Source of the DNA: a virus
IMG/VR virus record: IMGVR_UViG_3300008216_000029
Coordinates: 1-36,564 of that record
Reading direction: 5' to 3' (one strand)
Length of the DNA stretch: 36,564 nt
Positions 1-36,564 of the stretch are shown piece after piece; position 1 is the stretch's first letter, and each line of letters starts with the position of its first letter. The translations under genes were made by a program, and so were the position numbers. The notes below the pieces were generated by a model. It worked only from the letters and a program-made list of their open reading frames with translations, searched no databases and was not told where the DNA came from.

Positions 1-1
1 G

Positions 2-130
2 AGTTGGCGAGGGTCAGCGAGGATGTGGCATAGGAAGTCAGCCGACTTCAAGGGGGGCAAGAAGGTCAAGGCGACCGACAGACAGGCGGACTATAGGTCC
101 GATCCAGAATTCAACCAGGAAGGGTGGTAA
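2..130 (+). CDS. C-terminal end of an unknown gene (cut by window edge)
   Basis: An open frame enters from the left edge and runs to a TAA at 128-130, giving about 42 residues that end in DPEFNQEGW. The tail is rich in Lys, Arg and Asp (DFKGGKKVKATDRQ). It stops 2 nt before the preferred ATG of the helicase-loader gene, as expected for an upstream gene in the same operon. An internal ATG at 23 could instead start a 35-residue peptide. I do not recognise the family, and the missing N-terminus prevents a functional call. Confidence 0.45.
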   Translation, partial: SWRGSARMWHRKSADFKGGKKVKATDRQADYRSDPEFNQEGW

Positions 131-132
131 CA

Positions 133-987
133 ATGATGAATCAAGATTTACGCGAAGAGTGGGCTCGCTGGCAAGCGGGCCAGCTTGGCTTGGGCGGAGA
201 GACAACGGAACGGTTGGTCCAGATGGCAAAGCACTGCACGGCCTGCCTGATGCAGGACTGCGAGCATTGCCAGGAGAGGAAGCGGAGGTCGAAGTACCAG
301 CACCCGGTCTATCCGACCTATGTGGCCTGTGGCTGCGCGGCGACCGTCGAGGAGCGGCGCCGGCTGGACGCAGAGCGGGATGCTCACAACGACCGGCTTG
401 AGCGGGCGGAGTGGGAGGCGGGCAGGCTTGAGCGGGCGCAAGAGGACGGGACACTTCCCGCCAACGCCGCAGACGCGGAGTGGCATGGGGTGAACCGCGG
501 GCCCGTGGGTCGGGCGGCAGTCGATGAGGTGCGTCACTGGACCTCTCGATGTGTTGCGCGGACCGAAAAGAAGTGGCTCTACATCTATGGGCCCAGGGGC
601 ACCGGCAAGACAACCCTTGCCGGGCTGATTGCAAAGCAGGCCATCATGGGCGCGATGAATTGCAAATACGTCCGGTGGTCCGGGCTGTTGCACGACATCA
701 AGTCCTCTTGGAGCGGGGGCTCCGGTGACCCGCTGGCGGCGGCGAAGGACGCCGGCCTTTTGATCATCGACGACTTCGGCAAGGACGGGGGCTCTGAATG
801 GGTAGCGACAACTGCGTTCGAGTTGATCGACGATCGCGAGCAGCGAGGCTTGCAGACTGTGCTGACCTCCAACTATTCAATTTCCTCCGCTTCGTTGCGG
901 CTAGGACAGGACAAAGCCTCTGCCGTCGAAGACCGGTTGAGAGGGTGCTGCACCGTAGTCAAGCTTGGCGGAGAGAGCAGGAGGTAG
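133..987 (+). CDS. DnaC-like AAA+ helicase loader
   Basis: A protein of about 284 residues with the layout of DnaC/DnaI-type helicase loaders, which place the replicative helicase on DNA. The N-terminal third has a cysteine cluster (HCTACLMQDCEHC, then CGC) that may bind zinc, followed by a charged helical stretch. The ATPase half shows Walker A GPRGTGKTT (about residue 153), Walker B LLIIDDFG (about 209), a sensor-1-like VLTSN (about 244) and an arginine-finger-like VEDRLRGC (about 266). A GTG at 124 is in frame, but ATG at 133 follows AGGAAGGG and fits better. Its TAG stop overlaps the ribosome-binding site of the next gene, so the two are probably coupled. No helicase gene lies in the window. 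The ATPase class is clear; the loader role is inferred from motifs and the SSB/RuvC neighbourhood. Confidence 0.85.
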   Translation: MMNQDLREEWARWQAGQLGLGGETTERLVQMAKHCTACLMQDCEHCQERKRRSKYQHPVYPTYVACGCAATVEERRRLDAERDAHNDRLERAEWEAGRLERAQEDGTLPANAADAEWHGVNRGPVGRAAVDEVRHWTSRCVARTEKKWLYIYGPRGTGKTTLAGLIAKQAIMGAMNCKYVRWSGLLHDIKSSWSGGSGDPLAAAKDAGLLIIDDFGKDGGSEWVATTAFELIDDREQRGLQTVLTSNYSISSASLRLGQDKASAVEDRLRGCCTVVKLGGESRR

Positions 988-992
988 TCGAT

Positions 993-1208
993 ATGGTCGA
1001 CAGGTGGTCTGCGGTTGTTTTGTTTTTGGTGGAGCGGCGCGTCGAAAGGGGCGTGACCATCGATGACCTCGCCTGGAAGGCGGGGTACCACCCAAACTCC
1101 CTGTCCCGCTGGGAGAGGGGTTACATGCCGTCCCTCGACGGGTTCCTCGCTTGGTGCGAGGCCCTTGGCGTGAAGTCTAGCGCCGTGTTGAAGGGGGCGG
1201 GTCTATAG
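993..1208 (+). CDS. Small XRE-type helix-turn-helix protein
   Basis: A 71-residue protein. The segment TIDDLAWKAGYHPNSLSRWE matches the helix-turn-helix of the XRE/Cro fold: an Ala/Gly turn, then a recognition helix ending in SRWERG. The rest (LDGFLAWCEALGV) matches the last helices of the fold, so the protein is little more than one DNA-binding domain. The ATG at 993 has a strong AGGAGGT site at 979-985, which rules out the longer in-frame start at 798 lying inside the upstream gene. It probably regulates phage transcription or assists replication; the target site is unknown. Confidence 0.75.
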   Translation: MVDRWSAVVLFLVERRVERGVTIDDLAWKAGYHPNSLSRWERGYMPSLDGFLAWCEALGVKSSAVLKGAGL

Positions 1209-1259
1209 CATTGCCATGGAGTTTGGCGTGTGCTATGTTTCGGAAGGAAGGAGGTGACT

Positions 1260-1793
1260 ATGGCGAGATTCAATCTACAAGACTATGAAACCGTTGAGGA
1301 ACGGCTTCACCGGTTCTGGGGTAAACACCCGGGCGGCCGGGTTCACACCGAACTGGTCCATCGGTCGGACGACCTAGATCAGGTCGTCTTCAGGGCGTCA
1401 ATCTGGCGCGACGCAAACGGTGAGGGCGGGCCCCCGTGCTCGACCGGCTACGCGGAGGAGCACAAGTCAAACGGACGCGGCCCCAACGCAGACTGCTGGA
1501 TCGAGAACGCGGAGACCTCCGCCATCGGCCGGGGACTTGCAAACCTCGGTATGTCTGGAAACAAGCGGGCCACCAGGGAGGAGATGGCCAAAGTCCAGAA
1601 CCACGAGGCCCCGGAGGTGGCCGCCAAGTCGGCGGCCTGGAGCCTCATCGGCAAACTGGCAAAGCAGAAGTCGGGCTACCGGCGCATGAGTGATTTTTTC
1701 GGCCGCCCGGTGCGGTCGGTTCATGACGTTTCCTCTTCAGATTTGGAGGGTTACGTCAAACACCTGAGACAGTGCGAGGACAAAGATGAATAG
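1260..1793 (+). CDS. Conserved phage recombination-associated protein (ssDNA-annealing-like)
   Basis: A 177-residue protein with the pattern of a widespread phage family found beside SSB and recombination genes: an N-terminal YETVEERLHRFW...P.GRV segment, a central GYAEEHKS, and the highly conserved WIENAETSAIGRGLANLGM near residues 80-98. Homologous proteins are often described as putative ssDNA-binding or Rad52/Erf-like; I could not confirm a fold by search. The start is set by a near-perfect ribosome-binding site AAGGAGGTGA (1248-1257) before ATG 1260; an in-frame ATG at 1230 lacks one. The 3' end overlaps the SSB start by 8 nt, fitting a shared replication/recombination operon. Confidence 0.65.
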   Translation: MARFNLQDYETVEERLHRFWGKHPGGRVHTELVHRSDDLDQVVFRASIWRDANGEGGPPCSTGYAEEHKSNGRGPNADCWIENAETSAIGRGLANLGMSGNKRATREEMAKVQNHEAPEVAAKSAAWSLIGKLAKQKSGYRRMSDFFGRPVRSVHDVSSSDLEGYVKHLRQCEDKDE

Positions 1794-2172
1794 CGTTTTT
1801 CTTTGCGGGCGCCTGGGTCAAGACCCGGAGTCCATCGAGACCAAGACCGGCACGAGCATGTGCAAGTTTTCGGTCGCAACCAGCAGTGGCAAGGGCGAAA
1901 CTGAGTGGCATCGAATTGTTGCCTTCGGTCGCTCTGCCGAAATCGCCATGGAGTACCTCTCCAAGGGACGACAGGTCATCGTGCAGGGGAACCTGCGCTA
2001 CGGCCAGTGGACCGACAGGGACGGAAACCAGCGCAAATACGCGGAGGTGCGGGCCAACCGGCTTGAGCTTGTGGGCGGCGCTGGTGACAACGGAAACGGC
2101 GCAAGGGCTCCAGAGCCCCGCCCGTCGAGCGCTGTGCCTGAGCAGGCCGGCACCGTGGACATGCCCTTCTAG
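1786..2172 (+). CDS. ssb: Single-stranded DNA-binding protein
   Basis: A 128-residue OB-fold protein. The opening MNSVFLCGRLGQDPE, the TEWHRIVAFGRSAEIAMEYL block and the KGRQVIVQGNLRYGQWTDRDG block follow the standard order of bacterial and phage SSB strands. A flexible Pro/Gly/Ala-rich linker leads to an acidic hydrophobic tip ending DMPF, the partner-binding tail typical of SSB. It would coat ssDNA during phage replication and recruit partners through that tail. The start lies 8 nt inside the upstream gene and the stop overlaps the GTG of the resolvase gene, so translation is likely coupled on both sides. The assignment is firm from sequence alone. Confidence 0.93.
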   Translation: MNSVFLCGRLGQDPESIETKTGTSMCKFSVATSSGKGETEWHRIVAFGRSAEIAMEYLSKGRQVIVQGNLRYGQWTDRDGNQRKYAEVRANRLELVGGAGDNGNGARAPEPRPSSAVPEQAGTVDMPF

Positions 2173-2789
2173 TGTGCGTCCTTTTGGCTATCGACCCGGG
2201 AAGCAGCGCCTCAGGGTGGGTTGTTTACAACTCATCCTGGGGCGTTGTTCTTTCGGCTGGGATCGACAAGAACGAGGTGCTGCTTGAGCGGCTGCGCTCC
2301 GAACAGGACGCGGACCAGCTTGTGGTCGAGATGATCGCAAGCTACGGAATGCCGGTCGGCAGAGAGGTATTTGAGACTTGTGTTTGGATAGGCCGCTTCA
2401 AGGAGGCCTATGATGGCCCCTCTGAGTGGGTCTACAGGCGAGAGGTAAAGCTTGCCCTGTGCGACAGCCCGCGGGCGAAGGACGCAAATGTGCGGCAGGC
2501 ACTGATTGATATGTTTGGCCCCGGCAAGGGGGCTGCGATTGGCACCAAGAAGGTGCCAGGGCCGCTGTATGGCTTCAAGGCCGACATGTGGGCCGCGCTT
2601 GGGGTCGCTGTAGCGTGGGTCCAAAAGGGAGGCTTCGATGGGGCAGAAGGTGAGAGTTCAAAAGCCGCGGGCAATCGCCATGCGGGAGTGGTTCGACCCA
2701 CGAAAGCTGCGGGCCTGGAGGGTCCGCCGGAACATGACGCAGGGTCAGTTGGCCGAAAGGATGGGGTGGGACAAGGTTCACGGTGGTAG
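2172..2789 (+). CDS. RuvC-like Holliday junction resolvase / RNase H-fold nuclease
   Basis: The protein opens with LLAIDPGSSASGW, the first strand of the RuvC/RNase H fold with catalytic Asp8. It continues with VVEMIASYGMPVG (acidic Glu53), RAKDANVRQALIDMFG and FKADMWAALGVAVAW (Asp138), giving the acidic set expected of a phage RuvC-type resolvase. It would cut branched DNA during recombination or before packaging. The start is a GTG sharing bases with the SSB stop. The recognisable domain ends near residue 150; the last 50 residues (from GFDGAEGE to the end) are compositionally odd and overlap the next gene in another frame by 152 nt, so they may be a read-through extension rather than a working domain. 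Confidence 0.85.
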   Translation: MCVLLAIDPGSSASGWVVYNSSWGVVLSAGIDKNEVLLERLRSEQDADQLVVEMIASYGMPVGREVFETCVWIGRFKEAYDGPSEWVYRREVKLALCDSPRAKDANVRQALIDMFGPGKGAAIGTKKVPGPLYGFKADMWAALGVAVAWVQKGGFDGAEGESSKAAGNRHAGVVRPTKAAGLEGPPEHDAGSVGRKDGVGQGSRW

Positions 2790-3237
2790 TTGTATCTCCA
2801 GGTACGAGAGTGCGCCCTTCAGGCGCAGAAGGCAGTTGCCATCAAAAGAAACGGTCGACCTTCTGGCTGCAGCGCTGAACGTTGACGTGGGCCAACTGTT
2901 GTCCTCGCGGGACGAACTTCTCCAGTCCGTCAGGCTTATGATCAAAGAGCGGAACGAGAGGCCGAAGGGCCCGCACACCCGCCGGCAGCGGTCGATGTTT
3001 GACCGGGTTCTTGAGATGGCCCTATCCGCAAACGCTAAGGACGGCGAGCAGCCCGTTGAGTTCCAGGAAGATTCTAATCTGATCCACAGGATGGTCGTCA
3101 GCCCTGATGGGCGCGCAGTTGTGCCGCCGGACTACATCGAGGACTACGACGACGGTGACTATGATGAGGCCATATTCGAAAACCAGCTTGACGCAGAGGC
3201 CGAAGAAGAGGAGCGCCAGCGGGATGGAGATGCCTAG
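2638..3237 (+). CDS. XRE-family helix-turn-helix protein with acidic tail
   Basis: A 199-residue protein. Residues 23-85 form an HTH_3-type domain (LRAWRVRRNMTQGQLAERMG, then SKETVDLLAAALNVDVGQLL). A basic middle follows (KGPHTRRQRSMFDRVLEM), then a very acidic C-terminus with runs such as DYDDGDYDE and EAEEEE. ATG 2638 has AGGGAGG at 2626-2632 with 5 nt spacing, which supports this start even though it lies inside the resolvase gene. A later start at 2680 (MREWFDP) would still keep the whole HTH. The acidic tail could contact proteins or mimic DNA charge, but that is speculation. Probably a phage transcription regulator. Confidence 0.75.
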   Translation: MGQKVRVQKPRAIAMREWFDPRKLRAWRVRRNMTQGQLAERMGWDKVHGGSCISRYESAPFRRRRQLPSKETVDLLAAALNVDVGQLLSSRDELLQSVRLMIKERNERPKGPHTRRQRSMFDRVLEMALSANAKDGEQPVEFQEDSNLIHRMVVSPDGRAVVPPDYIEDYDDGDYDEAIFENQLDAEAEEEERQRDGDA

Positions 3238-3444
3238 ATGTACCAGAAGACCAAGCACAACACTGATGGTGCCATGAAATCGCGACCTGATGTTGATCGT
3301 CTTGACGCCACGGCCGCGGACATTCGGGCCCTCATCGAGGACCGAAGGCGCAAGAGCCAGCGGGGCGGCTACATCCCCCAGACAGCCCGTGTCGACGTCG
3401 AGACGCTTGAGCGCTGGGCGCGGGAGATCGAAGGCGATGAATGA
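3238..3444 (+). CDS. Small hypothetical protein
   Basis: A 68-residue charged protein that starts at the ATG immediately after the TAG of the upstream regulator and has GGAGA about 9 nt upstream. The C-terminal half reads RVDVETLERWAREIEGDE, a likely helix resembling the short helical ends of many phage early proteins. No catalytic motif, membrane segment or cysteine pattern is present. Its close spacing and its overlap with the next short frame put it in the same transcription unit. Family not recognised. Confidence 0.5.
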   Translation: MYQKTKHNTDGAMKSRPDVDRLDATAADIRALIEDRRRKSQRGGYIPQTARVDVETLERWAREIEGDE

Positions 3445-3508
3445 TCCAAAAGTTAGCGGCAAGGTCGAGGTGATGGACGACTACCGCGAGGACGGGGACG
3501 ATGACTGA
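3437..3508 (+). CDS. Possible 23-residue coupling peptide
   Basis: A short frame, MNDPKVSGKVEVMDDYREDG and three Asp, fills the gap between two genes. It begins inside the last codons of the upstream gene (ATGAATGA arrangement) and overlaps the next ATG by 8 nt. Overlaps at both ends follow the pattern of translational coupling seen elsewhere in this operon, and the peptide is strongly acidic like the tail of the HTH protein upstream. It may simply carry ribosomes to the next gene. Too short to call with confidence. Confidence 0.3.
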   Translation: MNDPKVSGKVEVMDDYREDGDDD

Positions 3509-4139
3509 TAAACTCGCCGCTGGAGCGTCGACTGATGAGGCGCTCGCCCACCGTGCCGTAGCCTGCGCCGGCTGGCGATGGATGCCGGGGATGCTGACAA
3601 GCCTGGGTCGTGTGGACGATGATCTTGAGGTGGGCGGGATCGGCCTGCCTGCGCTAGAGTGTGGCGAGCGGGTACCGTTGCCGGACCTCGCCGACCCGGC
3701 TACGCTTGGGTGCTTGGCCGAACTGCTTAGAAAGGCGTATCCCACGCATGTGTGGTGGGAGTGTGGGCCGCCACAAGAAGACCCGCCCTTGCGAGTCTGG
3801 AACTGGATCGACGGCTATGATTTGCGCTGCATTGCGTCCGGTCATAGCATACAGGAGGTGCTGGTCAAAGCGCTTGAGGGGCGAGGGGTGATTGGCCGCA
3901 AAGAAGACATTGCCGACTTGGCGCATCGGGTCTGGTCGGAGTGGTGGATCTACCATCGCAGCCGGTGCCACGTCGTGCCGGTCGAGGGCGAGGACGTGCT
4001 CATAATCCCGGCAGAGTACGTGGCCAGATGGGACAGGCAGGCAGACACGTCGTATCCAGACCTGTCGGACGCGGAAAAGAAGAGCGGCCGCGCAATCGCG
4101 AAGAGATACCTAAAGCTTATGGTGGTCCAAAATGTCTGA
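3501..4139 (+). CDS. Hypothetical phage protein with a C-terminal W..RQ...EKKSGR domain
   Basis: A 212-residue protein in two parts. The N-terminal part contains AHRAVACAGWRWMPGML and WNWIDGYDLRCIASG, patterns found in short phage proteins of unknown function. The C-terminal part from about residue 142 has AHRVWSEWWIYH, then IIPAEYVARWDRQADTSYPD and LSDAEKKSGRAIAKRYL; this spacing resembles the common phage motif H..W..WM (about 20 residues) W.RQ...Y..LSE.EK.SDR, with Gly replacing the usual Asp in SDR. The protein looks like a fusion of two units usually seen apart. No reaction can be named. It overlaps both neighbours by 8 nt. Confidence 0.6.
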   Translation: MTDKLAAGASTDEALAHRAVACAGWRWMPGMLTSLGRVDDDLEVGGIGLPALECGERVPLPDLADPATLGCLAELLRKAYPTHVWWECGPPQEDPPLRVWNWIDGYDLRCIASGHSIQEVLVKALEGRGVIGRKEDIADLAHRVWSEWWIYHRSRCHVVPVEGEDVLIIPAEYVARWDRQADTSYPDLSDAEKKSGRAIAKRYLKLMVVQNV

Positions 4140-4404
4140 AGTTGTTCCAGGGCGCGTTGTCCGGCCGGAGGACCTGAACATGGGGGTCACGGTCCCGGGG
4201 ATGGGCTTCCACAAGGTTCAGGTAGCCATTGACAAGATGGCGACAGGATGCACCGGGGTTCTGCTTGTGTTCAAGGACAAGGAGTCGGCGGAAAAGTGGG
4301 GCGGAGATGTTCCCCTGCTGTACCTTTCTGAGCCTACCGATCACGACACTGGTGAAGAAGAGCCCTCTCGTACCGAAGACGACGGACCATCCATCCCCCG
4401 CTGA
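4132..4404 (+). CDS. Small hypothetical protein, last gene of the left plus-strand operon
   Basis: A 90-residue protein overlapping the previous gene by 8 nt. The first 65 residues look folded (VGVTVPGMGF-like opening, HKVQVAIDKMATGCTGVLLV, then FKDKESAEKWGGDVPLLYL), and the C-terminus is acidic and probably disordered (TDHDTGEEEPSRTEDDG). No known motif is visible. Its final 71 nt lie antisense to the nested lipoprotein candidate at 4334-4582, so the two convergent operons meet tail to tail here without an obvious bidirectional terminator. Confidence 0.55.
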   Translation: MSEVVPGRVVRPEDLNMGVTVPGMGFHKVQVAIDKMATGCTGVLLVFKDKESAEKWGGDVPLLYLSEPTDHDTGEEEPSRTEDDGPSIPR

Positions 4405-4582
4405 CCGTCCACGACCCGTCAAGGTTCCTTTGGATCTCCGTCTTCCCCAGCGCGACTGGGCGCAATTCCGGCCTCGGACAGCATGAGGTCATGGTCGTCA
4501 AAAGCAGCAGCAACAGCACCAAGATCGCCCCTGTCAAGACCGTGCAGAAGCGCAGATTCCCGCTCTCTGATTTGTCTTGCAT
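4334..4582 (-). CDS. Nested lipoprotein, Rz1-like outer-membrane spanin candidate
   Basis: An 82-residue frame inside and beyond the 4419-4673 gene, in a different frame. A strong TAAGGAGG site precedes the ATG at 4582 with a tight 3 nt gap. The N-terminus has a hydrophobic core (VLTGAILVLLLLLL) ending in a lipobox-like TMTSC, as in Rz1 lipoproteins. The mature part contains LDGSWTVSGGWMVRRLRYE, which resembles the W.VS..WM..RL..E pattern of short phage lipoproteins. Rz1 genes are classically nested within or overlapping Rz genes, which matches this layout. A caution: the poly-Leu run comes from GCT/CTG repeats that also give Ala-rich sequence in the other frame. The end overlaps the convergent gene at 4132-4404. 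Confidence 0.55.
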   Translation of the reverse strand: MQDKSESGNLRFCTVLTGAILVLLLLLLTTMTSCCPRPELRPVALGKTEIQRNLDGSWTVSGGWMVRRLRYERALLHQCRDR

Positions 4583-4673
4583 GAGCCTCCTTAGACTTTT
4601 CAGCCAGCAGAGGAGCCAAGATACGGAGAACAACGGTCAGCGCCTCGATTAGCCCTCGAAGCGCCGAGATCAA
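4419..4673 (-). CDS. Small hypothetical protein, possible inner spanin partner
   Basis: An 84-residue protein if started at TTG 4673, which overlaps the stop of the upstream lipoprotein (TTGA). The N-terminal stretch LIEALTVVLRILAPLLAE is hydrophobic or amphipathic, followed by a charged helix (KSKEAHARQIRERE) and an acidic tail. A short hydrophobic segment plus helix would fit a reduced Rz-like inner-membrane spanin, and a lipoprotein frame is nested in it. A much longer ATG-started frame to 4883 runs through the lipoprotein gene and is unlikely. The function is inferred from position only. Confidence 0.5.
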   Translation of the reverse strand: MISALRGLIEALTVVLRILAPLLAEKSKEAHARQIRERESALLHGLDRGDLGAVAAAFDDHDLMLSEAGIAPSRAGEDGDPKEP

Positions 4674-4828
4674 TTGGTTACGCCTTCGGGCATATTGACG
4701 TCTCCAGTTGGCGTTCCCTCGGCCGGAAGGTCGGTGGACCCATCCAGGTCGCTCGGCGCCTCCTGGCCGCGGCATCCACTGGCCACCGCGAATATAAATA
4801 GTAGCGCAAAGGCAAGCAGAACTCTCAT
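4670..4828 (-). CDS. Short lipoprotein in the lysis cassette
   Basis: A 52-residue lipoprotein. MRVLLAFALLFIFAVASGC is a near-ideal type II signal peptide with lipobox VASGC, so cleavage would leave a mature peptide of about 34 residues rich in Asp, Pro and Gly. The ATG at 4828 overlaps the stop of the holin-like gene (ATGA). It is an outer-membrane lipoprotein candidate that may act with the spanin-like genes downstream in disrupting the outer membrane. A Gram-negative host is implied. The family is not named by any other motif. Confidence 0.65.
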   Translation of the reverse strand: MRVLLAFALLFIFAVASGCRGQEAPSDLDGSTDLPAEGTPTGDVNMPEGVTN

Positions 4829-5019
4829 TTTGTTTTCCCCCCACCGTCCTTGGCACGGCCAACCACAAGGGCAACAACCTCAATGATCTTATAGACTTTC
4901 GCCAGCATCCTGTCGTCCTTTGGGGTTGGCGTCATCGCGGTAATTGCAGATGCAAGGGCATGGGCCGCAAGGGCGAGGGCCACAATCTGCTCCCAATTTG
5001 AACTCACATAGTCAATCAT
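4825..5019 (-). CDS. Small holin-like membrane protein
   Basis: A 64-residue protein beginning MIDYVSSNWEQIVALALAAH, with a hydrophobic helix around residues 10-28, then the conserved TPTPKDDRMLAKVYKIIE and a second hydrophobic patch (VVALVVG), ending in a Lys-rich tail. This arrangement recurs in small proteins of phage lysis regions that are often suggested to be holins. The start has a good AGGAGG. It is followed by lipoprotein genes; upstream on the same strand is the endolysin, now separated by an opposite-strand HNH gene. The holin role is inferred from size, topology and position. Confidence 0.6.
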   Translation of the reverse strand: MIDYVSSNWEQIVALALAAHALASAITAMTPTPKDDRMLAKVYKIIEVVALVVGRAKDGGGKTK

Positions 5020-5061
5020 GGTTCCTCCTGGTGGGTTTCAACAACGCGCAGGGTGCCCGAT

Positions 5062-5514
5062 ATGAAGGTTTGTAGCAAGTGTAAATCAGAAAAGCCGATC
5101 GACGAATTCTTCCGCGACAGAACCAAGAAGGATGGGCGCAACACGCAGTGCAAGGTCTGCAAGAGAATCGCCATAACCGCCTGGAGAAAGAGCCCGCGGG
5201 GTAGGAAAAAACAGAACGCCAAAAACAGGGCCCGATACAAGAGGGGCCTCAAGAAGAACAGGGACAGAAGAAGGAAGATCAGAAAGGAAAGGCCGTGGCT
5301 CCCAAGGTTTCACCGACACGTCTACTATGCCGTTCTGCACGGGACGTTGCCCAGGCCAAGCCACTGCGAAGACGCGGACGGGACGTGCGTCGGGTCTCTA
5401 CACTACCACCACGATTCCTATCTTCCCGGGAACGAGCTAAACGTTCGCCCCCTTTGTGCGCGGCACCACAAAATCTGGCACCTGAACAACAAGGCAATCA
5501 CCCCCGAAAAGTGA
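5062..5514 (+). CDS. HNH homing-type endonuclease, inserted against the lysis operon
   Basis: A 150-residue basic protein. The N-terminus carries two CxxC pairs (CSKC and CKVC) typical of a zinc ribbon. A Lys/Arg-rich linker follows (residues 45-80). The C-terminus has HYHHDSYLPGNELNVRPLC and then HHKIWH, the beta-beta-alpha-metal HNH core. Such free-standing HNH genes are usually mobile. This one lies on the plus strand between two minus-strand lysis genes, overlapping the endolysin 3' end by 17 nt and leaving the flanking genes intact. ATG 5062 (MKVC) is preferred to GTG 5053. It nicks or cuts DNA; whether it moves itself or aids packaging cannot be told. Confidence 0.85.
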   Translation: MKVCSKCKSEKPIDEFFRDRTKKDGRNTQCKVCKRIAITAWRKSPRGRKKQNAKNRARYKRGLKKNRDRRRKIRKERPWLPRFHRHVYYAVLHGTLPRPSHCEDADGTCVGSLHYHHDSYLPGNELNVRPLCARHHKIWHLNNKAITPEK

Positions 5515-6193
5515 TGGGTAGGTCCTTGTAGTCCCTTCCGGGGCTCTTTCTCTCGAAGTGCATACAGTCGAGCATTCTCCACCGGCCACCCCAGCCCCAG
5601 CCGGCGCGCTCAAACACCCGAACAAACTCTGGATATTTGGAGTGGAACAGGCACTGCCCGCCGGTGGACCTGTCAACGCACCCCATGGAGTTGCGTGCCG
5701 GGTCAAAGTCGACCGCAATACCCCACGAGTGATAGCTAAGCTTTCCGCCGGGCTTTGTGGATATTTTCCTTGGGACGTAGGTCTGCGTGCTCTTTGGGGT
5801 GTACCCGCTGGCCTCGCAGGCCTCTTTGTATATGCGGGCGAACTCGTCACCGACAAGGCGGTGCATTCGCCTCTTCCTTCCGTCATGCAGCAGGAACCAG
5901 CGGATGTTTTTCCGCTCCCACGCATCGTCGATGTCAATAAACCGGCCCTTGGTGTGCTCCCACGAGAAGTCGCCGTAAACCTGTCTTACGCCGTGCCTGC
6001 TGGTTGGGATGGGTATCGCCCCGTCTCGCGGCGGTTCGCTGCGTCTGGTCAACGCACGGGCGCTTTTTCGGCCCCACTTTCCATCGGCCACCACACCAAG
6101 CTCAGACTGTGCAAACTGAATCGCGGACACCAACTCGCCCCAAGAAAGAGCGCCGCTGGTGAGGCGGTCCTTCAGCCAGCTTTCGGCGGTCAT
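5498..6193 (-). CDS. Endolysin, M15-family peptidase (L-Ala-D-Glu / D-Ala-D-Ala type)
   Basis: A 231-residue protein. Residues 20-50 (ELVSAIQFAQSELGVVADGK then WGRKSARAL) resemble a short peptidoglycan-binding repeat. The C-terminal domain has SYHSWGIAVDFDP (metal ligands His155 and Asp162) and RMLDCMHFE (catalytic Asp209, ligand His212), the HxxxxxxD...DxxH set of M15/VanY metallopeptidases that cut peptide cross-links of the cell wall. A GWGWGGRW stretch just before the last motif is typical of phage members. No signal peptide is seen, so it would need the holin to reach the wall. It overlaps the upstream small membrane-protein gene by 4 nt (ATGA). Confidence 0.9.
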   Translation of the reverse strand: MTAESWLKDRLTSGALSWGELVSAIQFAQSELGVVADGKWGRKSARALTRRSEPPRDGAIPIPTSRHGVRQVYGDFSWEHTKGRFIDIDDAWERKNIRWFLLHDGRKRRMHRLVGDEFARIYKEACEASGYTPKSTQTYVPRKISTKPGGKLSYHSWGIAVDFDPARNSMGCVDRSTGGQCLFHSKYPEFVRVFERAGWGWGGRWRMLDCMHFERKSPGRDYKDLPITFRG

Positions 6194-6438
6194 GACTGGA
6201 TGTGTCTCTGCTCGTGAACCTGGACCCAGGTCCGGAGTTCCTGCACATCAACGTGTAGTTCCCGGCGGCTCTCGCTGGCGGCCGAAAGCATCTCGTCGTG
6301 TCTTTTGATCAAAACCATTGCGATGTCGATCTTGGAGTCGATTGACTTGAGCAGTCCGCCAAGCCTCCACCCGACCGCAGCTATTGTGAAAAGGAAGCCA
6401 ATGGCGGTCACAACGGCGGCGATCTCTTGCCAACTCAC
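6190..6438 (-). CDS. Small single-pass membrane protein (holin or pinholin candidate)
   Basis: An 82-residue protein with a hydrophobic segment at about residues 6-30 (IAAVVTAIGFLFTIAAVGW), followed by an amphipathic coiled-coil-like region (SKIDIAMVLIKRHDEMLSA) and a His/Arg-rich end. It starts with GTG overlapping the upstream stop (GTGA) and overlaps the endolysin start by 4 nt. A single N-terminal helix with a soluble helical tail is seen in some holins and in XhlA-type proteins. Its position directly before the endolysin supports a lysis role, but the sequence alone does not prove it. Confidence 0.55.
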   Translation of the reverse strand: MSWQEIAAVVTAIGFLFTIAAVGWRLGGLLKSIDSKIDIAMVLIKRHDEMLSAASESRRELHVDVQELRTWVQVHEQRHIQS

Positions 6439-6740
6439 TTCTTTTTCGCCCTGGCCTTTGGCTTCGGCATCTTCGGCGGGGGTGGTGGTGGGTTGAGGTC
6501 TAGCTCTTCAGACACGCGGTACCCGTTGTCCTCAATCCACCTGTAGATGCCGGTGGCCGATCTGATCGACGGAATGTAGCCGAACATCCTGCACTCATCC
6601 GGTGGTGCAACCCTTCCGCGGACCATGCTGACATAGCCGACCACCCCAACCCTCTTCCCCTTTGAAATGGGGATTGCCGGGCTCTTGTCCGGGTCCTTGG
6701 TGATGTACACGCACTTCTTGCTGTAAAGATGCTTCTTCAT
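6435..6740 (-). CDS. Hypothetical protein with Pro-rich basic tail
   Basis: A 101-residue protein from ATG 6740, which overlaps the upstream stop as ATGA; a longer in-frame start at 6773 lies inside the upstream gene and is less likely. The body (KCVYITKDPDKSPAIPISKG, then GVVGYVSMVRGRV) looks like a small beta-rich domain. The C-terminus is low complexity: six consecutive Pro followed by KMPKPKARAKKK. The tail may bind nucleic acid or act as a flexible linker. It sits between a structural gene and the lysis genes. Family not recognised. Confidence 0.5.
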   Translation of the reverse strand: MKKHLYSKKCVYITKDPDKSPAIPISKGKRVGVVGYVSMVRGRVAPPDECRMFGYIPSIRSATGIYRWIEDNGYRVSEELDLNPPPPPPKMPKPKARAKKK

Positions 6741-7492
6741 TCGGTGAGCACTCCGTAAATCCAGACGTCCCACTCAGAGGTCGCCGAGGCGGTGGTTGTT
6801 TCGATCCCAACCCTTGAAAACCCGTAGTTTCTTACGACCATTGTTATCGTGGTCGCCTCTCCCTTGCTCGTGGCACCAGCGTTGGCGGTAACGGTGGTGG
6901 CCGGGGTGTTCTGCGTGAAGGTGGCGGCGCCAGCGTCGGAGTCGGCGGTAAGGATCGGCGCGGGACACCAAAGGCCGACCAAGTTCGAGTAAACAACGGG
7001 CTTGATTGTGCCGGTCTCACTGCCGGTGTCGTGGTTGCTCAGGGTCGCGACAAGGGTGAGGTAGTCCGATGCCGGGAACGCAAACCCCTCTGACGGCTGG
7101 ATCATGGTTAGCCCGCGGGTCCCCTCGTAGGCTCGTTGCTTGTAAATCACAGAGTCAATTGTGATGGTTTGGTCCAGGTCACCGAAAAGAACGTTTACGC
7201 TGATGGGGCTTCCATCGTCGCTTGTCAACGTGACAACAGCCGACGCCACGGTGGCCGTGCAGCCGCCCATCCCATCAACAAGGGCCTGAATGACAGAGGC
7301 CGTCTGTGCCGCTGTATTGGCAATGTCGATGACCGTCTCTTTGGCCGGGTTGCCGGAGTCGGAAAGCTCGTTGTTTATTTTGATCCTCACCCAGCCCGCA
7401 GCAGCGCCCTGAACGCCAGATACGGTAATCGTAGCCTCCGATGTCTTCAGCGCCGACGTCGTTCCGACGAGGGATGTTGTTCTTTTGATCAT
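6737..7492 (-). CDS. Probable virion structural protein
   Basis: A 251-residue protein rich in Thr, Val, Ala and Gly, with alternating polar/apolar strands and almost no long helices, for example SEATITVSGVQGAAAGWVRI and TANAGATSKGEATTITMVV. It lacks enzyme motifs. This composition and its place at the end of the structural cluster fit a minor capsid decoration, tail or fibre-like protein. Similar Thr/Gly-rich composition is seen in the protein at 17292-17873. Overlaps of 4 nt on both sides show that it is part of a continuous leftward operon. Confidence 0.5.
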   Translation of the reverse strand: MIKRTTSLVGTTSALKTSEATITVSGVQGAAAGWVRIKINNELSDSGNPAKETVIDIANTAAQTASVIQALVDGMGGCTATVASAVVTLTSDDGSPISVNVLFGDLDQTITIDSVIYKQRAYEGTRGLTMIQPSEGFAFPASDYLTLVATLSNHDTGSETGTIKPVVYSNLVGLWCPAPILTADSDAGAATFTQNTPATTVTANAGATSKGEATTITMVVRNYGFSRVGIETTTASATSEWDVWIYGVLTE

Positions 7493-7824
7493 GATTCCTC
7501 CGGCGGCGCCTTGTTGACCCTTGGCCGGCCGCGCTTCCTTTTCGATAGAACCCCATGAATGAGGGGGGTGTCTGCAATCTTCTTTACGAGTAGCTCAAGC
7601 TCAGCAAGACGGGCGCGAAGCTCTTCAACCTCACCGCTCTCTTTCGCCGGCGCAGGCGAGCGGGACAGGCGGTCCTGGATTTTGTCGACCGAGTCGACGA
7701 GATAGCCGACGACAGAGTAGATGTGTCCCGGCCCAACGTGGTGGGTGCCCCGAAGAAACCCCCGATACTCCCGTCGCCGAGCGGGACTGTTATCGAACCG
7801 AATAAATCCATTTCCGTCTACCAT
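7489..7824 (-). CDS. Small coiled-coil protein with basic GRPR motif
   Basis: A 111-residue protein. The middle has a clear heptad-like stretch (EVEELRARLAELELLVKKIA), predicting a coiled coil and probably an oligomer. Near the C-terminus is KRKRGRPRVNK, which contains the GRP core seen in AT-hook DNA-binding motifs, although a single short motif is weak evidence. The N-terminus includes GFIRFDNSPARRREYRGFL. The ATG overlaps the stop of the giant protein gene by 7 nt, so expression is probably coupled. Possibly a virion or DNA-associated protein; the function is unknown. Confidence 0.5.
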   Translation of the reverse strand: MVDGNGFIRFDNSPARRREYRGFLRGTHHVGPGHIYSVVGYLVDSVDKIQDRLSRSPAPAKESGEVEELRARLAELELLVKKIADTPLIHGVLSKRKRGRPRVNKAPPEES

Positions 7825-10800
7825 AGTCCTTCCTCGGTCAGCTTCCTTCCCTTTTCCACGTCGGCCTCGACGTCTTCGCCGCCGAACACGTCCTGCACCA
7901 CCCCAAGCAACGAGGTGATCGCCCCGTTTGTTATGGAAGAGCCAACATCGGAGGCCATAACGTTGTCGCCTTTTTTCAACTTCTTTTCAAGGGTTAGCCA
8001 CTGTTTGGACAGCTTCTTCGCTTCCCTTCGATATGCTGATCTGTCGATCGTTCCCATCAAGTAGGACAACCTTACAATCTCGTGGGTGACCCGAAAGTGC
8101 AGCATTAGCCCCGTCCGGTCCAATATCTGCTTGTCCTTTTCGTTCAGCGGGCTGTACTTGGCCCCAAATCTGGCGGCCTGCCCCTTGTACCCATACATCC
8201 TTGCTCTGGAGGCCGATCGGACTTGCTCCCACATGTGGGCTTGAGAGACCGCTGTGATCCCAAGGCCGGGAAACAGGGTCTTTGACACCGCAGACACGGG
8301 GTCAACGGGATACTGCTTCTTCCTGACGGTATAGAGGTGCCCTTTTGATGCTGCCTCAATGGAGTTGCGGTTTTCTCCAAATATCATGGACATGGGGCCG
8401 GAACGGCTCCAGGACCTGACGGGGGTGAACATGTGGACCAACTGCTGAATTTGCCTGTACACGTATGGGGCGATTGTCGGCTCCCCAGGCGGAACCATCT
8501 CTCCCGTTGCGAGGCTCTCAAAAGACTTGTCCTGGAGTCCACTCCAAATTTGCATAGACCAGTCCGCGAACGGGCTCAGTCTGGCGACCTTACGGTCTAG
8601 TTGCCGGCCCCCTTGAAAGTCCATCATAAAGTTGGCCGTGTTGCCGATGTCCCTCAAGTTCAGGGTCCGCGTGAGGTGGAGCATGTTCCCGCTCTTTAGC
8701 CAGCCGTGCATGGCCTTTACCATGGGGCCGCTCCAGCCCAGATCTTGCGCCGCGTTGGCCAAGTCGGTTCCGCCGTTTAGAACAAGATGGGATGCGCCAA
8801 ATGTGTTCATTGCGGCGAGGGAGTGCCTTCCGTAGAAAGCTATTTCTGCACCCATCGAACCGCCCGGGTTCATGGATGTTTTGATCTGCTCTCCCGGAAT
8901 AACGCGGTCAGCCTCTTCTCTGATCTGCTCGTCATAGGCATTCATGCCCTGGAGCACCATCCAGGCGGCGAGGGCATCGGGGTTGTTCAGGGCATTCCTC
9001 ATCACAAATGCGGACTGCTTCACGCCGTAGGTGGCAAACGGTGGAACGTACAGGGAGGTCACGGGCCCAAGGCGGTATCCATTGACGTCCTGGACCTTGC
9101 GAAGCCAGCGGGGTCTGGCGCTGTAGTCGTGAACCGTGTCTTTCGCCCACTGTACTGCCGCAGAATCAGAGAGCTTTAGCGCCCTTTTGGCAATCTTATA
9201 CGCGAAAATGCGGCGGGACGACTCCTCTTTGATGGTCCACCTTGCAATTGCCGTGTCCGCAAGCTCTAGGTTCGCCTGCCGGACTGCGCCCCGTCCTCCA
9301 GTCCAGATGTATTTTAGGCCGCGCTCTTCTGCTGACTCCTTTTGCCAAGCCCTCCTTAAGCGAACGTACCTATCCCAAACCCCTTTCTTCAGGCGCTTTT
9401 TGACCGCGTTTGGAATGGCCGCCGTACCTGTTTCGTACAGTTCAGAGATAAACCGAACCTTGGCGAGGACCTCTGGCAACCTGAAGTCCATCCCATCAAT
9501 GGCCGCGGGCATGATCTCGTCGCCAATCAGCCCGCCAAGCTGGGCCCTTGCGTTTAGGTCCCCTGTGATCGCTGAGGCGCCGAGGCCCCGTGGCTCAATA
9601 AATCCGTCGCTCAACAGCCTTTTGATGTCGGGCGAGATGGTGTCGTCCTTGAGCCATGCGGTGGTTTCCTTCGCCGCCTGTCTTTTCAGCTTGATCCAAA
9701 CGGCGTCAATTGGGCTTAGCCCAGACCTGCTTGCGACGTTAAGAAGATCTCCAATTTCGTTTCTGATTTGGTAGCCCGGGAAATTATACATCGTGTGGAT
9801 GATCTTCCAGGTCGTCAGAAGCTGTTGGGTTTGAGAGAAGCTGTCGCGGGCGAGGCGAAGGTTTGTTGCAACCTCGTGCGGGACGTACTTTCCGGCCATC
9901 TTGCCGAACATGAAGTTGTACGGGTCAGCGCTGGCGGCCTTTTTTGATTCGACGTCACGGAACGAGGCGACCCGCGTATAGCCCGGCTTTGGCTTTGAGA
10001 AGAGGAGCCCGTTTGATTTGAGGCTGTCGTGTAGCTCTGAGAAGAAGTGAAGGTTCGCGATGATCGCGTCGGTCACGTCGATGCTGTTTTTGAGTGCATA
10101 CTCGCTAATGAACCCGGTTGGGTCGTCGACGTGCATGTTGTAGAGCCTGACCTGGGAGTCGACCTCGGACTGCTTTCTGGCATGTCTTTGCGGTGTTCTG
10201 TGCATCGGAACGCCGTAGGACATCTGCTCCCGGTCTATTTGTATCTGCCTGTAGCTCTCGGTGGCGTCATTCCACAGTCTGGTTGTGTATGTGTTCAGCC
10301 TCTTGAAGATCACCTCTGGGTCGACGCCCAGAAGCCCGGGCAGGGACTCCTGTTGCCGGCGGATGATCTGATAGTAGCTATAGAGCGCAGAGTTTGGGTC
10401 TGACATCTCCCTTGCGAGCGTCTTGACCAGCAGGGGCGCATCCGGGTCGGCCGAGATTCGGATCGACGGGTCCGTCTTCATCAACTCAACAAAAAGCTCT
10501 TTCCTCTTCTTTGCCTCCTTCTTGGAGAACTTGGACTTGATCTTGTCCACTGAGGCCAGAAAGGTGTCTTCTGGCTGGATGGACGTAAGGGCCCCGCGCT
10601 CTGACACCGGAAGCTCAAATCCTTTCTTCCCCTTCATCCTGGACTGAATGTCGCCAAACAGCGCGGCTTGCTCTGAGCCGGACTCGGCGGGGGTCCACCG
10701 ATAAACGGCCCCATCGTCCGACCGAGTGAGCATATAGTCCACCCAGGCGGCGTTGCCGCGAACAGAGTCCGCGTTCTTCTTGAACATTGCCAGAACAGTC

Positions 10801-13800
10801 CTGTGCCCGGTCGTCACGCCCTTTTTGTCTTTTGGTCCGCTCTTGGCGATCTTGCGGGCGTTTGTGGTAATGGCTTGGTAAAGCGTCGCCGCGGTTCCGA
10901 GTGAGTTAGGGTCGAGCTTGTCGCCGACGACTGCCCCCAAGAACTCGCGGCCGGGCCTCGGCACGCGAGAGATCGCGGGTAGCTCTGCGTCGATGACACT
11001 GTCGCCAATCATGGCGTATTCCTGCGGAAGCAGACCAGACCGCCGTTTCCCGCGACTGGCGGCCCTTGTTGTCGCGACATGACTTCCGTGACCACGAGTC
11101 TCTGTTGTCAGCGCCCAGCGCGCCCAAGGAGACCTTGTCATCTCCATGTGTGCCATCCACCCCCTTTCACGAGCAAGAAGGCTCTTCTTCGTCTTTGGTG
11201 CGGACTGGGTGTAATAGCTGTGAACGGCGTTGAGGACGTCGCCCATGAGGAGCGGCTTTCCGGCGGTATCTACAAACTCTGTCGGCCGGAGCATTGGATG
11301 GCTTGGGTCTGCAAACGACTTGGGGTTGGTCGGGGCAATCCGCACCCTGTTGTGGTTCATGACGTCGTCGTCAAAAGCTTTTGACGAGGCGTACCTCTTC
11401 TTGGACAGGGTGACCTTCACCGGCAGCAGCCGGTACTGCTCGGTCAACTCAGAGGCGAGTTCCGAATATGCCCTGGCGGACTGTGGGTCGGCGGTGTCCG
11501 CATCAGGCAAACGGCCGTAAGCCGCGGCAATGGCTGCCTGCTTGTCCTTGTCGGCCTTGGTTGGTCTGGCCTTTGATGCCGGCGCCGTCGAGCGATGTTG
11601 GGCTATTCTTGCCGCGATTCGTCTTGATGTCCTTGCGGCACCTTCCGTCGCGGGATGAACGTCGCCTGCATTGGCCCTGTATGAAAGAGGTCCGCTTCCC
11701 TTATCACTGTAAATCCAGAGTCTTCTAGTTCCCGTAGAGACCTTTCGAACTCCTCCTCGAAGTCCATGAATGAGCTTGCTCTTCTGCCTGTTCCAGGTGG
11801 TTCTGTCTTTGGCATTTTCCGGGTCTCCAACAAAATATACTTCTATGAAGTCGTCTGAAAAGGTGGCTCCATAAATCCCCGACTTCTTGATTGCCTTCTC
11901 GATTTGGGCCCGCGACAGCTTCTTGGAAAGAGATATGTGGACGGAGCGGGTGTTGTACGAACCATCGGCGTGTACCCCACCAAACCTTGAGCCTTTCGGC
12001 AGAACACCGCGAACATGGATTTCCTCTTGGTTGAAGTTCTTTCCAAACCTCATGAGGCCGGCCCTTACCGCCGGCTCGTCTGCCTCGGCGAATGATACCA
12101 CAAGACCGAGTGAAGACTCAAAGTCTCCCCCGTACAGCCCAACCGTCCGATTTGCCTTGATTTCTACAGACTCGATGCCGCTCAGTAGGTGCTTGACCGA
12201 GTCGAAGGCAATGTCGGAGACGAGATGCTGGGCCGACAGGTCTCCTTTCGACGCCAGCGTGTTGAGCAACTCAAGGCCGCCGATTGAGCCCGTCCGCGAC
12301 GAAAGATTCACGTCAATAGACACCTCCGCCTCGCCGGCAGACAGGGGCCTCCTTCGCTCGACCGCGAGGCCAGCAAGGCCCTGCTGGTCTGGTTGCGCGT
12401 GACCCGTGGGCGGCGGCGGTATCGTGGGCTCCGCGTCTGGAATGTTGTTGGCAACGGCGTCGACAACAACACGGCTGGCATACGCAATGTTCGCCTCTAT
12501 GTCGGCTGGACTGACCCCAACATCCTCCATGAACTTTCTAAGCCGGGCCAGTGCAGCCGCGTCCTCTGTCGAGGGAATAACCGACTCGGCCTCTCTTGCC
12601 CAGACCGCCAGATTCTCCACCCCATCAGCCAGGGCAGCCTTCATGTCAACGATGGGCAGGCCCGATCTTTTGTCGTACACGAGTGAGCCTTGAATGCCGA
12701 AATACGCGATTCGCTCCGCATCTAGGTCTGAGATCGGTCGACCGTGATCTTTCGCCGCCGCAGTCTTTATAGTCTCCACCAGATAGGCCATGCTGCCCGG
12801 GTTCGCGACGGCGCCGCGCTGCTCGCTGGTGGCAAAGAAGCTCCGGTGGGGCTTCAACTCGTCGTTGAGCGCGACCAGCAACTGGCCGGCGCCGGTGTGG
12901 ACGTCCCAAACGATGGGCTTTAGCCATGTTGGCGTTGAGTAGAACAGGCGGTGCGCCCAGGGCTGCAGAACCAGCGCCCTTTCTGGAACGGGCTCTTTCT
13001 TGAGAAACGACCCAATGCGCCGCGTGAATCTTGGGGGAATTTTGTGATAGACCGGCTCGCCGGCGGGGGTCTTTAGAAAAACGTCTTTTCCGGCAACCTT
13101 GTCAAGCCTTATGTGCTCGACACCCGCCTCGCCGGCAGCCCGCACGCCCGCAAAAACCTTCTGCGCCGAGTTGGCCAGGGTGTTTGACTGGTAAGACGAC
13201 CTGTACGCCGCGATGGCTGCGCCAGGGGCGCCGCGGACGGGGGACACTTTGCCAAGCCTTGGCCGAGCCTGAACCTTCGTGCCGCGAATTGCCATCCCGC
13301 CCTTCGCAGCCATCCACGGGCCCGCAAGAGACTCGACCGGATAGACCCAAAGGGCCTCCAGGCCGGCCTCCATTTTTGTCTCCATGTCTCCGGGGGTGTG
13401 GATCGCCACGGCAACAGGAAGGGCCATTGACTCAAGAAGGGCCGTGGCTCCCTGTTTTGCGCTTCTGAATGTCCTTGAGGCGTGAGATGCTGGGGAGAGA
13501 TTTCCGCTAATCAAAGATCTCTTGATTGCATTGAGCGACTCCTCCCCCTTTACATATGAGTCCTCCCCCCAGGCGCCGTATTTGACCCTCGCCGCAACAT
13601 GACCGGCAGCCCAGGCCATCTCTCGCCACGAAACAACGCCGGCGGTCATCGCCATGAGCGGGATCGCGCCATAAATTGCGGTTGCCCCCGCAAGGGCGTT
13701 TAGTGGGGTTTGGATAAGCAGGTTCTCCATCCAGAGGTTTGAGCCAAGCCCCGGAAGTTCCTCGTCGGTGACGGCGGTCCCGCCAGCCCTGGCTATGTCC

Positions 13801-14291
13801 CGCAATCTCTGGGCCCTCTCCGCGCCGATGCCGGCTGTTGGTGGGGTGGACATATCGAAGACCTGGGCGCCAATCAACTCATTCACCCACTCCTCAAACT
13901 CTCTTCCGGCGCTGCCGACGCGAGCCGGACTTCCCCGAACGATTTCTCCTCCAGCAATATACTGGACTGCCGATATGAGACCCTTTCCAACGTCCTCGCT
14001 GATTGGTTTTACGTCAGCCTGCGCGCCATAGGCGTCGGCAACAGAAGCTCCCGGTGGCACAAGGGTCGGCGTAACCCCCTTTTGCGCGAGCGATGGCTGA
14101 TCTTTGAGCGGCCCAAGCATCTGCAACTGCTCGTGAGGACTGAGGTCCTCCGGAGCGAAGCTCAGGATTTCTTCGGCAGACGGGCCTTCTGGGGTAAAAC
14201 TCAGGATTTCTTCGGCAGACGGGCCCGGGTCGTCCGTCCGGAGAGCCAGGATCTCCGCCGCAAGCGGGCTGGTTGGTTCTTGCGTAGGCAC
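7818..14291 (-). CDS. Giant 2157-residue internal virion / polyvalent-type protein
   Basis: A single uninterrupted frame of 2157 codons starting with GTG. The N-terminus has short repeats of the form SAEEILSF (residues about 24-50). A hydrophobic region near 200-230 (ATAIYGAIPLMAMTAGVV) could insert into a membrane. Around residues 700-900 a domain with YGGDFESSLGLVVSFAE and SYNTRSVHISLSKKL resembles the large-polyvalent-protein-associated domains of phage and conjugative proteins. The C-terminal 700 residues (for example MYNFPGYQIRNEIGDLL near 1500 and PVRSWSRSGPMSMIFGENRN near 1950) are helical. Podoviruses often encode such giant proteins, which are packed in the head and ejected with the DNA. 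No lysozyme, transglycosylase or polymerase motif was found by eye. The ejection role is inferred. Confidence 0.75.
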   Translation of the reverse strand: MPTQEPTSPLAAEILALRTDDPGPSAEEILSFTPEGPSAEEILSFAPEDLSPHEQLQMLGPLKDQPSLAQKGVTPTLVPPGASVADAYGAQADVKPISEDVGKGLISAVQYIAGGEIVRGSPARVGSAGREFEEWVNELIGAQVFDMSTPPTAGIGAERAQRLRDIARAGGTAVTDEELPGLGSNLWMENLLIQTPLNALAGATAIYGAIPLMAMTAGVVSWREMAWAAGHVAARVKYGAWGEDSYVKGEESLNAIKRSLISGNLSPASHASRTFRSAKQGATALLESMALPVAVAIHTPGDMETKMEAGLEALWVYPVESLAGPWMAAKGGMAIRGTKVQARPRLGKVSPVRGAPGAAIAAYRSSYQSNTLANSAQKVFAGVRAAGEAGVEHIRLDKVAGKDVFLKTPAGEPVYHKIPPRFTRRIGSFLKKEPVPERALVLQPWAHRLFYSTPTWLKPIVWDVHTGAGQLLVALNDELKPHRSFFATSEQRGAVANPGSMAYLVETIKTAAAKDHGRPISDLDAERIAYFGIQGSLVYDKRSGLPIVDMKAALADGVENLAVWAREAESVIPSTEDAAALARLRKFMEDVGVSPADIEANIAYASRVVVDAVANNIPDAEPTIPPPPTGHAQPDQQGLAGLAVERRRPLSAGEAEVSIDVNLSSRTGSIGGLELLNTLASKGDLSAQHLVSDIAFDSVKHLLSGIESVEIKANRTVGLYGGDFESSLGLVVSFAEADEPAVRAGLMRFGKNFNQEEIHVRGVLPKGSRFGGVHADGSYNTRSVHISLSKKLSRAQIEKAIKKSGIYGATFSDDFIEVYFVGDPENAKDRTTWNRQKSKLIHGLRGGVRKVSTGTRRLWIYSDKGSGPLSYRANAGDVHPATEGAARTSRRIAARIAQHRSTAPASKARPTKADKDKQAAIAAAYGRLPDADTADPQSARAYSELASELTEQYRLLPVKVTLSKKRYASSKAFDDDVMNHNRVRIAPTNPKSFADPSHPMLRPTEFVDTAGKPLLMGDVLNAVHSYYTQSAPKTKKSLLARERGWMAHMEMTRSPWARWALTTETRGHGSHVATTRAASRGKRRSGLLPQEYAMIGDSVIDAELPAISRVPRPGREFLGAVVGDKLDPNSLGTAATLYQAITTNARKIAKSGPKDKKGVTTGHRTVLAMFKKNADSVRGNAAWVDYMLTRSDDGAVYRWTPAESGSEQAALFGDIQSRMKGKKGFELPVSERGALTSIQPEDTFLASVDKIKSKFSKKEAKKRKELFVELMKTDPSIRISADPDAPLLVKTLAREMSDPNSALYSYYQIIRRQQESLPGLLGVDPEVIFKRLNTYTTRLWNDATESYRQIQIDREQMSYGVPMHRTPQRHARKQSEVDSQVRLYNMHVDDPTGFISEYALKNSIDVTDAIIANLHFFSELHDSLKSNGLLFSKPKPGYTRVASFRDVESKKAASADPYNFMFGKMAGKYVPHEVATNLRLARDSFSQTQQLLTTWKIIHTMYNFPGYQIRNEIGDLLNVASRSGLSPIDAVWIKLKRQAAKETTAWLKDDTISPDIKRLLSDGFIEPRGLGASAITGDLNARAQLGGLIGDEIMPAAIDGMDFRLPEVLAKVRFISELYETGTAAIPNAVKKRLKKGVWDRYVRLRRAWQKESAEERGLKYIWTGGRGAVRQANLELADTAIARWTIKEESSRRIFAYKIAKRALKLSDSAAVQWAKDTVHDYSARPRWLRKVQDVNGYRLGPVTSLYVPPFATYGVKQSAFVMRNALNNPDALAAWMVLQGMNAYDEQIREEADRVIPGEQIKTSMNPGGSMGAEIAFYGRHSLAAMNTFGASHLVLNGGTDLANAAQDLGWSGPMVKAMHGWLKSGNMLHLTRTLNLRDIGNTANFMMDFQGGRQLDRKVARLSPFADWSMQIWSGLQDKSFESLATGEMVPPGEPTIAPYVYRQIQQLVHMFTPVRSWSRSGPMSMIFGENRNSIEAASKGHLYTVRKKQYPVDPVSAVSKTLFPGLGITAVSQAHMWEQVRSASRARMYGYKGQAARFGAKYSPLNEKDKQILDRTGLMLHFRVTHEIVRLSYLMGTIDRSAYRREAKKLSKQWLTLEKKLKKGDNVMASDVGSSITNGAITSLLGVVQDVFGGEDVEADVEKGRKLTEEGLW
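14161..14225 (-). repeat. 26-nt exact direct repeat encoding SAEEILSF units
   Basis: Two identical 26-nt copies at 14161-14186 and 14200-14225, with a period of 39 nt, lie near the start of the giant gene. Each encodes part of a 13-residue unit, GPSAEEILSF followed by a variable TPE or APE. A more diverged unit (LAAEILAL) lies just before them. Identity at the nucleotide level suggests recent in-frame duplication. Confidence 0.85.
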
Positions 14292-14302
14292 TGGCGACTA
14301 TC

Positions 14303-15388
14303 CTACCTAATTCGTTGGCCTGAGGAGTTCCATACGGCCCTTGCAGCCATGTCCCTCCAGTAGACCCTCCCGTCTTTGTGCCGCACGGGCTCTGCGGCGG
14401 CCGAGACCCCGGCCGGCCTCTCCGGCCCAGATCCAAGTTGCCCCGAGCGGGCGAAGTCCCAATATGGGGTTGGCTCAGGCCGGCGTGACGTTGGTCCCGG
14501 GGCTGCTGGTGGCCGGGTGGCCGCCTCTCTTGCGGCCCTTAGCCTTGCCGTCTCGGCTTCGATGCTTCCCCCCAGATCGGAGATGCTCTGGTCAAGGGCT
14601 GTGGAGTCAAATGGGCCAAACCCAAGCCTTGTGGACCTTGCCCGGATGTTCCTTCCCCGCTCCGCCACCATCCTGTTGATGTTGCTCTCCATCTGACGAA
14701 TGTCCGATCGGGCGCCCTGTCTAACCTCTTTCTGGAGATCCCGCGATGCGGAACCGCCGGCGGCGGCCGCCCTTGCGTGGATGTCAAACGAGGGTCCCTG
14801 CGGCCTGAACCTGGAGATGCTCTTCATCATGGAGTCCGCAACAATGGGGTGCCCGAGCCTGCGAACACGGTCGGCGATATTTTTGAGGCGCTCCGCCTTC
14901 TGCCCCGGCTTGCCCGGCGAGGCCTCCGCCTCTTTGTAAATCGAGTCGAACTTGTTCTCCAGCTTGGCCAGCCGGCTGGACCCTCGGCGACCAGACCTTG
15001 CCAGCCTGGACCTGAGCGCATACTCCCTTTCCAGTTGCGCGGCCCTTGCAGATCGATCCCTCTCGGCCTCCCCGGCCCTGAACGCATACTCCCGCTCTCT
15101 AAGGAGCCGGGCCTCGTTCATTTTCCGACGCTCCGCGTCTCTTGCGGCGAGGGCCTGAGCTTCAGCCTGTTGGATCTTGAACAGATTTTGGAGGGCCGCG
15201 GGGATTGCCTCTGAGGCCCCCTGCATTGCCTGCTGGGCAGACATTTTGTCAATCTGCCGCTGTCGAAGCTGGTTCTGGAACAATGCGCCCTGCTGGTTTA
15301 GCGCGGCACGGTTGATCATCGCCTGATTCTGCAGGGCCGCCTGCCGCTGCATTCTAACCAACTCGATGGGGGTAAGTTGCTCTGGCAT
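14303..15388 (-). CDS. Helical Gln/Ala/Arg-rich internal virion protein candidate
   Basis: A 361-residue protein. Residues 1-60 are Gln/Asn/Ala-rich (MQRQAALQNQAMINRAALNQ), and residues 70-140 are a long charged helix with many Arg and Glu (RDAERRKMNEARLLREREYA). A further helical region follows, and the C-terminus is Pro/Ser-rich ending in VYWRDMAARAVWNSSG. This composition, and its place between the giant protein and another Gln-rich protein, matches the internal core proteins that some podoviruses eject together with the giant protein. No enzyme motif is seen. The start has no competing upstream ATG; 11 nt separate its stop from the giant gene. Confidence 0.55.
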   Translation of the reverse strand: MPEQLTPIELVRMQRQAALQNQAMINRAALNQQGALFQNQLRQRQIDKMSAQQAMQGASEAIPAALQNLFKIQQAEAQALAARDAERRKMNEARLLREREYAFRAGEAERDRSARAAQLEREYALRSRLARSGRRGSSRLAKLENKFDSIYKEAEASPGKPGQKAERLKNIADRVRRLGHPIVADSMMKSISRFRPQGPSFDIHARAAAAGGSASRDLQKEVRQGARSDIRQMESNINRMVAERGRNIRARSTRLGFGPFDSTALDQSISDLGGSIEAETARLRAAREAATRPPAAPGPTSRRPEPTPYWDFARSGQLGSGPERPAGVSAAAEPVRHKDGRVYWRDMAARAVWNSSGQRIR

Positions 15389-15390
15389 GG

Positions 15391-17283
15391 CTAGTCCTCT
15401 TCAGGGAAATACTTGGCAAACTTCTTCTTCTGCGCGGCGGTCGACTTGGAGAGGATATACTCCTTCACTTCCTCCCAAAACGGCGGGTTGCCAGCCCACA
15501 TCTCCTGGTTGTCCATTATGCCCCTCAACCAAGCCCGCTGTGCGGGCGTCATGGAGTCGAGCACGGCGTAGATTCCTTCCGCGGAAAGAGATTTTGACAT
15601 CCCGCCAAGCAGGCCGAGGAAGGAGTCGCCGGTGTCGATCCCAGCAATCTTTGACCACTTGTTCGAGTCTGCAAGGTATTTGTCCGCAGCGGCTTTGTCT
15701 TCTTTCGTCCAGTTTTTCTTGTTGCTGGTCAGGGGGACATAATAGGGCTCGGCCTCAGCCTCAACCTTCAGGAACATCGCCCTCTCCTCTTCGGTCAGCG
15801 GCTCTCCGGTCACGATGGAGTTTGTGATTGCCTCTATGGCCTCCTCAGACGGGACAAGACCGAGACCCGTGAGCATGTCCACAACCATCTTCGTCAAATT
15901 CGCGTTCGCGATTATGTCCCGGTTCCTAACGAAGTCGTCGTGCTTCGTTTTGTTGAAGTTCAGCATATCGTCTGCCCGCTTTGACATGCCGTTCTCCCGC
16001 ATGATCTGAGCGTAAATGTTGGCTTGAATCTGCTTCCCCTGAAGCTCGGCGAGGCCGACCTTGTACTGAGCCTCAGTCATCGCGTTGACCGTATCCATGG
16101 CCTGCTGAAGAACCAAAGGAGACCCGCCAGCCATCAGCGCGCCGCCTGCCTCAGAAAGCTGGTTCGCGAGGTGGTCTTGCTGCTTTTGGATCTGCTTTTC
16201 TGCCTGCTGGATAATACCTTTTGAGATCTTACCGCCATGGCCGAGAAGCTTGCCCAACTCGTCGTTGAGCTTTTGCAACTCTTCCTTGGCGGTTAGGGGT
16301 GCGGTGCCCGGACCCGCCGACTTGGTGATGTCTCCGGCCGCCGATGTGTCGTAGGCAACCCCGGGCTCGTCGATGACGGCGTCGTCTGGAGCGCCGAACT
16401 GCTCTGCTGTTGGCACCGAGTCCGGGACTATGTCCCCGATTGGCTGTGAGCCGGGCTGGAGCGCGACAGGGCCGGCGGGCGGCTCGCCCTGGGCGTCAGG
16501 GCTGTCGGGGTTGTCGTCCATGTCTTCGGCCCTTTCCGTGAAGGTCTTGAATCTGCTCACCCTGTCTTCGATTGGGGCTGGCGTGAACCCGCCGGGGAAT
16601 GCCGCCTCCATCATCTTGTCTGGCGAGAGCCCAAATCCGTAGTCTGGCTGATCCATGCCGATTCCGGTCTGTGTATCTCCAGAAAACACCGGAGCACCGC
16701 CGGGGGCGGGCTGGAACATAATCGGCTCGTCTTGTGGCCTTGGCACGGGCCCCTGCGGGAACAGTTGGCCAAAGTCCCCGGGCTGGATCATCGGAAGGTA
16801 TCCGGCCGTTGGGGCCACACCGCGGGACAGTTGTGCAGTGTCGGCGAGGAGCCTTCTCTCCGCCTCCTGTCCTGATCGCATCTGGGCGATCGGTCGGGCG
16901 GCAGCGTCTGATCGTCCCCCAATTTGGCCCGGCGGCTGGGCGGCCATCCTGTTTTCCAACTCCGCGAGCCTTTGATCAACACCGATGGCGCCCTGTTGAA
17001 TTGAGTTGGCCCGGAGAAATGATGCGACGGCGGGGGAAAGCTCTTTGGGCTGAACCCTGAACTGGGAGCCCTGTGCTGCCGGGCTGCCCTGGAGAACCGG
17101 CTGGTTGTATGGCACGGACTGGTTTTCCGGCGCTGGCTGGGCCTGCTGGTGCTCAAATGGAATCTGACGGCGTTGCGGGGGCAGCCCGGCCCGACCGACG
17201 TTCTGCTGCATCGCACCAGAAGACGGAAAGCCAAAGCCCTCCGCGTACTCGTTTGAAAATCCTGGATCAGTGTGTCTCGGCAT
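15391..17283 (-). CDS. Large low-complexity virion protein
   Basis: A 630-residue protein. The first 120 residues are Gln/Pro-rich (PFEHQQAQPAPENQSVPYNQ), and residues 120-310 are Pro/Gly/Asp-rich and probably disordered. From about 325 a helical part begins (TAKEELQKLNDELGKLLGHG, AEKQIQKQQDHLANQLSEAG). The C-terminal 150 residues (NWTKEDKAAADKYLADSNKW, GIYAVLDSMTPAQRAWLRG) appear folded. It has no enzyme signature. Its length and place among internal virion genes suggest an ejected or scaffold-like core component. The stop is 2 nt from the next start, so the genes are read as one unit. Confidence 0.55.
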   Translation of the reverse strand: MPRHTDPGFSNEYAEGFGFPSSGAMQQNVGRAGLPPQRRQIPFEHQQAQPAPENQSVPYNQPVLQGSPAAQGSQFRVQPKELSPAVASFLRANSIQQGAIGVDQRLAELENRMAAQPPGQIGGRSDAAARPIAQMRSGQEAERRLLADTAQLSRGVAPTAGYLPMIQPGDFGQLFPQGPVPRPQDEPIMFQPAPGGAPVFSGDTQTGIGMDQPDYGFGLSPDKMMEAAFPGGFTPAPIEDRVSRFKTFTERAEDMDDNPDSPDAQGEPPAGPVALQPGSQPIGDIVPDSVPTAEQFGAPDDAVIDEPGVAYDTSAAGDITKSAGPGTAPLTAKEELQKLNDELGKLLGHGGKISKGIIQQAEKQIQKQQDHLANQLSEAGGALMAGGSPLVLQQAMDTVNAMTEAQYKVGLAELQGKQIQANIYAQIMRENGMSKRADDMLNFNKTKHDDFVRNRDIIANANLTKMVVDMLTGLGLVPSEEAIEAITNSIVTGEPLTEEERAMFLKVEAEAEPYYVPLTSNKKNWTKEDKAAADKYLADSNKWSKIAGIDTGDSFLGLLGGMSKSLSAEGIYAVLDSMTPAQRAWLRGIMDNQEMWAGNPPFWEEVKEYILSKSTAAQKKKFAKYFPEED

Positions 17284-17291
17284 CTTGTAGC

Positions 17292-17873
17292 CTATGGTTG
17301 AATCATCGTCGACATGCCGATGGTGGCGGTTGTTCTGGTCACGTTGCCTGCGCCGCCGCCTCCGGAGTTTGAAATCTTCATTCGGATGTATTCGCCCGGA
17401 GAAATTTCCGTGGCAGTCGGCGTAACCCGCTTATGGTACGTGAAGTTATCTCCGCCGGTGCTGGCAAGGGTCGTTCCTTTGTCGGCGTTGGTAAACGCTG
17501 CGCTACAGCCGGTAAGCGTTGTATACGCCCCGCCGACAGTCGTCGCCTTTTCCAGTGTCACGGTAATCGCATCATTTGCGCTAAACGCAGCAGACAGGGT
17601 GATGACAAAGTCCACCCCATACACTTTTGAGCTATCGCCGGCGGCAGAGCCACCGCCAAGAGCCACGTCTCGATAGCCCTCATACTCGGTATCGCCGGGG
17701 GCGAGGGTATTTGCAGACTTGAAGATCGACTCCACCCTGCAGTTGAATACCTGCAGGTTGTCCGCCGGAATGGAGCCAAGGAAGTTCTGGATATTCTTCA
17801 GCGCCGTCCTGATCGTTGACCCAAGAAGGGCATCGCCGTCGCTGATCACTGGAATTTTAGGTCCACTTGCCAT
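17292..17873 (-). CDS. Probable small structural protein (fibre or decoration)
   Basis: A 193-residue protein with a helical N-terminal section (LGSTIRTALKNIQNFLGSIP) and a Thr/Gly/Ala-rich beta-like body (DAITVTLEKATTVGGAYTTL). It ends with a Gly run (SNSGGGGAGNV). No enzyme motif is present. Its ATG shares bases with the stop of the beta-helix gene upstream, and the two may form one appendage. A tail accessory, fibre or head-decoration protein is the best guess from composition and position. Confidence 0.5.
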   Translation of the reverse strand: MASGPKIPVISDGDALLGSTIRTALKNIQNFLGSIPADNLQVFNCRVESIFKSANTLAPGDTEYEGYRDVALGGGSAAGDSSKVYGVDFVITLSAAFSANDAITVTLEKATTVGGAYTTLTGCSAAFTNADKGTTLASTGGDNFTYHKRVTPTATEISPGEYIRMKISNSGGGGAGNVTRTTATIGMSTMIQP

Positions 17874-18547
17874 TACACTCTCGCTTCGATTGCGGCGGGC
17901 TTCGCGTTGGCGGCCTCGGTAAAGTCAGTTCCGCTCTTATATGAAATAACGTATCCGCGCTCTCCAGACCACATATTTCCCAAGGCAATCCCGTCGTTGG
18001 CGGCATCGGCCCAGTAAATATCCGCGTCCACGCTGCCCTGGGACACGTCCGGCACAAACCGAGAGTTGCGAACCGCGCAGTTGTTGGCGTTTACAAGAAC
18101 GCCGTTTGTCTGTTTCCCAATAAAAACGCACTCGTCAATGGCGCCGAAGGTTCCGTCCAGAGTAACGGTGCTTGAGTCGGTCGTGCCGGTCTGCTCAAAC
18201 GAAATGCCGCGGACAGTGACCCTGCTTCCGGTCACCCTTATGGCTGTTCCTTCCGAGACCAGACGGACGTTGCCAACGCCCTCGATGGTCACCGGACCCT
18301 TTATCTCAATGGTTGACAAGATTCGGTACCTCCCGGGAAGAAGTCGGATAACCTCGTCGTCTGGAGCAGAGCTTACCACCCCAACAATGCTGTCGTAGGG
18401 GGTCAACTGAACCCCCGCAGAGGCCAGCGCGATGTTGATGTCGGAAACCAAGGACCCAGAACTGCTATCAACAGCAATGTCCATTGTTCCGAGCACATCG
18501 AGCGATGGCGTGCCGACCCTGTAGTCCTCTCTTGAGCCGACCGTCAT
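17873..18547 (-). CDS. Right-handed beta-helix tail spike-like protein
   Basis: A 224-residue protein. From residue 55 it shows a ladder of short strands: VIRLLPGRYRILSTIEIKGP, VTIEGVGNVRLVSEGTAIRV, TGSRVTVRGISFEQTG and CVFIGKQTNGVLVNANNCAV. This matches the turn pattern of pectate-lyase-like parallel beta helices used by phage tail spikes. It is short for a full spike, lacks a visible catalytic set or trimerisation domain, and is probably an adhesin or spike base. It overlaps the nozzle-like gene by 4 nt, consistent with a tail-tip role. Confidence 0.7.
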   Translation of the reverse strand: MTVGSREDYRVGTPSLDVLGTMDIAVDSSSGSLVSDINIALASAGVQLTPYDSIVGVVSSAPDDEVIRLLPGRYRILSTIEIKGPVTIEGVGNVRLVSEGTAIRVTGSRVTVRGISFEQTGTTDSSTVTLDGTFGAIDECVFIGKQTNGVLVNANNCAVRNSRFVPDVSQGSVDADIYWADAANDGIALGNMWSGERGYVISYKSGTDFTEAANAKPAAIEARV

Positions 18548-20676
18548 CGGGCAACCCCCCTCTCCGGCACCACAACAACAGAGAGGCTCATCACCCTGAG
18601 TGAGGCCCCAGACTCGTCATCGACAATCTTTCGTAGTGCGACCCTGGCGAATTGGGTTGATGGACAGCGAACGTCCACCCTTTTGTCGAATGGCTGTGAT
18701 GGGACCCAGTAGTGGGTGTCGGTTGTTTTTGAGCCACCATCCGCCTGCCACTTGCCCTTGGCAGTTTCTCCGCTTAACCCCGGCTGCCAGAAGTATGTGG
18801 AATCCACATTGTCGGAAAACTCCGCCGGCCAGGGATTCACCGTCGTCGAGTACTCCCTTCCATCTGCCGCGCTTGGCGTGTTTAGCTGGTTCACCGCCTC
18901 GAAGGGGGCCAGTTCTGGCATCAAGACAAGCTCAATCTTGTTCACGTCCGGCGTGCTGTCGTCGACGGTCTCCCTGAAGTCATGGCGACGGGTGGCATAC
19001 ATCCGAAGCCTGATTTGTCTGTACAGCTTTGGGGAGGCCGTTCCAATGTGGAATCTCCTTGAAATGGCAATCATTTCAAAGGGGTGCTCTGCAATTACCG
19101 GGGCGCCATCGCTGTAGGTCAGCTTTTGGTCTCCCGCACCCGGCCTGTCGAGGACAGAGATTGCGGTGTGGTTTGCTTGGGCGGAGGGAGATGCCGATTG
19201 TGTGGCAGAATTGAAGCAATGAAAGGACTGTGAGAACAGTTTGTCCGGCTCAAGCTTGCTTCCCATAAGGGTATAGTGTCCTGACATTGCGGAGCCAACG
19301 ACATCTGTCGGGGTGGCCTCTGTTCCTCCCGCGTGGAGTCCGGCAGACACCCAGAACCAAAGCCTCTTTGTTGGGTAGTGGCAGCATATGATCAGGTCGT
19401 TGGTCTCTACGGCGCTCCCGCCCTTCAGCGCAACGCAGTACGTGTCTTGGGCTCCGATCACGGCGGCAGACGCATCCTTTAGCTGGGAGTGCGAGACGAT
19501 AAACGGGATGTGTACATCTTCGCCGACGAGGGCAGACGACCTGGGCCAGCCGAAATTGGCGTCCCTTCCGCTGAACATGTCGTCTAGGGGCCTGGATATT
19601 CTTATGGGAAGGCCAGACCCATTCCAGGCGTAGATCCCATCTTTGGCCAGCCACATCAGCATCCCGTCTCGGGTCTGCTGGATTGTCCTTTGGGCGACAC
19701 ACCCGACCCCCATGACCTTCTGGGTCTTGGCCGGCGGACTGTTGGTGACCCACATCTCTGTGTCTGTGAAGACGATGAGTTGCTTTCTGAATGACGCAAG
19801 ACCCGTGATGGCCCGGTAGGTCGGCATCGCGGACACCCAGGCAGGCCGGACACATCTTGGCGATGTGAAGTCCGAAAAGTAGATCATGTACGGGGCCGCC
19901 TGGACGTGCTTCAAGTCTGGCGAAAGCTTGGCGCCTGCCTTCTTTGCGTCCTCAGAGACCACGACCAGGGTGTTGTCCTCATCAATGGTCTTGTCGGCCT
20001 CAAGCCACTGCCTGTTGTCGAATCCCGCATAAACCATGCGGCCAAGGTGCTCAACGATAATGCTGGCCCCGCGCATTTCAGTGAAGTAGGCATATTGGTC
20101 TTGGCTGTTTGCTGGGGTGTAAAACGTCTTGCTTACGTCGGTTATCTTCTTCTCGAACTCCGACCAGCGCCAAATGCTGCCGCCATTTGTGAAGTATAGG
20201 TAGTGGGCGTACTCGGCGAAGACGTATGGCTTTCCGGGGCGGTCGTTGGCCAGCCGAACGTCAGAACCCCCAAGATTGACCACTTTACCGTTTACCGTGT
20301 AAACGATAGCAAAGCACTGCTCCGTATACTTCTCCGCATCAGGGGCCGCCGATTGAGAGTCGGGTCTGGTGATGGATATGATGTAGTCGACCCCGTTTGG
20401 CGAGGTAAACAGGTGGGCTCCGAGAGGCGAGAAGCTTTCGGTCGCGGCGGTCTTGTATGTCGCGGGGACGTATCTCTCCACCGGAGGGACGTTGCCGTCA
20501 TCCTCCTTCGACCATGTGTCTGGGGTCTGTATAACGCGCCAGCCGTCGCGGGCCTCCAGGACACCCCGTGATAGGTTGCAATTGATAAGGAAGTCAAACT
20601 CGGCCTGAGCCTGCTGGGCGGGCTCAAGCTGCATTCCGCCGAAGACCGGGAGGACCTGGGATTCCTGGGCGGGCAC
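18544..20676 (-). CDS. Tail nozzle protein (T7 gp12 / tail tubular B-like)
   Basis: A 710-residue protein. The opening (VFGGMQLEPAQQAQAEFDFL, INCNLSRGVLEARDGWRVI) and the middle (ITGLASFRKQLIVFTDTEMW and then GMLMWLAKDGIYAWNGSGL) follow the beta-propeller-like pattern of podovirus nozzle proteins, including the 'rejected-if-wrong, GIYxWNG' blade motif typical of this family. The C-terminus ends in a regular beta region (FARVALRKIVDDESGASLRV). It follows the adaptor gene in transcription order, as in T7-like phages (gp11 then gp12). The assignment rests on pattern, length and gene order rather than on a search. Confidence 0.75.
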   Translation of the reverse strand: MPAQESQVLPVFGGMQLEPAQQAQAEFDFLINCNLSRGVLEARDGWRVIQTPDTWSKEDDGNVPPVERYVPATYKTAATESFSPLGAHLFTSPNGVDYIISITRPDSQSAAPDAEKYTEQCFAIVYTVNGKVVNLGGSDVRLANDRPGKPYVFAEYAHYLYFTNGGSIWRWSEFEKKITDVSKTFYTPANSQDQYAYFTEMRGASIIVEHLGRMVYAGFDNRQWLEADKTIDEDNTLVVVSEDAKKAGAKLSPDLKHVQAAPYMIYFSDFTSPRCVRPAWVSAMPTYRAITGLASFRKQLIVFTDTEMWVTNSPPAKTQKVMGVGCVAQRTIQQTRDGMLMWLAKDGIYAWNGSGLPIRISRPLDDMFSGRDANFGWPRSSALVGEDVHIPFIVSHSQLKDASAAVIGAQDTYCVALKGGSAVETNDLIICCHYPTKRLWFWVSAGLHAGGTEATPTDVVGSAMSGHYTLMGSKLEPDKLFSQSFHCFNSATQSASPSAQANHTAISVLDRPGAGDQKLTYSDGAPVIAEHPFEMIAISRRFHIGTASPKLYRQIRLRMYATRRHDFRETVDDSTPDVNKIELVLMPELAPFEAVNQLNTPSAADGREYSTTVNPWPAEFSDNVDSTYFWQPGLSGETAKGKWQADGGSKTTDTHYWVPSQPFDKRVDVRCPSTQFARVALRKIVDDESGASLRVMSLSVVVVPERGVAR

Positions 20677-20685
20677 TGTGGCTCC

Positions 20686-21426
20686 TTACCGAACGTGGAG
20701 GTCGGTAACGCGAGAGGGGGACTGGCTTTGCTGCTGAAGCCCAAGGGTTTCGATGAGGGACTGGAACTTGCGGGCGTATCTGGTCCGCAGATCTGAGCTT
20801 TCCTCGCCGACGTTCATCAGGATGTCAATCGCAGCGAGCATTGGAATGATGTCGTGGTACTCAGACAACTCCCCGGTCGTGCCGGCGTCGATCGAGAGTA
20901 GCTCGTGGGCGTTGGCCGTCGGGTCAAAAACCTGTGGGATCAAGTGGACCCAAAGATTCACCGTGGCGTCATCAAAGGGGTACAAGAAGAGGTTTCGGCC
21001 GTAGAGCTTCCACTGCTTGTCGGACGTAATCACTTGATTCCACGGGTCTTCATTCGGCCCGACCACAGAAGACTGATAAAGGTCCGTAACGTGTTCCGCA
21101 ACCGGCATAAGGGTTGGAATATTGGTTGAAGACGGCACCGCCTGCGTATCCAGCTCAAAGATGGCGAGCAATCGAACCCACCGGCCAACGGTTGCTGGCG
21201 CAGCCGCCTCGTCTGTCGCCGTATCCAGTACGATTGAGACCGTGCTCGCCGGGTATGTTACGCGAACCTCCTTGTGGAAGTAGTCGACGGTTCTGGCGCA
21301 AATGTCTGAGTAGACCTCGCGGTTTGCTGAGACGATAAGCTCGTCCAGCTTCGCGTCAGTCCATTGTGCTGCTGAGGGCTCGTTGATAAAGAACCGCACC
21401 CTAGATCTGGCAGCCTGAAGGTCCAT
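20686..21426 (-). CDS. Head-tail adaptor (T7 gp11-like)
   Basis: A 246-residue protein beginning DLQAARSRVRFFINEPSAAQ WTDAKLDELI, the helical N-terminus typical of phage adaptor proteins ('W.D..L...IN.A...'). The central part has a beta insertion (KQWKLYGRNLFLYPFDDATV) and the C-terminus is helical again (YHDIIPMLAAIDILMNVGEE), ending in a Gln/Ser-rich tail. Adaptors sit below the portal ring and connect it to the nozzle. Gene order capsid, small gene, adaptor, nozzle is standard for podoviruses. The ATG has a GGAG site just upstream (GCGGAGGAGTGTC). Confidence 0.75.
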   Translation of the reverse strand: MDLQAARSRVRFFINEPSAAQWTDAKLDELIVSANREVYSDICARTVDYFHKEVRVTYPASTVSIVLDTATDEAAAPATVGRWVRLLAIFELDTQAVPSSTNIPTLMPVAEHVTDLYQSSVVGPNEDPWNQVITSDKQWKLYGRNLFLYPFDDATVNLWVHLIPQVFDPTANAHELLSIDAGTTGELSEYHDIIPMLAAIDILMNVGEESSDLRTRYARKFQSLIETLGLQQQSQSPSRVTDLHVR

Positions 21427-21438
21427 GACACTCCTCCG

Positions 21439-21921
21439 CTAAAAAGGGGCGCTCGATGGGACGGAGATGGTTGGATACGGATCGCCCGTATTCAAGATCT
21501 TCTCCTTGTACTTTCTGATCAGCCAGCCGGCAAAGTCTGGGTCGCAGTTGGCCATGGCCTCGCGCTGGTACTTTTCGTCAGCGTCCCTCTCCATCTTGCT
21601 GATCTTTTGCTTGATCCCGCGCTTGCGCGCTCTCTCGGCAAGATTTCTGGATGCCCAGTTGGCGTAGTCGAGGTGGTCGAGGATGGCCCAGGTCTCGCCG
21701 GGCTTTGCCTCTCTGATCAGAAACATATCGCCCCGGTCGCCCTTGGTAAAAATCAAAAGCTTCTTGTCGGGGACGTGGTAGACGATTCGAATGCTTGGGT
21801 AGCGCTCGTTGATGGCCGACATAACGTTGGCCGGGAAACCGTGGTCGGTGCCGGCCCGAACATCGTCGCCAAAGCCATCCACAAAGGAAAACTCCTGGTT
21901 TAGAAGCTTGAGGAGGCCCAT
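21439..21921 (-). CDS. Hypothetical protein between capsid and adaptor genes
   Basis: A 160-residue protein with a mixed alpha/beta N-terminal half (YPSIRIVYHVPDKKLLIFTK, GDRGDMFLIREAKPGETWAI) and a strongly charged helical C-terminal half (NLAERARKRGIKQKISKMER). The end (DPDFAGWLIRKYKEKILNTG) resembles the C-termini of small proteins often placed next to phage capsid genes. No catalytic motif is seen. The start is preceded by AGGAGG-free sequence but directly by the terminator-like hairpins, so its expression should be lower than that of the capsid gene. Function unknown; a head completion role is possible. Confidence 0.5.
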   Translation of the reverse strand: MGLLKLLNQEFSFVDGFGDDVRAGTDHGFPANVMSAINERYPSIRIVYHVPDKKLLIFTKGDRGDMFLIREAKPGETWAILDHLDYANWASRNLAERARKRGIKQKISKMERDADEKYQREAMANCDPDFAGWLIRKYKEKILNTGDPYPTISVPSSAPF

Positions 21922-21925
21922 AAAA

Positions 21926-21972
21926 CCCTCCGGCAGAGCCGGACCCCGGCCGGGAAAACCCGACCGAGGTCC
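21926..21972 (-). terminator. Two terminator-like hairpins after the capsid gene
   Basis: Read on the minus strand, the first hairpin pairs 21959-21972 with 21941-21954 around a UUUU loop: a 14-bp stem in which the only non-Watson-Crick pairs are two G-U pairs. On the plus strand the same positions would be C-A mismatches, so the structure belongs to the capsid-strand RNA. A second hairpin follows at 21929-21943 (TCCGGC, TCT loop, GCCGGA) ending in GGGTTTT next to the following ATG. The two share a few bases and may be alternatives. A leaky terminator behind the capsid gene is also found in T7 and raises capsid output. Confidence 0.6.
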
Positions 21973-21986
21973 AGCAGCCGAATCAA

Positions 21987-23354
21987 CTAGCGAGGCAGGC
22001 TGGCCGAATCAACCGTGATGTCCACGGCAACGCCGTGTGAGTTCAGGTTGTTGTATGCCATCTGCAGGTACGCCTTGTAGAAGCCGCGCACGCTGTCCTG
22101 TGCGGTCCCGCCGACAGCCATCGACTTCAAGATCGCGCCACCGCGATCATCCCAGCCGAAGTCGCGCCGGACGGCCCAGAAGAGATTGCTCTCGTCGAGG
22201 GCGAAGATCGCACCGTAGGGGCAATACTTGTCAACAACCCAGTCGTAGACCTTGTCGGACGCAAACGAGATCGTCTGATAGCCACCCTTGAGGCTATCGT
22301 TCGAAAACCGCGCCTGATCTTCCATGGTCTGGACATACTCAAGCAACATCGAGTAGTGCGTGACAAGAAGACTCGGCGAGCCCTGGCCAACCTCCTGGAT
22401 GTTGTGGACAAGACTGTGGATCTTGGACGCGTCAAAGGCCGACGAGGCGCCGGTGTGGTCCTCCGAAAACGACCGCCACGAGTAGTCGCCCGCGGAGGTG
22501 ATCGCAATGCCCTGGAGCTTTTGAGACGCGATGTCCTGGAAGTCCGCCGTGATGGCGCCGAGACCGTTGAGACCGTTGTCGAACTCAAACGTTCCGCTGG
22601 TCTTGTTCGACCCGACAACGAACCAGTCATCTTTGACCGGGTCTTTGTCTCCGGCCTCCTTCTTGGCAACCGTGATCTTTTTTGTCGACGTGTTGACCGC
22701 CGTGACCTCTCCATAGCCAGCAAGTGTGCCGCTTTTGAATTCAGCCGCAGAGCCCCAAGAAACCGCGTCACCAACACGGAAATACCGCGTCGTGCCGTTG
22801 GCATCGACGTTTGTGTACCCGAGCGGCCTCACAATGTCCGGGGTGGACGACTCTCCGACCGTGGCCGATCTTCCGAGAAAGCAGTTCAAGCTATTCTCGG
22901 AGTCTCCGGTTCCGTCGACCGGCATCCCCCAGACCGCACGACCGAAATGGTTGCGCGAGTCGTTGACCATTCCCTGCATTTCGGAATCCAGCGCTCGACG
23001 GAAGCCGCCGCGGTCGCTGAGAACCGCATCCAAAGCAAGGCCGGTCAACTGAACCGTTCCGTAGAACAGAACGTCCGTGACCTCTGCGATCTCGTACTTC
23101 TGCCCGCCCGCGGATGGGAGACTCCCGGTCTCGTCGCGGAAGCCAACGCCGGTGTTGCGCTTGGTGTGGACAGGGAAGGAGACCTTCCGACCAGACCACT
23201 TCATGTCCTTGCGCTTTTCAAGGCGATCAAGGGCGAAGTTGTTGTTGTTGATGGTCTCCGCAATGCGGGGGCCGTAAAAATCTTTCAGCAAACCATCAAG
23301 AGACTGATAGTAGGATGCGGTGCCTTTGACGACACCCTTCGTTGTAACTGCCAT
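21987..23354 (-). CDS. Major capsid protein
   Basis: A 455-residue protein with an HK97-like pattern. The N-terminal part reads YYQSLDGLLKDFYGPRIAET and KWSGRKVSFPVHTKRNTG, the spine-helix and E-loop region of many podovirus capsid proteins. A beta-rich insertion lies around 200-270 (GDAVSWGSAAEFKSG, TSTKKITVAKKE). The C-terminus (SMAVGGTAQDSVRGFYKAYL, QMAYNNLNSHGVAVDITV) matches the final P-domain strand. The neighbours are scaffold upstream and adaptor downstream. A GGAG site precedes the ATG, and tandem hairpins follow the stop. The assignment is based on length, composition and gene order, all of which agree. Confidence 0.85.
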   Translation of the reverse strand: MAVTTKGVVKGTASYYQSLDGLLKDFYGPRIAETINNNNFALDRLEKRKDMKWSGRKVSFPVHTKRNTGVGFRDETGSLPSAGGQKYEIAEVTDVLFYGTVQLTGLALDAVLSDRGGFRRALDSEMQGMVNDSRNHFGRAVWGMPVDGTGDSENSLNCFLGRSATVGESSTPDIVRPLGYTNVDANGTTRYFRVGDAVSWGSAAEFKSGTLAGYGEVTAVNTSTKKITVAKKEAGDKDPVKDDWFVVGSNKTSGTFEFDNGLNGLGAITADFQDIASQKLQGIAITSAGDYSWRSFSEDHTGASSAFDASKIHSLVHNIQEVGQGSPSLLVTHYSMLLEYVQTMEDQARFSNDSLKGGYQTISFASDKVYDWVVDKYCPYGAIFALDESNLFWAVRRDFGWDDRGGAILKSMAVGGTAQDSVRGFYKAYLQMAYNNLNSHGVAVDITVDSASLPR

Positions 23355-23371
23355 TTTCTACTCCAATAGAA

Positions 23372-24319
23372 CTAGTTCGCGGGCATATTGACATCAAGCC
23401 ATGCGTCTACCGCAGCCCCGAACTCCTTGTCTGATAGTTTGGCCGGATTTGGCGCCTTGCTGACGGCCTTCGCCGCAGCATTTGCCCGTCCCTTGACGGG
23501 CTTGCGACCCCTCCGGCCCTTGACTTTACCAACAGCAGCCTCCTGCGCCTGCTTGTAGATACTGTCGAAGGTAGAGAACGCCCCGTTGACGGCAACCCTG
23601 ACCTCGTCGATTCGGTTTGGGTCTGCCCCGATTGCACCCAGGTGGGTGTATCCGGCCTCCCAAAGTCGAGCCTTGACGTCGGTGTTGCTTTCAAACTTGG
23701 TTCCTTTTGTGACATTTTCAACAAACCCCTGCACGGACTCCTGAACCCAGTTTTGGTAGTTCGACATGCGCTGCTGCTCTTGAGCTTGGCGCACCTCGTT
23801 CTCCTTTTCTGAGCGCAGCCTGTTCAGTTCACCACGCATCGACTTGAGGTCAACGCGAAGAACCTGCGTCTCGTAGTCCGGGTCTGTGTCGTCGAGATCG
23901 GCATACGGATCTCTGGGTGGCGCAGGTGGCTTGGTGTTTTTCTCAACGAGCATCTGACGAAGCTCTTGAATAACGCCCACCAACTGGCCGTTCTGCTGCG
24001 AGAGGTTGTCGAGTTGCTTGTCTCGGTTTCCGATCTTTCGATCAAACTCCGCCTTCAGGTTCTCGATTGGCCTCCCGGCAGCATCGACACTGTCATCATA
24101 AGGATTCTCTACATCTTCAACTTCCTCCGCCGCACCTTCGCCCAGATCTAACGCGCCTGTTTCGATGGGGTCGTCCTCGGCCGCAGGAGCGACCTCGATA
24201 TCCCCCGGCTCGGTTGCCGCAGTGTCCTCAGACAAGCCTCCATGCGAAGCACTAAGCGCCGCATCAAACTCATCACTAGTGCCCCATGTGGGGCCGCTCT
24301 TTGAAGCAGTCTGGGTCAT
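23372..24319 (-). CDS. Capsid scaffolding protein
   Basis: A 315-residue protein. The first 90 residues are acidic and disordered (AATEPGDIEVAPAAEDDPIE). Residues 90-190 form a long coiled coil (NLKAEFDRKIGNRDKQLDNL, SLQ-free heptads, then RVDLKSMRGELNRLRSEKEN). A basic Ala/Lys-rich region follows (GKVKGRRGRKPVKGRANAAA) before a short folded end. Acidic-coiled-basic layout and the place between portal and capsid genes are standard for scaffolding proteins that guide procapsid assembly and then leave. Only 17 nt separate it from the capsid ATG. Confidence 0.75.
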   Translation of the reverse strand: MTQTASKSGPTWGTSDEFDAALSASHGGLSEDTAATEPGDIEVAPAAEDDPIETGALDLGEGAAEEVEDVENPYDDSVDAAGRPIENLKAEFDRKIGNRDKQLDNLSQQNGQLVGVIQELRQMLVEKNTKPPAPPRDPYADLDDTDPDYETQVLRVDLKSMRGELNRLRSEKENEVRQAQEQQRMSNYQNWVQESVQGFVENVTKGTKFESNTDVKARLWEAGYTHLGAIGADPNRIDEVRVAVNGAFSTFDSIYKQAQEAAVGKVKGRRGRKPVKGRANAAAKAVSKAPNPAKLSDKEFGAAVDAWLDVNMPAN

Positions 24320-24330
24320 TTCTTACCCCT

Positions 24331-24347
24331 TGGTCGTTACGCGACCA
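24331..24347 (-). other. Intergenic hairpin between portal and scaffold genes
   Basis: TGGTCG pairs with CGACCA around a 5-nt loop, directly upstream of the AAGGGG ribosome-binding site of the scaffold gene. There is no U-run after it on the minus strand, so it is less likely a terminator than an RNA processing or stability element between portal and the abundant scaffold message. Confidence 0.45.
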
Positions 24348-24352
24348 GCCGA

Positions 24353-26341
24353 TTATAGAGATGCTCCAGTTATGTCTGCCATCCCCAACTGCTCCGCCGG
24401 GAACGGATCTGGAACCTCTCCTCCAAACTCCTGTCCGGCGTATGCCGGAACATCTGGCACGGAACCAGCCCGCTGTTCAGGGGCTCCCCCCGGCCCCGGA
24501 GCCGGAGGGACACCGCCCTGGAGCATAGCTGCGTGCTGTTGTATGTGCAACAGAAACGATTGCTTAATTTGGTCCGTAGCATCGTAAAATCTTTGTTCTT
24601 TCATCGTTTCGATGTGGGACTCAAGATGTGCCGCATGATCTTCGTACTGTGCCGCGGCTACTTGATCGCCGTCAAATAGCAGGTCATTTTCGGAGCGCGC
24701 TCGTTCCTTATCGCGTCCTTCGCCGCCAAGTAGATCGGCAATGTCACCAAACTCCAGCATTCGTAGTGCGCGCTCGCGGTCGATAAGCCCCATCTGTACC
24801 AGTTGAAGGACCAGTTGCCGGCGAGCCTCCTTGTTATTCGGTAGACTGGACTCAATTTGAAATTCAACATCTGAGAACCTGATCTCGCCAGCCTCCATGG
24901 ACTTGACTTCGCTTACCGCGTTTTCGCCCAAAATTCGGTAGTTTAGCTCGTAGTCGGCGTTATCTCGCCAAGTTTCGAGCATCATTCTGCCAAGCTCTCG
25001 AAGAGACTGTCGGATGCACTTCAGTGTAGGGCCGAGCTTGGTGTTGTCTTGCTCTGACTGAAACAGAACAGACCGGCCGGACTGTGATGAGCCCGCCATT
25101 CCAAGGGACGCCTCGTGCAAACCAAGCACATACTGCTGCGCCTCGCGGAACATCTGGGTCAGGTTCATCATGTTTGGAGAGACCGGGTCGCCGCGGATCC
25201 ACTGCGGAGGTCCGTGGGTTGGGTTGTACTCAATCTTCTCGCCCGGCGCGCTGGTGATCTTCGTAACCCCAGATCCCTTTGGAATCAGCCACTTGCCGTG
25301 AGCGGCGAGGCCCATCTGCTCCATAATCAGGGAATAAATCTGATTTATGTTCATCTGAAGGCCGCGGCCGTTGTTCATCGGCGTAAGCCCATAGAATGAC
25401 TCGGTATCCGGGTAGAACGGGCAGTAGACAAAGGGAAGTTTGTCGATCGATCTTTCGTCCGGGCCGGGCTTTTCGTACTCCAGAACCTTGCCGCCAGCGA
25501 TTAAGATCCTGCGGCCACCAGGGAAGTCTTTTGACGGTCTTTCCCAATACTCCTTGACCATGACCATGTCTTCGGAGAGTTCCATTTGCTTGTCGAGGTT
25601 GTCGATCCAACTCAGGCCGAACGACGACGGGCTGTCGGGAACCACCTCCTCGCCCCAGCGCTCGAAGACCTCGTCAACGTGGATGAGATGAACGTGAACC
25701 AGCCATCTGGCGTCCTTCATCCTCTTGGCGCCGGGGTCTATGAGCACCTCGAATGGAGAAACAGACTCGACAAGGAGGTCTCCCTCCTTCCTCTTCCTCT
25801 CCGATTCGGGAATTCCCAGGTCATCGGCAACGAGAGGGTCAATCTCCCTGGTTTCGCCGGCGTCGGGATCCCAAGAGACCTTCCACCAGCCAGAGCCTGT
25901 TGAAAAGAGGTCGCTTGTCCAGCGGGTCAACTCAATGTCCCAGCCCATCTTTCTGAAGTGGTACTTTATAAGCCTTTCGCACGCACGAGCGACAGACCTG
26001 TCCTCGTCTGTGTTCGTTGCCGGCAGAACCGTGGGCTCGGGCCTTTGCGACGTGAGCTTTGCAACAATGACGCGTTCGATCGAAAACAGCCCGTTGACCG
26101 TGATTTGGCGGCGCCACGACTGTCTCGGAACCGACCGCAACCCGCCGGCCGAATCGTCCGCAGTGTACCATTGGTCGCCGCGAATAAAGGACTTGTTAAG
26201 GAGCCACTCCCGGGCCAGTGCAGCCCGGGCCTCTTCAGCCCTGGTAAACTGAGAGTCCACGTGGACGACCGGGTCTTCCCCGGTACGGGCCATCTCGCGA
26301 CGGATCCTTGCTGAGCGGATGTCTGAAAGTGCCTTCGGCAT
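24353..26341 (-). CDS. Portal protein
   Basis: A 662-residue protein. The N-terminal part has EWLLNKSFIRGDQWYTADDS, WRRQITVNGLFSIERVIVAK and LTSQRPEPTVLPATNTDEDR, the helix-then-strand pattern of podovirus portals. A wing/stem region follows with GSGWWKVSWDPDAGE and GLTPMNNGRGLQMNINQIYS. The C-terminal barrel and tail are helical and end in Gln/Pro-rich sequence. Portals form the 12-subunit ring through which DNA is packaged. The gene follows terminase and three small genes, and precedes scaffold, as expected. The identification is firm on pattern and order. Confidence 0.85.
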   Translation of the reverse strand: MPKALSDIRSARIRREMARTGEDPVVHVDSQFTRAEEARAALAREWLLNKSFIRGDQWYTADDSAGGLRSVPRQSWRRQITVNGLFSIERVIVAKLTSQRPEPTVLPATNTDEDRSVARACERLIKYHFRKMGWDIELTRWTSDLFSTGSGWWKVSWDPDAGETREIDPLVADDLGIPESERKRKEGDLLVESVSPFEVLIDPGAKRMKDARWLVHVHLIHVDEVFERWGEEVVPDSPSSFGLSWIDNLDKQMELSEDMVMVKEYWERPSKDFPGGRRILIAGGKVLEYEKPGPDERSIDKLPFVYCPFYPDTESFYGLTPMNNGRGLQMNINQIYSLIMEQMGLAAHGKWLIPKGSGVTKITSAPGEKIEYNPTHGPPQWIRGDPVSPNMMNLTQMFREAQQYVLGLHEASLGMAGSSQSGRSVLFQSEQDNTKLGPTLKCIRQSLRELGRMMLETWRDNADYELNYRILGENAVSEVKSMEAGEIRFSDVEFQIESSLPNNKEARRQLVLQLVQMGLIDRERALRMLEFGDIADLLGGEGRDKERARSENDLLFDGDQVAAAQYEDHAAHLESHIETMKEQRFYDATDQIKQSFLLHIQQHAAMLQGGVPPAPGPGGAPEQRAGSVPDVPAYAGQEFGGEVPDPFPAEQLGMADITGASL

Positions 26342-26857
26342 TTACTGTCCTGCCGTAGAGCCGGCACCAACCAGGGCTGAGTCAAACTGGACCGGCGTGT
26401 AGGCCGGTAGGCCGAAAGAAAGTGGGGCGCCCATCGTCGTCGGGGGCGGTGGCGGTGGCGGTGGCGGTATATACCCGGCGGCGGGAAGAGGCCCGCCAAC
26501 CCAAGAGTCGGGGTCCCAGAATCCTCCTGGAGCCTGCGGAAGTCTCCTCTGCTTATCCTCCCACTGCCTGTAGTAGGGGTAGGATCCGAACATGGCCTTT
26601 CCGCCCAGGGCGGTCTGTCTTTGAACGTCATACGGATTTTTCGACAGGGGCGATAGGGCCATTTGCGTTGCACCATAGGCCATGCCGGCAGCACCAGGGT
26701 TACCAGACAACATTGCCAGCCCTCCGGCAACCATGGGGCCAAACGTCTGAAGGTAGAACTTCCAGTCTTTTTCCGGGGGCTCAGGCATCGCCGGAGCCTG
26801 GGGCAACGCCGGGGGTGGGGGCAGTTCAATTTTGGTCCATCCGGTGGGCTTTGCCAT
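26342..26857 (-). CDS. Proline-rich small virion-associated protein
   Basis: A 171-residue protein with Pro-rich ends (ELPPPPALPQAPAMPEPPEK) and nine consecutive Pro near residue 135, encoded by a GGTGGC-type repeat at about 26440-26467. A short hydrophobic, Ala/Gly-rich centre (FGPMVAGGLAMLSGNPGAAG) may cross or touch a membrane. The stop directly abuts the portal ATG, so it is translated with the portal. Its composition is like the internal virion proteins of this phage. The function is unknown. Confidence 0.5.
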   Translation of the reverse strand: MAKPTGWTKIELPPPPALPQAPAMPEPPEKDWKFYLQTFGPMVAGGLAMLSGNPGAAGMAYGATQMALSPLSKNPYDVQRQTALGGKAMFGSYPYYRQWEDKQRRLPQAPGGFWDPDSWVGGPLPAAGYIPPPPPPPPPTTMGAPLSFGLPAYTPVQFDSALVGAGSTAGQ

Positions 26858-26859
26858 GG

Positions 26860-28017
26860 TTACCCCTGCGTCGTGAGTGATGTGACGTCTAGCGTATCGA
26901 AGAGCTTCTGGTCGTCGGCAGGGTCCGTTCCCTTGATGATCTCCGCGAGAAGGGGCTTCGAGGCCTGCTCTGCGACCTGGGCCGTTGCGTCCGGATTGTA
27001 TCCAGACGAGGTAAGGGCCTCTCTGTATGCGTTGACCTCTAGCGGGTCGGTAACATCGAAAACCAGCGCGGTGCCGTCAGCCAGGACCAAAAACACCTTG
27101 TTGTTTCTGTAGTCTCTTAGGGGGATGAACGGTGCCTGCCCGGCCTTCTTGTTTCTGTTTGCGGCCTGGACCGCCTGCGAGTACATGCTCAAGAACAGCC
27201 CCTCGTACCGGTCGCCTGACCCCGCCATTTCCGCCCTTTCCGAAGACGGCTTTGCCCGGGTGCTCCCCGGGGTTACGCTCCTTTTCTTTTTCGAGCGGCC
27301 TGCTGAGGCGATTGCGCTGGAGACGCCGGCCATTGCCTTTTGGGCCGCCAGCTTTCTTGGGTCAATAACGCCAGAACCCATCTCCGTGTCTTTGTGTGGT
27401 CCTCCGGCAACCTGCTTCGGGCCGGGCCTCTGCATGGACATGCCCATCATCTGGTCGAATGCGCTCGCTTGGCTGTAGTCCGGGCCACCATCGGGCCGGT
27501 GGTCGGCGTAGTATTGGTTTGATGCTCTAGGCCGGAGGTTTTGGTCGTCCGGGGTTGTGGGCTGGCGGTACACTCTCGACGAGGTCGTTTGCCCAGGTCG
27601 TCCAGCGGACCCGTCTGGCGGTGGCGCTGACCTGTCCAACTCCGCAACAGTGCCCGGGGGAGTCTGGGTCTGGTATTGGTTTGCTGGATCAACATCCTGC
27701 CCGGCGAAATATCTGGCCGGACCTCCGGCCGGGTTGGGCTGTTGGCCGACGATTGTTTGCAGGGGAAATGCCGCCATGTCTGTGCCCTGAATAAAGGCCG
27801 AGGGCCGCAGCGGGGCGTTGATGTACGGAAGTGGCGCTGGCGTAGAGCCCAGCCGTTGATCTCCAGGTGTCGCAATCTGCCGGAGCTTCTGGTTGTCGGC
27901 AAGCAGCCTCTGAATAAACTCCAGCAAGGCGCGCTGGTTGGGCGGGGCCACCCCGATACCTTGCGGCGGAGCCTGGGTCTGGGTGACGTTGGGCGAGTAG
28001 CCAATTCCTGGAGGCAT
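26860..28017 (-). CDS. Low-complexity protein with C-terminal folded segment
   Basis: A 385-residue protein. Residues 1-200 are Pro/Gln/Gly-rich and probably disordered (TQTQAPPQGIGVAPPNQRAL, QYQTQTPPGTVAELDRS). A basic Ser/Lys stretch follows (ASAGRSKKKRSVTPGSTR). From about 270 a folded region appears (FIPLRDYRNNKVFLVLADGT, LVFDVTDPLEVNAYREALTS). It lies between a small membrane protein and a Pro-rich gene in the packaging end of the operon. No family was recognised; a virion-associated role is inferred from composition and context. Confidence 0.5.
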   Translation of the reverse strand: MPPGIGYSPNVTQTQAPPQGIGVAPPNQRALLEFIQRLLADNQKLRQIATPGDQRLGSTPAPLPYINAPLRPSAFIQGTDMAAFPLQTIVGQQPNPAGGPARYFAGQDVDPANQYQTQTPPGTVAELDRSAPPPDGSAGRPGQTTSSRVYRQPTTPDDQNLRPRASNQYYADHRPDGGPDYSQASAFDQMMGMSMQRPGPKQVAGGPHKDTEMGSGVIDPRKLAAQKAMAGVSSAIASAGRSKKKRSVTPGSTRAKPSSERAEMAGSGDRYEGLFLSMYSQAVQAANRNKKAGQAPFIPLRDYRNNKVFLVLADGTALVFDVTDPLEVNAYREALTSSGYNPDATAQVAEQASKPLLAEIIKGTDPADDQKLFDTLDVTSLTTQG

Positions 28018-28020
28018 GTC

Positions 28021-28305
28021 TTACTCCCAAATCGTGGTTGGCATGGCGATCTCTGGGCCGTCCTCTTCCGCCGGATAGCGCTCGTTTGGCCCCCACGTAA
28101 CACAAGTGTCCGTGTTGTTGGAAGAGTCGTACTCTGGGAGCGACTTGGCAAGAGAAAGTCTTGAAATCTGCTTGATTAGCTCGCTTCGCTCCAGGTCGTG
28201 CGCCCTTCTGATCGAAGAAACCGCAGTCCTGTTTGTGTAATGCTCAATGATGAGGGCAACCGCGAGCAGAGTCACAATGGACCAGGGAAGCGTCAACATG
28301 GGCAC
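28021..28305 (-). CDS. Small membrane-anchored hypothetical protein
   Basis: A 94-residue protein with an N-terminal hydrophobic helix (MLTLPWSIVTLLAVALIIEH), a charged helix with possible coiled-coil character (RRAHDLERSELIKQISRLSL), and an acidic tail. The stop is 3 nt from the next start and its start abuts the terminase stop, so it belongs to the packaging operon. It has no signal-peptidase or lipobox motif. Possible roles range from a virion membrane protein to a superinfection factor; none is supported by sequence. Confidence 0.5.
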   Translation of the reverse strand: MPMLTLPWSIVTLLAVALIIEHYTNRTAVSSIRRAHDLERSELIKQISRLSLAKSLPEYDSSNNTDTCVTWGPNERYPAEEDGPEIAMPTTIWE

Positions 28306-30150
28306 CTACAGCAGGCCGAGGCGAAGGAGGTTGTCTGGGATGGACTCCGACCCATCTTCCTCTAGATCTTCATAGACATCCGACACCTTTGTCCAGACTA
28401 TTCTGGATTTTTTCTGCTCTGGCTTGAATTGATCGTCCAAATCTGAGTCCTCGTCGTCCAGCAGGCAGCCAATCATCATCGCGAAAACGTAGTCGTCGTT
28501 TTTGCCGTCCATTGCCTGGGGCTTGTTGGTAGACGCTGAATAGCAGAAGTGCCCCAGTTCGTCCAGGAGGCGCTCGTCGTGGATGACGATAGACCTTGAC
28601 CCGCCCCGAAGGTATTTGCGGGCGGCGCTGATTAGCATCGGCCGACTCTTGGCGGTCGTCTCAAACCCCAGCGTGTTCCTGATGATCTTGCCCTCGGCCC
28701 TCGACCACTCCAACTGCCTATAAATACAGGGATATGCGAGCTTTCTTAGCTCTTTCAGGGTGTGCCTTCCGTATGTGTTGGACTCCGGGCAGACAACCCC
28801 GTTGTTGTAAAGCCTTCCCAGCAGATCGAGCATAACGGCCAACTCGTCGGGGTCTGGGCGGCCCCTATAGGAGGCGGCCTGCTCCAACATGCGACCACGT
28901 CGGCACCAAACAGAGATGACGCTGAAGTCCTGTGCCGTCCCGCCGGAGCACACATCTGCCGTGATGATGTACCTTTCGTTTGCCTCTGGTTCTAACCAGC
29001 GTAAGAACTGGCCGTTTTCGTCGGCCTCAACACGGATGCTCCCGTCCTTTTCAACAAGGTCAAAGGCGGTCGGCTCAAACACGTTTTTGTGCTGTTTTTC
29101 CAGATGCTTGTGCGAGAAGACTGTGCGCCCGGAGGCAAGAAAACAGGACACGTCGTCGTCGGGGTATTCCTGGAGAATTCTCTCCTCATCGCCGTCGCAA
29201 ACGTTCCTAAACGTGTTCCCCCACCAAAGCCACTGCCCGCAGTCGAGGCCGAGCCTTCCGATCCTATCGTAATCGTCAGCAACAAACCCGCCGCGCTCCC
29301 TTACGTCCCTCTTGCCGGTGGCCCTCCACTCGTCCCACGCTTCGCGAACAGACTGTGTTGGCCTGACCGAGTTGGTCGGAACCGCGTGCCACGGAACAAA
29401 CCATGCCTTGTAATCGCTCTTCCCAAGCTTGGCGCGCTGGTACTCCTCGTAAAAGTAGCCCCCCTTTCCATTCGGGGTGGACTCGAAGATCACAATCTTC
29501 CACGGCCCCAGCTTGACGGTGGACTTGACGCCGGTAACCAGATCTCTGGCCGCCTGATAGAACGCCGGCTCCGAAAAATGCACCGCCTGCAGGGTCTTTG
29601 AACGACCCTTCTTCGCCGAAACAGCCTTGGTTCCCGCGGTTGCGATCCGAACAGACGACCCGTTCTTCCAGAACATGCCGAGCTTCCTCGACGATCGATC
29701 TTGGTCCGGCTTGATGTCAGCGCTCATGTTGTCGTACATGAACTGGTACTTGGAGAGAAGCGTGTCCGTCGAGTCCTCGTCGTGGGAAATTACCATGGTC
29801 TGGTAGTTGTCCATAAACGTGCAGAGCCACGTAATCAGAGCGGCGACCCAGGTCGAAAAACCAGCCTCCTGCCGAAGCTTCAGAATGATGAGCAGAAGTG
29901 GTTGGCCGGAAAACAGCCGCTTAATCGCATAGTCTGTGACCCGGACCTGGGGGTCATTCAAAACAAACGGCACCGACTGGCCGGCCTGATTTGTAATCCG
30001 AACCTCGTTCTCGCAGAAGAAGGCAAAGTCCCTGGCCAACTCCAGGACGTACTCCTCGTCGAGTTGATCGGCATCAGAATAGTAGTGGTGGAGGTACTGG
30101 GCCTTCTCGACGATGTCCAGGGGGAAGGTGTCCTTGCTGTCAGTCGACAT
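28306..30150 (-). CDS. terL: Terminase large subunit
   Basis: A 614-residue protein. Its atypical Walker A, KLRQEAGFST (residues 91-100), follows a hydrophobic strand, as in the K.RQ.G.ST class of phage terminases. A Walker B-like TLQAVHFSEPAFY (about 180) carries the catalytic Glu of the SE pair. An adenine-binding or coupling TxNG follows (ESTPNGKGGYFYEEY). The C-terminal nuclease has ITADVCSGGTAQDFSVISVW (metal-binding Asp about 398) and DDYVFAMMIG (about 553). It pumps DNA through the portal and cuts the concatemer. The small-subunit candidate overlaps its start by 11 nt. The assignment is secure. Confidence 0.92.
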   Translation of the reverse strand: MSTDSKDTFPLDIVEKAQYLHHYYSDADQLDEEYVLELARDFAFFCENEVRITNQAGQSVPFVLNDPQVRVTDYAIKRLFSGQPLLLIILKLRQEAGFSTWVAALITWLCTFMDNYQTMVISHDEDSTDTLLSKYQFMYDNMSADIKPDQDRSSRKLGMFWKNGSSVRIATAGTKAVSAKKGRSKTLQAVHFSEPAFYQAARDLVTGVKSTVKLGPWKIVIFESTPNGKGGYFYEEYQRAKLGKSDYKAWFVPWHAVPTNSVRPTQSVREAWDEWRATGKRDVRERGGFVADDYDRIGRLGLDCGQWLWWGNTFRNVCDGDEERILQEYPDDDVSCFLASGRTVFSHKHLEKQHKNVFEPTAFDLVEKDGSIRVEADENGQFLRWLEPEANERYIITADVCSGGTAQDFSVISVWCRRGRMLEQAASYRGRPDPDELAVMLDLLGRLYNNGVVCPESNTYGRHTLKELRKLAYPCIYRQLEWSRAEGKIIRNTLGFETTAKSRPMLISAARKYLRGGSRSIVIHDERLLDELGHFCYSASTNKPQAMDGKNDDYVFAMMIGCLLDDEDSDLDDQFKPEQKKSRIVWTKVSDVYEDLEEDGSESIPDNLLRLGLL

Positions 30151-30394
30151 ACTCGCGCCTCTTGGCGGTCATTGCCCTGACCCTCTGCATCTTCTCGTCC
30201 TTCGTCCTCTCCGGGGCAGAGACCGCAATCTTCATGCACCGGTCGAACCACTCCGCCTCCGCCTTCGTTTTATTGCCTTCGACAGCATCAGCAAGCCGAA
30301 GTAGGGCAAAATCAGCCATCTTCTTGACAGCCTCGTTCTGAAAACGCAACGACGCAAATGCTCGCTCAACCTCATCGACCGCCCCTGCTGACAT
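30140..30394 (-). CDS. Small terminase subunit candidate, first gene of the leftward operon
   Basis: An 84-residue, mostly helical protein (VERAFASLRFQNEAVKKMAD, KAEAEWFDRCMKIAVSAP), ending in basic sequence (RAMTAKRREYVD). The ATG at 30394 has GAGGTG at 30399-30404. A longer in-frame start at 30484 would add a Cys/Pro/Arg-rich sequence without a ribosome-binding site. The position before the large subunit, small size and helical charge pattern fit a small terminase subunit, which recognises the packaging site. No helix-turn-helix could be assigned with certainty. It is the first gene after the large noncoding gap. Confidence 0.5.
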   Translation of the reverse strand: MSAGAVDEVERAFASLRFQNEAVKKMADFALLRLADAVEGNKTKAEAEWFDRCMKIAVSAPERTKDEKMQRVRAMTAKRREYVD

Positions 30395-30523
30395 GCCGCA
30401 CCTCGTTGTGCCCGCCCAACGGCAAGGGGCCGGAGCTACCGACCGCATCCTGGAAGGAGATGGGGCCGAAGGGCGAGCGAGCAAAGCCTACCACAACCGC
30501 AGAAAATACCGCAAACGGCCTGT

Positions 30524-30535
30524 TTTTGATCATAA
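30524..30535. repeat. Operator-like sequence TTTTGATCATAA, copy 1
   Basis: The 12-mer is nearly palindromic (TT.TGATCA.AA) and recurs exactly at 31117-31128, about 593 nt away in the same noncoding gap. Two exact copies within a GC-rich intergenic region are unlikely by chance. A site for one of the two HTH proteins in the left operon is possible. Confidence 0.5.
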
Positions 30536-30614
30536 AATGCACGTAGGACACAGCCTGTCCTATAGGCAAGAACCCCAACAATTCCAAGGGGGAGACCCCT
30601 GTCCGTCAGTGAAA

Positions 30615-30666
30615 TGTCACAGAAGTGTCACAGAAATGTAAAAGTTATGTAAAAGGTGACTTGACA
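30615..30666. promoter_or_regulatory. 11-bp phased repeats next to a TTGACA hexamer
   Basis: TGTCACAGAA occurs at 30615 and 30626, and ATGTAAAAG at 30636 and 30647, so both pairs have an 11-nt period and lie on one face of the helix. A perfect TTGACA follows at 30661-30666. No good -10 hexamer lies 16-18 nt downstream on the plus strand. The arrangement looks like an activator or repressor array, but the promoter it serves is not certain. Confidence 0.5.
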
Positions 30667-30783
30667 GGTTGTGGTGTACGGGGACCCGGGGCACACTTTG
30701 GGGTGCTGCATTGTATGTCCTGACCGTAGGTCGGACACCTGAATTCCAGAGGAATACGGGTGTGGCACCGGAGCGGAAGGACC

Positions 30784-30813
30784 AATATATCCCCTGCACT
30801 GATGGGCGGCCAA
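30784..30813 (-). promoter_or_regulatory. Candidate leftward promoter for the packaging operon
   Basis: On the minus strand TTGGCC (30813-30808) is followed after 18 nt by TATATT (30789-30784), an acceptable sigma70-like pair upstream of the packaging operon, about 390 nt from the first ATG. The phased repeat array lies between it and that gene. Sequence match only. Confidence 0.35.
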
Positions 30814-31116
30814 AGCCACGAACCCCATTGCCCCTTCATAAGCGATCGGTAAGGCTGCTGAAAACCGGTAGCTTCCCCGCAGGGCTTTGCAAAATACAGA
30901 TATATCGGGTGTGGGGGTTTCAAATAAAAGGCACCAGCGCGAGGCGGCGAGGGCCCCTTACCCGGCCCCCTGCACACGTTATATATATACACGCAGGTTT
31001 GTGCTGCCTTCACATATCCTAACCCCGCGGAATCCTTGAGTTGTGGGTGTGGTTTGCTGTAGGGGGAGTGTGCTGGGCGGCGGAGGGAATGGGACATTGA
31101 CCCCAGGCCCCCTACC

Positions 31117-31128
31117 TTTTGATCATAA
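31117..31128. repeat. Operator-like sequence TTTTGATCATAA, copy 2
   Basis: This is an exact repeat of the 12-mer at 30524-30535. It lies 20 nt after a TTGACC hexamer (31097-31102), where a bound protein could block or replace a -10 region on the plus strand. Confidence 0.5.
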
Positions 31129-31301
31129 TCCCAAACGCTGCACTGAAACCCCAGTACCCCATTCAGCCAAACGGGAGACGGGGGGTTTTACACAGCTATT
31201 ACAAAGCAGAGCAGTCCTTCATCCGCAGTCGATATCCTGGTCGTTTCAGGCCTTTCCTTCCTGTTGACGGCCTTGACCGCTAGCACGGCCTACTGTAAAA
31301 G

Positions 31302-31489
31302 GGGGGTCCGTCTGCCGGTTGCGCGCTGGGTAAGGCGAGGTGGACAAACCCACCGTGAGCTTGAAAACCGAATAAACCCGGAGTCTCGGAGTAACTGAGT
31401 ACCCCAGTAAGCGCTGCACGGCGCCGACCGTAGGGTGGAGCACGGAACACCGTACCACTCGCGTCTTTGACAATCGGCGGGCACCTCTG
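31302..31489 (+). ncRNA. Candidate structured noncoding RNA (about 188 nt)
   Basis: A long-range helix closes the domain: 31310-31321 pairs with 31471-31482 without a gap (12 bp), and after a 2-nt bulge 31302-31307 pairs with 31483-31488 (6 bp). Five of these 18 pairs are G-U on the plus strand and would be A-C mismatches on the minus strand, so a rightward transcript is indicated. Inside, 31323-31332 pairs with 31400-31404 and 31410-31414 (10 bp with a 5-nt bulge), enclosing hairpins at 31339-31354 and 31385-31399. Further hairpins lie at 31418-31431 and 31435-31458. I could not match it to tmRNA, RNase P, a group I intron or tRNA. The pairing is manual and has not been folded by software. 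Confidence 0.5.
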
Positions 31490-31514
31490 TAGGTGGACAT
31501 GCGAAAGGCAGGAC

Positions 31515-31554
31515 AGTCGCTGGGGGCACACATCGCTGGGAAGCGACCCCGACT
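31515..31554 (+). other. Additional hairpin domain in the leader
   Basis: Two alternative pairings are possible. GTCGCT (31516-31521) can pair with AGCGAC (31542-31547). Alternatively AGTCG (31515-31519) can pair with CGACT (31550-31554), enclosing TCGC/GCGA (31533-31536 with 31543-31546). The two are mutually exclusive, so this might be a switch. It lies between the structured domain and the CU repeat. Confidence 0.35.
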
Positions 31555-31574
31555 AGGCCAGACAATGCAATGGG

Positions 31575-31600
31575 ACTCTCTCGAATCTCTCTCTCTCTCT
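31575..31600 (+). promoter_or_regulatory. CU-repeat tract complementary to downstream GA-rich ribosome-binding sites
   Basis: The tract has a short ACTCTCTC and, 5 nt later, a pure 15-nt TC alternation (31586-31600). The ribosome-binding sites of the downstream operon are GAGAGGGAG, GAGGGAGAG or GAGAGAGAG, which can pair with CUCUCU over up to nine or more bases. The tract may sequester ribosome-binding sites or interact with a host protein. It could also be a simple slippage repeat. Confidence 0.4.
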
Positions 31601-31610
31601 AATGGGCCTC

Positions 31611-31713
31611 CGGTCCTGCCTTTGGGCAGGGCTGGGGGCCCGCCAATGCTTCCGACTACCGGTCGGCGGCATCGGCCGGCAAATCAATCCTGGTTTGCTG
31701 TTTATGAGAGGGA
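31611..31713 (+). promoter_or_regulatory. Leader of the rightward accessory operon (diverged two-hairpin element)
   Basis: A hairpin CCTGCC-TTTG-GGCAGG (31615-31630) and a second hairpin CCGAC-TACCG-GTCGG (31652-31666) precede GAGAGGGA (31706-31713) and the first ATG. The order, hairpin, hairpin, GA-rich ribosome-binding site, is the same as in the nine intergenic elements downstream, but the sequence itself is unrelated, and no TTTCTAG box is present. Confidence 0.35.
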
Positions 31714-31716
31714 ATG

Positions 31717-32130
31717 ATGAGAAAAATTGAAACCAGAATCAACGACATTGTGCTGGGTTGTCTGCGTGGTAAGTACGCCAAATCGTTCGACAAGCAATTG
31801 ACGAAACGGGACCGTATTCGATACCAGCGGGAGGCCTGCACCGTCGACGTGTTCCTGTGGAACAGCATCATTGCAACGTTCGCGGTACCGGGGCCGATAC
31901 GGTCAATATCCGCGACTACATGCAGCATTTCACACTGCGGATACGAAACGTCGACTACCAAGTCCAGGTTGAATGCACTGCTGGGGGCCTTTCACCGCGA
32001 TGACGCAAGTCTGTTTCAGCGGGACTTCGTCTGGCATATCAGCGTCGACACCCCAACCCGACACAAAACGGCCAAGTTCGACAGACTGACCACCAACGGT
32101 GGTCGGTACAGGTTTCTCGTTCACTGTTGA
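31717..32130 (+). CDS. Conserved phage protein of unknown function
   Basis: A 137-residue basic protein if started at ATG 31717 (5 nt after GAGG); ATG 31714 is also possible but lies too close to the site. The N-terminus (IETRINDIVLGCLRGKYAKS) is helical. The C-terminal half has SHCGYETSTTKSRLNALLGA and SLFQRDFVWHISVD, a pattern I associate with small phage proteins of unknown role (GY.T.TTKSR.NALL...LFQRDF). No catalytic residue can be named. First gene of the rightward operon and followed by element 1. Confidence 0.6.
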   Translation: MRKIETRINDIVLGCLRGKYAKSFDKQLTKRDRIRYQREACTVDVFLWNSIIATFAVPGPIRSISATTCSISHCGYETSTTKSRLNALLGAFHRDDASLFQRDFVWHISVDTPTRHKTAKFDRLTTNGGRYRFLVHC

Positions 32131-32216
32131 GTGTTTCTAGTCTGCACAAGCCTCCGGGTTTGTGCAGGCAATGAAGCCCTGCAATTTCGCAGACTTCGAA
32201 TAGAGAGGGAATGAAA
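32131..32216 (+). repeat. Two-hairpin intergenic element 1
   Basis: TTTCTAG box, then hairpin 1: 32140-32152 pairs with 32157-32169 (13 bp, loop UCCG). ATGAAG follows. Hairpin 2 is CTGC-AATTTC-GCAG (32179-32192). The GA-rich site TAGAGAGGG ends just before the next gene. A 10-codon frame (MKPCNFADFE) runs from the ATGAAG to the TAG of that site. Confidence 0.85.
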
Positions 32217-32450
32217 ATGAAAACCAATTCAACCAGTTGGCTGCCGGCATACATCCGCAACAGCGATATTCGACCTCCGGAAGGGCGCCCAGAGCGCATC
32301 AAGGAAGCCCTGCTGCGGTGGTTCAATGTCGGCGGCAAATACGACCAGGACATCGTCATCGAAGACGACGCCGCGGTCTACTCCGACACCGTCCGGGGCG
32401 GCTACTGGGTAAGAGCGGCCGTGTTTGTGCCGACCACAGAGACCTTCTAG
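32217..32450 (+). CDS. Small hypothetical protein
   Basis: A 77-residue protein from ATG 32217, 8 nt after GAGG; an in-frame ATG at 32211 is only 2 nt away from that site. The N-terminus has SWLPAYIRNSDIRPPEGRPE, then an amphipathic helix (RIKEALLRWFNVGG), then likely beta strands (QDIVIEDDAAVYSDTVRGGY). No known motif. Flanked by elements 1 and 2, which share the most similar hairpin 2 and linker sequences of the series, so this gene sits in a recently duplicated cassette junction. Confidence 0.55.
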   Translation: MKTNSTSWLPAYIRNSDIRPPEGRPERIKEALLRWFNVGGKYDQDIVIEDDAAVYSDTVRGGYWVRAAVFVPTTETF

Positions 32451-32533
32451 CCTTCTAGGCTGCACAATCTTCGGATTGTGTAGCCGATGAAGTCTTGCAA
32501 TGTCGCAGACTTCGAATAGAGAGGGAGCACAAG
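32451..32533 (+). repeat. Two-hairpin intergenic element 2
   Basis: TTCTAGG box, hairpin 1: 32458-32469 pairs with 32474-32485 (12 bp, UUCG loop). Linker CGATGAAG. Hairpin 2 is TTGC-AATGTC-GCAG (32495-32508) with a U-G pair where element 1 has C-G. TAGAGAGGGAG precedes the gene. Short frame MKSCNVADFE, one codon-for-codon close relative of the element 1 frame. Confidence 0.85.
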
Positions 32534-32905
32534 ATGGCAACTCAACGACAGAAAGAGCAGGTTGCTCGTAAGGTGGCGAAAGCATTGGCGAAGGTTAGCA
32601 GTCTCGGCGCGGGACAACAGTTCGGCGTCGACAAGCCGCAGAGCGTTGCCAAGCGAGCACAAAACCTGCTCGACAGCAGCGGTCAATATGGGGCTTACAT
32701 CGTGCCCGGTGACCCGAATGAGTGGTCTGGCGGCGAACCGCTGGCTACCATCTATATGGAGCAGCACGGTGGCCCCGGAGACTGTGTCCTGCCGCTAGAC
32801 TACTACAACTTCGGCGACGAGGACTCCTGCAAAGCCAGCGCCTTGCTAGGCAACTACTTCATTGAATTCAACAATGCGGCGGTTGCTCACGTTTGGCCGG
32901 TGTAG
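32534..32905 (+). CDS. Hypothetical protein
   Basis: A 123-residue protein from ATG 32534; the ribosome-binding site GAGGGAG lies 6 nt upstream, so the longer frame from 32495 is rejected. A basic helical N-terminus (RQKEQVARKVAKALAKVSSL) is followed by a region with likely strands (QYGAYIVPGDPNEWSGGEPL, TIYMEQHGGPGDCVLPLDYY) and a final hydrophobic strand (AVAHVWPV). It resembles many phage early proteins in size and charge, but no motif identifies it. The stop lies directly before element 3. Confidence 0.55.
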   Translation: MATQRQKEQVARKVAKALAKVSSLGAGQQFGVDKPQSVAKRAQNLLDSSGQYGAYIVPGDPNEWSGGEPLATIYMEQHGGPGDCVLPLDYYNFGDEDSCKASALLGNYFIEFNNAAVAHVWPV

Positions 32906-33006
32906 TTTTCTAGGCTGCACAAGCCTTCGGGTTTGTGCGGCCGATGAAGCTCTGCACGACAGACTTCCGCATACCATTCCGGTGTGCGCTTTAGAGGGAG
33001 AGAATC
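32906..33006 (+). repeat. Two-hairpin intergenic element 3
   Basis: TTTCTAGG box, hairpin 1: 32913-32925 pairs with 32930-32942 (13 bp, UUCG loop, one G-U). Hairpin 2: CGCATAC (32968-32974) pairs with GTGTGCG (32982-32988), loop CATTCCG. Compared with element 7, a G-C pair is replaced by A-U and a U-A pair by U-G. Short frame MKLCTTDFRIPFRCAL ends in the TAG of TAGAGGGAG. Confidence 0.85.
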
Positions 33007-33375
33007 ATGACAAACCCAACAAGTATCGAAAGGCTCCGCTATCTGGCACGTGAATTGCGTTCCGGAAAGCACGAGGAGACGGCCGGCAGCCTTAAGCTGG
33101 GCGGCCAAAGGTGTGCTCTTGGCGTTGCCTGCGACATCATACTCAACGAAAGCCAGACAGGCCTGGAATGGAGCCCGGTAGAGGAGGGAGCCCGGTGTAA
33201 CACCTTCTGGTGTCCCGAAACAGGCGAACGGCATTCCGCGATGGATGAGGTCCGACTGTACTTCATGGTTCCAAACGACGCGATTTGCCGAATTGCTGGG
33301 GCCAATGACGAGGCCAACGAAGGCGAAAGGCACGCCGCGGCGGCAAAAGCGATTGACCGCATCATCGGCGACTGA
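33007..33375 (+). CDS. CALGVACDI-family phage protein, paralogue 1
   Basis: A 122-residue protein. An N-terminal helix (IERLRYLARELRSGKHEETA) leads to the family core GGQRCALGVACDIILNES, then an insertion with CxxE-like WCPETGERHSAMDEVRLYFM and the terminal GANDEANEGERHAAAAKAID helix. The same scheme, L.SG.Y...L....R.CALGV..D......L.....ND......A..I, is known from a common family of small phage proteins of unknown function (often with FCCLGVLCDL). The next genes at 33469 and 34771 are paralogues. The function is unknown; the conserved Cys could be structural or catalytic. Confidence 0.7.
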   Translation: MTNPTSIERLRYLARELRSGKHEETAGSLKLGGQRCALGVACDIILNESQTGLEWSPVEEGARCNTFWCPETGERHSAMDEVRLYFMVPNDAICRIAGANDEANEGERHAAAAKAIDRIIGD

Positions 33376-33468
33376 GTGTGTTTCTAGGCTGCACAATCTC
33401 CGGATTGTGCGGCCGATGAAGCATTGCTTCCGCGTCCCGTTTGGGACGTGCACATTGGAGAGAGGGAT
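33376..33468 (+). repeat. Two-hairpin intergenic element 4
   Basis: TTTCTAGG box, hairpin 1: 33387-33398 pairs with 33403-33414 (12 bp, UCCG loop, one U-G). Linker CGATGAAG. Hairpin 2: CGTCCC-GTTT-GGGACG (33433-33448), a fully different stem sequence from other copies, but the same shape and place. GAGAGAGGG precedes the next ATG. The ATGAAG frame (MKHCFRVPFGTCTLE) runs out of frame into the next gene. Confidence 0.85.
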
Positions 33469-33834
33469 ATGTTTACTGAAACACAAACGGAAAGGCTCAA
33501 GTATCTGGCTCGCGAACTGCGGTCCGGCAAATACCCTGAGTGCGCTGGGCAACTGCGACGAGGCGAGCGTTTCTGCGCTATCGGTGTCGCTTGCGACATA
33601 CTTGTGAACGAGACGGACAAGGGTTTGTGCTGGGAAGGCGACGAGGCTGGCAAGCGGCTTGCACATGCCGATGAACGGCATGGTGCCGCCGATTGGTCAA
33701 AGCAGGTCGGCGGCTACTTCGGCTTGTCCACAAACGAGGCCCTGTCCATCGCTGATGCCAATGACCACGGCGCGAGCGCCGGAATGCGACACGAGGCCGC
33801 GGCACGGGTCATCGATGCGCTGGTCGACAGCTAA
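33469..33834 (+). CDS. CALGVACDI-family phage protein, paralogue 2
   Basis: A 121-residue protein. RLKYLARELRSGKYPECAGQ aligns with paralogue 1, followed by GERFCAIGVACDILVNETDK, with Ile replacing Leu. The C-terminal region GYFGLSTNEALSIADANDHG followed by RHEAAARVIDAL also aligns with it. The middle differs completely and carries a His-rich stretch (AHADERHGAADWSK). The start is fixed by GAGAGAGGG just upstream. Similarity to paralogue 1 is strongest in the first 60 residues, indicating duplication within this operon followed by divergence, with the two copies separated by element 4. Confidence 0.7.
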   Translation: MFTETQTERLKYLARELRSGKYPECAGQLRRGERFCAIGVACDILVNETDKGLCWEGDEAGKRLAHADERHGAADWSKQVGGYFGLSTNEALSIADANDHGASAGMRHEAAARVIDALVDS

Positions 33835-33930
33835 GCCTGTTTCTAGTCTGCACAAACCCAAACAGTTTGTGCAGGCAATGAAGCAACGCTTCCTTGCGCC
33901 ATTTGGCGCATGAATAGAGAGGGAGATACT
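33835..33930 (+). repeat. Two-hairpin intergenic element 5 (heptaloop variant)
   Basis: TTTCTAG box, hairpin 1: 33846-33857 pairs with 33865-33876 (12 bp), but the loop is CCAAACA instead of a UNCG tetraloop. Hairpin 2: TGCGCC-ATTT-GGCGCA (33895-33910). TAGAGAGGGAG precedes the next gene. Short frame MKQRFLAPFGA ends before that site. Confidence 0.85.
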
Positions 33931-34125
33931 ATGTTCAACGACCCGAAGGGCCTTATCGGCCGACCGGACACGTCCACCAGGAAGGGCCGACGGTACTACC
34001 GCAAGCTCTGCCGCATTGCCGCCAAGAAGGCCCGTCGAGCCCTCTTCCGGCGCGACCGGAGCCCTGCTCCCCCGCCCTGCTGGATGTGCCTCGACGCGGC
34101 CGCCCAGTGGTGCCCGGAGTGCTAG
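33931..34125 (+). CDS. Small basic protein with CxxC-x7-CxxC zinc-ribbon-like end
   Basis: A 64-residue protein from ATG 33931; an upstream in-frame ATG at 33910 lies inside element 5 and before its ribosome-binding site. The middle is strongly basic (GRRYYRKLCRIAAKKARRAL, FRRDRSP). The C-terminus reads CWMCLDAAAQWCPEC, i.e. CxxC, seven residues, CxxC, which could bind zinc and ends the chain at the last Cys. Small basic zinc proteins of phages often bind nucleic acid or host RNA polymerase, but nothing here proves such a role. Confidence 0.55.
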   Translation: MFNDPKGLIGRPDTSTRKGRRYYRKLCRIAAKKARRALFRRDRSPAPPPCWMCLDAAAQWCPEC

Positions 34126-34232
34126 TCTGCATTCCCCAGTCTGCACAATCTCCGGATTGTGCAGGCAAGGGAGTGTGTAATGTCGGCTGGGAATTTCCCC
34201 AGCAGTCTCGCAGACTTCAATGAGAGAGAGAA
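34126..34232 (+). repeat. Two-hairpin intergenic element 6 (diverged)
   Basis: A partial duplicate AGTCTGCA precedes hairpin 1: 34139-34150 pairs with 34155-34166 (12 bp, UCCG loop). The linker lacks ATGAAG (GGCAAGGGAG instead). Hairpin 2: GCTGGG-AATTTC-CCCAGC (34186-34203). GCAGACTTC, shared with elements 1 and 2, follows, then GAGAGAGAG before the ATG. Confidence 0.8.
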
Positions 34233-34673
34233 ATGCAAATTACATCCAGAAACGGATACTCTCCGCAGCCCGGAGAGCGTGTCCGCATCTACTGGAATTT
34301 CCACAAGAAAACCTACTCCATCCAGGCCAAGCGCAAGGGTCGGTGGGTTGTCGTTGGCTACTCGGACCAGTTTGTGGTTGTCGACGTCTCGTTTGTGGTC
34401 TCCGATGCGGGTTGGCGGCGGGTGCTGCGGTCCGGCAGAAAGAACGTTCATGCCTTCATTTGCGGGGAGTGGGCGGGCGGCGACGTGGCCGACGCAACTG
34501 CAAGGATTGGCGCTATCGCTGGCTATGTGGTCACATACAACCCGCTCAGGGGTCCGGCGTTTAGAAGCCAGGGCGCGGAAATCAACACCTCCGGTGTGGT
34601 GGTCGGAAGAGTCTTTGCCGACGTCGCAATCCCCTGGGTCATCGCACAGCCGGAAAACAGAACCGCTGTTTGA
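34233..34673 (+). CDS. Conserved phage protein with GWRRVLRSGRKNVHAF motif
   Basis: A 146-residue protein, mostly predicted beta strand. The N-terminus (VRIYWNFHKKTYSIQAKRKG, RWVVVGYSDQFVVVDVSFVV) leads to GWRRVLRSGRKNVHAFICGE, a motif with an Arg/Lys patch and conserved KNVHA that I associate with small phage proteins of unknown function. The C-terminal half continues with VTYNPLRGPAFRSQGAEINT. No catalytic set is visible. ATG 34233 follows GAGAGAGAG by 3 nt. A nucleic-acid-binding role is possible because of the basic patch, but unproven. Confidence 0.6.
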   Translation: MQITSRNGYSPQPGERVRIYWNFHKKTYSIQAKRKGRWVVVGYSDQFVVVDVSFVVSDAGWRRVLRSGRKNVHAFICGEWAGGDVADATARIGAIAGYVVTYNPLRGPAFRSQGAEINTSGVVVGRVFADVAIPWVIAQPENRTAV

Positions 34674-34770
34674 TGTTTCTAGTCTGCACAATCTTCGGAT
34701 TGTGCGGGCAATGAAGCCGACAAACGGTTTCCGCATGCCATTTCAGCATGCGCTTTAGAGGGAGAGACTT
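34674..34770 (+). repeat. Two-hairpin intergenic element 7
   Basis: TTTCTAG box, hairpin 1: 34682-34693 pairs with 34698-34709 (12 bp, UUCG loop, one U-G). Linker GGCAATGAAG. Hairpin 2: CGCATGC (34732-34738) pairs with GCATGCG (34746-34752), loop CATTTCA. Short frame MKPTNGFRMPFQHAL ends in the TAG of TAGAGGGAG. Most similar in hairpin 2 to element 3; both precede CALGV-type paralogues. Confidence 0.85.
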
Positions 34771-35160
34771 ATGTTCACAAAGCAGCAAAAAGAGCGGCTT
34801 ACTGAGTGTGTTGAACTGCTGGAGACAAACCAATATCCGGCGGGCATGTCGCGGACGACGCTTCGCTCGATCGAGCGAGGTGAGGCGCAGTTCTGTGCAC
34901 TTGGGGTTCTTTTGGACACCGTTGTCAAGGAGGACGCGACCCTCCGGTGGGGAGACGGATACTGGGACAGTGATGTGATTTACCAAGACGACGGCCCCGG
35001 AGAGACATATCGGGTGTACCTGCCCGACATGCTTGAGAGCGCCTTTGGTCTGGGACCGGGGTTGTATGAGCAGGTACTTCAGGCCAACGATGGCGTCGAC
35101 GACGTCGCAGAGGCACACCGGGAGGCCGCCAAGGTCATCCGCAAGATGCTGGAAGAGTAG
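34771..35160 (+). CDS. CALGV-family phage protein, paralogue 3
   Basis: A 129-residue protein and the most diverged of the three paralogues. It keeps an N-terminal helix (QQKERLTECVELLETNQYPA), GEAQFCALGVLLDTVVKED (Cys, Ala, Leu, Gly, Val retained; the second Cys is replaced by Leu), and a C-terminal QANDGVDDVAEAHREAAKVI helix. The middle has LPDMLESAFGL, the LP..v...GL step seen in other members of this phage family. ATG 34771 has GAGGGAGAG 5 nt upstream. Its place two genes after paralogue 2 suggests repeated cassette duplication in this operon. Confidence 0.68.
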   Translation: MFTKQQKERLTECVELLETNQYPAGMSRTTLRSIERGEAQFCALGVLLDTVVKEDATLRWGDGYWDSDVIYQDDGPGETYRVYLPDMLESAFGLGPGLYEQVLQANDGVDDVAEAHREAAKVIRKMLEE

Positions 35161-35268
35161 TGTGTTTCTAGGTCGCACAAACCCAAACAGTTTGTGCGGC
35201 CGATGAAGCGCGCAACCGAAGCTGGACCATTTCGGTCTGGCGGTATGTGCGGTTCAGTGGAGAGAGAG
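35161..35268 (+). repeat. Two-hairpin intergenic element 8 (heptaloop variant)
   Basis: TTTCTAGG box, hairpin 1: 35171-35182 pairs with 35190-35201 (12 bp), loop CCAAACA exactly as in element 5. Linker CGATGAAG. Hairpin 2: GCTGGACC (35221-35228) pairs with GGTCTGGC (35234-35241), 8 bp with two G-U, loop ATTTC. GGAGAGAGAG precedes the ATG. Here the ATGAAG frame is in frame with the next gene. Confidence 0.85.
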
Positions 35269-36252
35269 ATGACTGCGAATGTAGAGACCATGATGTATGC
35301 CGGGCAAACACCTTGGCATGGCCTTGGAGTCCACGTCGGCGACCTTGCCGTTACAGCCCAGGAAGCCATTGTGGCGTCCGGGCTCGACGACTGGCACATC
35401 GAACAGCGACCACTGCAGTATCCAGGCCCCGGGTTCCAGCCCGTGGCTGCCGGTAATGGAATGGCGCTAGTGCGGGTCAATCGGCCGGGCACTCCCGCGT
35501 TTGCACAGTTTGGCGCTGAGGTTTGGTTTGCTAACCAGACCAAGGCCTACAATATCGTGCAAAATCGAGATGCGTTTGACTGGGTCGACAAGTATGGCTT
35601 GAAGGTCGAGACCGCAGGAAGCCTTTTGGAGGGTCGCAAGATTTGGATTTTGTGCCCTATCAACGGGACGTTCCAGCCGACGGCTGGCGACGAGCACAAG
35701 GCCTATTTGCTGTTTGCCAAAGGGCACGACGGTAAAATGGGGAATGTGGTCAAGCTCGTCATTGAGCGGGTCGTCTGCTGCAACACGCTTGCGGTGGCCC
35801 TGTCGGAAAAGGGAATTCAGTGCAAAGCAAGCCATCGCAAGAATGTGATGGCGAGGCTGGATGACTTTGGACAGTTGGTTGGCCTCGTTGAGAAAAAGGT
35901 CAGCGATTACGCCGCCCTGGCGACGATGCTGGCTGGCAAGGTGATGACCGCGGCTGCCTGGGATGAGTTTGCTCTGCAGATTGTCCCCAACCCGGTCAAA
36001 CGGCCGGATGGGACGCTTCCCAGCACGGTGAAGGCAGAGAATAAGCGCTCTGTCCTGCACAAACTGTTCAACAGCGGGCGTGGCAACGCGGGCAAGACTG
36101 CCTTCGACGCCTTGAACGCTGTAACGGAGTGGACTAACTATCACTCTGTTCCTAGCCAAGACCAGTCAAAGCGGCTGGATTCGGCGTGGTTTGGCAGGGG
36201 CGACGGGCTCAACCAGCAGGCTGTTCAGGTGCTCCAGAATATGTACGCATAG
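35269..36252 (+). CDS. DUF932 phage/plasmid-like protein
   Basis: A 327-residue protein. The opening TMMYAGQTPWHGLGVHV, then AFAQFGAEVWFANQTKAYNI, FDWVDKYGLKVETAGSLLEG, RKIWILCPI and VVKLVIERVVCCNTLAVALS follow the block order of DUF932 (TIGR03299) proteins, found on phages and plasmids and with no established biochemical role. The block CCNTLAVAL followed by FKAxHRKNV-like CKASHRKNVMARL is diagnostic. The chosen ATG has GGAGAGAGAG directly before it. In frame, codons extend 22 residues further upstream through element 8 to ATGAAG, without a ribosome-binding site. It is often proposed to assist recombination or anti-defence, but this is not proven. Confidence 0.85.
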   Translation: MTANVETMMYAGQTPWHGLGVHVGDLAVTAQEAIVASGLDDWHIEQRPLQYPGPGFQPVAAGNGMALVRVNRPGTPAFAQFGAEVWFANQTKAYNIVQNRDAFDWVDKYGLKVETAGSLLEGRKIWILCPINGTFQPTAGDEHKAYLLFAKGHDGKMGNVVKLVIERVVCCNTLAVALSEKGIQCKASHRKNVMARLDDFGQLVGLVEKKVSDYAALATMLAGKVMTAAAWDEFALQIVPNPVKRPDGTLPSTVKAENKRSVLHKLFNSGRGNAGKTAFDALNAVTEWTNYHSVPSQDQSKRLDSAWFGRGDGLNQQAVQVLQNMYA

Positions 36253-36359
36253 ACTGTGGCCTCACCAGGGCGCATGAGCTTCGGCTTGTGCGTCCGACTG
36301 AGGTTGGCAGGGTGCCGCCAATTTCAATTGGAAATAAGCGCACCACAATGGAGAGAGAG
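36253..36359 (+). repeat. Two-hairpin intergenic element 9 (diverged)
   Basis: No TTTCTAG box. Hairpin 1: 36268-36279 pairs with 36284-36295 (12 bp, UUCG loop), with several bases changed on both sides and pairing kept through G-U pairs. The linker has ACTGAG in place of ATGAAG. Hairpin 2: CCAAT (36318-36322) pairs with ATTGG (36327-36331), enclosed by GGTGC/GCACC (36311-36315 with 36340-36344). GGAGAGAGAG precedes the ATG. Confidence 0.8.
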
Positions 36360-36564
36360 ATGAAAAAGGAAAACAATGACATTCTGAGCACTTACATCGT
36401 TGCGACGATGGTGTATTCGGAGGCCTGCAACAAGGCGGAGCGAGGCGCACGCGACAAATTTGAATTCTCAGTGAGCTATGCTGCTGCGGATTCTCTTTCT
36501 GCCGCGAACGCAAAGCTTGGCGCCCTGGCCGACAAGTTCCCGGGATGCATCCAGAATGCTCGCC
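36360..36564 (+). CDS. N-terminal part of an unknown gene (cut by window edge)
   Basis: Sixty-eight codons remain open to the right edge, from ATG 36360 directly after GGAGAGAGAG of element 9. The sequence is helical and polar (NDILSTYIVATMVYSEACNK, SYAAADSLSAANAKLGALAD). No motif can be named from this fragment. It shows that the element-plus-gene pattern continues beyond the window. Confidence 0.6.
   Translation, partial: MKKENNDILSTYIVATMVYSEACNKAERGARDKFEFSVSYAAADSLSAANAKLGALADKFPGCIQNAR

Follow-up and report, generated by a model that had tools for sequence, protein, structure and literature searches.

Stable UUCG-capped hairpins, the intercistronic CUUCGG hairpins, are found between genes in phage T4. 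Five RNase III cuts divide the early precursor RNA of phage T7 into mono- and dicistronic mRNAs (PMC4858673). The T7 site R1.1 is located between genes 1 and 1.1 and has been drawn with a 4/5 internal loop (PMC6121014). In cluster K mycobacteriophages, SAS and ESAS are present in many copies, all in one orientation, upstream of the starts of non-structural genes; the start-adjacent sequence is a 13-bp GGGATAGGAGCCC, and approximately half of the SAS have a 17-bp inverted repeat just upstream (PMC3203893). The arms of the ESAS do not co-vary, and the authors of that study consequently found little support for RNA pairing (PMC3203893). The T4 gp43 protein binds a hairpin that has a conserved loop and lies ~40 nt ahead of the protein's own start (PMC3014915).

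Genome setting

The window analysed here is the whole 36,564-nt stretch of the IMG/VR virus record IMGVR_UViG_3300008216_000029. It belongs to a tailed phage, with genes coding for a P22-type portal, a terminase and a major head protein, all on the minus strand. The closest portal matches are only ~23% identical, no cultured phage is near, and no DNA match to this phage was found among annotated phages. A set of small rightward genes starts at 31714, and not at 31717 as given in the preliminary description of this locus. They include members of the Kyano_Gp96, L5 gp82 and DUF932 families, three paralogues and genes without assigned families, and from their kind and place we infer that they are early genes:

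31714..32130, + strand: gene 1, Kyano_Gp96 family
32211..32450, + strand: gene 2, no assigned family
32534..32905, + strand: gene 3, no assigned family
33007..33375, + strand: gene 4, paralogue of genes 5 and 8
33469..33834, + strand: gene 5, paralogue of genes 4 and 8; phrog_18067
33931..34125, + strand: gene 6, no assigned family
34233..34673, + strand: gene 7, mycobacteriophage L5 gp82 family
34771..35160, + strand: gene 8, paralogue of genes 4 and 5
35269..36252, + strand: gene 9, DUF932
36360..36564, + strand: gene 10, truncated by the window end; whole in contig L008 at 9439-10098

Elsewhere, as first noted, genes overlap or nearly touch, the large ones overlapping or lying within ~65 nt of each other. 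The contig L008, which overlaps the window with 9 differences over 9643 bases, extends the operon by two further genes preceded by elements (E10 and E11, see below), followed by a partial twelfth element. Beyond the latter, L008 harbours genes without elements, including one for a DUF3799 nuclease; the elements are confined to the first ~dozen genes of the rightward operon. At the left end of the window, the + strand genes include those for an IstB-like ATPase and a single-strand binding protein, and they probably continue the rightward set that starts at 31714.

The junction elements

All nine gaps between the rightward genes of the window (E1-E9) harbour a structured RNA element, with lengths of 86, 83, 101, 93, 96, 107, 97, 108 and 107 nt, respectively, in agreement with the range of 83-108 nt initially reported. 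The order at the junctions is the stop codon, the hairpin P2, the motif R-A-(U)-GAAG, the helices P3 and P4 (serial or nested), a GAGAGGG-type ribosome-binding site and the ATG. The distance between the stop codon and P2 is 7-15 nt, and 32 nt in E11. P2 is flanked by the TTTCTAG box on one side and the ATGAAG linker on the other, and these form the two strands of an outer helix, P1. The preliminary description had recognized the box, two hairpins and the linker, which are all present, and had missed both P1, in which the box pairs with the linker, and P3. Its count of ATGAAG in seven of the nine junctions was exact; the box, also counted in seven, is strictly TTTCTAG in six, E2 harbouring the variant CTTCTAG. 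All nine junctions fold better than 200 of 200 dinucleotide shuffles, with z scores between -4.3 and -5.9. According to our model, the element consists of a composite hairpin (P1, internal loop and P2) followed by P3 and P4, and the GAAG strand would be common to P1 and P3.

31580..31713, + strand: E0, leader of gene 1, three hairpins in element-like order
32131..32216, + strand: E1, P1 and P2 at 32131-32178, then P3/P4 and SD
32451..32533, + strand: E2, CTTCTAG variant; P3 fused with P4
32906..33006, + strand: E3, P3 and P4 separate
33376..33468, + strand: E4, element between genes 4 and 5
33835..33930, + strand: E5, P2 loop of 7 nt
34126..34232, + strand: E6, P1 compensated, GCAUUCCC with GGGAGUGU
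34674..34770, + strand: E7, P4 homologous to that of E3, with one compensating pair
35161..35268, + strand: E8, P2 loop of 7 nt; P4 nested within P3
36253..36359, + strand: E9, most diverged in the window; P1 is CCUCA with UGAGG

The 148 nt upstream of gene 1 (31570-31717) fold with a z score of -10.1, and a CU-rich strand pairs with the SD there, closing three hairpins. Since E0 matches the elements in layout and does not share their sequence, we regard it as an analogue and not as a copy.

P2 has 12 bp, or 13 bp in E1 and E3, as previously reported for hairpin 1. It is capped by C(UNCG)G in 8 of the 11 copies, with a 7-nt loop in E5 and E8. The two types of stem base had also been read correctly, GUCU pairing with (A/G)GGC in E1, E5, E6 and E7 and GGCU or GGUC with (G/A)GCC in E2, E3, E4 and E8, as had the retention of 12 of 12 pairs in E9. 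The stem of E10 is GC-rich and unrelated in sequence, and most copies keep GCACAA/UUGUGC. Among the ten aligned copies, P2 is paired in 120 of 120 cells and five pairs are double-changed, which are counts of cells and not of events because the copies may have spread with gene duplication. Only standard pairs occur in the cells of the 12 aligned pairs, and A-C is therefore absent on the + strand, which bears out the claim that G-U wobbles are found in the plus-strand sense only.

The strands of P1 are UUUC/GAAG in most copies and are compensated in E6 (see list), E9 (see list) and E11 (UUUCC/GGAAA). P1 is 4-8 bp long, with 82% of its cells paired in fixed register. The small loop that separates it from P2 is 2x3 in most copies; two of its bases, the A preceding P2 and the A at the second position past P2, do not vary among the ten aligned copies. 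Together, P1 and P2 comprise seven pairs with double changes in this alignment, and their covariation score is 0.354; shuffles give 0.188, none of 500 reaching the observed score, and slid alignments give at most 0.135, all of this evidence coming from paralogous copies within one phage, as the two other carrier contigs are near-identical. Each P1 strand pairs better with its own partner than with those of other copies (fixed-window permutation, p=0.0003; p=0.003 without E6), and P1 formation in the nascent fragment is 0.92 versus 0.60 in the null with a shuffled 5' strand (p=0.001). The initial proposal of a selected RNA structure on the + strand is thus strongly supported by the covariation of P1 and P2, the specificity of P1 and the folding z scores.

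P3 is a probable helix in which GAAG is re-paired with a downstream strand (CUUC, GCUUC, CGGUUUC, etc.); because P1 and P3 both use the GAAG strand, they are mutually exclusive. In RNA beginning just 3' of P2, GAAG is paired at 0.72 versus 0.36 for linker dinucleotide shuffles (p=0.0024), and its pairing exceeds the null mean in 10 of the 11 copies. In the modelled intact junctions, computed with nearest-neighbour energies that treat multiloops poorly, P1 is favoured in E1, E5, E6 and E9 and P3 in E2, E3, E7, E8 and E10, and E4 and E11 are split between the two. As P3 was not significant in an unbiased duplex swap test (p=0.09), we rank it below P1 and P2. Earlier swap tests of P3 and P4 used hand-picked strands, biased toward pairing, and were not relied on. 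P4 has at least 8 different stems, with a near-constant loop close to AUUUC. E3 and E7 lie ahead of the paralogous genes 4 and 8, respectively; they have the sequence around P4 in common, and a compensation from A-U to G-C between their P4 stems can be read directly in the sequence. The SD is unpaired at 0.57 versus 0.42 in shuffled controls (p=0.0015), indicating that the element does not mainly hide the ribosome-binding site.

Searches for known families and other carriers

Searches of Rfam gave no match at the gathering score and only chance-level matches at a relaxed threshold, and the possibility of a known RNA or ribozyme was rejected on that basis. A covariance model, foreseen in the preliminary description as a check, was built and gives 55-70 bits for ten of ten copies; these palindromes score up to 21 bits on the reverse strand, and nothing else exceeds 15 bits in 0.5 Mb. 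Looking for further copies, as also foreseen there, yielded E10, E11 and the partial twelfth element in L008 and none in any other sampled phage. No copies were found elsewhere in the record or in the other sampled contigs, and scans of viral and genome contigs returned only the two near-identical contigs of the same phage and chance single matches. L006 and a weak match in L036 were rejected as carriers, both being chance matches within coding genes. The contigs of the portal relatives (L034-L038, 67-80% identity) and of the terminase relative L041 stop short of the early region. The searches turned up no homologous phage in which the genes are retained and the element is missing, which the preliminary description had named as a refuting case. 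The element is absent from Rfam and from the sampled phages, and no paper on such an array was found in the literature.

No intrinsic terminators (a GC-rich hairpin followed by a U tract) were found at the elements, with a total of 9 versus 6.6 expected, and no sigma-70 promoters were found at the junctions. Together with the open SD and the T7-like layout of P1, loop and P2 described below, these absences limit the choice of mechanism.

Proposed serial mRNA processing and the other readings

The T7 sites R0.3, R0.5, R1, R1.1 and R1.3 likewise form a series at the junctions of early genes, placed after a stop codon and before the next SD. Using the same folding program, R0.3, R1 and R1.1 show a capped upper stem of 9-10 bp, a 2x3 internal loop and a lower stem; in R1 the lower stem has 5 bp, the loop is UA/AAU and the capped stem has 9 bp. 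The loop size varies with the way of drawing, since R1.1 folds as 2x3 here and is 4/5 in the literature. The same layout is found in E1, E2, E4, E5, E7 and E8. The predicted pairs of P1 and P2 number 16-22 in ten copies, compared with 16-23 in R0.3, R1, R1.1 and R1.3. Both systems combine a capped upper stem of 9-12 bp, a small asymmetric internal loop and a lower stem, and in both the upper stems are alike between sites. Unlike those of T7, the elements have upper stems of 12-13 bp with mostly UNCG caps and occupy every junction of a dozen or so genes, their GAAG strand is also used by a downstream helix, and they harbour the additional hairpin P4. Against T7, the covariance model scored 7.6 bits at best and not at any R site, and the likeness is therefore one of analogy, not homology.

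From this analogy, the support for P1, P2 and P3, the open SD and the lack of terminators and promoters, we favour, with a probability of about 0.46, a serial mRNA-punctuation signal at which a long early message would be cut and protected to give single-gene messages. A double-strand-specific endonuclease, host RNase III or its equivalent, would cut the P1-loop-P2 structure at the internal loop; by comparison with T7, cutting by a host enzyme is the likeliest reading here too. The upstream mRNA would retain P2 as a 3'-end hairpin. The cut would release GAAG, which would then close P3 at the new downstream 5' end, and P3 and P4 would shield that end while leaving the ribosome-binding site open, so that every early gene would become a separate translatable message. 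Among the roles initially offered, RNA processing or stability fits best. In about half of the intact junctions the model prefers P3 to P1, and these copies would be poorer double-strand substrates at equilibrium. It also counts against such processing that T7 processes five sites and not all junctions, and that P1 is short (4-8 bp).

We consider it possible, if on balance unlikely, that the hairpins form an array of operators, in which a phage or host RNA-binding protein would recognize P2, by its conserved stem sequence and capped loop, or the AUUUC loop of P4 and control the whole early operon, acting jointly across it on translation, stability or antitermination. The P4 stems differ widely and their AUUUC-like loop is nearly constant, and most copies of P2 retain GCACAA/UUGUGC though pairing alone would permit change; recent duplication of the copies, however, also explains this stem conservation, the P2 of E10 is unrelated in sequence, and the loop differs in E5 and E8. 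The T4 gp43 hairpin provides a precedent for conserved-loop binding and is similarly placed, some tens of nt before a start codon, but it serves a single autoregulated gene (PMC3014915). Here a whole operon would be concerned, and no candidate binding protein was identified.

Passive insulation is less probable still. Stable hairpins would then block exonucleases and ribosome read-through and free the next SD, with neither cleavage nor ligand. The SD is indeed more open than in the null, and stable C(UNCG)G-capped stems directly follow the stop codons, but the retained P1, the internal loop, the common GAAG strand and the conserved loop of P4 would be left unexplained. Cluster K SAS and ESAS, also multicopy, in one orientation and before starts, differ in that hairpin arms co-vary here; the 13-bp GGGATAGGAGCCC is not in the junction sequences, and no sequence common to both systems was seen. 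The T4 intercistronic hairpins are single and are not known to have a P1, P3 or P4 context.

We regard as rather doubtful a folding switch at each junction, in which the nascent RNA would begin with P1 and later give it up for P3, and perhaps for pairing of the box with the SD, by way of a terminating ribosome or a nuclease cut; the operon would then be a chain of one-gene RNA relays across a dozen genes. More doubtful again is a folding switch coupled to translation, in which UUUCUA, GAAG, CUUC and the SD region would form a chain able to adopt either of two exclusive folds, depending on the ribosome that terminates 7-15 nt ahead of P2. P1 and P3 do use one strand and are each supported, and a terminating ribosome could reach the box in 10 of the 11 copies. 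Pairing between box and SD in a fixed register, picked post hoc, was slightly better than with swapped partners (p=0.02), but it was no better than with a shuffled box (p=0.40) and not element-specific in an unbiased test (p=0.45). Moreover, the SD is open to a greater, not a lesser, degree than in controls, and masking the 5' box, which mimics a terminating ribosome, produced no mean change in its opening cost (-0.07 versus -0.32 kcal/mol in the null). On these two grounds, an SD-sequestering switch or ribosome-coupled relay was rejected as the main reading.

Lastly, small genes split by palindromes, three of them paralogous, resemble cassette arrays, but a DNA-level element (an attC-like cassette recombination site, a protein-bound inverted repeat or a mobile repeat) is highly improbable, and the cassette recombination initially offered fits poorly, given wobble pairs in the + strand sense only, reverse-strand scores of at most 21 bits versus 55-70 bits, the lack in 11 junctions of the RYYYAAC and GTTRRRY core boxes of integron attC sites, and copies that are found in a single orientation, always after a stop codon and before an SD, and nowhere else in the record or the sampled contigs.

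In conclusion, we consider the element to be a real, selected RNA element that most likely works like the T7 early processing sites, without sequence relation to them. The phage that carries the array is far from any cultured one. If the elements are cut, T7-style processing of early mRNA would occur in an unrelated phage lineage, with the freed strand forming a built-in hairpin at the 5' end, and the modules might double as gene-by-gene insulators. Repeated at each junction of the operon, the element offers a ready paralogous set from which the rules of mRNA punctuation in such a distant phage could be deduced.

Region upstream of gene 1 and paralogous genes

The divergent gene sets are separated by ~600 nt without an evident gene (window 31100-31713), whose folding surpasses that of 20/20 shuffled sequences (z -2.9) and is strong in the last 148 nt (z -10.1). 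An Rfam search of this region returned no match. Three paralogous genes, 26-50% identical, share the motif CA(L/I)GV:

Window 33007-33375, paralogous gene
Window 33469-33834, paralogous gene
Window 34771-35160, paralogous gene

The overlapping contig L008

The window and L008, a contig of the same phage, show nine differences over 9643 bases, five of which lie within gene 1, at window 31781-31984; the structured RNA elements are identical in sequence in both. L008 also harbours a second element type, whose P2 (hairpin 1) is unrelated in sequence to that of the main type:

L008 10099-10190 and 11211-11270, E10 and the partial E12, both with the identical hairpin CATCTGAGGAGCGGGGAGACACCTCCCCGTTCCGACTGTTGTC

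Gene junctions in DUF932-bearing contigs

DUF932 is also encoded in five other phage contigs of about 90-140 kb each (L013, L019, L025, L026 and L032). In these contigs, many genes are preceded by GGTTAGCAAA, followed after ~15-20 nt by a TGTAATA-like sequence (for example in L026 705-12277), and a U-tract hairpin often lies directly before this signal. Most of their junctions apparently carry a terminator together with a phage-specific promoter.
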